The translations under genes and the position numbers were made by a program. Positions 1 through 49,819 of a DNA stretch of 49,819 nt are shown in pieces. This DNA comes from an uncultured bacterium. Its GTDB lineage: Bacteria; Oederibacteriota; PGYV01; Palsa-1178. The notes beneath the pieces were generated by a model. The model had not been told where the DNA came from, made no database searches, and worked only from the letters and a program-made list of their open reading frames with translations. The stretch lies in contig CALAOR010000056.1 of the NCBI GenBank assembly GCA_937889595.1, positions 1 to 49,819 on the forward strand, in the 5' to 3' direction. How positions within the stretch are numbered: position 1 is the stretch's first letter; every line of letters starts with the position of its first letter.

Positions 1-97
1 TAGATATTCTTACACCGCGTTTTGTGCGGTGTTAGAATATCTTATGCCGGTTTTCTCGGCGTAGATTTTAAAATACGCGCCAGTGTATACGCAACCT
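1..97. repeat. Left contig end with a long hairpin
   Basis: No gene is seen here. Positions 3-18 and 26-41 form a 16-bp stem with one mismatch (11/33) and a 7-base loop; the arms read GATATTCTTACACCGC and its near complement. Neither side has a clear U-run, so it is not an obvious intrinsic terminator for lpxC. A long hairpin exactly at a contig end fits an assembly break at a repeat. Confidence 0.6.
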
Positions 98-119
98 TTA
101 TCCGTATCCGCTTTGCGTC
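84..119. repeat. Dispersed repeat A, single arm, overlapping the end of lpxC
   Basis: Bases 91-119 (GCAACCTTTATCCG followed by TATCCGCTTTGCGTC) recur almost unchanged at 48642-48671 and, inverted, near 48774-48800. The element supplies the last six codons of lpxC (TQSGYG) and its TAA stop at 98-100. It looks like a short dispersed palindromic element that ran into the gene's 3' end. Confidence 0.75.
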
Positions 120-919
120 CAAATCTTTTTCGCCATTTCCACATTATGTTTATGCCCTGTTTTTACCGCAATAATATGCATGTTCAGGTTGGCGCCGAGC
201 ATGCCGAAATCTCCGGCTATATCAAGAACTTTATGCCTGGCAAGCTCATCTAAATACCTCAGTGTTCCCTTAACCGGCCTGCCTTTATCCATCAATATTG
301 CGTTATCAAGGCTGGCGCCCTTAATGAGCCCTGCCTTTATGAGCCAGCCAATCTCGGACTTAAACCCGAATGTTCTTGCTTTGGAAATCATTTTTTCATA
401 TGCCACAGGGGTGATTTCTTCCGTCACATCCGACGGAGGAATTCCGTGTGCGGAAAAATCCGAAAAATAACTTATTTTTAACCCCTTAAACGGCAATACC
501 GCAAGGTACCTGCCTGAATCTTCAACGAGCACGGGTTCTCTAATGCTGATAAACTTCTTGTCTTTTAAGAGCTTTTTTAAACCCGCTTTTCTTAACGCAA
601 GTACATACGGATAAGAACTGCCGTCTGCGGCCGGCGGTTCATCGCCTTCCACAGTTATGACAGCGTTGTCTATCCCAAGCCCGCGGATGGCTGAAACCAT
701 ATGTTCCACCGTGTGCAGGACGCTTTTTTTATATTTTATGGTGGTGCCGCGTTTTGTATCCGCCACAAGCCCGGGATTTAGGACATATTCACAGCCGGCA
801 TTTCTAATTAAAAGGCCGGCATCAGCATCTGCCGGGGATATCATGACCCTGTTTATTTTTCCTTTGTGAAGGCCGGGCCCGGATATTTCCGCGGCCTTTT
901 TCAATGTAATCTGTTTCAT
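98..919 (-). CDS. lpxC: UDP-3-O-acyl-N-acetylglucosamine deacetylase LpxC
   Basis: The product is 273 residues. It would carry out the committed, zinc-dependent step of lipid A synthesis: removal of acetate from UDP-3-O-acyl-GlcNAc in the cytoplasm. Visible family motifs are HTVEHM (Glu72, His73), RHKVLD (zinc ligands His229 and Asp233 by homology) and GHKHN (His256, the usual catalytic histidine). It is slightly short against about 280-305 in relatives because it ends inside a dispersed repeat that encodes TQSGYG-stop. The start ATG lies 2 nt beyond the lpxD stop, with only a weak ribosome site inside the end of lpxD, so translation is probably coupled. It is the last gene of the bamA-skp-lpxD-lpxC group in this window; lpxA or fabZ would be expected beyond the contig end. 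Confidence 0.96.
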   Translation of the reverse strand: MKQITLKKAAEISGPGLHKGKINRVMISPADADAGLLIRNAGCEYVLNPGLVADTKRGTTIKYKKSVLHTVEHMVSAIRGLGIDNAVITVEGDEPPAADGSSYPYVLALRKAGLKKLLKDKKFISIREPVLVEDSGRYLAVLPFKGLKISYFSDFSAHGIPPSDVTEEITPVAYEKMISKARTFGFKSEIGWLIKAGLIKGASLDNAILMDKGRPVKGTLRYLDELARHKVLDIAGDFGMLGANLNMHIIAVKTGHKHNVEMAKKIWTQSGYG

Positions 920-921
920 TT

Positions 922-1932
922 TTAGGATTTTTTATCCGCTTCCAGCACTTTTACCCTCTTAAACAGGTCTTCAAGTTTCATCATATATACCTCTGCTTTC
1001 CGCATCTTAATGACCGGCCTGGCCGGAGTGCCGGTTAACATGGCGCCCGGTTCGACATCAGAAGGTATCCCTGATTGCGAGCCTATTTTTGCGCCGTCAC
1101 CGATGGTCACATGGTCGACTATCCCGACCTGTCCGCCTATTACGCAGTACTTGCCGAGTTTTGTCGAGCCCGATATGCCTGTCTGGGCTATTATTATGGT
1201 TCCTTCGCCTATTTCGACATTGTGCGCTATATGCACGAGATTGTCTATCTTTACGTTATTTCCTATAAGCGTGGCGCCAAAAGACGCCCTGTCAACGCAG
1301 CAGTTTGCCCCAATTTCCACATTGTTGCCTATGATAACCCTGCCTACCTGCGGCACTTTAAGCAGCCCGCCTTCATCTTCCACAAAACCAAAACCGTCCG
1401 CTCCTATTACCGTGCCTGAGTGTATTATGCAGTTTGAACCTATCCGGGTACCCAGGTAGATGGTTACATTCGGATTGATCTGCGTCAATGCGCCTATGGA
1501 ACAATCCTCGCTTATGACAACCCCTGCTCCTATGTACGCGCCGTCGCTTATGACGCAGCCATTTTTTATGGCGGCAAAATCATCGATAAAAACATCCCTG
1601 CCGATTTTCGACCCGGGAGATATTGACGCATGAGGGGATATATAACTCTCGGCTTTTCTTGCGGGATAAAAAACAGATATTACTTTCGCGTACGCAGCTT
1701 TGGCATTTTTAACCTTTATGACCGTCTTTCCCTCTATGGAATCAAGCGTATCGGAAATAATGACTTTTGCCGGGCATTCCTGCGCGTTTTTCAAAAACTT
1801 CGTGGAAAGGATGAAACTCACGTCCGTTTCTTTCGCGCCCTTAAGGTCGGAAATGCCGGACACTGTAAGTCCGGCATTTCCTTTTATCTCTCCGCCTGTG
1901 AGTCCCGCTATCTCCTGCAGCGTTATGTTCAT
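922..1932 (-). CDS. lpxD: UDP-3-O-acylglucosamine N-acyltransferase LpxD
   Basis: The product is 336 residues. It adds the N-linked acyl chain to UDP-3-O-acylglucosamine, the step after LpxC in lipid A synthesis. The N-terminal ~100 residues match the LpxD uridine-binding domain. Residues ~100-310 are hexapeptide repeats of the [LIV]-G-x4 type that form a left-handed beta helix. The stretch [14 protein letters not shown] contains the histidine pair used for catalysis in the family. The C-terminus is a charged helix, as in other LpxD proteins. Its start is 19 nt after the skp stop without a clear ribosome site, and it runs directly into lpxC. Family identity is secure from the repeats, length and gene order. 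Confidence 0.96.
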
Positions 1933-1951
1933 TAACTTATGGCCGCAATTT

Positions 1952-2443
1952 TTATTCTTGCATCTTTTTAATAACGAGATACGTTATGTCCTCGCCTCCG
2001 AATAAAACAGTATTTTTTTCAAAAACATAATCAAAATTCTTTTCCTTTGCTATCTTCTGCACTATGGCCCTGATCTCTTCGACAATGTTTGCGGTAAGAT
2101 CCTTTTCCTGGGACATCAGTTTCTGCTGTATCTCGAGGGCTTTTGCCTGGAGTTTCTCGGCTTTATCCTGGAGAGCCTTTTCCTGTTCGTCAACTTTGGC
2201 CTTGTCAAGTATGGATTTCTTTTTGTCAAGGTCAGCTTTTGCTTTTAATATAGCATCCTTCTCTTTTTCCACATTTTTCTGCTCTTTTTCCACTTCTTTT
2301 TGCAGTTTATCTTTTGCTTCAGTTGTCCCCTTGTACTGTGAAAACACTTTTTCAATATCCACATACCCCACGCTTAAAGCAAAAGAACTTGCGGAAAAAA
2401 CAAGCAACAACATACCAGCCAGTAAAAATACGAATTTTTTCAT
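1952..2443 (-). CDS. skp: Periplasmic chaperone of the Skp/OmpH family
   Basis: The product is 163 residues. It should be a periplasmic chaperone that holds unfolded outer-membrane proteins on their way to BamA. A signal peptide covers residues ~1-22 (hydrophobic core, cut after SSFA). Residues ~35-125 are Lys/Glu/Gln/Ala-rich and predicted to form the long coiled-coil tentacle of Skp. The last ~35 residues ([17 protein letters not shown]) match the conserved family end. A GGAGG ribosome site sits about 7 nt before the ATG. It lies between bamA and lpxD, the standard neighbourhood for this gene. Confidence 0.93.
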
Positions 2444-2483
2444 TTTGAATCCTCCTCTTTTTATTTTAAATTACTCCCGTGTT

Positions 2484-4847
2484 TTAAAATATATTGCCGA
2501 TGTTAAAGTGTATTTTCCCGCCCGGCGTCCTTTTTTCAGCGTCAAGCCCGTAGCCGTAGTCAAGCCTGATAAGCATGACTGTTCCGGGTATGGTAAGACG
2601 CACCCCGGCGCCAACGCTCGAGTAGAGTTTCGGGTCGGACCAATTCACGTTTTTGAAGTTATCCCAGGCGTTTCCTGCGTCATAAAAAGCCGCCAGTGTC
2701 AGTACCCTCTCAACAACCCTTAATTTATACTCAATGTTTGTCACAAAAGTGGAATTACCGCCTGTAAGGCCGTTGTTCGGCCCTAAAGCCCTTTCCTCAT
2801 ATCCGCGCACAGTGTCTGTTCCTCCGCAGTAAAACTTTTCCGTCAGCGGCATATCCGAATTACCGTATGTGTAATGGTAACCCACGCCATTACCCGCCAG
2901 CATGCGCACAGCAAACACAAACCTCCAGATGCTTGGCACAAAATACCTGAAATCAACCGACTCTTTTATGTAGTTATAATCGCCGCCTAGCCAGCCGCCG
3001 CCAAACTGCAGCGCGGCGTTAACATACACACCCCTGCTCGGGTCAAATACATCGTCGCGGGTGTCAAATGTATAAGCCGGCGAAATTGAAGATACCTGCT
3101 GGTGCCTGCGGTCCAACGGAATAAGTGACGCCAGTTGGGCATCTACGTTTGAGTATTTGTCATCCTGGTACCTGTATGTTATAAACGCTCTCTGCGTACT
3201 GTCCAGCTTTCTGCCGGTCGTTATGTCAAAACCGTATGTATCCAGGTCATACCCCTGGTTGTTATAGGTGCTATTCTGATAGGTGTTCCATACATCAACG
3301 CCCATCGAAGTGGGTGTGTCAAGCAGCCACGGATCCTTATAGGATAACTGCCAGCTTTTTTTCTCGCTGCCGTACTGGACGTCAGCCGAGAAAAGCTTGC
3401 CTTCGCCAAAAAGGTTGGATTGTGAAAGCTGCACATATCCTACGAGGCCTTCCACGGTCGAATAACCCGCGCCCAGACCCACATTGCCCGTCTTTCTTTC
3501 TTCGACTTCAAATATTAAGTTGAGCTTGTCTATGTCAACCTGTTCCGTGTCGATTACCACGTTGTCAAAGAAGCCTAAATTGTATACAGCTTCCTGGGAT
3601 TTTTTTATCTTGTTCGAGTCAAAAGGCTCGCCCTCGGCGAGGGTGAGTTCCCTGAGTATCACCTTGTCTTTTGTGACATAATTACCGCGCACCTTTATTT
3701 TATTGATATATGCCACCGGTCCATCAGTGACTGCAACGTTTATTTTAACCGCGCCGGTGTCATCGTCATAAACGTAAACATCTTTCAGCTGGGCGAATAT
3801 ATGCCCCTTTTCCGCGTACATTGAACGGACGACCGCGAGGTCCCTTTCAAACTGGACCTTGTCGTAAAACTTATCCGGTACCGTAACCATCTTTTCCATA
3901 AAATCAGCGTTTGTAAATATCGCACTTCCGGTGATCTCGAGGGCCTTGACCTTATACCTTATGCCTTCTTCGATCGGGATATTTATGGTGATCGTTTTCT
4001 TTTCCCTGTCGATTTTTACGTCTTTGGTTATTATTTCTTTCCTGTTAATGTCAAGCTCCCCGTCAGTAAAGCCGTTTATCTTCGCCTTTACATAACCTTC
4101 CTGATAATAGCTGTTTAAAACAGCTTTTAAATCCTCTATCAGCTGATCATCGTTGAAAGTTCCGGACTGAAACCAGCCTTCTTCCTTTGTTTTAATGGTG
4201 CCCTTTATTTTATCGGCGGAAAAAACATTATTGCCGGAAGCTGTGATGGCATTTACTTTCAGCTTGCCTCCTTCATCAACGTTAAGTTCAACATTCATGG
4301 TTTTTACTTTCTTGCCGTCCTTTTCATTTTCAACTACACTTATGGCGTATGAGACTGTTGCGTAATAAAAATTGCGTTCCTTGTACATGGCTTCAATATT
4401 ACTTATCGCTTTCTTCAGTTTATATTCATCCAGGTATTCGCCGTCCTTGATCTTAATGCCCAGCTTTTCTTCGTCCTCAAGCTTGCCCTTTATGTCCCCG
4501 TCCCCGACTTCCTTGTTCCCCTTTATAATAACTTTCCCAATCTGGAGTTTTTCCCTGACTTCCACAACCAGTGTGTTTTTATCCCCGGTCTTTTCCATGT
4601 ACATTTTGATATCGTCAAACTTACCGGTTTTGTAGAGGTTCCTGATATCTTCGCGGGTTTTATATCTCGAAAAGACCATGCCAACCCCGTACGTCAGCTG
4701 GTCGTTTATTTCCTTGGCCTGAACGCTTGAATTCCCAACGATCTTAATATTGTCTATAAGATCCTCCGGAGCCGTCACTTCAGCAGCAAAAAGCGCAAAC
4801 ACTGATAAGACTGTAAATATTAATGTAAAAAGCAGTATTTTCCTCAT
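2484..4847 (-). CDS. bamA: Outer-membrane protein assembly factor BamA
   Basis: The product is 787 residues. It is the central insertase for beta-barrel proteins in the outer membrane. A signal peptide covers residues ~1-22. Residues ~25-430 contain repeated POTRA units (for example a unit starting IDNIKIVGN and another ending EVEERKTGNVGLG). Residues ~450-787 form the 16-stranded barrel with alternating aromatic residues. The lid-loop motif VRGY (normally VRGF) occurs in GGTDTVRGYEERALGP. The protein ends in phenylalanine (FNIGNIF), the usual outer-membrane signature. AGGAGGTT lies about 11 nt before the ATG. It is the first gene of the envelope operon and has its own candidate promoter. Confidence 0.97.
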   Translation of the reverse strand: MRKILLFTLIFTVLSVFALFAAEVTAPEDLIDNIKIVGNSSVQAKEINDQLTYGVGMVFSRYKTREDIRNLYKTGKFDDIKMYMEKTGDKNTLVVEVREKLQIGKVIIKGNKEVGDGDIKGKLEDEEKLGIKIKDGEYLDEYKLKKAISNIEAMYKERNFYYATVSYAISVVENEKDGKKVKTMNVELNVDEGGKLKVNAITASGNNVFSADKIKGTIKTKEEGWFQSGTFNDDQLIEDLKAVLNSYYQEGYVKAKINGFTDGELDINRKEIITKDVKIDREKKTITINIPIEEGIRYKVKALEITGSAIFTNADFMEKMVTVPDKFYDKVQFERDLAVVRSMYAEKGHIFAQLKDVYVYDDDTGAVKINVAVTDGPVAYINKIKVRGNYVTKDKVILRELTLAEGEPFDSNKIKKSQEAVYNLGFFDNVVIDTEQVDIDKLNLIFEVEERKTGNVGLGAGYSTVEGLVGYVQLSQSNLFGEGKLFSADVQYGSEKKSWQLSYKDPWLLDTPTSMGVDVWNTYQNSTYNNQGYDLDTYGFDITTGRKLDSTQRAFITYRYQDDKYSNVDAQLASLIPLDRRHQQVSSISPAYTFDTRDDVFDPSRGVYVNAALQFGGGWLGGDYNYIKESVDFRYFVPSIWRFVFAVRMLAGNGVGYHYTYGNSDMPLTEKFYCGGTDTVRGYEERALGPNNGLTGGNSTFVTNIEYKLRVVERVLTLAAFYDAGNAWDNFKNVNWSDPKLYSSVGAGVRLTIPGTVMLIRLDYGYGLDAEKRTPGGKIHFNIGNIF

Positions 4848-4890
4848 AAATATAAGCTAACCTCCTGAAATTTTGTAAAAAACAGATTTG

Positions 4891-4918
4891 ATTATAGCAT
4901 AAGGCTTAAAATATGCAA
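4891..4918 (-). promoter_or_regulatory. Candidate sigma-70-type promoter for the bamA operon
   Basis: On the minus strand a perfect -10 box TATAAT (4891-4896) lies 16 nt after a weaker -35 TTGCAT (4913-4918), about 45 nt upstream of bamA. It is in the AT-rich 250-bp gap between the divergent bamA and HNH genes. The -10 is convincing; the -35 is only partly matched. Confidence 0.5.
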
Positions 4919-5143
4919 ACTTTAAAAGCATTTATTTTCATTTATTTTTCACTTATTAGACGTTTGGTCAGGCCGGGAAGTTCATAGCGTGGAACGCGCG
5001 GGACAGGATATCAATATCTACTCAGCATTCGTCACACATCATTCTGCTTTATTGAAAAACTGTTTTTTTTCCTGTTTTTTTCCTTGATTTATCATTGATT
5101 ATTATATAAAATGAATCAATTCCTGTATCTAAGGAGAAATACC

Positions 5144-5713
5144 ATGGATTCAGACCAAAGCGTGCTGCTTTTAAACACCACATTTGAGCCTTTAACCGTA
5201 GTGCCCGCAAGACGGGCCTTAAAATTGCTGTTTTCTAAAAAGGCTCATTCAATAGAAGAAGGCAATTCTTACATGCGGACAGTCAGGGCCCAGGTTAAGC
5301 TTCCTTCTGTTATACAAATACTCTACTATATTAGAAAGCCCTACATAGCGCCTAAATTCTCAAAAAGAGCCGTATTTATGAGGGATAATTATACCTGTCA
5401 GTATTGCGGCAAGCATGTCCCCAAACCGACCATAGACCACATAATTCCCAGTTCGAAACTCGGCAAGACCAACTGGTACAATGTAGTCACAGCCTGCCAT
5501 ACCTGCAACAACAAGAAAGGCGACCGTGCTTTGAAGGAAGCGGGCATGAGGCTTATCAAGGACCCGCATGAACCGAAATTTCTGGTATATTCCGCGGTCA
5601 TATCCCCTGCCAGGGTTAAACGTTGGGAGAAGTATTTTTACCCGGAACTCCGCGACAGCGAGCGGGAAATGGTGTCGGCGGCAATTAATTCGTCGATGGC
5701 ATCGGCCTTTTAA
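5144..5713 (+). CDS. HNH endonuclease family protein (McrA-like)
   Basis: The product is 189 residues and is the only plus-strand gene in the window that I accept. Residues ~75-140 form a zinc-supported HNH fold: CQYCGK, TIDHIIPSSKLGK and ACHTCNNKKGDR give two CxxC pairs and the DHIIP catalytic segment. Such proteins bind metal and cut DNA; this stand-alone subfamily is widespread in free-living bacteria and its cellular role is poorly defined. I chose the ATG at 5144, 7 nt after AAGGAG, rather than the ATG at 5111, which has no ribosome site. No intron, phage or restriction gene is adjacent, so a homing or restriction role is not supported by context. Confidence 0.85.
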   Translation: MDSDQSVLLLNTTFEPLTVVPARRALKLLFSKKAHSIEEGNSYMRTVRAQVKLPSVIQILYYIRKPYIAPKFSKRAVFMRDNYTCQYCGKHVPKPTIDHIIPSSKLGKTNWYNVVTACHTCNNKKGDRALKEAGMRLIKDPHEPKFLVYSAVISPARVKRWEKYFYPELRDSEREMVSAAINSSMASAF

Positions 5714-5808
5714 ACCAAAACAAAACACCAATTATCAATGACTAATTAAATCAGGACAAAAAGAGACCGCCGTAAATCCTTCTATTTTTGGTAATGTTCT
5801 AATGTTTA

Positions 5809-5829
5809 ATTACTCAACTTTGGCAAATT
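5809..5829 (+). repeat. Left arm of 21-bp inverted repeat bounding a cassette
   Basis: The sequence ATTACTC, one variable base, then ACTTTGGCAAATT matches the reverse complement of 7317-7337 at 20 of 21 positions. The two arms enclose the FGE-like lipoprotein gene, its terminator and its promoter. A related GTTTAATT motif precedes each arm, with a small indel between the two copies. Confidence 0.75.
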
Positions 5830-5880
5830 TGCCTGAACAGATAAAATCCAGCAATCCTAATCCTTGTTATGTCATTTTGA

Positions 5881-5929
5881 ATTAAAAAAAATGCCCTGCG
5901 GATTTTGCCTTTGGCAGCCACGCAGAGCA
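5881..5929 (-). terminator. Intrinsic terminator after the FGE-like lipoprotein gene
   Basis: On the minus strand TGCTCTGCG (5921-5929) pairs with CGCAGGGCA (5892-5900) in a 9-bp stem with one G-U pair. A small inner GCC/GGC stem lies in the loop. The hairpin is followed at once by eight U. It lies about 120 nt after the stop codon at 6048. Confidence 0.75.
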
Positions 5930-6047
5930 AAATAAACACACAAACGAACTCACAAAAAAAAATTCCAAAATGTAAAAAAGGTGGAGCACCACTCATATAA
6001 TTATATACTATTCTCCCTCCAGCAAAACTGAATAAAAATCCAAAATG

Positions 6048-7238
6048 TTAATACGTCCTAGCAAGACGTAAACCATCGCCCCAGTAGCGATTATACGGGC
6101 TGTAACTGCTGCGGCTGCCCACCTGCAGGTAGCTATCGGAAGGGTAACAGCTGCCGCCCCGATCCACGCGGCCGACGCCGCTCCCAGATCCTCTATAGTC
6201 TGTAGATGTACCGGGATAATTTCCCCACCAATCCCAACACCATTCCTCTACATTGCCCGACATATCATAGATACCAAGCGCATTTGCTATTTTACCGCCT
6301 ACTGCCTGCGTACCGGTACAATTTGAACTATAGACACCACTATACCACGCTACAAGCCCGGTTGCTGTTGCATTGGTATAGGCCGCTGTCGCGCCGCTGG
6401 CATAGTTATACGGTGTCCAGCTTGACCCGTCTATATAGCTTGCGGCATACTGCCATTCACCTTCTGTCGGTAGTCTGAAACCATTTGTATTCCAGTTCAC
6501 ATACGGATTATCAAAACCCCCTGTTGTTGTATTTATACTGCTTCCATACGACCCGTCTGCAGAACTTTTAATTGGCGTAGTAAAGGCTGCGTCCGAACAA
6601 TATACAGGCGACAACCCTGTTTTCTGGCTGTATGCGTTACACCACACAATTGAATCCCGCCAGTTTATGTACGTTACAGGTTGATATTTTGCAGTAGTAG
6701 GCGCAGCACCCACTATTCCGTTAGTGCCTTCTGCGCCAGCATTAGCAAAACTATAGCCGTTGGCAATTGCCCACTGATATACCGTGTACCACAAGTCATA
6801 CGTTACCTGATACTTTCCCATTTTAAAAGTTGAAATTGTGTGACTGAAACTGCTTGTTCCATCAGTCTGAGTATATGTTCCGCCAGGTACAGAAGCAAGG
6901 TTCGTATAAGGAATCGTTGCTACTGCGGTTTGCGTTGCAACTATTGCTACTGCGGTTTGCGTTGCAACTATTGCTGCTGCGGTTTGCGTTGCAACTATTG
7001 CTGCTGCGGTTGCCGTTGCCGTTGCCGCTGCTGTTTGTTGGTCTTGTGCTGTTGCTGTTTGTTGGGCTCCGATCCCTGCGGTCTGGAGCGCGGCGGCTGT
7101 CTGCGTTATCTGTGCGGCTGATAGTGGAGTAAGCGTGGGGGTATTAATTGATTCGTCAGGAGCTACTGGAATGTGCTTTTTAGAACATGCAACCATAAAA
7201 ATAAGTAATATCATAAATATTATAACGATTTTTTTCAT
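6048..7238 (-). CDS. Lipoprotein with formylglycine-generating-enzyme-like (SUMF1) domain
   Basis: The product is 396 residues. The signal peptide ends in a lipobox (FMVAC, Cys18), so it should be a lipid-anchored surface or periplasmic protein. Residues ~30-110 are a low-complexity Ala/Thr/Gln linker containing a nine-residue tandem repeat (AAIVATQTA type). Residues ~115-396 are an FGE-sulfatase fold with its usual landmarks: PVTYINWRDSIVWCNAYS, GFRLPTEGEWQYAA, GIYDMSGNVEEWCWD, RVDRGGSCY and GLRLAR. The cysteine pair used by true formylglycine-generating enzymes is not obvious, because RGGSCYPSD replaces the usual Cys-rich segment. I therefore expect a binding or structural role rather than sulfatase activation. 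The gene has its own terminator and a poly-G promoter, and lies between inverted repeats. Confidence 0.85.
   Translation of the reverse strand: MKKIVIIFMILLIFMVACSKKHIPVAPDESINTPTLTPLSAAQITQTAAALQTAGIGAQQTATAQDQQTAAATATATAAAIVATQTAAAIVATQTAVAIVATQTAVATIPYTNLASVPGGTYTQTDGTSSFSHTISTFKMGKYQVTYDLWYTVYQWAIANGYSFANAGAEGTNGIVGAAPTTAKYQPVTYINWRDSIVWCNAYSQKTGLSPVYCSDAAFTTPIKSSADGSYGSSINTTTGGFDNPYVNWNTNGFRLPTEGEWQYAASYIDGSSWTPYNYASGATAAYTNATATGLVAWYSGVYSSNCTGTQAVGGKIANALGIYDMSGNVEEWCWDWWGNYPGTSTDYRGSGSGVGRVDRGGSCYPSDSYLQVGSRSSYSPYNRYWGDGLRLARTY
6921..7010. repeat. 27-bp tandem repeat inside the lipoprotein gene
   Basis: A 27-bp unit (starting TACTGCGGTTTGCGTTGC) repeats a little over three times at 6921, 6948 and 6975, with a partial fourth copy at 7002. 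It encodes the nine-residue unit IVATQTAxA in the linker. Copy-number change by 27 bp would keep the frame and only alter linker length. Confidence 0.8.
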
Positions 7239-7268
7239 TTTCCCTCCTTTATGTCATTTCTATCCATA

Positions 7269-7296
7269 AGTATACCCCCCCCCATTATTTTGTCAA
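7269..7296 (-). promoter_or_regulatory. Promoter with a G9 spacer tract, possibly phase-variable
   Basis: On the minus strand a perfect -35 TTGACA (7291-7296) and a good -10 TATACT (7269-7274) are separated by 16 nt. Nine of these are a run of G (plus-strand C at 7275-7283). It lies about 30 nt upstream of the FGE-like lipoprotein ATG, which also has an AAGGAGGG ribosome site. Slippage in the G run would change the spacer around the 17-nt optimum and so promoter strength. Confidence 0.75.
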
Positions 7297-7316
7297 GTTT
7301 TTAGTACCACAGAGTG

Positions 7317-7337
7317 AATTTGCCAAAGTCGAGTAAT
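7317..7337 (-). repeat. Right arm of 21-bp inverted repeat bounding a cassette
   Basis: This arm is the reverse complement of 5809-5829 with one mismatch. It lies between the lipoprotein promoter and the end of the M23 peptidase gene. Confidence 0.75.
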
Positions 7338-7365
7338 CAGTAATTAAACCTGCATTATTCTTTAT

Positions 7366-8220
7366 TTAAAACGCAGTCAGGAACTCCGCCGGGTTCACCG
7401 GTATTTTATACACGTTCATCTGCCAGTGCAGGTGCGGGCCCGTTGCGATGCCCGTGGCGCCTACTGTTCCTATTATATCCCCTTTTGAAACAAGCGTATC
7501 CTTTTTTACATAAACCTTCTGCATGTGATAATACATGGAATAAATACCCGCGCCGTGGTCTATTATCACTATATTACCGCAGCTTTGTGTCGAGGCTGCC
7601 GAGACCACGTTCCCGCTGCTTGCGGCGCGGATGGGCGTCCCTTTTTTCGCAGCAATATCCCAACCCTTGTGGCGCCAGGCGGCTTTTCCGTTATCATACA
7701 CCCTTTGATCGCCGAAATTCCCGGTTGTAATCCCTTCGACAGGCTTCATAAATGGAAAATCATATTTGACCGGCGTTATCGGATCCTGAATGGATTTAAT
7801 TATCGTGCTTTCCTTTGACATTTTAGCGTTAAATGTATCATTGATCATCCCCGTGTTAATTGTGGTTTCCCTGCCCTTGACCTGTTTTACCCTTATCTTC
7901 TCGTCTTTTACTCCTTCAGTATCGTCCTTAAGCAGGTATTTGATGGTTAATTTCTTTGTTCCTTTGGTCCCAAGCGGCACGGGTATCACCGCTGCGCATA
8001 CATATTCAGTGTCGTGTATGTCAAATTTTTTATAAAAAGCCTGGTATGTGTTGCCCATGAATTCAATATTTGTCGCTTTCAAAGGTTCGTTGCTGCGCAG
8101 GCTTATTTTTATTATGCCGCCCTCTTTGACGGTATTTGTGTCAAGCATGACATATGTTTCGCACATAAGAATAAACGGGGTTAAAAACACGATGAACAGC
8201 GAAACAATGTATTTTTTCAT
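7366..8220 (-). CDS. Exported M23-family (LytM-like) peptidase
   Basis: The product is 284 residues with a signal peptide at ~1-20. The middle region (~20-150) is beta-rich and unassigned, possibly an Ig-like fold. The C-terminal ~130 residues are a LytM/M23 domain. RHKGWDIA supplies the first His and Asp zinc ligands, and GPHLHWQM supplies the catalytic and third zinc histidines, so the site looks intact. Such enzymes cut peptidoglycan cross-bridges in the periplasm or serve at division and envelope growth. Its ATG is one base after the pyrD stop (TGA-C-ATG), so it is probably co-translated with pyrD although it is not a pyrimidine gene. Confidence 0.9.
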   Translation of the reverse strand: MKKYIVSLFIVFLTPFILMCETYVMLDTNTVKEGGIIKISLRSNEPLKATNIEFMGNTYQAFYKKFDIHDTEYVCAAVIPVPLGTKGTKKLTIKYLLKDDTEGVKDEKIRVKQVKGRETTINTGMINDTFNAKMSKESTIIKSIQDPITPVKYDFPFMKPVEGITTGNFGDQRVYDNGKAAWRHKGWDIAAKKGTPIRAASSGNVVSAASTQSCGNIVIIDHGAGIYSMYYHMQKVYVKKDTLVSKGDIIGTVGATGIATGPHLHWQMNVYKIPVNPAEFLTAF

Positions 8221-8221
8221 G

Positions 8222-9145
8222 TCAGCAGTTTAAACTTCCTATTATTGTTTTTATGTCTTTTATATTGTTTTTTTTCATATAACCAACGATCCCTTTTGCT
8301 GTCTTTTCAGAAGCGTCCGGTTCGCGGAAATTTGCCGTGCCTATCTCAACAGCCGTTGCTCCCGCCATCATGAATTCCACGGCATCGCACCAGTTCATTA
8401 TGCCGCCGATACCTATGAGAGGTATCTTCACGGCTTTGGAAACCTTATGCACAAAAGCCAGGGCCACAGGCTTGATAGCCGGGCCGGAAAGACCGCCGTA
8501 AATATTGGCGATACAAGGCTTTTTCTTTTCAATATCTATCTTCATTCCGACAAGCGTATTGATAAGCGACAAAGAGTCGGCCCCGCTGTCCTCGCAAAAC
8601 CTGGCAAGCTCTTCCAGAGGCCCCACATTGGGAGAAAGCTTCATGATAACAGGTTTCTTATATACCCTCTTCACCCCGTCCAAAATCCCCTTGATAGCCA
8701 CCCGGTCAGCGGCAAAAGCCAACCCTCCCTTTTTGACATTAGGGCAAGATATATTGACCTCAACAGCGGCCACATCAGTGCCCTCAAGCATATGGGCAAC
8801 TTCGATGTATTCCTCAACAGAAGTCCCATAAATATTGGCAATTATTGGTGTTTTGTACTTTTTAAGTTTGGGGAGTTTATCCTTTAAAAAGGCGTCAACC
8901 CCGATGTTTTGCAGGCCGATGGCGTTTATTATACCCGCGGTCGTTTCGACCAGACGGGGGGTCTTGTTCCCTTTAACCGGCTTGATGGCAAGACCTTTAA
9001 CTATGATGGCTCCTATGGAATTTAAGTCCATGTATTCTTCAAACTCAAGACCGTAACCGAAGGTTCCGGACGCTGTCATGACAGGGTTTTTAAGTTCCAG
9101 GCTGCCTATATTGACTTTGGTATTGATCTTGTTGTTTGTTTTCAT
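8222..9145 (-). CDS. pyrD: Dihydroorotate dehydrogenase, class 1B catalytic subunit
   Basis: The product is 307 residues. It oxidises dihydroorotate to orotate, using FMN, in pyrimidine synthesis. The NISCPNVKKGG segment carries the catalytic cysteine typical of class 1 enzymes. The TIM-barrel phosphate loops IGIGGIMNW and AVEIGTAN are present. Class 1B enzymes pair with the electron-transfer subunit PyrK, which is found at 11719-12486. The two genes are usually adjacent; here ~2.5 kb of unrelated genes lies between them. The ATG at 9145 lacks a strong ribosome site. Confidence 0.96.
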   Translation of the reverse strand: MKTNNKINTKVNIGSLELKNPVMTASGTFGYGLEFEEYMDLNSIGAIIVKGLAIKPVKGNKTPRLVETTAGIINAIGLQNIGVDAFLKDKLPKLKKYKTPIIANIYGTSVEEYIEVAHMLEGTDVAAVEVNISCPNVKKGGLAFAADRVAIKGILDGVKRVYKKPVIMKLSPNVGPLEELARFCEDSGADSLSLINTLVGMKIDIEKKKPCIANIYGGLSGPAIKPVALAFVHKVSKAVKIPLIGIGGIMNWCDAVEFMMAGATAVEIGTANFREPDASEKTAKGIVGYMKKNNIKDIKTIIGSLNC

Positions 9146-9222
9146 TGGGGATATAATAACATAATTGAATCAAAAAGATAAGATAAAAACAATTTATATA
9201 TACAAAGCATCAAATAATCCCA

Positions 9223-10059
9223 CTATTTGGTATTTATTATCTCAATCTGACCAAATGCCTTATTTCTTTTCAAATTTCTGGCTTTCTTTAAATCTTCAGC
9301 AGCTCCATCTTTGTTCCCCAATTTAAGTTTGGCATTGCCACGCCCAAAATATGCATCCCCATAGGCCGGATCTATCTCTAATGCTTTACAAAAATCCGAA
9401 ATAGCAGCGTAGTATTCTGTCAGATTGTTTTCCACCTCACCTCGCGTGCAAAACGCGCCTGCGCACCGTGGATCCAATAATAACGCTTTTTTACAATCTT
9501 CGATGGCTTTTATATAATTTCCAAGTTTATTATTCACGTCGGCACGATTACTGTATGAAAAAGCAATTTTAGGATCAATTTCAATCGCTTTATTATAATC
9601 GGAAATCGCCCCAGTCAAATCACCTGACGCCGTTCTGGCCCCCCCTCGTGTGTTATAGGCAGAGATTTTTTTGGGATCAATTTCAATCGCTTTTGTACAA
9701 TCCTGTATGCCCCCATTATAATCAGCCAAAGCCACCTTGTCTATACCCCTGTTGCTATATGCTTCCGCATCTTTAGGGTTGAATTCGATGACTTTTGAAT
9801 TATCCTGAATCGACCCCTCGTAATCACCAAGTAAAAATTTGGCCACACCACGGTTAATATAGGCGTTAGTATTCAAAGGGTTCAGTTCAATCGATTTATT
9901 AAAATCTATGACAGCTTCCCTGTAATCAGCGGATTGAATCCTGGATAATCCGTCATACAAATACTTATCTGACGGACTGATACATGATGAAATCAGTATG
10001 GCGAGACAAGAAAAAACAAAAGTAATTTTTAAAAATAGTTTCAAAGGCTCCCCCAACAT
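9223..10059 (-). CDS. Tetratricopeptide-repeat lipoprotein
   Basis: The product is 278 residues from the ATG at 10059. A longer reading to 10128 would overlap the upstream toxin-like gene and hide the signal peptide. The N-terminus is a lipoprotein signal ending LISSC (lipobox). The rest is about seven TPR units of 34 residues, each with the pattern 'A..DF.KAIEIDP....AYSNRG', which form a protein-binding solenoid. It begins 8 nt after the stop of the toxin-like gene and may share its transcript. A TTG six codons downstream has a GGGGGAG just in front and is an alternative start. The binding partner is unknown. Confidence 0.85.
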   Translation of the reverse strand: MLGEPLKLFLKITFVFSCLAILISSCISPSDKYLYDGLSRIQSADYREAVIDFNKSIELNPLNTNAYINRGVAKFLLGDYEGSIQDNSKVIEFNPKDAEAYSNRGIDKVALADYNGGIQDCTKAIEIDPKKISAYNTRGGARTASGDLTGAISDYNKAIEIDPKIAFSYSNRADVNNKLGNYIKAIEDCKKALLLDPRCAGAFCTRGEVENNLTEYYAAISDFCKALEIDPAYGDAYFGRGNAKLKLGNKDGAAEDLKKARNLKRNKAFGQIEIINTK

Positions 10060-10067
10060 GATCAAAT

Positions 10068-10367
10068 TTAATTTAATTTTACAAAATCCACAAAGTAAAT
10101 ATCCCCGTTCTTCTCCACGGTAAACCAAATCCTGAAATACGGCCCTGTACGCCTCAATTTTTTCAGCCTTATATCCATGGAAGGCTCGTAAACGAAGCCC
10201 CTTGCGCCCTGGAGGTTTGCCGACGGGACCGGGATAAAACCTTCCCGCCTTTCAAACTCCCTTTTGCGGCCCATATCCGCGCGCATATGATTTATTATCA
10301 ACTGTTCTTTTGGCGCAAGCAGCAGGAACTTCTTCAGGAACTCAACCAACATCATGACAAGCCTCAT
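10068..10367 (-). CDS. Putative toxin of a toxin-antitoxin pair (RelE/ParE-like)
   Basis: The product is 99 residues and basic. The C-terminal half, KKLRRTGPYFRIWFTVEKNG then DIYFVDFVKLN, resembles the end of the RelE/ParE fold: a conserved arginine, paired beta strands and a final Phe-Val-Lys segment. The first ~40 residues are helical and not recognisable. It overlaps the upstream small gene by one base (TAATG), which is typical of antitoxin-toxin pairs with coupled translation. By analogy it would act on mRNA at the ribosome or on gyrase. Family assignment is by pattern only and could be wrong. Confidence 0.55.
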   Translation of the reverse strand: MRLVMMLVEFLKKFLLLAPKEQLIINHMRADMGRKREFERREGFIPVPSANLQGARGFVYEPSMDIRLKKLRRTGPYFRIWFTVEKNGDIYFVDFVKLN

Positions 10368-10606
10368 TACTTTTCCTTTAGCTTTAATTCTTTGATAACC
10401 TTGTCAAAATCAACGGCGCTTTTTTTCCTTTTGCCGTAGTTGGCAAAAACATCGCCGCTTTCCTTTAACAACTGCCTTTCGATCTCGTTCTCAACGGCTT
10501 TTTCGAAGAATTTATTGACCATAAGCCCCTGTTCGTGACAGAAATCGTAAAAGGCTTTTTTCTTGTGCCTGTCGATTTTAAGCGTAACCGTGATCGTGCC
10601 GGCCAT
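10367..10606 (-). CDS. Putative ribbon-helix-helix antitoxin
   Basis: The product is 79 residues. The first ~45 residues fit a ribbon-helix-helix DNA-binding fold: a beta strand (ITVTLKID) followed by two helices (KKKAFYDFCHEQG and NKFFEKAVENEIE). The charged C-terminus would wrap the toxin. A strong AAGGAGGT ribosome site lies 6 nt before the ATG. Upstream is a near-consensus promoter whose spacer contains an inverted repeat, as expected for an autorepressor. It overlaps the toxin-like gene by one base. Confidence 0.65.
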   Translation of the reverse strand: MAGTITVTLKIDRHKKKAFYDFCHEQGLMVNKFFEKAVENEIERQLLKESGDVFANYGKRKKSAVDFDKVIKELKLKEK

Positions 10607-10638
10607 GGTAAGACCTCCTTGGGTTTCTTCTTAAAACC

Positions 10639-10667
10639 AGTATATCGTAAAATATTACGAATATCAA
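10639..10667 (-). promoter_or_regulatory. Promoter and probable operator of the toxin-antitoxin pair
   Basis: On the minus strand TTGATA (10662-10667) and TATACT (10639-10644) are separated by exactly 17 nt. The spacer holds an inverted repeat, TCGTAA (10645-10650) and TTACGA (10655-10660), with a 4-nt centre. A dimer bound there would block polymerase, which fits autoregulation by the ribbon-helix-helix protein. Confidence 0.75.
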
Positions 10668-10734
10668 GTAAAAGATTACCTTAGAATGCCGTGCGGGGTT
10701 GCCCTTCCGTATTTGGCGTGTTATCAATTCCTTA

Positions 10735-10820
10735 TGTAGGCGCGGGCCGATGGGACGTAGGCCCGCGACTACACGGGCATAAAGACCGGTTTAAATGCGG
10801 ACGTAGAGCCGCCGCTCTAC
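10735..10820. repeat. Two GTAG...CTAC palindromic repeats
   Basis: The first hairpin pairs 10736-10748 with 10760-10772 (13 bp, one mismatch, arms GTAGGCGCGGGCC and GGCCCGCGACTAC). The second, 10803-10820, is GTAGAGC-CGCC-GCTCTAC, a perfect 7-bp stem. The second one overlaps the end of the hydrolase gene and contains its TAG stop codon. Confidence 0.75.
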
Positions 10821-11674
10821 TTCTTATATTTCTTCAAAAATTCCTTCATCTGGTTAAACGCCACGCCTTCGTATATATTCACATCCGCGTGGCTTGTGTC
10901 CCTTAAGCGGCAGAAAAATTTTGTGTGGGAGCCTGCGGCGTCGTACATGTGCTGGCCTTGGCTTATGGGAAAACAGTTGTCGTTCTCGCCGTGAATTATC
11001 ATGAGAGGCGCCTTGAATTTCCTTATGTTGTTTATCGGCTGGTTCTTTTTAGCTATCATTTTATCGTCGGCTTTGAGCTTTATTATGTCCTTAAACGGCC
11101 ATATCAGGCCGTCGGTCATGTGGGATACTGCTTCTTTGGCGTCGGTGAACGGGGCCTCCATCACTATGGCACTAAAATCCCTGTTCGCGCCCAGCCATGT
11201 GCCCGGAACCGTCCCGACAGACTGCGTATACATGTAAATATCGCACTTGTCTTTACAATAAGTCTGCTTTACAAAGTCATAAATTACCAGTCCGTCGGCT
11301 GCGAGGTTGTCAAAGTCTGCTTTGCCCGCGCTTTTGCCGTAACCGCGGTAGTCGAAACATACCACGTTGAATTTGTACTCAGCCGCGAGAAAATACAGCC
11401 TTTTCGCGGATTCTTTTATGCTCGACATATTCCCGTAAAAATACAGGAGATAGTCCTGCGCCCCCGGGTATGTCAGCAAAATACCCGAAAGTGTCGTCCC
11501 GTCTTTGGCCGTGCAGGTAACTTCTTCGCCCTTTATCACCCCGGTGTTCTGCACGGGCAGATCGGAATAACTCTCAGGGTATAAAAACCAGTTCTCGGAA
11601 AGGGTGACGCAGGAAACTGCGGCACCCGCAAGCAATACCAGCGAAAAAATCAAGGCAAACCTTTTTTTTGTCAA
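10817..11674 (-). CDS. Alpha/beta-hydrolase lipoprotein (ABHD12/BEM46-like)
   Basis: The product is 285 residues. The signal peptide ends in a plausible lipobox (AAVSC). The hydrolase fold shows an oxyanion segment YFYGNMSSI, strand VVCFDYRGYGKS, nucleophile elbow YTQSVGTVPG (Ser in Q-S-V-G, a variant of GxSxG), acid in HGENDNCFPI and histidine in DTSHADV. It should be an extracytoplasmic serine esterase, lipase or peptidase; the substrate is unknown. It lies 44 nt after pyrK inside the pyrimidine operon without an evident link to that pathway. The stop codon is inside a palindromic repeat. Confidence 0.85.
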   Translation of the reverse strand: MTKKRFALIFSLVLLAGAAVSCVTLSENWFLYPESYSDLPVQNTGVIKGEEVTCTAKDGTTLSGILLTYPGAQDYLLYFYGNMSSIKESAKRLYFLAAEYKFNVVCFDYRGYGKSAGKADFDNLAADGLVIYDFVKQTYCKDKCDIYMYTQSVGTVPGTWLGANRDFSAIVMEAPFTDAKEAVSHMTDGLIWPFKDIIKLKADDKMIAKKNQPINNIRKFKAPLMIIHGENDNCFPISQGQHMYDAAGSHTKFFCRLRDTSHADVNIYEGVAFNQMKEFLKKYKK

Positions 11675-11718
11675 TGCATGTCATCCTTTAGTTTGAAGTC
11701 TTTGTTATAAAACCCGTC

Positions 11719-12486
11719 CTAAAACTCCACATCATTCAGGTCAAATATTGTCCCGTCTTTGCATACCCTTTTATATTCCGTGGTATCTCCGGTTTTTATT
11801 TCCAGTACGCATGAAACGCATGCCCCTATGCCGCAGCCCATGTATTCTTCAAAAGAAGCAAACACTTTTACGAAGTTCTTTGTGTCAGCAACAGCCTTTA
11901 TGGCCTTAAACATAGGCTTTGGACCGCAGGTAAATATAATTGAATCATCTTTTAAGACATCCTTTAAAACATCACTGGCAAAACCTTTATTACCCATAGA
12001 ACCGTCATCAGTCGCGAACGCGCAGCCGAGTTTCTTAAATTCCGCGCGGGCAACCATCTGGTCCCTGCACTTTGCGCCCTGTATGAATGTGAATTTTATT
12101 TTCTTTGATTTAAGGTATTTGGCAAGGAAGAATACGGATGCCGCGCCTGTTCCCCCGCCGATTAGTACTATTGGGGATTTGGAACCGGTCATGTGGTCAA
12201 GGTATGAATTTCCCAATGGGCCCATGAAATCCAATACATCGCCCTTTTTCTTTTCAGACAGCAGGCGCGTCCCGCAGCCTATAACCTTATATACGATCTC
12301 AACATATTTGCCGTACGCGTCATAGATTGAAAACGGCCTGCGCAGCAGCGGCTGGTATGACTCTGATATGAGTAAGTTTATGAACTGGCCCGGCCTGGCT
12401 TTGATACTTTTACCGGCGTCCAGTTTTAGCCGCCATAGATCAGAACCTATCTTTGTGTTTGAGACAATCTTTGATTTAATACGCAT
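11719..12486 (-). CDS. pyrK: Dihydroorotate dehydrogenase electron-transfer subunit PyrK
   Basis: The product is 255 residues. It passes electrons from PyrD's FMN via FAD and a [2Fe-2S] cluster to NAD+. The FAD-binding signature RPFSIYD, the NAD-binding segment GGGTGAASV and the C-terminal cluster GCGIGACVSC plus a later Cys (RVCKDG) are all seen. I chose the ATG at 12486 because GAGGT lies about 6 nt upstream and the protein then starts as MRIKSKIV. The longer reading to 12570 begins inside a palindromic repeat and is spurious. It follows carB after a repeat-filled gap of 226 nt. Confidence 0.94.
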   Translation of the reverse strand: MRIKSKIVSNTKIGSDLWRLKLDAGKSIKARPGQFINLLISESYQPLLRRPFSIYDAYGKYVEIVYKVIGCGTRLLSEKKKGDVLDFMGPLGNSYLDHMTGSKSPIVLIGGGTGAASVFFLAKYLKSKKIKFTFIQGAKCRDQMVARAEFKKLGCAFATDDGSMGNKGFASDVLKDVLKDDSIIFTCGPKPMFKAIKAVADTKNFVKVFASFEEYMGCGIGACVSCVLEIKTGDTTEYKRVCKDGTIFDLNDVEF

Positions 12487-12560
12487 TTTAACCTCATTAT
12501 TTCGATTCAATCCAGGCAGAACCCATATATGCGTTCCCTGCGCAGCATCAAATCCCGCAG

Positions 12561-12583
12561 GTGGCGGCATAATATGCCGCCAC
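12561..12583. repeat. Perfect palindrome GTGGCGGCAT/ATGCCGCCAC
   Basis: A 10-bp perfect stem with a 3-nt loop (AAT), followed by TAC so that it ends in CTAC. The same element recurs at 22391-22413 with loop GAT. It lies in the pyrK-carB gap. Confidence 0.8.
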
Positions 12584-12646
12584 TACACTGCTTTCATGTT
12601 TTCTCACTTCTACTATCTGGTTTCTACTCTCTCAAGCCCTTGACCT

Positions 12647-12710
12647 GTAGTGGCCGAATACAAAGTCCTGAGCATGTCGAAGGATCATTCGGCCACCCGC
12701 AGCGGTGGCC
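12647..12710. repeat. GTAGTGGCCGAAT palindromic repeat in the carB-pyrK gap
   Basis: GTAG is followed by TGGCCGAAT (12651-12659), which pairs with ATTCGGCCA (12687-12695). A second stem, GGCCACC/GGTGGCC (12691-12710), follows. The same type lies at 22344-22368. It ends only 2 nt before the carB stop. Confidence 0.8.
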
Positions 12711-12712
12711 AA

Positions 12713-15700
12713 TCAGCCTTTATAGTACTCCTGCAGCGACTTCACATCCAGCCCTTTTTTAATGACCGCTTCTATCGCGGCTACCACTGCCTGCGCGCCC
12801 GACATGGTTGTTGTGTATGGCACGCCGGCTGAAATTGCCAGTGTCCTTATTTTATAGTCATCGCTTTTCGGACCCTTTCCTACCGGCGTATTGATGATAA
12901 GGTCAACTTTTCCGCTTTTAATAAGGTCAAGTATGGTCGGCGCTTTTTCAAGGGCCTTTTTTACTTTCTCCACTTTAATTCCGAAACGCCTTAACGCGTT
13001 TGCTGTGCCTTCAGTGGCAACAATTGCAAAACCCAGGTCTTCAAGCTTTTTAACGACAAAAACTATATCACGTTTGTCCCTGTTTTTCACGCTTACAAAA
13101 ACTTTTCCCGCAAGCGGCAGCTTCTGTCCGGCAGCTATTTGGGCCTTGTAATACGCCCTTCCAAAGTCCTCATCTATGCCCATCACTTCGCCGGTGGACT
13201 TCATCTCAGGCCCCAGCACCGTATCTGTTCCAAGAAATTTATTGAAAGGAAACACGGATTCCTTGACCGCTATATACGGCAGGTCGAGATTTTCCCTTAC
13301 CTTAAGTTGTTTTATGGTATTGCCCGTCATTATTTTAGTGGCGATCTTTGCCCATGGTATGCCGGTTGCCTTGGATACGAAAGGTATGGTGCGCGACGCG
13401 CGCGGGTTTACTTCAAGCACGTAAACCTGGTCGTTACGCACCGCATACTGCACATTCATGAGCCCTTTTACTTTCAGTTCTATGGCCATCCGGTGGGTAT
13501 ATTCCCGTATTTTGTTTATTGTATCCTGCCTTAAAGTAATAGCCGGAAGCACGCAGGCTGAATCACCGGAATGTATTCCCGCTTCTTCTATATGTTCCAT
13601 GATGCCGCATATAACGGCTTCATGTCCGTCGCATACGCAGTCTACGTCAACTTCCAAAGCGTCTTCCAGGAACTTGTCTATAAGAACCGGATGCTCCTCC
13701 GATACTATGAAAGCTTCCTTGGCGAATTTTTCAAAGGTTTCGTCGTCATAAACTATTTCCATTGCCCTGCCGCCCAGGACATACGACGGCCTGACAAGCG
13801 CAGGATAGCCTATCCTGCGTATTATTACCCAGGCTTCCTTGAGCGAATAAGCAGTGCCATTTTCCGGCCTGTTTATATCAAGCTTGGTAAGTATCTTGTC
13901 GAATTTCTTGCGGTCTTCGGCTATGTCGATGGACACAGGCGAAGTTCCTAGTATCTTTACTTTCTTGTTATAAAGCGGCATTGCAAGCTTTAGAGGCGTC
14001 TGTCCGCCGAACTGGGCTATAAACCCCGTGTCTTTACCCTCTTCATCGGCAATTGACATGACGTCTTCCATGGTCAACGGCTCAAAGTAGAGCTTATCCG
14101 AAGTATCATAGTCCGTGGAAACCGTCTCAGGATTGCAATTGACCATGGACACTTCATAACCTTCCTCGCGCAGCGCGTAAACACTGTGCACGCAGCAGTA
14201 GTCAAACTCTATACCCTGCCCTATCCTGTTGGGGCCGCCGCCCAAGATAACAGCTTTTTTCTTTTTTGACACGGGATTCTCGTTTTCCTGGTCGTAGGTG
14301 GAGTACATATAAGGCGTGTATGTTTTAAACTCGCTCGCGCAGGTATCCACCATCTTGTAAACCGGCTTTATCTTCAGCGACAAGCGCAGGTTCCTGAACT
14401 GGTCCTCGGTCATTTTAAATATTTTTCCCAGCTGGATGTCCGAAAAACCGTGCTGTTTGGCTTTGTAAAGCATATCTTTGAACGCATACGCGTTCGCGTG
14501 CGTTAATTTTTTCTTTTTTGCGGCTGTCTTTTTCAGTTCATTTTCAAAATCAAGGATCTCCCGCATATTATACAGGAACCACGGATCTATCTTTGTTAAA
14601 TCAAATATTTCTTTGTCTGACATGCCTTTTTGCATGGCGTACTTTAAAAAATATATCCGCTGTGAATTCGGCACGGTCAGTTTTTTTATGATCTGTTCTT
14701 TTGTTATGGTTTTAAGGTCCGGATCCTTGCCGTCAGCACCCCATCCTGCCCTGCCCATTTCCATGGACCGAAGGGCTTTTTGCATGGATTCCTTGAATGT
14801 CCTGCCTATAGCCATAACTTCGCCGACTGATTTCATCTGTACGCCGAGCTCGTCTTTGGCTTCCTTGAACTTTTCAAATGTAAAACGCGGGACTTTAACA
14901 ACAACATAGTCAAGCGCGGGTTCAAATGAGGCGGGAGTGTATTTTGTTATATCGTTTGGTATCTCGTCCAGAGTATAACCTACAGCAAGCTTTGCCGCTA
15001 TCTTGGCGATGGGAAACCCAGTTGCTTTTGAAGCGAGCGCCGATGAGCGCGATACACGCGGGTTCATTTCTATTACTATCATGCGGCCATTTTTCGGGTT
15101 TATGGCAAACTGCACGTTTGAACCGCCCGTATCCACGCCTATTTCCCTCATAATAGCGATGGCTGCGTCCCTCATGATCTGGTATTCCTTGTCAGTGAGC
15201 GTTTGGGCCGGCGCCACCGTGATCGAATCGCCCGTATGCACGCCCATTGGGTCAAAGTTCTCTATTGAACATATGATAACCACGTTGTCTTTTAAATCCC
15301 GCATTACCTCGAGTTCATATTCTTTCCATCCCAGGACCGACTCTTCGAGCAGGACTTTTGATATTGGCGAATCTTTAAGACCCCGCGATACTTTTTCAAC
15401 ATATTCCGATTTGTTGTATGCGATACCACCGCCAGTACCGCCCAATGTAAAGGCCGGTCTTATTATTATAGGGAACTTGATCCTTTTGGCAGTGGCGAGC
15501 GCCTGTTTCATATTGCATACATATTCGCTTTTAGGCACATCAAGCCCGATTTTTTGCATTGCTTTCTTGAATTCCTGCCTGTCTTCAGCCTTTTGTATTG
15601 ACTTAAAATTCGCGCCAATTAACTCCACTTTATACTTCTTATCAAGCCCGGCTTTCACAAATTCCATGGCAAGATTCAAGGCTGTCTGTCCGCCTACTGT

Positions 15701-15964
15701 CGGCAGTATGGCGTCGGGCCGCTCTTTAGCCACAATTTTTTCAAGCATTTCCACGGTCAAAGGTTCTATATAAGTCGCGTCCGCGAATTCAGGGTCTGTC
15801 ATGATGGTTGCCGGGTTGGAATTGATGAGCACAACCCTGTAACCTTCTTCCTTTAAAGCCTTGCAGGCCTGTGTTCCGGAATAATCAAACTCACAGGCCT
15901 GCCCTATAACAATCGGACCGGAGCCTATCAGCAGTATTGTTTTTAAATCTGTACGCTTTGGCAT
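12713..15964 (-). CDS. carB: Carbamoyl-phosphate synthase large subunit
   Basis: The product is 1083 residues, close to the usual ~1070. It makes carbamoyl phosphate from ammonia (from CarA), bicarbonate and two ATP. The two homologous ATP-grasp halves are visible. The first begins [20 protein letters not shown] and the second begins [20 protein letters not shown]; each has its ATP-grasp core and NPR motif ([18 protein letters not shown] and [18 protein letters not shown]). The C-terminal ~130 residues are the MGS-like allosteric domain that senses UMP/IMP/ornithine in relatives. It follows carA by 37 nt. Confidence 0.97.
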
Positions 15965-16001
15965 GTGGTTCTCCTTCGTGTATTTGCCTCATGTCTCGGG
16001 C

Positions 16002-17144
16002 CTATTTCGCCATATTTCTTATGAACTTATTAAATATATACCTCGCGTCGTGCGGACCTGCCGAGGCTTCCGGGTGGTGCTGGATAGAGAAAGCTTTCAG
16101 CTTTTTTACTTCCAGGCCCTCGACTGTCCTGTCGTTCAGGTTTATGTGCGTTATTTCCACTTTGTATTTTGAGTTCTTAAATGATTTCGGGTCGACCGCG
16201 TAGCCGTGGTTCTGGACCGTTATGTCTATTTTCCTTGTGCTCATTTCCATGACAGGATGATTGGCGCCCCTGTGCCCGAATTTTAATTTATATGTTTTTC
16301 CCCCGAGCGCCTGGCCCAGGAGCTGATGGCCAAAACATATCCCGAATATGGGCTTTACCCCGAGCAGTTTCTTTATTTCACCGACTATATAAGGGACTGC
16401 GGACGGGTCTCCCGGTCCGTTTGATATGAATATACCGTCAGGCTTCATTTTCAGCACTTCTTCGGCGGTGGCCGTGATGGGCACCACCGTGACATCGCAG
16501 TTTAAATCCGCGAGTATCCTTAAAATATTGTGTTTTATGCCGCAGTCATATGCCACTACCCTGTATTTTTTCCTGTTTTTACCCACACAAACGTACTTCC
16601 GTTCGCAGGTCAGCATGCCTACTTCCTTCAACTTTTTCGTCCATTTGTACGGTTTTGCCGTGGATACTTCTTTCGCAAGGTCAATGCCGTTGATTGACTG
16701 CGACGCTTTTACTTTTTTTAACAATGATTTCCTATCGTGGTCTATGGTGGAAAGCACGGACTTCATGGCTCCAAAATCCCTGATATGCCTGGTTAAGGCC
16801 CTAGTATCGATCCCTTCAATGGCTACAATTTTATATTTTTTGAGGTAATCAATAAGCCCCGCATCGGCGCGCCAGTTGGAATTAACCTTGCTTACCTCTT
16901 TCATCACAAACCCTTCAACCTGTACTTCGCCGGATTCAATATCATCCTCGTTTATACCGTAATTGCCGATTTCGGTGTAGGTCATAGTTACGATCTGCCC
17001 CCTATATGAAGGGTCGGTAAGTATCTCCTGGTACCCGGTCATCGATGTATTAAAGACTATCTCACCGTATGTTTCCCCGTCGTGGCCGGCGGAAACACCC
17101 TCAAAAAAGGTTCCGTCTTCCAGCATTAGGACCGCTTTTTTCAT
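16002..17144 (-). CDS. carA: Carbamoyl-phosphate synthase small (glutaminase) subunit
   Basis: The product is 380 residues. It releases ammonia from glutamine and channels it to CarB. The N-terminal domain has the family start (AVLMLEDGTFFEG, FNTSMTGYQEILTDPSY). The C-terminal class I amidotransferase domain shows ISNGPGDPSAVP, nucleophile Cys in IFGICFGHQLLGQALGG, and the His-Glu pair in SIQHHPEASAGPHD. An AAGGAGA ribosome site precedes the ATG. It lies 28 nt after pyrC. Confidence 0.97.
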   Translation of the reverse strand: MKKAVLMLEDGTFFEGVSAGHDGETYGEIVFNTSMTGYQEILTDPSYRGQIVTMTYTEIGNYGINEDDIESGEVQVEGFVMKEVSKVNSNWRADAGLIDYLKKYKIVAIEGIDTRALTRHIRDFGAMKSVLSTIDHDRKSLLKKVKASQSINGIDLAKEVSTAKPYKWTKKLKEVGMLTCERKYVCVGKNRKKYRVVAYDCGIKHNILRILADLNCDVTVVPITATAEEVLKMKPDGIFISNGPGDPSAVPYIVGEIKKLLGVKPIFGICFGHQLLGQALGGKTYKLKFGHRGANHPVMEMSTRKIDITVQNHGYAVDPKSFKNSKYKVEITHINLNDRTVEGLEVKKLKAFSIQHHPEASAGPHDARYIFNKFIRNMAK

Positions 17145-17172
17145 TTTTAAATCTCCTTTAGTTAACTTATAA

Positions 17173-18450
17173 TCATTTATTCCCGTAAACCAGTTTGCCT
17201 GCTTTAAAGACCATTTCTATGCTGCCTTTTAAGGTTTTGCCTATAAAAGGCGAGTTGGAGGAGCGTGAACCAAAAAATCCCTCACTAATAGTAACTTCTT
17301 TATTGATATCAGCAATGACTATATCCGCATCAGAACCTTCGCTTAAAGTGCCTTTATCCATGTTCAATATCCTTGCCGGGTTTATTGTTATTTTTTGTAC
17401 TGCCTCGGAAATTGTCAGCACGCCGGGGTTAACGAGTTCTGTTACAATAAGCGGAAAGGCCGTTTCAAGACCGATTATGCCGTAGGCTGCCTGGGTCCAC
17501 TCCACATCCTTATCCAGCTCTGCATGCGGCGCGTGGTCGGTCGCAATCACGTCTATGGTCCCGTCTTTCAGCGCCTTTTTCATGGCCTTTACGTCTTCTT
17601 TTGAACGCAGAGGCGGGTTCATTTTGTAATTAGTGTCATAGTTAACGAGGCTTGAATCATCAAGGGAAAAATGATGCGGGGTAACTTCAGCGGTTACGTT
17701 TATCCCCTGTTTTTTTGCCCACCTTAAAAGGTCAACCGAGCCCGAAGTGGAAAGGTGAGCCAGGTGCAATTTTCCGCCGGTATCTTTGGCTATCATGATA
17801 TCGCGGGCCACTATTGATTCCTCTGCCGAAGCAGGAATGCCTTTTAACCCCAGCATGGTGCCGTAGTATCCTTCGTTTACCGTATTATCGCCGGCCAAGT
17901 TCGCGTCCTCGCAGTGCTCTATCAGGGCTATGCCGAACATTTTGCAATATTGCAGGGCCCGCCTTACTATCTCGGCGTTCATGACCGTGCTGCCGTCATC
18001 GGATATTGCAACTGCGCCGGCTTTGAACAACTCTCCTATTGGCGCCAATTCCATGCCGGCACGCCCTTTTGTAATGGTTCCTATGGCCTTAACGTCTATC
18101 AGTCCGACCTGTTTTGATTTCATGTTTATGAATTCAACCATGGCCTGATTGTCTATGGGCGGGTCCGTGTTTGGCATGCACGCGACAGTTGTAAATCCGC
18201 CTTTTGCCGCGGCCCGCGATCCTGATTCTATGGTTTCTTTATACTCAAAACCCGGTTCACGGAAGTGCACGTGCATGTCAATAAATCCAGGCAGCACGAG
18301 CATGTTTGATGCGTCAATAATTTCCGCGTCCTTATCTGTAATGGACTTTGCGATCTTTTCTATCTTCCCGTTGTTTATGAGAATGTCGGCTTTTTCATCC
18401 TTCTTATTTGCCGGGTCCACTATTGTTCCGTTTTTAATCAATAATTTCAT
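17173..18450 (-). CDS. pyrC: Dihydroorotase (class I)
   Basis: The product is 425 residues. It cyclises carbamoyl aspartate to dihydroorotate. Metal-binding motifs are DMHVHFREPG near residue 60, HCED in the middle, HLST, and DHAPH near residue 305. A ribosome site (GGAGG, about 9 nt upstream) lies inside pyrB, and the two genes overlap by 17 nt, so translation is probably coupled. Its length and motifs match the long bacterial class I form. Confidence 0.96.
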   Translation of the reverse strand: MKLLIKNGTIVDPANKKDEKADILINNGKIEKIAKSITDKDAEIIDASNMLVLPGFIDMHVHFREPGFEYKETIESGSRAAAKGGFTTVACMPNTDPPIDNQAMVEFINMKSKQVGLIDVKAIGTITKGRAGMELAPIGELFKAGAVAISDDGSTVMNAEIVRRALQYCKMFGIALIEHCEDANLAGDNTVNEGYYGTMLGLKGIPASAEESIVARDIMIAKDTGGKLHLAHLSTSGSVDLLRWAKKQGINVTAEVTPHHFSLDDSSLVNYDTNYKMNPPLRSKEDVKAMKKALKDGTIDVIATDHAPHAELDKDVEWTQAAYGIIGLETAFPLIVTELVNPGVLTISEAVQKITINPARILNMDKGTLSEGSDADIVIADINKEVTISEGFFGSRSSNSPFIGKTLKGSIEMVFKAGKLVYGNK

Positions 18451-19366
18451 TTGCTTTGCCTCCTCCCATAAGATACAGTACAGCCATTCTGACTGCCACG
18501 CCGTTTGTTACCTGTTCTTCTATGACCGACTGCGGCCCATCCGCCACATTCGGCGATATTTCAATACCGCGGTTCATGGGGCCCGGGTGCATAACAAGAC
18601 AGTCGCTTTTGGCGCTTTTCAGTTTTGTGGTATTTACCCCGAAAAGCATGGCATATTCCCTGATGGTGGGAAAAAGGTGTTTTTTCATTCTTTCAAGCTG
18701 TATCCTGAGTATATTCACGACATCTGCGCCTTTGATGCCTTTTTCAAGGTCATGATAAACTTCAACGCCCATTTTTTCTATGTCGCGCGGTATCAAAGTG
18801 GAAGGGCCGACAACGCGCACCTTGGCGCCCATTTTTTTCAGTCCCCAAATGTTTGAACGGGCGACGCGCGAGTGCGCTATGTCGCCTACAAGGGCCACCG
18901 TGAGGCCTTCTATCCTGTTTTTCTTGTCCATAATTGTAAACATGTCAAGAAGCCCCTGTGTCGGATGCTCATGCATGCCGTCTCCGGCATTTATAATATG
19001 CGACGATATTTTCTTTGTCAGCATATGCGGCACGCCTGACACGCCGTGCCTGATGACAACAATGTCAATCTGCATGGCCTCTATGGTGCGTATCGTATCT
19101 ATTAAAGTCTCGCCTTTGGCGACAGACGAGGTTGATATCGCAAGGTTTAATACATCGGCTGAGAGTCTTTTGGCGGCTATCTCAAAAGATGTTTTGGTCC
19201 TCGTGGAATTCTCGAAGAAGAAGTTCGCCACGGTTTTGCCTTTTAAGGTCGGGAGCTTCTTTACCTGGCGCTGGTTCACTTCCTTGAAAGTTTTTGCCAT
19301 GGTGAGTATTTCAGTTATCTGTTCGGGGGAAACATCCTGCAGGGCTATTAAATGTTTTAACACCAT
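18434..19366 (-). CDS. pyrB: Aspartate carbamoyltransferase catalytic subunit
   Basis: The product is 310 residues from the ATG at 19366, the usual ATCase length. It joins carbamoyl phosphate and aspartate. The carbamoyl-phosphate site motifs FFENSTRTKTSFEIA and HPTQGLLD are present, with the aspartate-side HPGPMNRG. GGGAGG lies 7 nt before this ATG; a longer reading to 19405 would run back into pyrR and is not supported. The start overlaps the pyrR end closely (pyrR stop at 19368-19370). No pyrI regulatory subunit follows. Confidence 0.96.
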   Translation of the reverse strand: MVLKHLIALQDVSPEQITEILTMAKTFKEVNQRQVKKLPTLKGKTVANFFFENSTRTKTSFEIAAKRLSADVLNLAISTSSVAKGETLIDTIRTIEAMQIDIVVIRHGVSGVPHMLTKKISSHIINAGDGMHEHPTQGLLDMFTIMDKKNRIEGLTVALVGDIAHSRVARSNIWGLKKMGAKVRVVGPSTLIPRDIEKMGVEVYHDLEKGIKGADVVNILRIQLERMKKHLFPTIREYAMLFGVNTTKLKSAKSDCLVMHPGPMNRGIEISPNVADGPQSVIEEQVTNGVAVRMAVLYLMGGGKANEIID

Positions 19367-19367
19367 A

Positions 19368-19919
19368 CTAAGCCTCCCTTTCAGCGAGAAGAACTTTTTC
19401 TTCACCGTCTGATTCCTGTAGTTTCAAAACTATCATTTCTTCACCGCTTGTCGGCACGTTCTTCCCCACGTAGTTTGCCTGGATGGGCAGTTCCCTATGC
19501 CCACGGTCTATAAGGACGGCAAGCTGTATGGTTTTTGGCCTGCCGAATTCTATGATAACGTCCATGGCTGCGCGCGTGGAGCGGCCGGTATACAGGACAT
19601 CATCGACAAGCACTATGTCCTTTCCGTCTATGTTCATGGGTAGTTCGGTGGATTTTACCTCGGCTTTTGTGACGCGGTCGTAATCGTCGCGATAAAAAGT
19701 GATATCAACGGCGCCTACAGGCACTTTGACATTTTCGATTTCTTTGATTTTATCGGCTATACGCAAGGCAAGCACGTCTCCGCGCGAACGTATGCCCACA
19801 ATAATGAGGTTGTTTGCGCCTTTGTTTTTCTCAAGGATTTCATGGGCAATACGGGTTAAAGCCCGCGCAATTGAGGGTTTATCGAGGATTTCGCTCTTGA
19901 TTTTAAGCTTTTTTTCCAA
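19368..19919 (-). CDS. pyrR: Bifunctional PyrR: pyr mRNA-binding attenuator / uracil phosphoribosyltransferase
   Basis: The product is 183 residues. It senses UMP and binds the leader of the pyr transcript to promote termination, and can also make UMP from uracil and PRPP. The PRPP motif [18 protein letters not shown] is intact, with [11 protein letters not shown] and [20 protein letters not shown], which are both typical of PyrR. The start codon is TTG at 19919, 6 nt after GGAGG. It is the first gene of the pyr operon, and a matching PyrR-binding RNA lies in its leader. Confidence 0.95.
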
Positions 19920-19980
19920 CTAAAGCCTCCGGTTACGGCAGGCGCGGCATAAGTGCATGGGACGCGGGAAGAAGTTGTGT

Positions 19981-20033
19981 GTCCGCCGCAGCTAAAGCTT
20001 TGGCGGATTCATTTACGGCGGAGCCGTAAATGA
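19981..20033. repeat. Hairpins between the pyr attenuator and pyrR
   Basis: Two stems are seen. TCATTTACGGC (20009-20019) pairs perfectly with 20023-20033 through a 3-nt loop. TCCGCC (19982-19987) pairs with GGCGGA (20002-20007) around an AGCTaaAGCT core. The second type recurs imperfectly at 20071-20096 (TCCACC...AAAGCT...GGCGGA), so it looks like a dispersed element. Confidence 0.65.
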
Positions 20034-20068
20034 AAAAACCTTCTTCCTGCGGACATGCAGTAAGAAGG
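20033..20068 (-). terminator. Attenuator terminator in the pyr leader
   Basis: On the minus strand CCTTCTT-A-CTGC pairs with GCAG-G-AAGAAGG (20039-20068, 11 pairs with one internal mismatch, 6-nt loop), followed by six U (20033-20038). It lies about 110 nt before pyrR and about 35 nt after the PyrR-binding element, as in Gram-positive pyr attenuators. Confidence 0.85.
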
Positions 20069-20103
20069 CATCCACCTTCGCTAAAGCTCCGGCGGACAAG
20101 TTG

Positions 20104-20136
20104 CTCCTTACCAGCCTCGCAGGGCCAGTTTAAAGG
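20104..20136 (-). promoter_or_regulatory. PyrR-binding RNA element (anti-antiterminator)
   Basis: On the minus strand the leader reads CCTTTAAACTGGCCC then TGCGAGGCTGGTAAGGAG. The core CCNGNGAGGYU is the conserved PyrR-binding loop known from Bacillus pyr leaders, and the flanks TTTAAA, CTGG and AAGGAG also resemble them. The first three bases of the usual ARUCC start are changed to GGC. It should hold the transcript in the terminating form when PyrR-UMP is bound. Confidence 0.8.
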
Positions 20137-20161
20137 ACAATTACTTTCCTGTTACAGATAT

Positions 20162-20190
20162 AAATTACACCTTCGGGGAAAAAATGTCAA
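20162..20190 (-). promoter_or_regulatory. Promoter of the pyr operon
   Basis: On the minus strand a perfect -35 TTGACA (20185-20190) and -10 TAATTT (20162-20167) are 17 nt apart. They lie about 30 nt after the upstream gene's stop and upstream of the PyrR element. The predicted leader is about 235 nt. Confidence 0.75.
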
Positions 20191-20219
20191 TGGTGTTTTT
20201 TTTAATATTTGCAGTGGCT

Positions 20220-22193
20220 CTACTTATATACCGTACTCCTTATTATTATCTCAACTCTTCTGTTCTTCGCCCTGTTCTCCGGGGTATCGTTCGGGGCTAT
20301 AGGGTATCTGTCCGCCCTGCCTTCGGGAATTATCCTTTTGGGGTCAAGACCCATAAAATTAATCATGAAAAACCTGACTGCGTCGGCCCTGGCCTGCGAT
20401 AATTCTATATTGTCAATGTATGTTTTTCCCGACGGCATGATATTATCCGTATGCCCGGCAACTATAAGTTCCGTGCCCGGGAACTGCTCTATTATGGATT
20501 TTGAATCCTTCACCATCTTATACGCCGAGACTTTCACATCGGCTGTTCCCGCATCAAAGAGAGCGTCGGATGAAAATACTATCTTTATTTCCCTGACAAG
20601 CAACAGCTTTTTCTCCACAGGCGTCTGGCCCCTGTTATTAAGGGTGTCATACGCTATAAAGCTGTAATAATATTCCTCGCTGGTTTTGGCGTAACTGCCG
20701 TCATTGCCTTTGCCGTCCCATGTTACCGAAATAGGCGGCATGCCCCTGCCCGAAGTTGAGTAGAATATATTTTTATCGGAGTTCCATATTACCAACTGCC
20801 ACCGGTCAATGCCGTTTTTATCCTTTGCAAAAAAAGTAAATGTAACCGGAATGAGCAGCGCGTCTTCCCTGCCCGGCCTTTTATAAACCGGCCCGGCTTC
20901 CATGCTTGTTTCAGGAGGCGTATTGTCTATTTCAACATCTATCTTATTTGATTCGGATGCGCCGTTAACCACATACTCGGCCGTAACAGACGCTTTATAT
21001 ACACCATCCTTAAAGACAACCTTGTCTTTAGCGCCGTCCCATTCTATTTTCTTATCGCTTGGTTTTTTTGCCGGTATCCTCATAAGAAGTTTCAGGCCTT
21101 TTTCATCATAAATATTGATCCACACGCTGGTTACAAGGCTTATCTCCTGCAGAATGGGTGTAAAATATGCTTTATCAAGGTATCCGTCATTATTAGGGGA
21201 TATAAGGAACGGGGCCACAGCCAGGCGCGCGGGCGGTGTTCCCCAGGAAAACAGCAGGGAAAACCTGTGGGTCGCGCCAAGTACGTCATAATTAACAAAC
21301 GCGTAATCCAATTCAAAGTTCTTGTATTTTATTCCTGCTCCAGCCGACGGCTGTAAAGTATGGCCTATATTTATGCCCGCCCTTAAAGCGTACATGTCAA
21401 AGAACCAGTATTCCGCCCCAAAACCGAATTGGGCAATATCGTCTATCTGCAATGTGACCTGGCTGGTAAGCAGAAATTCACAGCCGAATAACTGCGTCAG
21501 ATCGGATACTCCCATGATTACGTCAAAAGGCTGGTCAAAAGACTCGCTGCTCATCGTGGCTTTTGTCCCGATATTCCCTATCACAAGCCCGCCCCGCAGA
21601 TAATGCCCGTTCACCAGCTGCTTATACATCGCGCCCAGGTCACAGGTAACATTTGAATCCTTGTATTCGCCCAGATAATCCGTGGATAAACGAATGTTTA
21701 AACCCACCGACAGTTCTTCCAGCGGGTCAAGGGAATAACCGAAAATCACCGAGTAACTTTTCGGTGTGAATTTATCGCCGGTAAAAGACAAGAGGTCAAC
21801 CCCGCTGTTTAAATATCCGGTGTCATAAAACGGCAGGTCGGAATTATGGGACATATCGCCTGCCTGTATGTATGAAACCGCAAGCCCTATCTTACCCCAA
21901 CTCAAAAGCGGATCAGGATTAACAATTGCCATGTAGTCATAATTAATCCCCTGAAACCAACTTATGTGTGATAGCTGCGCCTCATAACCGAGTATGGTGT
22001 TCAATCCGGCCGGATTATAAAAAAGCCCGTAAGTACCGTCGGATACGGCAACAAAAGCGTCACCCAAAGCCGCAGCCCGCGCAAAAGGCGCTATTTTAAG
22101 GTAGTTGGACCCGGTTGTCCCGGCACCGGAGCCCCATCCGAACAGAGCGGTATACAACGCTGTGAGAATAATTAAGAATAATGTTTTTTTCAT
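20220..22193 (-). CDS. PorV-like outer-membrane barrel with C-terminal OmpA domain
   Basis: The product is 657 residues with a signal peptide at ~1-19. Residues ~25-330 resemble the PorV/UPF0164 barrel family, including the signature ARAAALGDAFVAVSDGTYGL and FYNPAGL. Residues ~335-530 look like two Ig/FlgD-type beta domains (SPNNDGYLDKAYFTP, IEWDGAKDK, VTWDGKGNDG). Residues ~545-657 are an OmpA peptidoglycan-binding domain (VAGHTDN, LSQARADAVRFFM, EGRADRYPIAPNDTPENRAK, NRRVEI). It would link the outer membrane to peptidoglycan; export or surface-attachment roles are possible by analogy with PorV. It is alone, with its own weak promoter, upstream of the pyr leader. Confidence 0.85.
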   Translation of the reverse strand: MKKTLFLIILTALYTALFGWGSGAGTTGSNYLKIAPFARAAALGDAFVAVSDGTYGLFYNPAGLNTILGYEAQLSHISWFQGINYDYMAIVNPDPLLSWGKIGLAVSYIQAGDMSHNSDLPFYDTGYLNSGVDLLSFTGDKFTPKSYSVIFGYSLDPLEELSVGLNIRLSTDYLGEYKDSNVTCDLGAMYKQLVNGHYLRGGLVIGNIGTKATMSSESFDQPFDVIMGVSDLTQLFGCEFLLTSQVTLQIDDIAQFGFGAEYWFFDMYALRAGINIGHTLQPSAGAGIKYKNFELDYAFVNYDVLGATHRFSLLFSWGTPPARLAVAPFLISPNNDGYLDKAYFTPILQEISLVTSVWINIYDEKGLKLLMRIPAKKPSDKKIEWDGAKDKVVFKDGVYKASVTAEYVVNGASESNKIDVEIDNTPPETSMEAGPVYKRPGREDALLIPVTFTFFAKDKNGIDRWQLVIWNSDKNIFYSTSGRGMPPISVTWDGKGNDGSYAKTSEEYYYSFIAYDTLNNRGQTPVEKKLLLVREIKIVFSSDALFDAGTADVKVSAYKMVKDSKSIIEQFPGTELIVAGHTDNIMPSGKTYIDNIELSQARADAVRFFMINFMGLDPKRIIPEGRADRYPIAPNDTPENRAKNRRVEIIIRSTVYK

Positions 22194-22259
22194 TGCACCC
22201 TTTTGAGCCTATTGTAATATAATCCCGAAACCAGATCCAAAAAAATATGCTGATAAAAC

Positions 22260-22289
22260 ATTATAACAGATTGATTATCAAGATTTAAA
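22260..22289 (-). promoter_or_regulatory. Candidate promoter for the PorV-OmpA gene
   Basis: A perfect minus-strand -10 TATAAT (22260-22265) has a weak -35 TTTAAA (22284-22289) 18 nt upstream. It is about 65 nt before the ATG. Only the -10 box is convincing. Confidence 0.35.
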
Positions 22290-22343
22290 GGAATATTAAA
22301 AAAATTGTTACCGCGCCGTTACAGTGCGGTCCTTGGCAATCCT

Positions 22344-22416
22344 GTAGTGGCCGAATATTATTCGGCCAACCGCGGCTCGCTGGCCCGCGGGTGGCGGCAT
22401 GATATGCCGCCACTAC
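22344..22416. repeat. Composite palindromic repeat (GTAGTGGCCGAAT and GTGGCGGCAT units)
   Basis: TGGCCGAAT (22348-22356) pairs with ATTCGGCCA (22360-22368). After a GC-rich CCGCGG-containing spacer, GTGGCGGCAT (22391-22400) pairs with ATGCCGCCAC (22404-22413). The element starts with GTAG and ends with CTAC. Both units are the same as those in the pyrK-carB gap. Confidence 0.85.
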
Positions 22417-22451
22417 TTGAAAAAGAAAAGGGCGGCGTTTCCGCCGCCCTT
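22417..22451 (-). terminator. Intrinsic terminator after the cyclophilin gene
   Basis: On the minus strand AAGGGCGGCG pairs with CGCCGCCCTT (22428-22451, 10 bp, 4-nt loop), followed by a U-rich tail (CTTTTCTTTTTC). It lies about 30 nt after the gene ending at 22482 and closes the glycosyltransferase operon. Confidence 0.9.
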
Positions 22452-22481
22452 AATTATCCACAGCTTATTAACCTGAATTAT

Positions 22482-23051
22482 TTACTTGTTTTCGATGTAA
22501 ACTTTCGTCATTTTATCGCCTATCTGTATCTTATGAACCACATCCAGACCTTCTGTAACCTGGCCAAATACCGTGTATTTGCCGTCCAAAAAAGGTACTG
22601 CGGCCAGACAGATGTAGAACTGGCTCCCTGCCGAATCCGGATCCTGGGCGCGTGCCATGGCAACTGTGCCGTCCAGGTGCGGGTTCTTGTTAAACTCGGC
22701 CTTAATATTGTAGCCTGGTCCGCCTGAGCCATTACCCGCCGGGTCTCCGCCCTGGATCACGAAGTTCGGTTCAACCCTGTGGAAGGTCAGGCCGTTGTAA
22801 AAATTGGAAGCCGCGAGCTTTATGAAGTTCTCGCAGGTTTTCGGCGCGTCTGCCGTGAAGAACCTGAACTTGATCACACCCTTTGTTGTTTCAATGACCG
22901 CGATGGGCTCTCCCGAAGGTTTTGCCCCTTCTGTTCCCGGCGTAACTGCCGCCGCCGTGTCTTTTACTTCACCGGATTTACCTGCACAAGTTGCGCCGAT
23001 TACCACAAACAAAACAACTACTGCAATAACTGCCAATATAATCCTGTTCAT
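22482..23051 (-). CDS. Exported cyclophilin-type peptidyl-prolyl isomerase
   Basis: The product is 189 residues. An N-terminal hydrophobic segment (residues 1-20) is followed by ATCAG, which may be a weak lipobox, and a ~30-residue linker. The cyclophilin domain covers ~48-189: APKTCENFIKLA, FHRVEPNFVIQGGDP, GGPGYNIKAEF and GSQFYICLA. It should speed proline isomerisation during folding of exported proteins. The ATG overlaps the upstream flippase-like gene by 4 nt (ATGA), and GGAGGAAAG precedes it. It is the last gene of the operon. Confidence 0.92.
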   Translation of the reverse strand: MNRIILAVIAVVVLFVVIGATCAGKSGEVKDTAAAVTPGTEGAKPSGEPIAVIETTKGVIKFRFFTADAPKTCENFIKLAASNFYNGLTFHRVEPNFVIQGGDPAGNGSGGPGYNIKAEFNKNPHLDGTVAMARAQDPDSAGSQFYICLAAVPFLDGKYTVFGQVTEGLDVVHKIQIGDKMTKVYIENK

Positions 23052-24100
23052 TTTGCACTTTCCTCCTTTTCTTTTTCGTTTAATATTTTTTTAAACGTCA
23101 GGCCTTCGGTAAACATAAATATGAGCCCCAAAATTATTATGGGAAACAGTATCATGGCATGCACAATAAAAACATAAGCGGCGGCCTCTTCCTTGGGATA
23201 GGCGAATAACAACATAATTGCCACGCCAAAGAACTCAAAAGGCCCCACCCCCCCCGATGTTGAAGGCGCCATGATCGCAAAATTTGCCACAGACATGATC
23301 AGGCATATAAGAAGGAAATTAATCTGCAGGTTCATGGAAACACCCAGCAGCCAGTATGTAAAAGCCTCCACGGTCCATGCAAAAAACGAGAGCCCGAACA
23401 CGATTGCCACATCTTTCAGGCTGCCGAGCACGCCAAGACCGTTTATGAAAGTATCTATGAAACCGACCGTTTTCTCGCGGATATTTTTGGGGAATATGGA
23501 CATCATTGCGTGTATGAACTTTTCCGTTGCTTCCCTTTTATACAGCAGCAGGAACATGAATATAAAAATACCCGTAAAAACCAGGCTGCCTAATACGGCA
23601 AAACCAAGCACTGCATCCCTTATACCGAGTGTCATGCCAAAAGCCTTAATAGGCGCCATTTCAGCCTGTTTTGGAATGAAGTGAAATGCCGTATATCCGA
23701 CAATAAAGTAAAATATCATCACGAGTCCGTCAAACACCCGTTCTATAACAACAGTCGCGAAAGTCGAAGACTTTGATACCCCTTTTTTGTTCCCTGTCAT
23801 ATAGGCCCTGATGAATTCCCCCGCGCGCGCTGGAAGGACATTATTGAACATAAATCCCATCACCAGGTAGGGGAAAAGCTCAATGGCCGTAAATGGCTTA
23901 ATATGCTTTAACAGCTGGCGCCACCGCTGTGCCCGGATGTAATATCCGCCGATATACAGGATGATCGTCCCGCATAATAACCAGACGTTTATATGGCTGA
24001 TTACATGAAAAAGCTCGTCATATTTTATCCCTTTAAGTACAAAATAAAGGCAGACAACGGTTACTATAATGCCGAGCCAGAAAACCAGTTTTTTAATCAC
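23048..24100 (-). CDS. Polytopic membrane protein, flippase-like/UPF0104 family
   Basis: The product is 350 residues with about eight transmembrane helices. The segment FMFNNVLPARAGEFIRAY, the following VVIERVFDGLVMI and the later PSTSGGVGPFEFFGVA are hallmarks of the lysylphosphatidylglycerol-synthase transmembrane family. Members act in lipid or glycolipid transfer or flipping; the substrate here is unknown. It sits after a dolichol-phosphate-mannose-synthase-type glycosyltransferase, so a role in lipid-linked sugar handling is reasonable. The start is GTG, overlapping the upstream stop by 4 nt (GTGA). Confidence 0.85.
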   Translation of the reverse strand: MIKKLVFWLGIIVTVVCLYFVLKGIKYDELFHVISHINVWLLCGTIILYIGGYYIRAQRWRQLLKHIKPFTAIELFPYLVMGFMFNNVLPARAGEFIRAYMTGNKKGVSKSSTFATVVIERVFDGLVMIFYFIVGYTAFHFIPKQAEMAPIKAFGMTLGIRDAVLGFAVLGSLVFTGIFIFMFLLLYKREATEKFIHAMMSIFPKNIREKTVGFIDTFINGLGVLGSLKDVAIVFGLSFFAWTVEAFTYWLLGVSMNLQINFLLICLIMSVANFAIMAPSTSGGVGPFEFFGVAIMLLFAYPKEEAAAYVFIVHAMILFPIIILGLIFMFTEGLTFKKILNEKEKEESAK

Positions 24101-24912
24101 TTCTTTCCGCCTTTTTTAATCTCCCTGATGTAAAAAGGGCTTATCACATCAAAAAGTTTTTTTGAAAATTTGTCGTATTTTTTAATTCCCCACTTATGGA
24201 GAAGGTACTGGCCCATGACTTTGAGCGTAGCCAGGCCGTACTGCACGGACCTGGAAAAGTTAATGGAAGACGCTTCCTTAAAATACCTTGTCGGCACCGG
24301 GACTTCGGAGGACGCAAAACCGTTTATTTCAACCTGGGCTATGACCTCGGTGTCAAAAACAAAATCATCCGAATTCAGGGTAAAAGGTATGGTTGTCAGA
24401 AGTTTTCTGCTGTAAGCCCTAAAACCCGTGTGCAATTCCGAATAGTGCTTTCCGAAGCATTCATTTTCAATGAATGTAAGCAGCTTATTTGATATATATT
24501 TGTACAAAGGCATGCCGCCGCGCAGCGCGCCGGCGCCTAACATCCTGGACCCGAGTACAAAATCCGCATGACCGTTCAATATGGGGGATATCATCTCGGG
24601 AACGAGCCTGGAATCATACTGGTTGTCGGGATGCAGCATCACTATGACATCAGCGCCTTCCTTTAAGGCCTCAATGTAACAGGTTTTCTGGTTGCCGCCG
24701 TACCCTTTATTCTGTATATGCACTATGGTTTTAATGCCCAGCTGTTTTGCCACTGTGACCGTCTCGTCCTTTGACACATCGTCAACCAGTATTACTTTAT
24801 CCACAATACCTTTTGGTATATCCCTATAAGTCTGTTCCAAAGTCTTGGCCGCGTTATACGCAGGCATGACAACTACGACTTTCGCCCTTTTACTGCGGGT
24901 ATAAAACTTCAC
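24097..24912 (-). CDS. Family 2 glycosyltransferase (polyprenyl-phosphate sugar synthase type)
   Basis: The product is 271 residues from a GTG at 24912, 8 nt after GAGGTGG. A longer reading to 25008 lies inside the preceding gene and is rejected. The GT-A fold shows VVVVMPAYNAAKTLEQTY, KVILVDDVSKDET, the HPDNQY metal site and LHTGFRAYSRKLL. This resembles enzymes that move a sugar from a nucleotide to polyprenyl phosphate at the membrane face. That would feed the membrane glycosyltransferases encoded just upstream. It overlaps the upstream gene by 23 nt. Confidence 0.88.
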   Translation of the reverse strand: MKFYTRSKRAKVVVVMPAYNAAKTLEQTYRDIPKGIVDKVILVDDVSKDETVTVAKQLGIKTIVHIQNKGYGGNQKTCYIEALKEGADVIVMLHPDNQYDSRLVPEMISPILNGHADFVLGSRMLGAGALRGGMPLYKYISNKLLTFIENECFGKHYSELHTGFRAYSRKLLTTIPFTLNSDDFVFDTEVIAQVEINGFASSEVPVPTRYFKEASSINFSRSVQYGLATLKVMGQYLLHKWGIKKYDKFSKKLFDVISPFYIREIKKGGKK

Positions 24913-27139
24913 TCGGTACCACCTCTTCGTCGAGAGTCTCGGGATTGCGCCAGAATAACTGCATTTTGGAATAGTGTATGGACTCATGATACTTAAGCTC
25001 GAACGCATGATAACCCGCGCTTAACCTGACTGTCCCCCTGCCGTCAGGCGAACCTTTGCCTGTCCCGGCATTTTTAAGAACTAATTTCCCATCTATAAAT
25101 AGATCCGAGAAATCGTTTGATTTTGTAATAAATGTGTATTCTCCGGATTTGTCAGCCTTGAACCTTCCCGTCCATTTTACGGAAAAAGGCCCCATGACCG
25201 GGTCTATGTCCCAGTTAAATAGTATGAACGGATCGAGCCTTGTAAAAAGCGGGCTGCCTTTCCAGTCTATCCCCCTGTAATACGCGCCGGTTAACCCGTT
25301 TTTCTTTACTTTTTCCTGGTATTTTTTTACAGACTCATATGGCACTTCATACGTAAAATACAGGATTTCGCCCGGGATGAATTTATGCTTCATGTCGTTG
25401 TACTTGCCTTCAGGATACATCCTTTTTAGTATGGGGAGAAGCGGCAAATATGTTTCGTCGAGGACATACGAAAAATTCTGCCTGATGGTGCTTTTTATCG
25501 GCACGCAATCAGCCAGGGAAAAAGGGATATAATTCCTGAATGGATAAGCCGCAAACACGAACGTATAGCTTTCCGCCCATGCAGGCTTCACCATGGTCTG
25601 CCATTCATCGCCAAGGCCGTGTACATACCTGCCTATCAGGTATTCATCGGTGGAAAACTCGGCCCATGAACCCGGGTTATTGGCGAATTTTACAAAGTAC
25701 CTGTCATAATTCTCATAAGCCACATATCCCAGGATAACCAGGCCAGCTATCATGGCCTTTTTTGTAAAACTTTTCCCGTACTGTTCCCTGGCAAAACCCA
25801 TGGTTTTCCATACGGCGATGACGGCAAATAAAATGACAATCGGTATTTCCGTGATCGTCCTGTAGGCTTGCGGAGATTCCGTCGAGAAAAGCCCCGCCTG
25901 CATGAATGAAAAATACATGGACATCAGCAGAAAATATCTCGGCTTAAAAATGTTCACAAAAGCATAACCAAATCCCAGCACCATGAAAATACCGGTCATA
26001 AAATCAAGCATGGGATTGGCCCCGCTGTTGTGCCTCGGGTTCCCGTCGCCTTTATAATTATACATCAGCATGGTATAGGCAAAACTTTCCATGTAAAGTT
26101 TTGTCCAGTGTTTGTTTTTGCCGTCCTTTTCCACATACCTGCCGCCGACTTCATGAAGCATTTCCTGGTTGAATATGGAAACAACCGCGGACCGGCTCAT
26201 AAACTGCTGCGGGTTTTTTACGGCGTAAAGCAGCAGCGGCGATATAACCACCATGAACGCAATAAGGGCCAGCAGTATTTTTTTGTAGTTTTTTACGTAA
26301 AACTTCATTTCCACGGCAAATATATAAAGGCAGAAAAGCACCAATCCCACCGGTATCAAACGGCCGGCAAGATATGTATACAGCGCAAGCGCGGTAAGGA
26401 TGCCCAGTATGATGAAATCAAAGGGTTTCCTCTTTACATAAGTGCGCCACGCAAAATAGAAACAAAGGATAGCGAAAAATACTGTGGGTATGCCCAGGAA
26501 CCCGATCCTGCTGAAGTTGACGTGCCATGAGGAAACCGCCATAAGGAATCCGCCTACAATGGCCATCCTCGGGCCCATAAGGTAGCGCACAAGGAAATAA
26601 AATGCCGGGATACACAGGATGCCAAATACCACGGAAACCGCCCTGACCTGCATTACGCCTATACCAAAAAGCTTAAAAAACGCCGCCACAAAATACATGT
26701 ACATAGCCGCGTTCTGGGTCCATCTCTCTATATATACGGGAAGTTTTGTGCCGTCCACTTCAATGCCGTTCATAATATTTATGGCTTCATTTCCATTCTG
26801 GCCCTCATCCCTGAAGCAGCCTGCCGGCAACCTGTCTATCAGATACAGCCTGAAAAACACAGCAAGAAGCATTATGGCCAGGAAAGCAAAAGCTTCCAGC
26901 CGCGCGTCAAGCGGGTACTCCTGCCCTTCTTTTTTTGATGATTTATCGGCAAGGATAAAAACCATGATCGCAAGGGTAAACATTACCAGACCGGGAACAA
27001 GCCATTTATTCACATATAAAAAATACTGGCCGACCAAAGCCAGGGTAAGTGATACTGCCGCGAGGTTAAACGGCCCGAACCCGTAAGCTTTCTTAAACAG
27101 GCTCCGGTCTTTGATTTTCTTTTGTCTGTTTTTTTTCAT
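24890..27139 (-). CDS. GT39/GT83-type membrane glycosyltransferase with C-terminal PA14 domain
   Basis: The product is 749 residues from the ATG at 27139 (AAGGTG 6 nt upstream). The first ~480 residues contain about 11-12 membrane helices. An early periplasmic loop has the acidic motif FRDEGQNGNEA, typical of ArnT/PMT-type enzymes that use polyprenyl-phosphate sugars. Residues ~480-610 are a soluble periplasmic region. Residues ~615-749 match a PA14 beta-sandwich: GLTGAYY, FSVKWTGRFKADKSGEYTF, DLFIDGKLV and AGYHAFELKYHES. PA14 often binds carbohydrate. It would add a sugar to an envelope acceptor at the periplasmic face; the acceptor is unknown. Confidence 0.85.
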   Translation of the reverse strand: MKKNRQKKIKDRSLFKKAYGFGPFNLAAVSLTLALVGQYFLYVNKWLVPGLVMFTLAIMVFILADKSSKKEGQEYPLDARLEAFAFLAIMLLAVFFRLYLIDRLPAGCFRDEGQNGNEAINIMNGIEVDGTKLPVYIERWTQNAAMYMYFVAAFFKLFGIGVMQVRAVSVVFGILCIPAFYFLVRYLMGPRMAIVGGFLMAVSSWHVNFSRIGFLGIPTVFFAILCFYFAWRTYVKRKPFDFIILGILTALALYTYLAGRLIPVGLVLFCLYIFAVEMKFYVKNYKKILLALIAFMVVISPLLLYAVKNPQQFMSRSAVVSIFNQEMLHEVGGRYVEKDGKNKHWTKLYMESFAYTMLMYNYKGDGNPRHNSGANPMLDFMTGIFMVLGFGYAFVNIFKPRYFLLMSMYFSFMQAGLFSTESPQAYRTITEIPIVILFAVIAVWKTMGFAREQYGKSFTKKAMIAGLVILGYVAYENYDRYFVKFANNPGSWAEFSTDEYLIGRYVHGLGDEWQTMVKPAWAESYTFVFAAYPFRNYIPFSLADCVPIKSTIRQNFSYVLDETYLPLLPILKRMYPEGKYNDMKHKFIPGEILYFTYEVPYESVKKYQEKVKKNGLTGAYYRGIDWKGSPLFTRLDPFILFNWDIDPVMGPFSVKWTGRFKADKSGEYTFITKSNDFSDLFIDGKLVLKNAGTGKGSPDGRGTVRLSAGYHAFELKYHESIHYSKMQLFWRNPETLDEEVVPSEVLYPQ

Positions 27140-27144
27140 CGAAT

Positions 27145-28362
27145 TCACCTTTCCAGATATTTTGAAACAGAACCGTCTCCGGTCATGTACTGTATATAAT
27201 TATCAGCCTCCACGGTCCTGTTAAAGGACATTATAACGCTGTAAAGGATAAAAAACATCACAAAACCGTACAGCAGGTTGCGCGCGGTGAAGTAAGGGTT
27301 CTTTTTCATTTCCATGTACCCTGAAAAATCATCAAGTCCTTTCATGGCGCAAAGATACAGGCAAAAATAAAATGGGGAAACAAAAAGATAGGTCCTGGAT
27401 ACCGGTTCAAAACAGGAAAAGAAACCGGCCAAGAACGCGGCTGCCGCCAAAAAAGCTGTAAGTTTAAAAATACCGGCCGTCTTTTCCTTAAGCTCGCCGC
27501 TTATCCCCGTAAAAAAAGCTATATAAAAGAATACAGTGAAGAACATGGGCGCTGATTTTGACCATAAAAACCCGTCCTTAAACAGCGAATCAACCGTCCA
27601 GGTCTTCACATCCAGCAGCCCGTTGTTCCTTAAGTAGTCAATCGATAAATTATGCATGAAAACATAAATGAAAATGGCTGATACAGCAACCGCGTAAACC
27701 CCGATGGCCCATATGAAAATTGCTGGCATGTGTTTTCTGTTCTTTTTTTCTCCCGCACAAAGCACCGCATATATAAGGAAAGCCAGCCCAAAAGCGGCTG
27801 GTATCCAGCCGTTAAACAGCATCAATATTGAAAAAACTAACAACCCCGCGTATTTTTTGCGCGGGAGGCTGAAGTAAGCGTGATAAAACGCCGCGGCAAA
27901 CAGGAGCATTGTCAGCGCTGTTTCCGCCCCTGAAAACGCAGCGAGCATGACCGGCGGGCTTATTGCGAATAGAAGCATTGAAATAAAACTTAATTCCCCG
28001 CCCAGATAATCAAGCGCCACCCTGTAGAATATCAAAAGCAGAGCCGCGAACATGATAAGATCGAGAATGAAAACCGCTGATATTGTATTGCTTTTTCCAG
28101 CCAGCCTGCAAAACGGGCTTAAGCACAACTGGTATAAAAATCCGTCCGACCATTTCTTTGACGGCAGATCCTTAAAAACCTTTATAAAATCGAAATCAGC
28201 GGCGGCCGCGGCCTTGTTAATCGAATTAAAAGCCTCTATGTCGGGGAACATGAGCGCGTTATTATTGTAATACATGGACATAACGGCCTGAAAAATAAAG
28301 ATTACAAGCGCGGTTGCTATAATACCGTTTATTGGCACGCCTTTAAAAAAATCACTTTTCAT
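27145..28362 (-). CDS. Polytopic membrane protein of the glycosyltransferase operon
   Basis: The product is 405 residues with about ten predicted transmembrane helices. No confident family motif is seen. The first periplasmic loop (PDIEAFNSINKAAAAADFD) has an acidic residue in the place where GT-C glycosyltransferases have theirs, so a distant GT-C enzyme is possible. Its ATG shares one base with the upstream stop (TAATG), and it ends 5 nt before the PA14 glycosyltransferase start, so the three membrane genes are surely co-expressed. Confidence 0.75.
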   Translation of the reverse strand: MKSDFFKGVPINGIIATALVIFIFQAVMSMYYNNNALMFPDIEAFNSINKAAAAADFDFIKVFKDLPSKKWSDGFLYQLCLSPFCRLAGKSNTISAVFILDLIMFAALLLIFYRVALDYLGGELSFISMLLFAISPPVMLAAFSGAETALTMLLFAAAFYHAYFSLPRKKYAGLLVFSILMLFNGWIPAAFGLAFLIYAVLCAGEKKNRKHMPAIFIWAIGVYAVAVSAIFIYVFMHNLSIDYLRNNGLLDVKTWTVDSLFKDGFLWSKSAPMFFTVFFYIAFFTGISGELKEKTAGIFKLTAFLAAAAFLAGFFSCFEPVSRTYLFVSPFYFCLYLCAMKGLDDFSGYMEMKKNPYFTARNLLYGFVMFFILYSVIMSFNRTVEADNYIQYMTGDGSVSKYLER

Positions 28363-30386
28363 TATTTCCTCCTCTGCAAAAACCAGTAATGGAATGAATT
28401 ATACCTGTTCACGGACTTTTCTTCAAGTTTAACACGCGCGGTATTTCCTTTTATATACTTACCGTTTATTGTCACTTCCTGCTCATGATACATGGCGTCC
28501 GCACGCGGTGATTTCCACTCCGCCGCAGCCGCGCCGTCAACCGTGACTTTTTGCAGGGTCTCAGGCGGGTCAAACACACGCCTTACTATTTTCAGGTCAG
28601 CGCCCGGCGTCAGGCCGGTTATGGTGAATTCCTCGCCGCCTCCGGTTATTCTGCCGGCTTCGAGCACTTTATCCCTGGTACCCGCGTTGAATTCTTCTTC
28701 AAACATGGTGCCCGGCACATTTGGCGGGCCCTTGCTGAATATCCTGTAGGCGTGTTTTTTCTCATCCCGTATGTCTGCCACATCTATAACATCAACCTGC
28801 CCGAAGGTATTTTTTTCCGTATGGTCGTTCTTCATGGTATCACCGCTGTTAAAAAGCGTAAAATCCGTCTCCACCCCGACCTCGGGTGAACCCACCACAA
28901 AATACGGCGATTCCTTGTCTATGGTAAAAGTCGTCATCCTGGGTTTTTTAAACAGGGTAAAACGCTCATAGTTAAACCACCCCAGATGCACCATCCAGTA
29001 CTTCGGCCTTACATGTTCTATTTCCTCAAACACCGTGCCTAACCCGTCCCTGAAAACTTTTGCCTGCCCGTTTGTGGCAAGGCCGACCAGGTCAAATATC
29101 CTGGCATCGGAAAAGTAAGTGATGGCGCCCGCGTCATTGATGGCCACGCGCTCGCCTGCGGGGACATTAGCCTTGACCCATTTTCCGGCCGCTATTGACT
29201 GCGACATGATGTCCCTGCAGTCGCGGCCGAAGTTGACTGCGTTTGCCCATATTGTAAATAAATTGAATATGATGAATAACGAAAGTACTGCGATCTTGAT
29301 CGCAGCCTTGTTTTTATGACCGCCAAATTCCGCTTTTTCCAGGATAAAACCCGCGCCGTAAGACAGGAACAGGCAGAAAATTATTACAAAAGGCATGGAG
29401 TACCTGTAATTATGAACGGTCGCAAAACTCGAGAATATCGTGGACATGACCCCCAGAAAGAACCACAAAAAAGATATCGCGAATAAGCCGGCTTTTTTAT
29501 CCCGTATTTCCTTCCACACACCCGGGAGCAGGCCTATCAGGAAGATAAAATATGCATAGGGCGGAAAATAGTGCCCTGTGGCGCCGTTAAATATCCTTAT
29601 AAGAAAATCAAGATAATAATCCAGTCCCTGCCTTAAAATATCCGTATAGTAAAAATAGTTAAGCGAAAAGTTTGACTTTGACCTCATTGTGTTTGGCATG
29701 AAATCGCCTGTAAATTTATAGTTTATGAAAAAATAAATTAAACCGGCTGCCAGCGGTATCAGATAAGGAAGGATTTTCTCTTTTTTGCCGCCGGAAAATT
29801 TATTTAACAACTGCATGCAAACCAATATCAGGACCATTATGAAACCTTCGGGCCGGACCATGGCAAGGAGAGACAGGAATAATATTCTTCGTGCGAGCCC
29901 GGCGCCACTGACCAGCATGTACAGGTTTGCTGATAACAAAACGGAAAACAGACCTATTTCCATGCCTGAAAAATAACCCCAGAGTATGTTGCCGTTTGTC
30001 ACGAACAAAACAGCCGCAAATCCCGACATAAGGACGTCGGAGGTAAGTTTGTAAGTTGTTTTATAAAGAAAATATCCGCTGTAGAACAGGCACGCTGCGC
30101 CCAGGAAATATGTTACAATGATTATGGATGAGCCTTTTAAAAACAGTGCAAAAGGCACAAGCAAAAAAGCATATAAGAAACTTGTTGCTCCCGAAGAATA
30201 TCCGTCCCCTATAACATACTCAAAAAAATGCCCTGCTGCCAGGTTTTTGGCGTACTGAAAGTAGATGAAAGCGTCGTCTAACGGCGCAGACAGCTTAAAA
30301 CCCGTGTAAATATACATAACGGCAAAAAATCCAAGCGCGGCTGCCGCGGAATAAAACATCAGGTATCTTTTCAGCTTATTTTCCAT
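28362..30386 (-). CDS. GT-C type membrane glycosyltransferase-like protein with soluble C-terminal part
   Basis: The product is 674 residues from the ATG at 30386 (AGGGG 8 nt upstream). A longer reading to 30428 is not supported by a ribosome site. Residues ~1-400 have about ten membrane helices. The first loop contains PLDDAFIYFQYAKNLAAGH, the acidic motif of GT-C glycosyltransferases of the mannosyltransferase kind. The last ~270 residues are soluble, with a segment (NVPAGERVAINDAGAITYFS, then DARIFDLVGL) that recurs in this membrane-protein family. It is the first gene of a six-gene operon that runs to 22482. Donor and acceptor are unknown. Confidence 0.8.
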   Translation of the reverse strand: MENKLKRYLMFYSAAAALGFFAVMYIYTGFKLSAPLDDAFIYFQYAKNLAAGHFFEYVIGDGYSSGATSFLYAFLLVPFALFLKGSSIIIVTYFLGAACLFYSGYFLYKTTYKLTSDVLMSGFAAVLFVTNGNILWGYFSGMEIGLFSVLLSANLYMLVSGAGLARRILFLSLLAMVRPEGFIMVLILVCMQLLNKFSGGKKEKILPYLIPLAAGLIYFFINYKFTGDFMPNTMRSKSNFSLNYFYYTDILRQGLDYYLDFLIRIFNGATGHYFPPYAYFIFLIGLLPGVWKEIRDKKAGLFAISFLWFFLGVMSTIFSSFATVHNYRYSMPFVIIFCLFLSYGAGFILEKAEFGGHKNKAAIKIAVLSLFIIFNLFTIWANAVNFGRDCRDIMSQSIAAGKWVKANVPAGERVAINDAGAITYFSDARIFDLVGLATNGQAKVFRDGLGTVFEEIEHVRPKYWMVHLGWFNYERFTLFKKPRMTTFTIDKESPYFVVGSPEVGVETDFTLFNSGDTMKNDHTEKNTFGQVDVIDVADIRDEKKHAYRIFSKGPPNVPGTMFEEEFNAGTRDKVLEAGRITGGGEEFTITGLTPGADLKIVRRVFDPPETLQKVTVDGAAAAEWKSPRADAMYHEQEVTINGKYIKGNTARVKLEEKSVNRYNSFHYWFLQRRK

Positions 30387-30442
30387 TGAAAAACCCCTGT
30401 CTTTTTGTCTGATACCGCAAAAATACACCTTAAACCGCCGAA

Positions 30443-30466
30443 GAAAAAAGCCCGGCAGCGCCGAGC
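30443..30466 (-). terminator. Intrinsic terminator after rplT
   Basis: On the minus strand GCTCGGC pairs with GCCGGGC (30450-30466, 7 bp with one G-U, 3-nt loop), then six U. It lies about 65 nt after the rplT stop and separates the ribosomal operon from the glycosyltransferase operon. Confidence 0.85.
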
Positions 30467-30532
30467 TTCCTCTTCAACTATTATTTCCCGGTTATGACTT
30501 TGCGTGTGATATAACGTAATTACTCAGGCATA

Positions 30533-30901
30533 TTATTTTGGGGCAACAAGCACATTTTCTTTTGCGATATCAATGAGCTTTAAAAAAGACGGCGCATCGG
30601 TAACACACATCTCGGCAAGCTGTTTCCTGTTTAAAGTGATGCCGGCCTTGATCATGCCGCTGATGAATTTGGAATATGAGATCCCGTTTTCCCTGCAGGC
30701 TGAGTTTATCCTGGCGATCCACAATGTCCTGAACTGCCTTTTACGCAGTTTTCTTCCTTTAAAAGAAGCCTGCCAGCCTTTCTGAACCTGTTCCGTGGCC
30801 CTTGTCCACAGATTTTTCTTCCTGCCGTAAAAACCCTCGGCAAGTTTTAAGATCTTTTTATGCCTGCGTTTTGAAGTGACGCCTCTTTTTACTCTTGGCA
30901 T
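30533..30901 (-). CDS. rplT: 50S ribosomal protein L20
   Basis: The product is 122 residues. It is a 23S rRNA-binding assembly protein and, in several bacteria, a feedback regulator of its own operon. The basic N-terminus (MPRVKRGVTSKRRHKKILKL) and FYGRKKN, RQFRTLWIARINSA and SYSKFISGM match the family along its full length. GGAGG lies 7 nt upstream. It is the third gene of infC-rpmI-rplT, separated from rpmI by a 132-nt gap that contains a dispersed repeat. Confidence 0.98.
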   Translation of the reverse strand: MPRVKRGVTSKRRHKKILKLAEGFYGRKKNLWTRATEQVQKGWQASFKGRKLRKRQFRTLWIARINSACRENGISYSKFISGMIKAGITLNRKQLAEMCVTDAPSFLKLIDIAKENVLVAPK

Positions 30902-30940
30902 GGTACTACCTCCGTGTTGGTTTGATTAAATATTTTTTAT

Positions 30941-31026
30941 ATTGCGGATTACGGATTTGGGATTGCGGATTTAACGTTTCCGGACCCGCTTTCAGTCCGA
31001 TGTCCGCGATCCACACTCCGCAATCG
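30941..31026. repeat. Dispersed repeat C (ATTGCGGATT family) between rpmI and rplT
   Basis: The element begins ATTGCGGATTACGGATTTGG and ends in CCACACTCCGCAATCG, an imperfect inverted repeat around GTTTCCGGACCCGC. Bases 30961-31025 align with 42582-42644 across their full length (ATTTAAC, TCCG, CC.G.TTTCA, ATCC.C..TCC). A related tandem GGATTGC sequence lies in frame in iorA at 47161-47199. Confidence 0.75.
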
Positions 31027-31033
31027 TTAAAGC

Positions 31034-31231
31034 CTATCCGTACGGTAAAAGCAACTTTACGTTTTTGGCGTTTGCATGGTCCACGTAGCCTTTTTTTCTT
31101 TTCGGCCTTTTTAAATTGCTGCTTTCCTGGTGCAGCAGGTGGCGCAGACCCGGTTTTTTGTACTTGAGCTTGCCGCTTGCTGTCAATTTCAGCCTTTTTT
31201 TCGCGCAGGAATTTGTCTTGAGTTTTGGCAT
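31034..31231 (-). CDS. rpmI: 50S ribosomal protein L35
   Basis: The product is 65 residues, the usual size. MPKLKTNSCAKKRLKLTASG and the following Lys/Arg-rich stretch with LRHLL are the family pattern. It lies between infC and rplT in the conserved order. Confidence 0.96.
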   Translation of the reverse strand: MPKLKTNSCAKKRLKLTASGKLKYKKPGLRHLLHQESSNLKRPKRKKGYVDHANAKNVKLLLPYG

Positions 31232-31250
31232 TCTTTTTCTCCTTTTTAAA

Positions 31251-31772
31251 TTATATTTTCTTTATCGGCATCACTGTGAATATGATCAGCTTGTCTTCCT
31301 TAAACGGGTCGCCTTCCATCACGCCCTTGTTCGCAAGATGCGCAAAAACCTGGTCGAGCATCTCTTTTCCGCGCTGTTCCTTGTATTCCATTTCACGTCC
31401 CCTGAACCGGATAACAAACTTGACTTTGAACCCCTTTTCCAGAAATTCAAGCGCGTGGTTGAGCTTTATTCCAAGATCATGCTTGTCTATATTCGGCCGG
31501 ATCTGGACTTCTTTTACAACGACCACGTGCTGGTTCTTTTTTGCTTCCTTGTCTTTTTTCAGCTGTTCGTACCTGAACTTGCCGTAATTAAGCAGCTTGC
31601 AGACCGGCGGCTTTGCGCTGGGGGAAATTTCCACCAGGTCCAGACCGCGTTCCTCCGCCATCCTTATGGCGTCATTTACAGTAACCACACCGAGAGAGTT
31701 GCCTGCTTCATCGATTACCCTTATTTCAGGAATCCTGATCTGGCTGTTAACCCTTAACTCTGTGAATGAAAT
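31251..31772 (-). CDS. infC: Translation initiation factor IF-3, with AUU start codon
   Basis: The product is 173 residues. It keeps ribosomal subunits apart and checks the start codon. RVNSQIRIPEIRVID and AKPPVCKLLNYGKFRYEQ mark the N-domain, and VKEVQIRPNIDKHDL and FRGREMEYKEQRG mark the C-domain. The best start is ATT at 31770-31772, 8 nt after a strong AGGAGGT. The upstream in-frame frame to 31811 runs through that ribosome site and a terminator, so it is not coding. An AUU start is the classic basis of infC self-regulation, because IF-3 discriminates against it. Confidence 0.95.
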   Translation of the reverse strand: MSFTELRVNSQIRIPEIRVIDEAGNSLGVVTVNDAIRMAEERGLDLVEISPSAKPPVCKLLNYGKFRYEQLKKDKEAKKNQHVVVVKEVQIRPNIDKHDLGIKLNHALEFLEKGFKVKFVIRFRGREMEYKEQRGKEMLDQVFAHLANKGVMEGDPFKEDKLIIFTVMPIKKI

Positions 31773-31790
31773 AAATCTCCACCTCCTTAG

Positions 31791-31819
31791 AAAATAAAAA
31801 AGACGGCACAAGCCGTCTT
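31791..31819 (-). terminator. Leader terminator just upstream of infC
   Basis: On the minus strand AAGACGGC pairs with GCCGTCTT (31800-31819, 8 bp, 4-nt loop), followed by TTTTTATTTT. It lies only ~20 nt before the infC start, between promoter and gene, so it should act as an attenuator. Confidence 0.85.
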
Positions 31820-31823
31820 CTCC

Positions 31824-31923
31824 TATATATCGTAATTAATAATTGAATATATATTCATGTTTTATGAACCCGGGCAACTTAAGTTCCCCAGGGTGAGAAG
31901 CTCAAAGGCTTCCGCTTTCTTGT
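31824..31923 (-). promoter_or_regulatory. Structured infC leader, possible L20-type autoregulatory element
   Basis: The ~100-nt leader between the promoter and the terminator includes CACAAGAAAGCGGAAGCC, GAGCTTCTCACCCTGGGG and TTGCCCGGGTTCATAA. GGAAGCC/GAGCTTCTC and CCCTGGGG/CCCGGG offer alternative pairings. This resembles the leaders that bind L20 ahead of infC-rpmI-rplT in Firmicutes, but I cannot score it against a covariance model here. Confidence 0.5.
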
Positions 31924-31929
31924 GAATAC

Positions 31930-31958
31930 AATATACGAAATCATTGATGTATTGTCAA
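31930..31958 (-). promoter_or_regulatory. Promoter of infC-rpmI-rplT
   Basis: On the minus strand a perfect -35 TTGACA (31953-31958) is 17 nt from -10 TATATT (31930-31935). The predicted start site is near 31923, giving a ~150-nt leader. Confidence 0.85.
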
Positions 31959-32033
31959 CATTAATATTTTAATCAAATTTTTGATAAATAGGATAATATC
32001 CAATGTTTCACGCGGTTGTTTTTGCAGGTAAAT

Positions 32034-32315
32034 TTACTGTCCGTTGTCGTGGTCGCCCGGGCCTGCTTCGTTATTGTCGCCGTTTGATTCCCCGTCTCCA
32101 TGTTTCCTTTTTTTATTTTCAGAATTTGCCGCATCCCGGTGTTCGTCTTTCCCGTCTTTATGGTATCCGCGGTTATCATCACCCTGATCATAAACACGCC
32201 CGTCTTTCCTGTCCTCGTTCCTGCGGTCATCGTACGCCCTGTCATGGATCCACAACGCGCATCCGGCAGTCACGGCAAACACGAATGCAAACAATACAAC
32301 AATCAGCTTTTTCAT
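32034..32315 (-). CDS. Small hydrophilic lipoprotein, function unknown
   Basis: The product is 93 residues. The signal peptide ends in lipobox VTAGC. The mature part is extremely polar, rich in Asp, Lys, Arg, Asn and Gly, with no recognisable fold and likely disordered. GAGGAG lies about 6 nt before the ATG, which supports a real gene. I do not recognise a family. Confidence 0.65.
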   Translation of the reverse strand: MKKLIVVLFAFVFAVTAGCALWIHDRAYDDRRNEDRKDGRVYDQGDDNRGYHKDGKDEHRDAANSENKKRKHGDGESNGDNNEAGPGDHDNGQ

Positions 32316-32350
32316 CCTTTTCTCCTCGGCAGTCTCATTTTATAGGTGAG

Positions 32351-32394
32351 TGATAAAAAAAAGGCGGAGGCGCAAATCCACCGCCGCCTTTTTA
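32351..32394 (-). terminator. Intrinsic terminator after the 32411 gene
   Basis: AAGGCGG (32361-32367) pairs with CCGCCTT (32384-32390), with two more G-C pairs inside. The stem is flanked by an A run (32355-32362) that becomes eight U on the minus strand. It lies 20 nt after the stop at 32411. Confidence 0.85.
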
Positions 32395-32410
32395 AAGACC
32401 TGGCTTGGTA

Positions 32411-32851
32411 TTATTTTCCCATTTTCTTTTCAGACACTGCATTAGCAGGTTCTGCGTTCTTCGAGTTCTTGATGGTAACCAGCTTAAGCTCCCCGGAGAG
32501 TTGTTCCTTTACGGAAACAGAAACTTCCAGATTGCTTGCCTTTTTCTTCAGGAACTTTTCAATCCTGACATTACTTGCCTTGTCAAAAGGTTTCAGGCTG
32601 CCGTCGGGCATGTACAGGGAATACCCGCTCTTTGCACAGTTAGGCATTAAAGCGCATGATTTAGTATGCGTTTTGATAAACTCAGGAAGCTTTGCCTTGT
32701 TTCCAGTTGCGCATAGGTTGTCTATGATAATACCTTCCATTTCCACGGGCTTTACCGCTGCTGCTTTGGAAATTTTTGCCGCGTTTTCAACGGCAAAAGC
32801 CATTGAAGCAACGAAAACCAGTGCCATTGCTGTAAATATAAATTTTTTCAT
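32411..32851 (-). CDS. Exported small protein with conserved cysteines
   Basis: The product is 146 residues. The signal peptide is ~1-20 (cut near SMAFA). The mature core has IIIDNLCATGNK, THTKSCALMPNCAKSGYSLY and MPDGSLKPFD. This His/Cys arrangement recurs in a family of small periplasmic proteins of unknown function often found near copper or haem proteins; I infer metal or redox chemistry only loosely. A perfect AAAGGAGGTGA ribosome site precedes the ATG, and it has its own terminator. Confidence 0.75.
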   Translation of the reverse strand: MKKFIFTAMALVFVASMAFAVENAAKISKAAAVKPVEMEGIIIDNLCATGNKAKLPEFIKTHTKSCALMPNCAKSGYSLYMPDGSLKPFDKASNVRIEKFLKKKASNLEVSVSVKEQLSGELKLVTIKNSKNAEPANAVSEKKMGK

Positions 32852-32886
32852 ATTGTCACCTCCTTTCCGGTATAAATTTCAAACTC

Positions 32887-32916
32887 ATTATTTCCTTTTT
32901 ACGGACGTGCAGTCAA
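32887..32916 (-). promoter_or_regulatory. Candidate promoter for the 32411 gene
   Basis: On the minus strand TTGACT (32911-32916) and AATAAT (32887-32892) are 18 nt apart, directly after the DOMON gene's stop and about 35 nt before the ATG. Confidence 0.4.
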
Positions 32917-32923
32917 TACGGGA

Positions 32924-33499
32924 TCAAAACAGCTGTATCTGCATCGTTCCCCGGTTTGCTGGCATGACAGTAGCAGTTGTAGTATCATCATTGTTGCTTC
33001 CGTTCGTCATTATCAGCCAGTAAATGCCGTCCTGCGTAAGGGCAAAATCCTGGCCATTAGCGTCGTCAGCCATGGGTATTGTAAACGTCAATTGAGTCGT
33101 AGTCCCGTCGTCTGTTCCCGCTTTATTCGTTATATTGTCAATGGTATCTACCGGATGCGTGTGCCCGGACCCTTTGCAATCGGAAATAACCGCAGTAGTG
33201 CCGCCGGTCACGTATCCTATTATGATGTTCGCGCCATCCATATAGGGCTTGTTATTAAAACCGACAGCGACCCAACCCGTGGTAGGCGCGCTCAGTTTGC
33301 AGTCGAGGTTCGCGCCGTTCACTTTCCATTTGAAAGTGACACCCGCCGTTGTAGCACTCCAGTATCCGTCTGCTCCCGGCACCGGAGTCACCACTGCCGT
33401 CGGTAAAACTTCCGGGCTTGCCGGCGGTTTCGACGTGCATGTAACCATGACTGCCGCAAAAACAAACACGACTGCTGTAATCAAAATGATTTTCTTCAT
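32924..33499 (-). CDS. DOMON-domain lipoprotein
   Basis: The product is 191 residues. Its N-terminus is a signal peptide with lipobox VMVTC and a short Pro-rich linker. Residues ~45-190 match the DOMON fold: FKWKVNGANLDCKLSAPTTG, WVAVGFNN, YMDGANIIIGYV and GSGHTHPVD. In cytochrome-type DOMON domains the Met and His in such positions bind haem b, so Met in YMDGA and His in GHTHP are candidate ligands. It would act outside the cytoplasm in electron transfer or ligand binding. GGAGGAATG precedes the start. Confidence 0.8.
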   Translation of the reverse strand: MKKIILITAVVFVFAAVMVTCTSKPPASPEVLPTAVVTPVPGADGYWSATTAGVTFKWKVNGANLDCKLSAPTTGWVAVGFNNKPYMDGANIIIGYVTGGTTAVISDCKGSGHTHPVDTIDNITNKAGTDDGTTTQLTFTIPMADDANGQDFALTQDGIYWLIMTNGSNNDDTTTATVMPANRGTMQIQLF

Positions 33500-33557
33500 G
33501 TTTCATTCCTCCAAGTAATTCAAAAGTATTGTGATATTTTTAAGTTGTCGTTTAAGC

Positions 33558-34307
33558 TTACATGCTGATCAAGCGCATTATCTCGAACCCCAGGAAAAGG
33601 TCCTGGTTTGTCGTGCCGTGCATCAGGCCCCTTGTGCCTATCTCAGCCGAATTTCCAAGCCTTATGATGAACTGGTGCCCTGCAGTGTCGATCTTGAGCC
33701 CGAAGGAAAAACACCCTGTTGTATTGTTGCCAACTGCTTTAAGCACGGGATAATACTCGGCAAGCAGGCTTAAGTGCTTTATAGCCATTACACTTATGCC
33801 GATTCCCATCCCCGGATTTGTGTTATAACCATCATATCCGAGGTCGAGCGACAAATAAACCCTGTCATCCAGCAGCGGCACGGTCTGCAGGGAAAGCTGG
33901 TAAAAAAAATTCTGCACCACTGGTGACGCGTAATTTAAATCCTGATAATTCAAAAGCTGGACATCAAGCTGGGAATTAAAACCAAGCTGCGGGGTTTTTA
34001 AGACATAGCTTATGCCGGCTGTTTTTTCCCTGTGATATGATATATAAGCGATCTTTGCCTCGATACCCTCCCAGATCATGTAGCGGAGCCCGATCTTTAT
34101 GTTCGAGCCATAGTTTAAAACCGCAAAAAAATCGTCTTTGGGATAACTGTAGAACGACTGGGAAAATTTATGCTCGATCTCGAGGTACGTCTGCCCGTTT
34201 TCGAGCCCGGAAGGCACTGTCATATTGAGCATTGGATTTTCATACTGCCCCGCTGACACCATTGCCGCCGTAAGTACAAACAACATCGCAAACAAGATCC
34301 TTTTCAT
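33558..34307 (-). CDS. Outer-membrane beta-barrel-like protein (DUF5777-like)
   Basis: The product is 249 residues with a signal peptide at ~1-19. The mature protein is a series of amphipathic beta strands. The start (VPSGLENGQTYLEIEHKFSQ) and SNIKIGLRYMIWEGIEAKIA resemble the DUF5777 barrel family, which is often found beside extracytoplasmic redox proteins. The role is unknown. It lies upstream of the DOMON gene, and AAAAGGGAGG precedes its ATG. Confidence 0.65.
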   Translation of the reverse strand: MKRILFAMLFVLTAAMVSAGQYENPMLNMTVPSGLENGQTYLEIEHKFSQSFYSYPKDDFFAVLNYGSNIKIGLRYMIWEGIEAKIAYISYHREKTAGISYVLKTPQLGFNSQLDVQLLNYQDLNYASPVVQNFFYQLSLQTVPLLDDRVYLSLDLGYDGYNTNPGMGIGISVMAIKHLSLLAEYYPVLKAVGNNTTGCFSFGLKIDTAGHQFIIRLGNSAEIGTRGLMHGTTNQDLFLGFEIMRLISM

Positions 34308-34333
34308 ATTTCCTCCCTTTTAATCCTGTATTT

Positions 34334-34462
34334 TTATTGCCAATCATCCCTGTCCTTATGCAAGCGCGACGCTATATATGCAATGCCGAGCGTCGGAAAA
34401 CGGAAGACAGACCTGTCGTGTTTGGGCTTAAAAAACGGATATATGAGCAGTATGTTTTTCAT
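34334..34462 (-). pseudogene. Truncated N-terminus of a B12-binding radical SAM protein
   Basis: The 42-residue frame starts MKNILLIYPFFKPKHDRSVF and continues RFPTLGIAYIASRLHK. This is the typical beginning of the cobalamin-binding domain of B12-radical SAM enzymes (KxxLxxPP...PPLGxxYxAxxL pattern). It then stops within ten codons, and the ribosome site of the next gene begins. No ribosome site is seen before its ATG. It looks like a gene remnant, not a functional enzyme. Confidence 0.55.
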
Positions 34463-34659
34463 ATTACAATTATATTGAAATAAATACGGCTGGCCAACCC
34501 GTAAATCCGCCTTTAATCGACTTTTATCCACCCATGTTTTAATCATTAAAAACGCATTTAATTGTTTTGAATGAAAAATTATTTCTGTATAATGGTATGG
34601 GCTTTATAAAAACACGGGCCGGATTTCCTAAGGAGTCGGTTTAGCCTCACTTAAAGCGC

Positions 34660-34761
34660 TTATTTAAATACAAACGCCCTTATCATTGCCCCGGCAACCG
34701 CCGCCGCAAGCAGTATAACGCATACTATAATTAACATCCTGTTTATCACCGTTATGCGCAA
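34660..34761 (-). CDS. Small single-span membrane protein (33 residues)
   Basis: A 33-codon frame starts with TTG at 34761, 6 nt after GGAGG, and reads MRITVINRMLIIVCVILLAA then AVAGAMIRAFVFK. It has one transmembrane helix with a basic N-terminus. It begins 15 nt after the stop of the ferric-reductase-like gene, so it is probably in the same operon and may be a small accessory subunit. It is shorter than most gene finders accept. Confidence 0.5.
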   Translation of the reverse strand: MRITVINRMLIIVCVILLAAAVAGAMIRAFVFK

Positions 34762-34776
34762 TTTTTGCCTCCCTGT

Positions 34777-36102
34777 CTAATCCAGTAATGAGAATACCTC
34801 AATATCTATGTTTTCATCCGCCACACCCGCCTGTTTTAAGCCTGATACGGCTGACCTTACCATTTCTTTCGGCCCGGACGCGAGGAACATCTTTCCGCTT
34901 ATATCGTTCCCGCAAAGCCTTAATATTCTTTCACCGTCAATATGCCCTGTTTCTCCGGACCAGTTTTTTCCCGGCCCGCTCAAAACATGCACTACCGACA
35001 GAGCCGGTTTCCCTGTTCTTTCGATCCTTTCCAGTTCCGTGCGGAACGCGATGTCCTCCTCGTTCCTGTCCGCATATATTAAAAGCACCTTTTCCGCAGA
35101 TCCCGCCGAGTTTAAGTGCCTTAACATACTGATAAAAGGCGTTATCCCTATGCCTCCGGCTATGAACACAAACCCATTGACGGGTTTGAAGTAAATATAG
35201 GAGAATTTACCGAACGGCATATAAATGTCCGCGTTGTCCCCGGGCCTTGTATCTTTGATAGTGGAAGTAAAATCGCCGAGGTCTTTAATGGTCGAACAAA
35301 TGTGTTTTTTATCGGCCGGGTCCGAAGATATGGTCCAGTGATGTTCTTCCACAGGCAGCTTTTTATCCCTGTGAAAAGTTATGAACTGGAACTGCCCGGG
35401 CGCATATGCTGGAATTTCCGCGCCTTCCGGAGGCGACATTTTTACGGTCCAGATATCTTTTGTTTCCTGTATTACTTCATCCACGCGGTACGGTTTCTTG
35501 CCCAGTATATAAGGCCTTAAGAACCTGTGGTAAAAAAACAGTACAAGCGCCGCGCATGGTAATATTATCCAGAGAACGGTTAAAACACTGGAATGTGTAA
35601 TATCACGGCCCGCAAAAGAGCTGTGAATGAAAACAGCGGCAATCAGGAGCACGGCCATAACATCGTGCAGTATCCTCCATGCCTCATATTTCATCTTTAA
35701 CCCCCGCTGCCATGAGGCTGTTGCCACGTTGAGTACCAATAAAAGCATCGCGCCTTTTCCAAGCAGTATGTACCATGGCAATTTCATACTTGTTATCAAG
35801 TCCCACCCGCCTACCCCGATAGCGAGCAATATTGGGTGTGCTATCACAAGAGCGGCTCCAAATACCACGATGTGCCTGTGGAACCTCAACACCATATCAA
35901 AACCGAAATATTTTTCGATCCATTTAATACGCGATGCCAGGGCTACCTGCATTATTATTATCATAATGCCGGTCAGGGCAAACGCCCTTCCAAGCTCATA
36001 AAGAAAACTTTTGTGCATATCCGGTACGTAAGCTATGGATATGGCTAACGGGGCCAGGATAATTGCAATGTAACTTAATACCGGGATCCATCCTTTGCGC
36101 AA
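34777..36102 (-). CDS. Ferric-reductase-like flavocytochrome
   Basis: The product is 441 residues. Residues ~1-205 have six or seven membrane helices with a ferric-reductase/NOX-type haem b arrangement: FHRHIVVFGAALVIAHP and ILHDVMAVLLIAAVFIHSS place paired histidines in two helices. Residues ~205-310 are the FAD domain (EEHHWTISSDP in place of HPFSIAS). Residues ~315-441 bind NAD(P)H (FIAGGIGITPFISML, ASGPKEMV). It should move electrons across the membrane from NAD(P)H. The start is TTG, 6 nt after GGAGG. A DOMON protein and a Cys-containing exported protein nearby could be partners. Confidence 0.88.
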   Translation of the reverse strand: MRKGWIPVLSYIAIILAPLAISIAYVPDMHKSFLYELGRAFALTGIMIIIMQVALASRIKWIEKYFGFDMVLRFHRHIVVFGAALVIAHPILLAIGVGGWDLITSMKLPWYILLGKGAMLLLVLNVATASWQRGLKMKYEAWRILHDVMAVLLIAAVFIHSSFAGRDITHSSVLTVLWIILPCAALVLFFYHRFLRPYILGKKPYRVDEVIQETKDIWTVKMSPPEGAEIPAYAPGQFQFITFHRDKKLPVEEHHWTISSDPADKKHICSTIKDLGDFTSTIKDTRPGDNADIYMPFGKFSYIYFKPVNGFVFIAGGIGITPFISMLRHLNSAGSAEKVLLIYADRNEEDIAFRTELERIERTGKPALSVVHVLSGPGKNWSGETGHIDGERILRLCGNDISGKMFLASGPKEMVRSAVSGLKQAGVADENIDIEVFSLLD

Positions 36103-36170
36103 TATTTACCTCCGTTTTGAATGTTTTTTCCGCAGTCAAGCTTGCTTTCGATTGCGGCTGCCTGCCTGTA

Positions 36171-36213
36171 TAAAAAACAAAAGAGCCCAGCAAAAATTGC
36201 TTTGAGCTCTTTT
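36171..36213 (-). terminator. Intrinsic terminator between the Cys-rich small gene and the reductase
   Basis: On the minus strand AAAAGAGC (36206-36213) pairs with GCTCTTTT (36179-36186), with an inner AGCAA/TTGCT stem, followed by GTTTTTT. It closes the small gene at 36238 and lies ~70 nt upstream of the reductase start. Confidence 0.8.
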
Positions 36214-36237
36214 GTTTTTAACTGTTCAAAATGCTTG

Positions 36238-36327
36238 TTAGCAGCTGCACTTTGTCACGGGCTTACCGCATCCGGAACAAGTTTTTACTTTTTTTACAGC
36301 AGCTTTTGCCTTTTTTTTCATCGCCAT
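36238..36327 (-). CDS. 29-residue protein with CxxC and CxC, probable metal binder
   Basis: The frame reads MAMKKKAKAAVKKVK then TCSGCGKPVTKCSC. A basic N-terminal stretch is followed by four cysteines in a CxxC...CxC arrangement, enough for one zinc or iron site. AAGGAGG lies 6 nt before the ATG and an intrinsic terminator follows, so it looks like a complete gene of its own. The basic tail suggests nucleic-acid contact. I do not recognise a named family. Confidence 0.7.
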   Translation of the reverse strand: MAMKKKAKAAVKKVKTCSGCGKPVTKCSC

Positions 36328-36391
36328 AATTAACCTCCTTTGAAACAGTCTGTTTTACGATTATGTACATTCGTCCGCGCTTTATAGTATG

Positions 36392-37663
36392 CTACCTGCT
36401 GTTCCCGCCTGCCTGATCATTTTCGGTCTGCCCGGGGTTATACGGGTTGCCGCTGCCGTCAAACATGTCGAAAGAATTGTCATTGAGCGTTAAAATTATC
36501 TCGAGCGGCCTTCCATTGCCCGTATCCGAAAATTTTACGTCCTTAACGCCTGAGGCAAGGTAAACCGGGTTAAACACCGGCGGATTTAACGTATCATACA
36601 TGAATGCATCCTGCGTATCCGCAATCACTTTTACCATCCTTGACCTGTCCGGGCTTGTGAAAGCCAGCGTATTGCCGCTATCCGGCACGGTCACGGCAAC
36701 ATTATCCTCCGCCGAGTTGACGGGTATATAATTGGCGTTGTTATAACAGTACAGGTCCCCTATGTGATACGGGTCCTGCCACCACCAGAATCCGTCATTC
36801 CAGAAGCACCAGCGGTCATAATCTCCGTCATACAACCACCAGCGGTTATTGTAATTGCGGGTCCAGAAATACTGATTGCCCGCATACCAGCCATACCAGT
36901 GATATCCGAAATTATCTATGTAGTGGCAATAGTTGAAATTTTTGTCATTATGCCAGTAGTAACGGTTTGCCTGGATTTCAGTACGGTTAAGGCCGCGGAT
37001 AGTATCCTGCCAGGGTGAATTGTTGACCATGGACATTTGCGCGCGGACAGCCTTATCATTGAAATTCCGGGAAGAAACTGCGGCAGCATGCAAGGGGCGG
37101 TTATCAAAGCCTGTTTTGGGATAAACAATAATGGAATGCGCTTTATCGGTATGGATGACATCTTCCCTGTTTGTTATATAGCCGGGTTCGGATACTACGC
37201 CGAGTTTTTTCAATTTTTGGCGCACATAATCCGGTTCGTAAGGGTGGTGATGCGATACGATTGCCGCAGGTTTGGCGTTAATTGCGTTTTTATTCCCGGG
37301 CTCATTTAAGCCGTTTTTTTGTTTCTGCGTCCAAGCCAAATTCAGGAGCCACTGTCTGCTGCGGCTGTTCGGCGTCCATTTAAGCCTGCCGTAATATGGC
37401 ACGCTGTTTGCCTGTTTTAAGGCTGTATTATTTTGCTGCTGGCCCGGAAAGTTCCTGTTATATGCGCCGCTTGACGGACGGTTCATATCAATTATCACGG
37501 GCTGTTGCGTTTCGGCCTTTCCATTGACATGCACGGCAAGCTGTTTATCCGTTTCTGCCACTATGCCGACGCGGTCATCCCGTGAACTGCCGTTGTCCCG
37601 CGCCACGGAAACCATGGCCGGCACTAAAATCATTGCCAGAGCAAATATTGTTATACGTTTCAT
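36392..37663 (-). CDS. Secreted protein with an aromatic-rich segment
   Basis: The product is 423 residues with a signal peptide at ~1-21. The first half is polar and low in known motifs. Residues ~235-315 are strikingly rich in Trp, Tyr, His, Asn and Asp (for example GYHWYGWYAGNQYFWTRNY and FWNDGFWWWQDPYH). The C-terminal ~100 residues look like a small beta domain. Such Trp/Tyr repeats occur in exported proteins of several candidate phyla, with possible surface-binding roles. No catalytic motif is seen. A GAGGTG ribosome site precedes the start. Confidence 0.75.
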   Translation of the reverse strand: MKRITIFALAMILVPAMVSVARDNGSSRDDRVGIVAETDKQLAVHVNGKAETQQPVIIDMNRPSSGAYNRNFPGQQQNNTALKQANSVPYYGRLKWTPNSRSRQWLLNLAWTQKQKNGLNEPGNKNAINAKPAAIVSHHHPYEPDYVRQKLKKLGVVSEPGYITNREDVIHTDKAHSIIVYPKTGFDNRPLHAAAVSSRNFNDKAVRAQMSMVNNSPWQDTIRGLNRTEIQANRYYWHNDKNFNYCHYIDNFGYHWYGWYAGNQYFWTRNYNNRWWLYDGDYDRWCFWNDGFWWWQDPYHIGDLYCYNNANYIPVNSAEDNVAVTVPDSGNTLAFTSPDRSRMVKVIADTQDAFMYDTLNPPVFNPVYLASGVKDVKFSDTGNGRPLEIILTLNDNSFDMFDGSGNPYNPGQTENDQAGGNSR

Positions 37664-37824
37664 ATTTTCACCTCATCTTAAGTATTCGGCATACCTTTGA
37701 TAAATAATAATATATGGAATACTCAAATCCGACTATAACGGTTTTCCGCTTATTATTGACTTTTTTCTGGACAAGCAATATTGCAAGACAGGCGCTTTTG
37801 CGCGGTTCGCGGCTTGATACGTTC

Positions 37825-39462
37825 CTATTTCAGCTTTCTGTACCTTTTTATCAACGCGTTTGTAGAACTATCGTGCTTTAAAACCGGCTCTTCTTTGGCT
37901 TCCAATTCCGGCACTATCTTCTCTGCCAGCACTTTTCCCAGCTGCACTCCCCACTGGTCAAAGGCGTTTATGTCCCAAACAGCCGCCTGTGTGAATACGC
38001 AGTGCTCGTACATGGCGATCAGCATACCGAGGGCGTTGGGCGTAAGTTTATCCATTAATATCATGGTTGACGGCTTATTGCCTTCGAATGTTTTGTGGCT
38101 TACCAGATTGTCGGGCGCGCCGTCGGCTTTTACTTCCCCGGCTGTTTTACCGAACGCCAGCGCTTCTGCCTGGGCAAATACATTGGCCAATAAAATGTCA
38201 TGGTGATTACCCGTCGGATTCAATGATTTCGCGAAGGCTATAAAATCGCACGGGATAAGTTTTGTTCCCTGGTGTATGAGCTGGTAAAACGAGTGCTGGC
38301 CGTTCGTGCCGGGCTCGCCCCAGTATATGGACCCTGTCTGGTAATCGACCCTGGCGCCCTCCATGGTTACCTGCTTGCCGTTGCTTTCCATGGTCATCTG
38401 CTGGAGGTAAGCCGGGAACCGTTTTAAATACTGTTCATATGGCAGTACGGCGTTTGTTTCAGCGTTGAAAAAATTTATATACCATATACCTAAAAGCCCC
38501 ATTAAAACCGGTATGTTTTTTTCAAACGGGGTTGTCCTGAAATGCTCATCCATCCGGTGGAAACCGTCAAGCATGGCGCGGAAATTATCCGGGCCGAACG
38601 CTATCATATTGGAAAGGCCTATGGCCGATGTCATTGAATACCTGCCTCCGACCCAGTCCCAGAATTCGAACATATTTGCGGTGTCTATGCCGAACTTGGA
38701 TACTTCCGCGGTATTTGTCGATACCGCCACAAAATGCTTTGCGACAGCGGCCTGGTCTTTGAGCGACTTTAACACCCACGCGCGTGCCGTGCGCGCGTTT
38801 GTCATGGTTTCAAGGGTTGTAAATGTTTTGGACGACACTATAAACAGCGTATCTTCCGCGTTTAAATCCTGCGTGGCTTCCGCAAAATCCGTGTCATCAA
38901 CATTTGAAACAAACCTGAAAGTCAATCCGCGCATGGTGTATGACTTCAGGGCTTCATACGCCATAACCGGCCCCAGATCAGATCCGCCTATGCCTATGTT
39001 CACAATATTTCTGATTGTTTTGCCTGTATAGCCTTTCCATAAGCCTTTTCTGACCTTATCGGCAAAAACCGCCATTTTATCAAGCACAGCGTGAACGGGA
39101 ACGACTACATCCACGCCGTCAACCATTATGGATTTTCCCTTTGGCGTGCGCAGGGCTATATGCAAAACGCTCCTGTTTTCAGTCGTATTGATCCTGTCGC
39201 CCCTGAACATGACGTCTATTTTAGCCTTCAGGCCGGATTCTTCAGCCAGTTTGACAAGCAGTTTCAATGTCTCATCATTTACCCTGTGCTTTGAATAATC
39301 AAAATAAACGCCTTCCGCGTCTATCACCATGCGGCTGCCGCGGTTTGGATCAGACGCGAACAATTCGCGCAGGTGCGCGTCTTTAATTTTTTCAAAGTTG
39401 CTTTTTAAAGCCTTCCATGAGGCAAGTCCCGTCAAGCCTGTTTTTGCGGCGGCCATTTTCAT
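37825..39462 (-). CDS. pgi: Glucose-6-phosphate isomerase
   Basis: The product is 545 residues, the length of the long bacterial/eukaryotic form. It interconverts glucose-6-phosphate and fructose-6-phosphate. [46 protein letters not shown], the catalytic Glu segment [11 protein letters not shown], and [14 protein letters not shown] are all present. Its start overlaps the murJ stop by 4 nt, so the two are translated together, an unusual pairing of central metabolism with cell-wall export. Confidence 0.97.
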
Positions 39463-41060
39463 CTCTCCTGTGGTTGATTTTTAATTTTTAACTTTTCTTT
39501 TATCATGTTCATGAATGTCTTTGCCTCATGTACCCGGAATAAAGGCAGCAGAACCGCATATACCGCGGTGCCCGCAAGCATGCAGATAAAAACGATCAGC
39601 GCGTTCGCTTTCCGGGAATACACCGTATTCCACATGCCCGCAAGATACGCGTTAAGGAAATAAACACAAATCCCCATTATCAATGATATGAAAGTGATTT
39701 TCAGCAGGTATATCAAAAGTTCCTTTGTCTTCATATCCCCCACGAGTTTTTCCGCATAATGATATAACAGCCAGTACTGCACTATGCCGCCTATGGCGGT
39801 CGCTGCGGCCAGCCCCAAAAAATTAAACGGCCGCATAAGGGCCAGACAGAGTATTATATTAAGCGCCATCACAAAAGAACTGATCTTTACCGCGATTGCC
39901 GCCTTGTCCAAGGCATAAAAAACCTGCGTAAGTATCTTTATCCCCGTGAATGCAAACACAGCCACGCAATAAACGCTGCTTACTTTGGCAGTATTTACGG
40001 CATCGGCATAGGTAAAGCGGCCGTAATGCAGCAGGAGCGCGTTAATCGGAAGACTCATAAATATCAGCCCTGCTGAGGCCGGTATGGTGATGAAAAATGC
40101 CTGCTTTAAGGATGAGTGAATCGTATTCCTTAAGGATTCAAGATCATTGCGCGCGGCATACTGTGATATGTACGGAAAAGAAACCGTGGCTATGGCTACC
40201 CCGAATACGCCGAAAGGCAGCTGCATCAGCCGGTTGCCGTAATACAGGTATGTAACGGCGCCTCCTGTAAGGAATGACGCCAGTATGGTGTTAACCAGGA
40301 GGTTTATCTGCGTAACCGACTGCGCTATTGTCGCTGGAAGCATTAGCTTACCTATTTTTCTTAAACCGGGTTCCTTAAGGTCAATGAAAAATTTAAATTT
40401 ATACCCCTCATTTATAGCGGGTATCCACTGTATGATTATCTGCAATACCGCGCCTATCAAAGCGCCGATGACCCAGCCATAAACCTGTTTCTCGGGCGTA
40501 TTCCCAAAAAGCGGGCATATCCACAGCCCGGCGGCTATCATGGCCACATTTAAAACGACAGGCGCAAAAGCAGGCATGGAAAATTTTTTGAGCGAGTTCA
40601 ATACCCCTAAAAAAAGCGCGGCAATGGAAATGAAGTATATGAACGGGAAAAGGTACCTTGTTAGCTGTACCGTAAGGGCGAACTTAGCCGCGTCTTTTAT
40701 GAAGCCCGGAGCCATGACCCTGACTATCGGGTCCGCAAAAACCACACCAAGCGCCGTCAATAATATGAGGATGATGTTCAGGACGGTCAGGACATTTGAC
40801 GTGAGAAGCCAGACATCTTCCTTTTTCTTTTTTTCAAGGTATTCGGTAAAAACGGGTATGAAAGCCGAGGACAGCGCGCCCTCCGCAAGCAGGTTCCTCA
40901 GCATGTTCGGTATGCGGAAAGCCACAAAAAAAGCGTCGGATGCCATCCCGACCCCGAGTAGGGCCGCATTTAAGGCGTCCCTTAAGTATCCTAAAACCCG
41001 CGACAACATCGTTATCGCGCTGACTATGACCGCTGATTTAGCTATGTGTTTGGTGGACAT
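39459..41060 (-). CDS. murJ: Lipid II flippase MurJ
   Basis: The product is 533 residues with ~14 membrane helices. It moves lipid II across the inner membrane for peptidoglycan synthesis. [48 protein letters not shown] and the later [20 protein letters not shown] are typical of MurJ/MviN. It begins 16 nt after the stop of the gene at 41077 without a clear ribosome site, and overlaps pgi. Confidence 0.94.
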
Positions 41061-41076
41061 GAAATATTATATTGTC

Positions 41077-41703
41077 TTAAAAGGACGTGCTTGCCAGCAG
41101 GAACTTAACCTCAAGGCCCGCGTTCCAATCCCTGATATTAACCGGATCCTTCGCGATCGAATAGTTCATGGTATTTGATATGGAAATAAAACCGCCCTGC
41201 AGCGCCATCGCAATGCCTATTCCCTGTAAGTCGTGGCTTTTAGCCATCAGGGCAAGCGCCGTGCCAACAACCAGGTGCCCCACCCCGGACCATGCGTGCC
41301 ATCCGCAATCATCGATCATTTTCAGCCGTGCTTTTTCCGGGTCCGTTATTTTATCCACATAATTTATATTTATGACTGCCAACGCTGTTTCAACAACACC
41401 GTAAATAAAATTGCCTATTCCGATCCCTCTGGCAAATCCGTTGCTTTCCGCACCCGGCTGCCCGACAGGCGCGCGGCCGCTCCAATTGTTGTTGCTTATT
41501 GCGATAACAGCGCCGCTTGCCAGCGACAATCCCGCCCAACACATGAATATGTTCGAGGCGGTTTCAGTGTGCCTTATGGGGTCATATACAATAATAGTCT
41601 TTGCTTTTGCCGGAGTTGTATTGCCCCCCGCAATTGCAATGTCATCAGCCATCAGCATGCCTGCCAGCAAAACAAAAATCAGTAATAAAGCTATTTTTTT
41701 CAT
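41077..41703 (-). CDS. Exported or membrane protein of unknown function
   Basis: The product is 208 residues with a signal peptide at ~1-19. The mature part has several weakly hydrophobic stretches (SNIFMCWAGLSLASGAVIAI, GFARGIGIGNFIYGVVETAL, VGHLVVGTALALMA) that may cross or line a membrane. A Gly-rich pattern with conserved-looking FN/GN spots suggests a structural protein. I do not recognise the family. It has a good promoter and leads the murJ-pgi operon. Confidence 0.65.
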   Translation of the reverse strand: MKKIALLLIFVLLAGMLMADDIAIAGGNTTPAKAKTIIVYDPIRHTETASNIFMCWAGLSLASGAVIAISNNNWSGRAPVGQPGAESNGFARGIGIGNFIYGVVETALAVININYVDKITDPEKARLKMIDDCGWHAWSGVGHLVVGTALALMAKSHDLQGIGIAMALQGGFISISNTMNYSIAKDPVNIRDWNAGLEVKFLLASTSF

Positions 41704-42009
41704 TTAAGCCCTCCTTTTAATTTTTTATATTATACAACACAAAAACGGCTTTTACAAACAAAATGAGGGGTTTTTACCGGTGTTTTTATGGTTATAATGA
41801 TACTGTATGAAAAGGCCTTTATGATAAGGTCATATACGGCACAGGCCATGAAGAAAATCGGCCTGAACTGGATACGATAAAAATTTTCACGGTTTTATGG
41901 GATTTTCCGGCAATATCATAATATAACGAAAATCGTATCTTTGCCTTTAATCCTTGATTTCACCCGTGCGTGTACTTTAAGTTGTATGCGCTTTGGGACT
42001 AAATAAAAA
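41704..42009. other. Gap holding a promoter but no accepted gene
   Basis: The 306-bp gap carries the minus-strand promoter of the 41077 gene near its left end. A plus-strand TATAAT at 41793-41798 precedes a 19-codon plus-strand frame (41821-41880, MIRSYTAQAMKKIGLNWIR) that is too short to accept as a gene. Nothing else is recognisable. Confidence 0.5.
41729..41757 (-). promoter_or_regulatory. Promoter of the 41077-murJ-pgi operon
   Basis: On the minus strand -10 TATAAT (41729-41734) lies 17 nt after -35 TTGTAA (41752-41757), about 25 nt before the ATG with an AGGAGGG ribosome site. Confidence 0.65.
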
Positions 42010-42402
42010 TCAAACTGCCGTTTTCAGCCTTTTAATTATAAGGTTGTCTATATAGTCTTTATCTTTGTCCCTCAAAAACAAAAATTCAACATCAGCCTCA
42101 AAAAGCCCGGGTTGGGTTTCCGACTGCTCGCAGTTTAATATGCCGCAGCAGGCTTTCATGGTTGTTTTTAATTCCGGCTCGTTTACGTCTATTTCAACCA
42201 GCATTGCGTCGCATGTCCTGACTTCCTCTTTCATAAGCAGCGTCATTCCTCTTTTGTAAAGGCAAATTACCTCGGCATTTTTCTGGAGGCCCTGCGAGTC
42301 GCTGTCATCTCTCTTGAGGATTTTATACCGGGCTTTTGCATTTAAGAAGATCTTCAAACCGAAGCGCTCATTGTACATTTCTTCGATATAATCCGGGAAC
42401 AT
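42010..42402 (-). CDS. Cytosolic protein, possibly PilZ-like
   Basis: The product is 130 residues from the ATG at 42402 (GAGGTG 6 nt upstream; an in-frame GTG at 42411 lies too close to that site). It has no signal peptide. The arrangement NAKARYKILKRDD, then a stretch of beta strands (GMTLLMKEEV, AMLVEIDV, LFEADVEFLFL) and a final helix (DYIDNLIIKRL) suggests a PilZ-type barrel. The expected DxSxxG motif that binds cyclic-di-GMP is not seen. Function is therefore unassigned. Confidence 0.55.
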   Translation of the reverse strand: MFPDYIEEMYNERFGLKIFLNAKARYKILKRDDSDSQGLQKNAEVICLYKRGMTLLMKEEVRTCDAMLVEIDVNEPELKTTMKACCGILNCEQSETQPGLFEADVEFLFLRDKDKDYIDNLIIKRLKTAV

Positions 42403-42459
42403 TGAGCCCACCTCTTTTCTTCAGTTTTACTGCAATTTTTGTCTCTTTTATAGTCTTAC

Positions 42460-42486
42460 ATTATAATTAAGCATAAGCCGTGCCAA
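42460..42486 (-). promoter_or_regulatory. Candidate sigma-54-type promoter upstream of the PilZ-like gene
   Basis: The minus strand reads TTGGCACGGCTTATGCT (42470-42486). GG and GC are 12 nt apart, and the -24 half TTGGCACG is perfect; the -12 half is ATGC rather than TTGC. An overlapping sigma-70-like -10 (TATAAT, 42460-42465) offers an alternative reading. Confidence 0.35.
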
Positions 42487-42550
42487 GAATAAAAACCCTT
42501 ATTTGTATATACTTTACAAAATACCTAACTCTCGTAATGTCCTAATAAGT

Positions 42551-42644
42551 ACATCACAGATGTCCCGTTAGGGACATCTGTGATTGCGTATTTAACAACT
42601 CCGAACCTGTTTTCAATCCGCAATCCGAAATCCACATTCCAAAT
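42551..42644. repeat. Dispersed repeat C with a 14-bp hairpin
   Basis: ATCACAGATGTCCC (42553-42566) pairs perfectly with 42571-42584 through GTTA. Directly after it, 42582-42644 aligns with 30961-31025 (ATTGCG.ATTTAAC, TCCG.ACC, TTTCA, ATCC.C.TTCC). It ends 2 nt before the stop of the giant gene. Confidence 0.75.
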
Positions 42645-42645
42645 A

Positions 42646-45600
42646 CTACTTCCCTATCAGGTATATCTTTCCCCTCGCCAAAAATCCTTTAGTACCTGAA
42701 TTTTTGACCACAAAATAATATATTCCCGCTGATACCTGCGATCCATAACTGTTCTTTCCTTCCCAGTAGGCATTTGTATTTTCAGTGCTTAATGCCTTTA
42801 TGAACTCACCCGATAAAGAATATATGGATACGGTCGAATTAAGCGGCATGTTTACAAATTTTAGTTTCCTGCCAAACGCGGTATTGGGATTAAATGGATT
42901 TGGATACACCGCCACCCTTCCTTCCGGATAAAAAGCCTGGTTTGAATACACCGCAGGATGCCTGTCCACGGCATAATAATCATCGTTATAATCAGCGGCC
43001 GCAATGTTTGCCACCATCATGTCAGGCACAGGATTCCGGATTTTTGCGCTAAAAGACACGGTAAGTTCTTCATCCGGATTTACAAGCCCGCCTCCCCAGT
43101 CCCAGAAAATAAACTGTCCCGTTACCACGGGTATGGGCCCTGATATTGAATCAATGTACTGTAGCTCCGCGGGAAGCGTGTCCCACAGGGTAATATTGTA
43201 GATATTCCTTAACGGGTCGTTTTTTATCCTTATGGTGTATATCACTTCAGCAGTGACTGCGTTTCCCGCCGCTGTTTTATTTATTTTTATCAGGGCCGGT
43301 ACCACGGTCATGGTCACGGTCGGCGCCATGGTGAGCGTGGGGCTGATAGTCGGGGTCGGCGTGATGGTTGGAGATACCGTGAATGTGGTCAAGGGGCATA
43401 TGAATTTCAGGTAATAATTCGCGGAATTGTTGTCCCAAGCCAATGCCGGAGAGTTCCCCGCGTCCAGGTCAAGCGACACTTTATTGCCGTTATTCGCGTA
43501 AGACAGTATGATCGCGGACCCCGTGCCTGTCCCGTCCGCGGCAACCCACGCGCTTCCGTTCCACTTTAAAAAGTGCAGGCCGTCCGAGGCGACCCACGCT
43601 ATATTCGGATTGCCGTGCGTGTCATAAGCCATGGAAACCGACGCCACATCCGTGATTGAAGGAAGATTTATCAGCCCCTGGCCCAAACCGCCCGCGTCCA
43701 CCCATTGTCCCCCGTTCCATTTTAAAAAACACGGATAAGACAGCGCGCTTATGGTGCACGGAAACGACAGCGAAGGGAAAAATAACGGATCAAGGTGCAG
43801 TTCAGGCTTTAAAACTGATGTCACCGAACCGTTTGTGACCGCGTCTATGAACGCTGTCCCTGTGCCGCTTGCGTCCACCCATGAACTCCCGTTCCAGGTT
43901 AAGTAACGTTCCTTTGATGTCCCATACATGTAGGCTATATGCGGGTTTCCCATATTGTCAAGTTTCAGGGACGGTTTTGTGCAGTCAAGGGTGTTGTCGG
44001 TCACGCGTCCGGCCGCCCTTCCCGCCCCGGTCGAATCAACCCAGTCAGAACCGTTCCATTTAAAATAAAAAATATCTTTTGCCGTATATGTCATATTTCC
44101 GTTATAATCCGACCACGCCAGGCAGGGCCTTTGCGCGCCGTCCAAAGCAAGCATTACATCCGCAGCAAACCCTCCTTCTATTATAGGCACGGATATTTGC
44201 ATTACATCAGTTCCGACCACATCAACCCATTTTGTGCCGTTCCATGTCAGATAATAAATAAAAGTGAAGCCCGGCGCGAAGCCCGTCCATGCGATATGGG
44301 GCCTGTCCAGGCTGTCTAAGACCATGTCCGGCGAGTCGGAACCGAAGACTGTGCCTGATATTTTAATGGACTCGGTGCCAGACCCGTCAGCGTCAACCCA
44401 TTGTACGCCGTTCCATTTCATGTAATAAAGGCTGCCGTTATACACCCATGCCATATGCGGACGGCCGGATGAATCAAGTTTCATGACCGGCTTGGATCCC
44501 GAACTTACAGGATCATCTTCCGCACCTGTTCCATCGGCATCTGCCCAGCAGGCGTTTGGATTAATAACAGGAACTGGGATAGGTGTCTGCGTCGGGGTTT
44601 GGGTTATAGTAAGCGTCTGTGTTATGGTTTTTGTCGGTGTAATAGTGGGATATGGCGTGTCTCCCGGCTTATATGTCGGGGTGACAGTCGGGGTTCCATC
44701 AGGCTTCCAGTGGAGATAAAATATGTCATGCTCCTGGAAAATTATTCCATCCGACCATGCTATATGCGGATTCCCTTCCGGATCCAGGTCAAAAGACGGC
44801 CACTCGGAATTTATATCATCGTTAAATACCCTTTTATAGGCAATACCCCCCCCTGTTTCGTCGCTCCAATCGGTTCCGTTCCATTTAACGCACATAATGT
44901 CGCAGGTTTCTATTGCGCCTTCGCTCCACATTATATGGGGCGTATCCGTCTTGTCCAGTTTGATCATGGGTTCATATGAGATGACACTTGTCCCCGAAAC
45001 ATCGATTTTACCCGTGCCTGTTCCGCTGACATCGACCCATTGGGAGCCGTTCCAGTAAAGGTAGTCAATATTCTGTCCGCCTTCGTTGGCATTTTCAAAG
45101 ACTATGTGGGGCCGGTTAAGCGAATCCAGCGCCATCTTGGGCCACGCCGAATACTCCGGGGTGTTTGATATGTTTATATTGCTTATACCCGTACCGGTCG
45201 CGTCAACCCAGGCGCTGCCGTTATATTTGAGGTAATATATTTCCCTGTTATCATCCGCCCCGTCAGACCAGGTGACATGCGGCCTGTCTGCTGAATCCAG
45301 GCAAATATATGGGGACTCGGATATATAATCTGATTCATAAATCTTTTCCGGGGAATTAGCCACAGCCCCCACCCACTGGACGCCATTCCACTGCGCAAAA
45401 TAAATATCTGCCTTGGTTGCGTCGGAGCCGTCCTGCTGTGACCATGCGATGCATGCGCGGTTTGAGGAATTGACTGCGATAGCAGGACTGCCCGAGTAAC
45501 CGGCCATGTTTGAAACATTTATCTGCGCCCTGCCTGAGCCGGTGGCGTCAACCCAGTCTGAACCGTTCCAGTAAAGATAATACACTTCCCTGTCGCCTGA

Positions 45601-45963
45601 TGTGCCGTCTTCCCATGTAATATGGGGCCTGTCGAGGGAATCAAGAGCAAGCCTGGGGTATTCCGAATTAGTGGGTGTGTTGGATATGTTTATCGCTCCC
45701 TGTCCGCTGCTTCCGCTCGCGTCAACCCATTCGACGCCGTTCCAGTAAAGATAAAATATCTGGGTATTGCCCGATGGGGTATTACTATACCAGGCTATAT
45801 GTGGATACCCGCGGCTATCGACCGCAATTGACGGAATATATGAAGTGGAGGACGGGTCATTTGATACGTCTATCTCGCCGATCCCGGAACCGTCCGCGTC
45901 CACCCATGCGGCACGCAGTGGAACGGCAATCAGAAACAGAATAAGTATCCTGATTATTTTCAT
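42646..45963 (-). CDS. Giant secreted protein with two sets of seven propeller-type repeats
   Basis: The product is 1105 residues with a signal peptide at ~1-18. It contains 14 repeats of ~55 residues with the pattern W-V-D-A-[DST]-G-[TS]-G ... A-L-D-S ... R-P-H-I-A-W ... Y-Y-L-x-W-N-G. Seven (residues ~19-430) come before a Thr/Pro-rich linker and seven (~475-870) after it, so two seven-bladed beta-propellers are likely. After a second Thr/Pro linker, residues ~905-1010 resemble a DUF11 domain (IYTIRIKN, LWDTLPAELQYID). The last ~85 residues (RVAVYPNPFNPNT, IYSLSGEF, AGIYYFVVKN) are a C-terminal sorting/FlgD-like domain. It is probably displayed on or released from the cell surface as a binding protein. 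Confidence 0.85.
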   Translation of the reverse strand: MKIIRILILFLIAVPLRAAWVDADGSGIGEIDVSNDPSSTSYIPSIAVDSRGYPHIAWYSNTPSGNTQIFYLYWNGVEWVDASGSSGQGAINISNTPTNSEYPRLALDSLDRPHITWEDGTSGDREVYYLYWNGSDWVDATGSGRAQINVSNMAGYSGSPAIAVNSSNRACIAWSQQDGSDATKADIYFAQWNGVQWVGAVANSPEKIYESDYISESPYICLDSADRPHVTWSDGADDNREIYYLKYNGSAWVDATGTGISNINISNTPEYSAWPKMALDSLNRPHIVFENANEGGQNIDYLYWNGSQWVDVSGTGTGKIDVSGTSVISYEPMIKLDKTDTPHIMWSEGAIETCDIMCVKWNGTDWSDETGGGIAYKRVFNDDINSEWPSFDLDPEGNPHIAWSDGIIFQEHDIFYLHWKPDGTPTVTPTYKPGDTPYPTITPTKTITQTLTITQTPTQTPIPVPVINPNACWADADGTGAEDDPVSSGSKPVMKLDSSGRPHMAWVYNGSLYYMKWNGVQWVDADGSGTESIKISGTVFGSDSPDMVLDSLDRPHIAWTGFAPGFTFIYYLTWNGTKWVDVVGTDVMQISVPIIEGGFAADVMLALDGAQRPCLAWSDYNGNMTYTAKDIFYFKWNGSDWVDSTGAGRAAGRVTDNTLDCTKPSLKLDNMGNPHIAYMYGTSKERYLTWNGSSWVDASGTGTAFIDAVTNGSVTSVLKPELHLDPLFFPSLSFPCTISALSYPCFLKWNGGQWVDAGGLGQGLINLPSITDVASVSMAYDTHGNPNIAWVASDGLHFLKWNGSAWVAADGTGTGSAIILSYANNGNKVSLDLDAGNSPALAWDNNSANYYLKFICPLTTFTVSPTITPTPTISPTLTMAPTVTMTVVPALIKINKTAAGNAVTAEVIYTIRIKNDPLRNIYNITLWDTLPAELQYIDSISGPIPVVTGQFIFWDWGGGLVNPDEELTVSFSAKIRNPVPDMMVANIAAADYNDDYYAVDRHPAVYSNQAFYPEGRVAVYPNPFNPNTAFGRKLKFVNMPLNSTVSIYSLSGEFIKALSTENTNAYWEGKNSYGSQVSAGIYYFVVKNSGTKGFLARGKIYLIGK

Positions 45964-45997
45964 AAATCATCCATTCCTTTTGACTTTTATTCCGCCT

Positions 45998-46390
45998 TTA
46001 ATCCCTGGCCTTTTCCTTTTCCCTGTTCTTCATTATTTTGTATTCATCAAAATACTTGTCGGTTTTTGAGGAATCCGGTTTTGGTTCCGCATTTTTCATG
46101 TTCTCGGTTATTACATAACCCGCCCCTAATCCGGCTCCCGCGCCTATTACGCAGCCTTTAAGCATTGTCATGATTTTATCGTTGCCGGGAGCGGTTAATA
46201 TCCCCACCAAACCGCCGATTACAAAGCCGCTAAAAGCGGATATTCCCTTGATGAAATTGTATCCATTTTCCTTCTCGAGTTTTTTTATCTCAGACCTTGA
46301 AAGCCCCATCTGTCCGCCCGACGTTGTCGCGCATCCTGTGAGAGCCAGGCAAAAAGCCAGTAAAGTAGCTGTTACAATCGCTTTTTTCAC
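45998..46390 (-). CDS. Glycine-zipper lipoprotein
   Basis: The product is 130 residues, starting with GTG after GGGGTGG. The signal peptide ends in lipobox LTGC. Residues ~45-95 form two Gly-rich hydrophobic stretches (GFVIGGLVGILTAPG, GCVIGAGAGLGAGYVI) of the glycine-zipper kind seen in small outer-membrane lipoproteins. The end is charged and helical (TDKYFDEYKIMKNREKEKA). It lies just upstream of the giant secreted protein gene. The function is unknown, perhaps envelope stability. Confidence 0.75.
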   Translation of the reverse strand: MKKAIVTATLLAFCLALTGCATTSGGQMGLSRSEIKKLEKENGYNFIKGISAFSGFVIGGLVGILTAPGNDKIMTMLKGCVIGAGAGLGAGYVITENMKNAEPKPDSSKTDKYFDEYKIMKNREKEKARD

Positions 46391-46455
46391 ATTCCACCCC
46401 GCTGTAATTGATGTTTTACAATTATAACATTTAAAAACGCATTTTACATTATTAT

Positions 46456-46607
46456 TTTATGGCGGATATTGCTGTCGTCGTTTTATTTTTCCGGGAGAAG
46501 GGCGGCATCTCCTTCTCATCTGTACGGGGCGCAAAACGAAAGCCTGCGTTTGAGAAGGGGCAGCCGCCATGGCAGCGTTTACGCTACGACGAATGGAAGC
46601 CCCCTTT
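46456..46607. repeat. Intergenic palindromes after iorA
   Basis: This GC-rich gap after the iorA stop holds GAGAAGGGCGGCATCTCC with CCTTCTC arms (GGAGAAGG/CCTTCTC), and CAGCCGCCATGGCAGCG with a short GCCATGGC core. No U-run follows on the minus strand. It looks like another intergenic repeat rather than a terminator. Confidence 0.4.
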
Positions 46608-48176
46608 CTACTTTAACAGCGCGCATTCCCTGCGTGCTATTATGACTTTCACGCCTTTTTTTACAAGATATACCGACACTAGTTCCTTTAACTTTTTTGT
46701 TTCAAACGGGTCTATTACCGCCACTAAGGGGACGCCTAATCCTTCCAGCAGTTTTTCAAGATCTATATTATTTGCGGCCTTACCCATTAAGGTTTTTCCG
46801 GCGGCGGCGTGCGGCTGCCTGCCGGTCATGGCCGTGGTCCTGTTATCCAGGATAATAGTAAGTATGTTTCCGCCGTTGTAGACCATATTTGCCATGCCTG
46901 TAATGCCTGAATGCATAAAAGTTGAATCGCCTATGACCGCCACAACCTTATCCGGCGGCTCTCCGGCTTTTTCAATGCCATAGGCATGATTTATTGCAGA
47001 ACCCATGTCAATGCATGTATGCAGCGCCGAGAACGGCGGCAGGGCGCCTAAAGTGTAGCAGCCTATGTCCCCGGCAACAACCAGGCCCATTTCCGATAAC
47101 ACCTTAAAAACCCCCCTGTGCCCGCAGTCAACGCACAGGGACGGCGGCCGGGACGGAACGGATTGATTGCGGGATGCGGATTGCGGATTGCGGATTTGAG
47201 CGCCTTTAAATTTATCGAAGGAATCCCTTATTATATCTGGGGTCAGTTCGTCAATCAGGGGGAATACGGATTTGCCTTCAAGTTTTATTCCCTCTGCCTT
47301 TAAGATATCCTCAATGTACGGTTCAAGTTCTTCAACCACATAAAGTTCCTTGACTTTTGCGGCGAAGCTTTTTATCTTTTGTATGGGGATCGGGTTAAGC
47401 AGTCCGAGTTTGAGAACCGATTTGTCCGGAAAAACCTCTTTCACATACTGGTATGCGGCGCCCGACGTTATAAAGCCGATATCGCCGGAAAGCTCTTCCT
47501 CGGTATTTAGTTCCGTTGTTTCCGCAAATTTTTTCAGTTCCCTGTATTTATCAACAAGCAGCACGCGCTTTTTTTTTGCATTAAGTGGCATCATAACGTA
47601 CTTTTCCCACGGCACGTCCATTTTTTTCTTCGGGAATCCGGGTTTAAAACCGGGGTCTATTTCCACGACGCTTTTTGAATGCGCTATCCTGGTCGTGATC
47701 CTGAACATCACGGGCAGGTCAAACTTTTCGCTTATTTCCACCGCGGCTTTCATGAAATCTTTTGCTTCCCGTGAATCAGACGGTTCTATGACCGGCGTAT
47801 ATGAAAATTTGCCTATATACCTGTTATCCTGCTCATTTTGCGAGGAATGCATGCCCGGGTCATCGGCGCTTACCACCACAAGCCCGCCGTTAATGCCCGT
47901 GTAAGCAAGCGTCATGTAAGCGTCAAGCGCGACATTCAATCCCACGTGTTTCATGGTGCACATGGCCCTGACCCCGCCCAATGATGCGCCGGTCGCGGCC
48001 TCAAGCGCCACCTTTTCATTGACGGACCATTCCGCGTAAATGCCGCTGTAAAGGACAAAATTTTCAAGTATTTCAGTCGAAGGCGTGCCTGGATAACCAA
48101 ACCCGGCGTAAATGCCTGCTTCATATGCGCCGCGGGCAATGGCCTCGTTTCCGGACATTAAAATACGCTGAGTCAT
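46608..48176 (-). CDS. iorA: Indolepyruvate ferredoxin oxidoreductase alpha subunit, lacking the ferredoxin domain
   Basis: The product is 522 residues. It uses thiamine pyrophosphate to convert aryl-pyruvates to aryl-acetyl-CoA with reduction of ferredoxin. The N-terminal pyruvate-oxidoreductase domain (RILMSGNEAIARGAYEAG, YPGTPSTEI) and the TPP-binding domain (LCVDCGHRGVF, GDIGCYTLG, GDSTFMHSGITGM) are complete. The protein stops after IIARRECALLK, where usual IorA proteins continue into a [4Fe-4S] ferredoxin domain of ~90 residues. Residues ~326-339 (QIRNPQSASRNQS) are encoded by a dispersed repeat. Its start overlaps the ACT gene by 4 nt. iorB is not adjacent. Confidence 0.92.
   Translation of the reverse strand: MTQRILMSGNEAIARGAYEAGIYAGFGYPGTPSTEILENFVLYSGIYAEWSVNEKVALEAATGASLGGVRAMCTMKHVGLNVALDAYMTLAYTGINGGLVVVSADDPGMHSSQNEQDNRYIGKFSYTPVIEPSDSREAKDFMKAAVEISEKFDLPVMFRITTRIAHSKSVVEIDPGFKPGFPKKKMDVPWEKYVMMPLNAKKKRVLLVDKYRELKKFAETTELNTEEELSGDIGFITSGAAYQYVKEVFPDKSVLKLGLLNPIPIQKIKSFAAKVKELYVVEELEPYIEDILKAEGIKLEGKSVFPLIDELTPDIIRDSFDKFKGAQIRNPQSASRNQSVPSRPPSLCVDCGHRGVFKVLSEMGLVVAGDIGCYTLGALPPFSALHTCIDMGSAINHAYGIEKAGEPPDKVVAVIGDSTFMHSGITGMANMVYNGGNILTIILDNRTTAMTGRQPHAAAGKTLMGKAANNIDLEKLLEGLGVPLVAVIDPFETKKLKELVSVYLVKKGVKVIIARRECALLK
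47161..47199. repeat. Dispersed repeat C inside the iorA coding region
   Basis: The tandem GATTGCGG/GGATTGC stretch occupies 39 bp in frame within iorA. It is the same family as the intergenic copies at 30941 and 42582. It falls in the linker just before the conserved PPSLCVDCGHRG motif, so the enzyme probably tolerates it. Confidence 0.75.
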
Positions 48177-48595
48177 TTGTAAACATCTTCCGCGCTTAAA
48201 ATCTTCACGCCTTTTATCTTCTTAACCGCATCCCCGGGTTTTTCCACCCTGAACACCATAACCGCGTTGCTGTTATTTTTTTCCACAAAGGCATACATAT
48301 ATTCTATATTGATCTTCGCTTTCTTGAAGACATTCAGGACTTTGCTTAAGCCGCCGGGCCGGTCTTCCACTTCCACCGCTATTATATCCGTGGTTTTGAC
48401 AACAATGTCTTTTGCTTTTAAAACCGCAATAGCCTTATCCGGGCCGTCCACTATCATCCTTAGCACACCAAAATCCTTCGTGTCGGCCAAAGACAGCGCC
48501 CTTATATTGATCCCGGCCCCCGCCAGTATACCCATGATGTCCGCGAGCCTGCCTTCCCTGTTCTCGACAAAAACCGAAAGCTGCGCTATTTTCAT
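48173..48595 (-). CDS. Tandem ACT-domain protein
   Basis: The product is 140 residues from the ATG at 48595 (GGGAGGA 5 nt upstream). It holds two ACT domains: ~1-65 (QLSVFVENREGRLADIMGIL, INIRALSLADTKDFGVLRMI) and ~70-140 (AVEVEDRPGGLSKVLNVFKK, INIEYMYAFVEK). ACT domains bind amino acids. This type is regularly encoded between phenylacetate-CoA ligase and IorA genes and probably senses an aromatic amino acid or product. It overlaps iorA by 4 nt. Confidence 0.92.
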   Translation of the reverse strand: MKIAQLSVFVENREGRLADIMGILAGAGINIRALSLADTKDFGVLRMIVDGPDKAIAVLKAKDIVVKTTDIIAVEVEDRPGGLSKVLNVFKKAKINIEYMYAFVEKNNSNAVMVFRVEKPGDAVKKIKGVKILSAEDVYK

Positions 48596-48633
48596 AAGAT
48601 CCTCCCGCATATAATGTATATTTATATATTGAA

Positions 48634-48806
48634 CATGTAGGCGCAACCTTTATCCGTATCCGCTTTGCGTCTACGGACAAGTGGGTTGCGGCATTTGAAT
48701 TAACGTGGTTTAAAACTTTAAACAGAATCAATCAACATTTCATACAAAATCCGCAACCCTATAGTCCGTATAAGCAAAGCGTTACGGATAAAGGTTGCGC
48801 CTACAA
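48634..48806. repeat. Dispersed repeat A as a long imperfect inverted repeat
   Basis: The left arm (48634-48697: CATGTAGGCGCAACC ... CGCTTTGCGTCTACGGACAA ... GGTTGCGG) matches the reverse complement of 48745-48806 at most positions. Each arm also contains its own GTAGGCGCAA/TTGCGTCTAC hairpin. The element fills the ACT-ligase gap. A single arm lies at 84-119. Confidence 0.8.
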
Positions 48807-48825
48807 ATACAAACACCCGCCTTGA

Positions 48826-49792
48826 TTAAAGTTTTCTCTTATCCACTATCCGTTTCGCTTTTCCTTCACTTCTTGCGATGGACTTCGGCTCCACGAGTTT
48901 GACGCTTACACCGATCCCCAGCATTGACTCTATTTCCTTTTGTATCTTTTTTTCAAGGTTTTCAAGGACTTTTATCTCGTCAGAGAACAGTTTTTCGTTC
49001 ACTTCCACCTGGACTTCCATTGTATCCAGGCCGTGTTCCGCCCTATCCACCACTATCTGGTAATGCGGTTCAACGCCTTCCACGCCCAAGATCACCATCT
49101 CAATCTCCGACGGGAACACATTCACCCCGCGTATTATCAGCATATCGTCCGTCCTGCCGGACAGGCGTTCCATGCGTATGGAGGTCCTGCCGCATTTGCA
49201 TTTGTCCGTCAGCATCCTTGTAATATCCCTTGTGCGGTAGCGTATGAGCGGCATACCTTCCTTGGTTATAGTTGTAAACACAAGCTCGCCTTTTTTGCCG
49301 GACAAGACCTGTTTCCCTGTTTCGGGATCTATTATTTCCGGGATGAAATGATCTTCAAAAACGTGCAGGCCTTTTTTTTCGAGGCACTCGCAGGCGACCC
49401 CCGGCCCCATTATCTCGGACAGGCCGTAAATGTCTATAGCGTCTATATCCCATAGTTTTTCAATATCCCGCCTCATATTCTCGGACCAGGGTTCAGCCCC
49501 GAATATGCCGGCTTTGAGTTTTATATCCTTTAACTCTACTCCCATTTCTTTCCTGGTCTCGGCCAGGTTGAGCGCGTATGAAGGCGTGCAGGTAAGGATG
49601 GTGGAGCCGAAATCCTGCATTATCCTGATCTGTCTCTGCGAGTTGCCGCCTGAAACAGGTATTACCGTGGCCCCGAGTTTTTCCGCGCCGTAATGCAAGC
49701 CCAATCCACCCGTGAATAATCCATAACCATAGGCGTTATGTATGATCTGGTCCTTGGTTCCGCCCGCCATGACCAGACACCTTGCGATAAGC
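48826..49792 (-). CDS. paaK: Phenylacetate-CoA ligase, 5' end missing
   Basis: About 321 C-terminal residues of a ~430-residue protein are present. It activates phenylacetate or a related aryl acid to the CoA thioester using [31 protein letters not shown]-like [24 protein letters not shown] and [10 protein letters not shown] with [20 protein letters not shown] are typical of this adenylate-forming family. The remaining N-terminus is lost at the contig end. The six residues MCSSDL that a translation would add before LIARC come from sequencing adapter and are not part of the protein. It works with the IorA and ACT genes downstream. Confidence 0.93.
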
Positions 49793-49819
49793 AGATCGGA
49801 AGAGCACACGTCTGAACTC
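49793..49819. other. Illumina adapter at the contig end (not genomic)
   Basis: The last 27 bases begin AGATCGGAAGAGC and continue ACACGTCTGAACTC, which is the TruSeq read-1 adapter. They should be removed before analysis. Confidence 0.98.

Follow-up and report, generated by a model that had tools for sequence, protein, structure and literature searches.

A G9-spacer promoter, possibly tuned by slippage, in a dispersed inverted-repeat lipoprotein cassette of candidate phylum FCPU426

The window, by which we mean the whole stretch of 49,819 nucleotides that was analysed (contig CALAOR010000056.1), belongs to a draft genome of candidate phylum FCPU426 (3.42 Mb, 93 contigs, 98.96% complete). On its minus strand positions 7269–7296 read TTGACA-AAATAAT-GGGGGGGGG-TATACT, that is, a -35 hexamer which matches the consensus at 6/6 positions (TTGACA, 7291–7296), a 5' spacer part which is identical across seven homologous promoters (AAATAAT, 7284–7290), nine G's which form the 3' end of the spacer (7275–7283), and a -10 hexamer which matches at 5/6 positions (TATACT, 7269–7274). 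The preliminary description had reported these two hexamers on the minus strand, 16 nt apart and with nine G's between them, and the sequence read confirms this. The 30 nt between the end of the -10 hexamer and the ATG at 7238 include a ribosome-binding site (AGGAGGG, 7242–7248, minus strand). In a scan of 16 kb this promoter ties for the top place among 35 sigma-70-like matches, a number which barely exceeds the shuffled level of 29.1 ± 4.3.

The gene downstream (6048–7238, minus strand) specifies a protein of 396 amino acids with an N-terminal lipoprotein signal (..LIFMVAC; lipobox MKKIVIIFMILLIFMVAC) and, at residues 117–394, a domain of the FGE/C-type-lectin fold [PF03781, E=4.8e-27]. The description of the downstream product as a lipoprotein with an FGE-type domain is therefore borne out by lipobox and Pfam motif alike. 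Its best solved relative is TvpA, a variable lipoprotein of Treponema denticola that is targeted by a diversity-generating retroelement (DGR) [2y3c, E=4.8e-27]. Catalysis by FGE involves a paired-cysteine motif in the C-terminal region. In the C-terminal region of the window protein these cysteines are absent, the sequence there being RGGSCYPSDSYLQVG, and most paralogues have F or Y; on this motif a catalytic FGE was rejected. The protein is predicted to be a TvpA-like surface lipoprotein built on the FGE fold and not a formylglycine-generating enzyme, the lipobox and the extracellular-type fold suggesting a location on the outer surface.

The C-terminal region of the protein (SCYPSDSYLQVGSRSSYSPYNRYWGDGLRLARTY, 6051–6150, minus strand) is hypervariable. 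Across 18 family members 15/33 columns in this region are hypervariable, versus 18/239 in the rest of the domain. Its variable codons are mostly of the form NNC (70%, versus 26% and 21% elsewhere, p 9e-27), and the bias persists among amino acids having four or six codons. Adenine-directed mutagenesis of AAC codons, as carried out by retroelements, would leave such a scar, and the fixed third base agrees with variable codons that go back to AAC or AAT in a template. Reverse transcriptase (PF00078) gave no match in the genome of the window or in 13 order-level relatives, the controls being positive, and DNA searches of the same genomes for a template repeat returned only the variable regions of the genes themselves or low-complexity repeats. 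Four template candidates (G003:C113, G008:C88, G011:C77 and G003:C51) proved to be low-complexity or AAC-rich coding repeats. An active DGR in this genome was rejected for lack of both reverse transcriptase and template. In T. denticola orphan targets are known that no core DGR accompanies (PMC4891356).

Promoter and gene are enclosed by inverted repeats of ~23 bp. The left terminal inverted repeat (TTACTCGACTTTGGCAAATTCAC, 7314–7336, minus strand, one mismatch to the consensus) lies just upstream of the promoter and its inverted partner (TTACTCAACTTTGGCAAATTTGC, 5810–5832, plus strand, two mismatches) downstream of the gene; an independent repeat search recovered the pair as arms of 30 nt with 83% identity at 5800–5829 and 7317–7346. 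Between gene and right repeat there is a strong intrinsic terminator, a stem-loop followed by a U tract (5884–5929, or 5892–5929 in narrower limits, minus strand, -20.1 kcal/mol, z -2.43). Since the unit carries, in order, a repeat, a promoter, a lipoprotein gene, a terminator and a repeat, it is self-contained (5810–7336, minus strand, 1527 bp).

Four other units bounded by this repeat were found: C81 (2807 bp), C32 (2541 bp, with two FGE genes) and C23 (1365 bp) in the same genome, and C15 (1261 bp) in a bog MAG of candidate division FCPU426 which represents a related genus of the same GTDB family (G003). A BLASTN comparison of the five units plus flanks showed homology from repeat to repeat at both ends, and none in the 400-bp flanks. 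The 22-nt core of the repeat, with up to three mismatches, occurs seven times in the window genome, seven times in G003, twice in G001 and once in G014, while the reversed control gave no matches. There are also partial copies, with the right end only (C88b) or the left end only (C77a), and contigs C9 and C57 break within what is probably a single additional copy. Two contigs of G003 (C17 and C87) terminate precisely at the repeat, which is what one would expect where an assembler cannot resolve copies that are almost identical. Candidate target-site duplications are the direct repeats TAATTA at C23 and TAAATTA at C81, but the flanks there are AT-rich and near-palindromic, and at C56 (the window copy) and C32 the repeats are imperfect. 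We regard it as highly probable that gene and promoter constitute a discrete, dispersed 1.5-kb inverted-repeat cassette with many paralogues. Because homology stops at the repeats and the flanks are unrelated, the cassette looks like a non-autonomous mobile element without an internal transposase, which is our best reading of these sequences. In G003 the terminal repeat also opens an element of ~80 bp ending in ..GTCGAG (C133, 5197–5218), which may be a miniature derivative that has lost the cargo by deletion. Carriage by viruses was rejected, as a search of IMG/VR yielded neither terminal repeat nor promoter, and an inversion switch between the repeats is unlikely, as they enclose the promoter, which would be flipped together with the gene.

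The neighbours of the window cassette are an HNH gene and an M23 peptidase gene, the ends of which converge on it. The M23 gene lies upstream on the same strand and stops at 7366, which leaves 30 bp to the cassette, and the minus strand has no terminator-like site in this interval. One might suppose that the lipoprotein is transcribed mainly from the M23 gene and that in this copy the G-tract promoter is of little importance; since no terminator was found between the two genes, read-through could bypass the switch. We consider this unlikely, given that every copy of the cassette possesses a promoter and terminator of its own and adjoins different genes, and that a near-consensus promoter and a ribosome-binding site have been retained.

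Comparison of the homologous promoters places the variation within the G tract. In the genome of the window C56 has G9 and a spacer of 16 nt, C77a GGGTGGGGGG and 17 nt, C32a AGTGGTGGG and 16 nt, C23 GGGGAGGGT and 16 nt (its -35 hexamer being TTTACA), and C81 GAGGGGG and 14 nt; in G003 the tracts are G8 (C15, PLPI01000008) and AG7 (C22, PLPI01000085), each with a spacer of 15 nt. Among these seven promoters the sequence upstream of the tract, TAAAAACTTGACAAAATAAT, shows no indel and few substitutions, and the tract takes four lengths of 7–10 nt, so that the distance between -35 and -10 shifts from copy to copy (14–17 nt). In a more distant genome of another family in the same order the arrangement is changed, TTC-G11 preceding TAAGAT with a spacer of 20 nt (G008:C51). 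Spacers of 14 to 17 nt should range from silent to optimal for a sigma-70-type polymerase. On an evolutionary scale the G tract is where the promoter is hypermutable. About half of the homologous tracts (C77a, C81, C32a and C23) are interrupted by A or T, and others are pure G. Such interruptions slow slippage in a G tract; these four tracts slip slowly, so that some members of the family are not currently hypermutable, and the interrupted copies may represent locked states.

The same comparison might be read in another way, namely that a G-rich spacer was inherited with the cassette and gives each copy a fixed strength, the differences in length being ordinary long-term divergence and slippage at G9 being too rare in a repair-proficient cell. 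The interrupted tracts would agree with such a static promoter, as would the identity of the paralogues, which at just 60–70% implies ample time for indels. Against it, the indels are restricted to the tract, the 20 preceding bases having none, and pure tracts of 7, 8, 9 and 11 persist across three genera.

A surplus of long G runs throughout the genome was rejected on the count of six runs of at least nine G's in 3.42 Mb versus ~12 expected from base composition, and this absence again favours the static promoter. The run at 7275 is the sole one of the six to lie in a promoter. Of the other five, two fall in ORFs of glycosyltransferase type and one in an ORF with NHL repeats, which are typical classes of contingency genes. 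The former are G9 runs 11 kb apart on contig C76 (200571–200579 and 211842–211850), inside ORFs matching the GT87 and PMT_2 glycosyltransferase families, and are candidate sites of a translational phase variation that would affect surface sugars; the latter is a G9 run on contig C64 (13527–13535) inside an ORF with NHL/beta-propeller repeats.

The pattern TTGACA-N13-20-TATAMT has 136 matches in the genome, versus 10 for the reversed control. Among the 100 of these 136 that were listed, only three have spacers with an extended G-rich block, and each of these stands in front of an FGE-type lipoprotein gene; the other listed promoters are without such a block, and a lineage-wide taste for G-rich promoters was accordingly rejected. 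Five sites matching TTGACAAAATAATRG-N5-10-TATAMT were found in 59 genomes, all upstream of FGE-type genes and confined to the genome of the window and one related genus. The exact arrangement TTGACA..G7..TATAMT occurs at only four sites in 45 genomes of the phylum, three of them at FGE genes, which likewise speaks against a lineage-wide preference, and the other GGGGGGTATAAT sites inspected in the window genome (contigs C10 and C14) lie within coding sequence. Because the homologous promoters share it, the G run within this consensus promoter is not a chance occurrence.

Promoters of the same shape exist outside the phylum. Scanning 84,980 genomes for TTGACAAAATA-N0-6-G5-N0-6-TATAMT yielded 93 stretches. 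With at least eight G's the next gene had a signal-peptide-like start in 34/45 cases versus 2/29 at G5 (Fisher 2.7e-9), or, once collapsed to protein families, in 22/31 versus 2/14 (p 8e-4), the calls being those of a simple home-made predictor and the G5 control being rich in CsoR-like regulators. This contrast supports a length-tuned expression, and long G tracts abutting a -10 hexamer are found again and again ahead of secreted proteins, in phyla that are not related, as contingency promoters would lead one to expect. Such recurrence further weakens the case for a static promoter, which we hold to be possible but doubtful.

Two of the genomes deserve mention in their own right. Streptobacillus notomytis (LJRV01) has about ten promoters with G8–G11 between TTGACAAAATA and TATAAT, most of which precede secreted proteins, and this set is likely to be a poly-G promoter phasome; in the open-access literature on Streptobacillus and phase variation we found no report of such a set. 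In the Bacilli MAG Lapin-028 bin25 several promoters of the same shape with G10–G11, at five loci and in part on short contigs, precede secreted or membrane proteins.

Promoters of the TTGACAAAATACCCCnnGGGGGTATA type occur in Clostridia, at four loci and others, before short CsoR-like proteins, and these sites appear to be palindromic, operator-like sequences and not slippage tracts. By analogy the G-rich block beside the -10 hexamer of the window promoter might be the operator of a repressor or activator. Operators containing GGGG beside TATA boxes do exist, as the CsoR-like examples among the G5 matches demonstrate, and G-richness is retained even in the interrupted runs. A variation in length of 1–3 nt would however break the fixed geometry of an operator, and there is no dyad around the tract; we judge a regulator site to be quite improbable.

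We lean, then, towards a slippage-tuned promoter within a dispersed lipoprotein cassette. Positions 5810–7336 would be one copy of a transposase-less element which carries the full expression unit of a surface lipoprotein and is presumably mobilized by a transposase acting in trans. Replication slippage in the G tract would displace the -10 relative to the -35 hexamer and so raise, lower or silence transcription. The window copy, with G9 and 16 nt, would then be in an ON or intermediate state, from which one extra G would lead to the optimal 17 nt and losses to weak or silent states, and the interrupted copies would be locked. The proposal in the preliminary description that the lipoprotein is switched in the manner of porA and opc is plausible and stands in part: among homologues it is the tract that varies in length within the promoter, and promoters with at least eight G's elsewhere precede secreted or surface proteins, whereas the interrupted tracts, the lack of enrichment in G runs and the missing terminator after the M23 gene count against it.

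It is chiefly in host-associated pathogens that poly-G promoter switches have been described. We would suggest, as a speculation, that members of FCPU426 carry dispersed mobile lipoprotein cassettes, each with a promoter that slippage can tune and a binding surface that a retroelement diversified in the past, such that the number of copies, their state of expression and their specificity of binding vary independently. If so, contingency expression would operate outside host immunity, in an uncultured environmental phylum, and a mobile cassette that combines a promoter with a variable lectin-like lipoprotein would allow a finished switch to be spread to further sites in the genome. The occurrence across phyla of long G tracts before secreted proteins offers a simple rule for finding further candidates.

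Among known systems, FGE/SUMF1 shares Pfam domain PF03781 with the window protein, the C-terminal region of which differs in being without the paired-cysteine motif of the enzyme. The TvpA/DGR targets of T. denticola likewise have lipoprotein signals, several dispersed target genes and a hypervariable C-terminus (PMC4891356), but neither reverse transcriptase nor template was found in the window genome or the 13 order-level relatives. Miniature inverted-repeat elements (MITEs) and other non-autonomous transposons resemble the cassette in their short terminal inverted repeats, lack of an internal transposase, dispersed copies and AT-rich intergenic sites, and MITEs can carry sigma-70-like promoters (PMC10969869). 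The cassette units differ from them in that they measure 1.3–2.8 kb and contain an entire lipoprotein gene, promoter and terminator included. The closest parallels to the promoter itself are porA of Neisseria meningitidis and opc, in which a pure G run likewise lies between the -35 and -10 of the promoter of a surface protein. Surface expression of porA is high with 11 G's, ~2-fold lower with 10 and 13-fold lower with nine (PMC3639595). Unlike these, the tract described here is rather short and in homologues frequently interrupted, its slippage and the effect of this on expression being predictions, and the promoter is part of a cassette which is bounded by repeats and occupies several sites.
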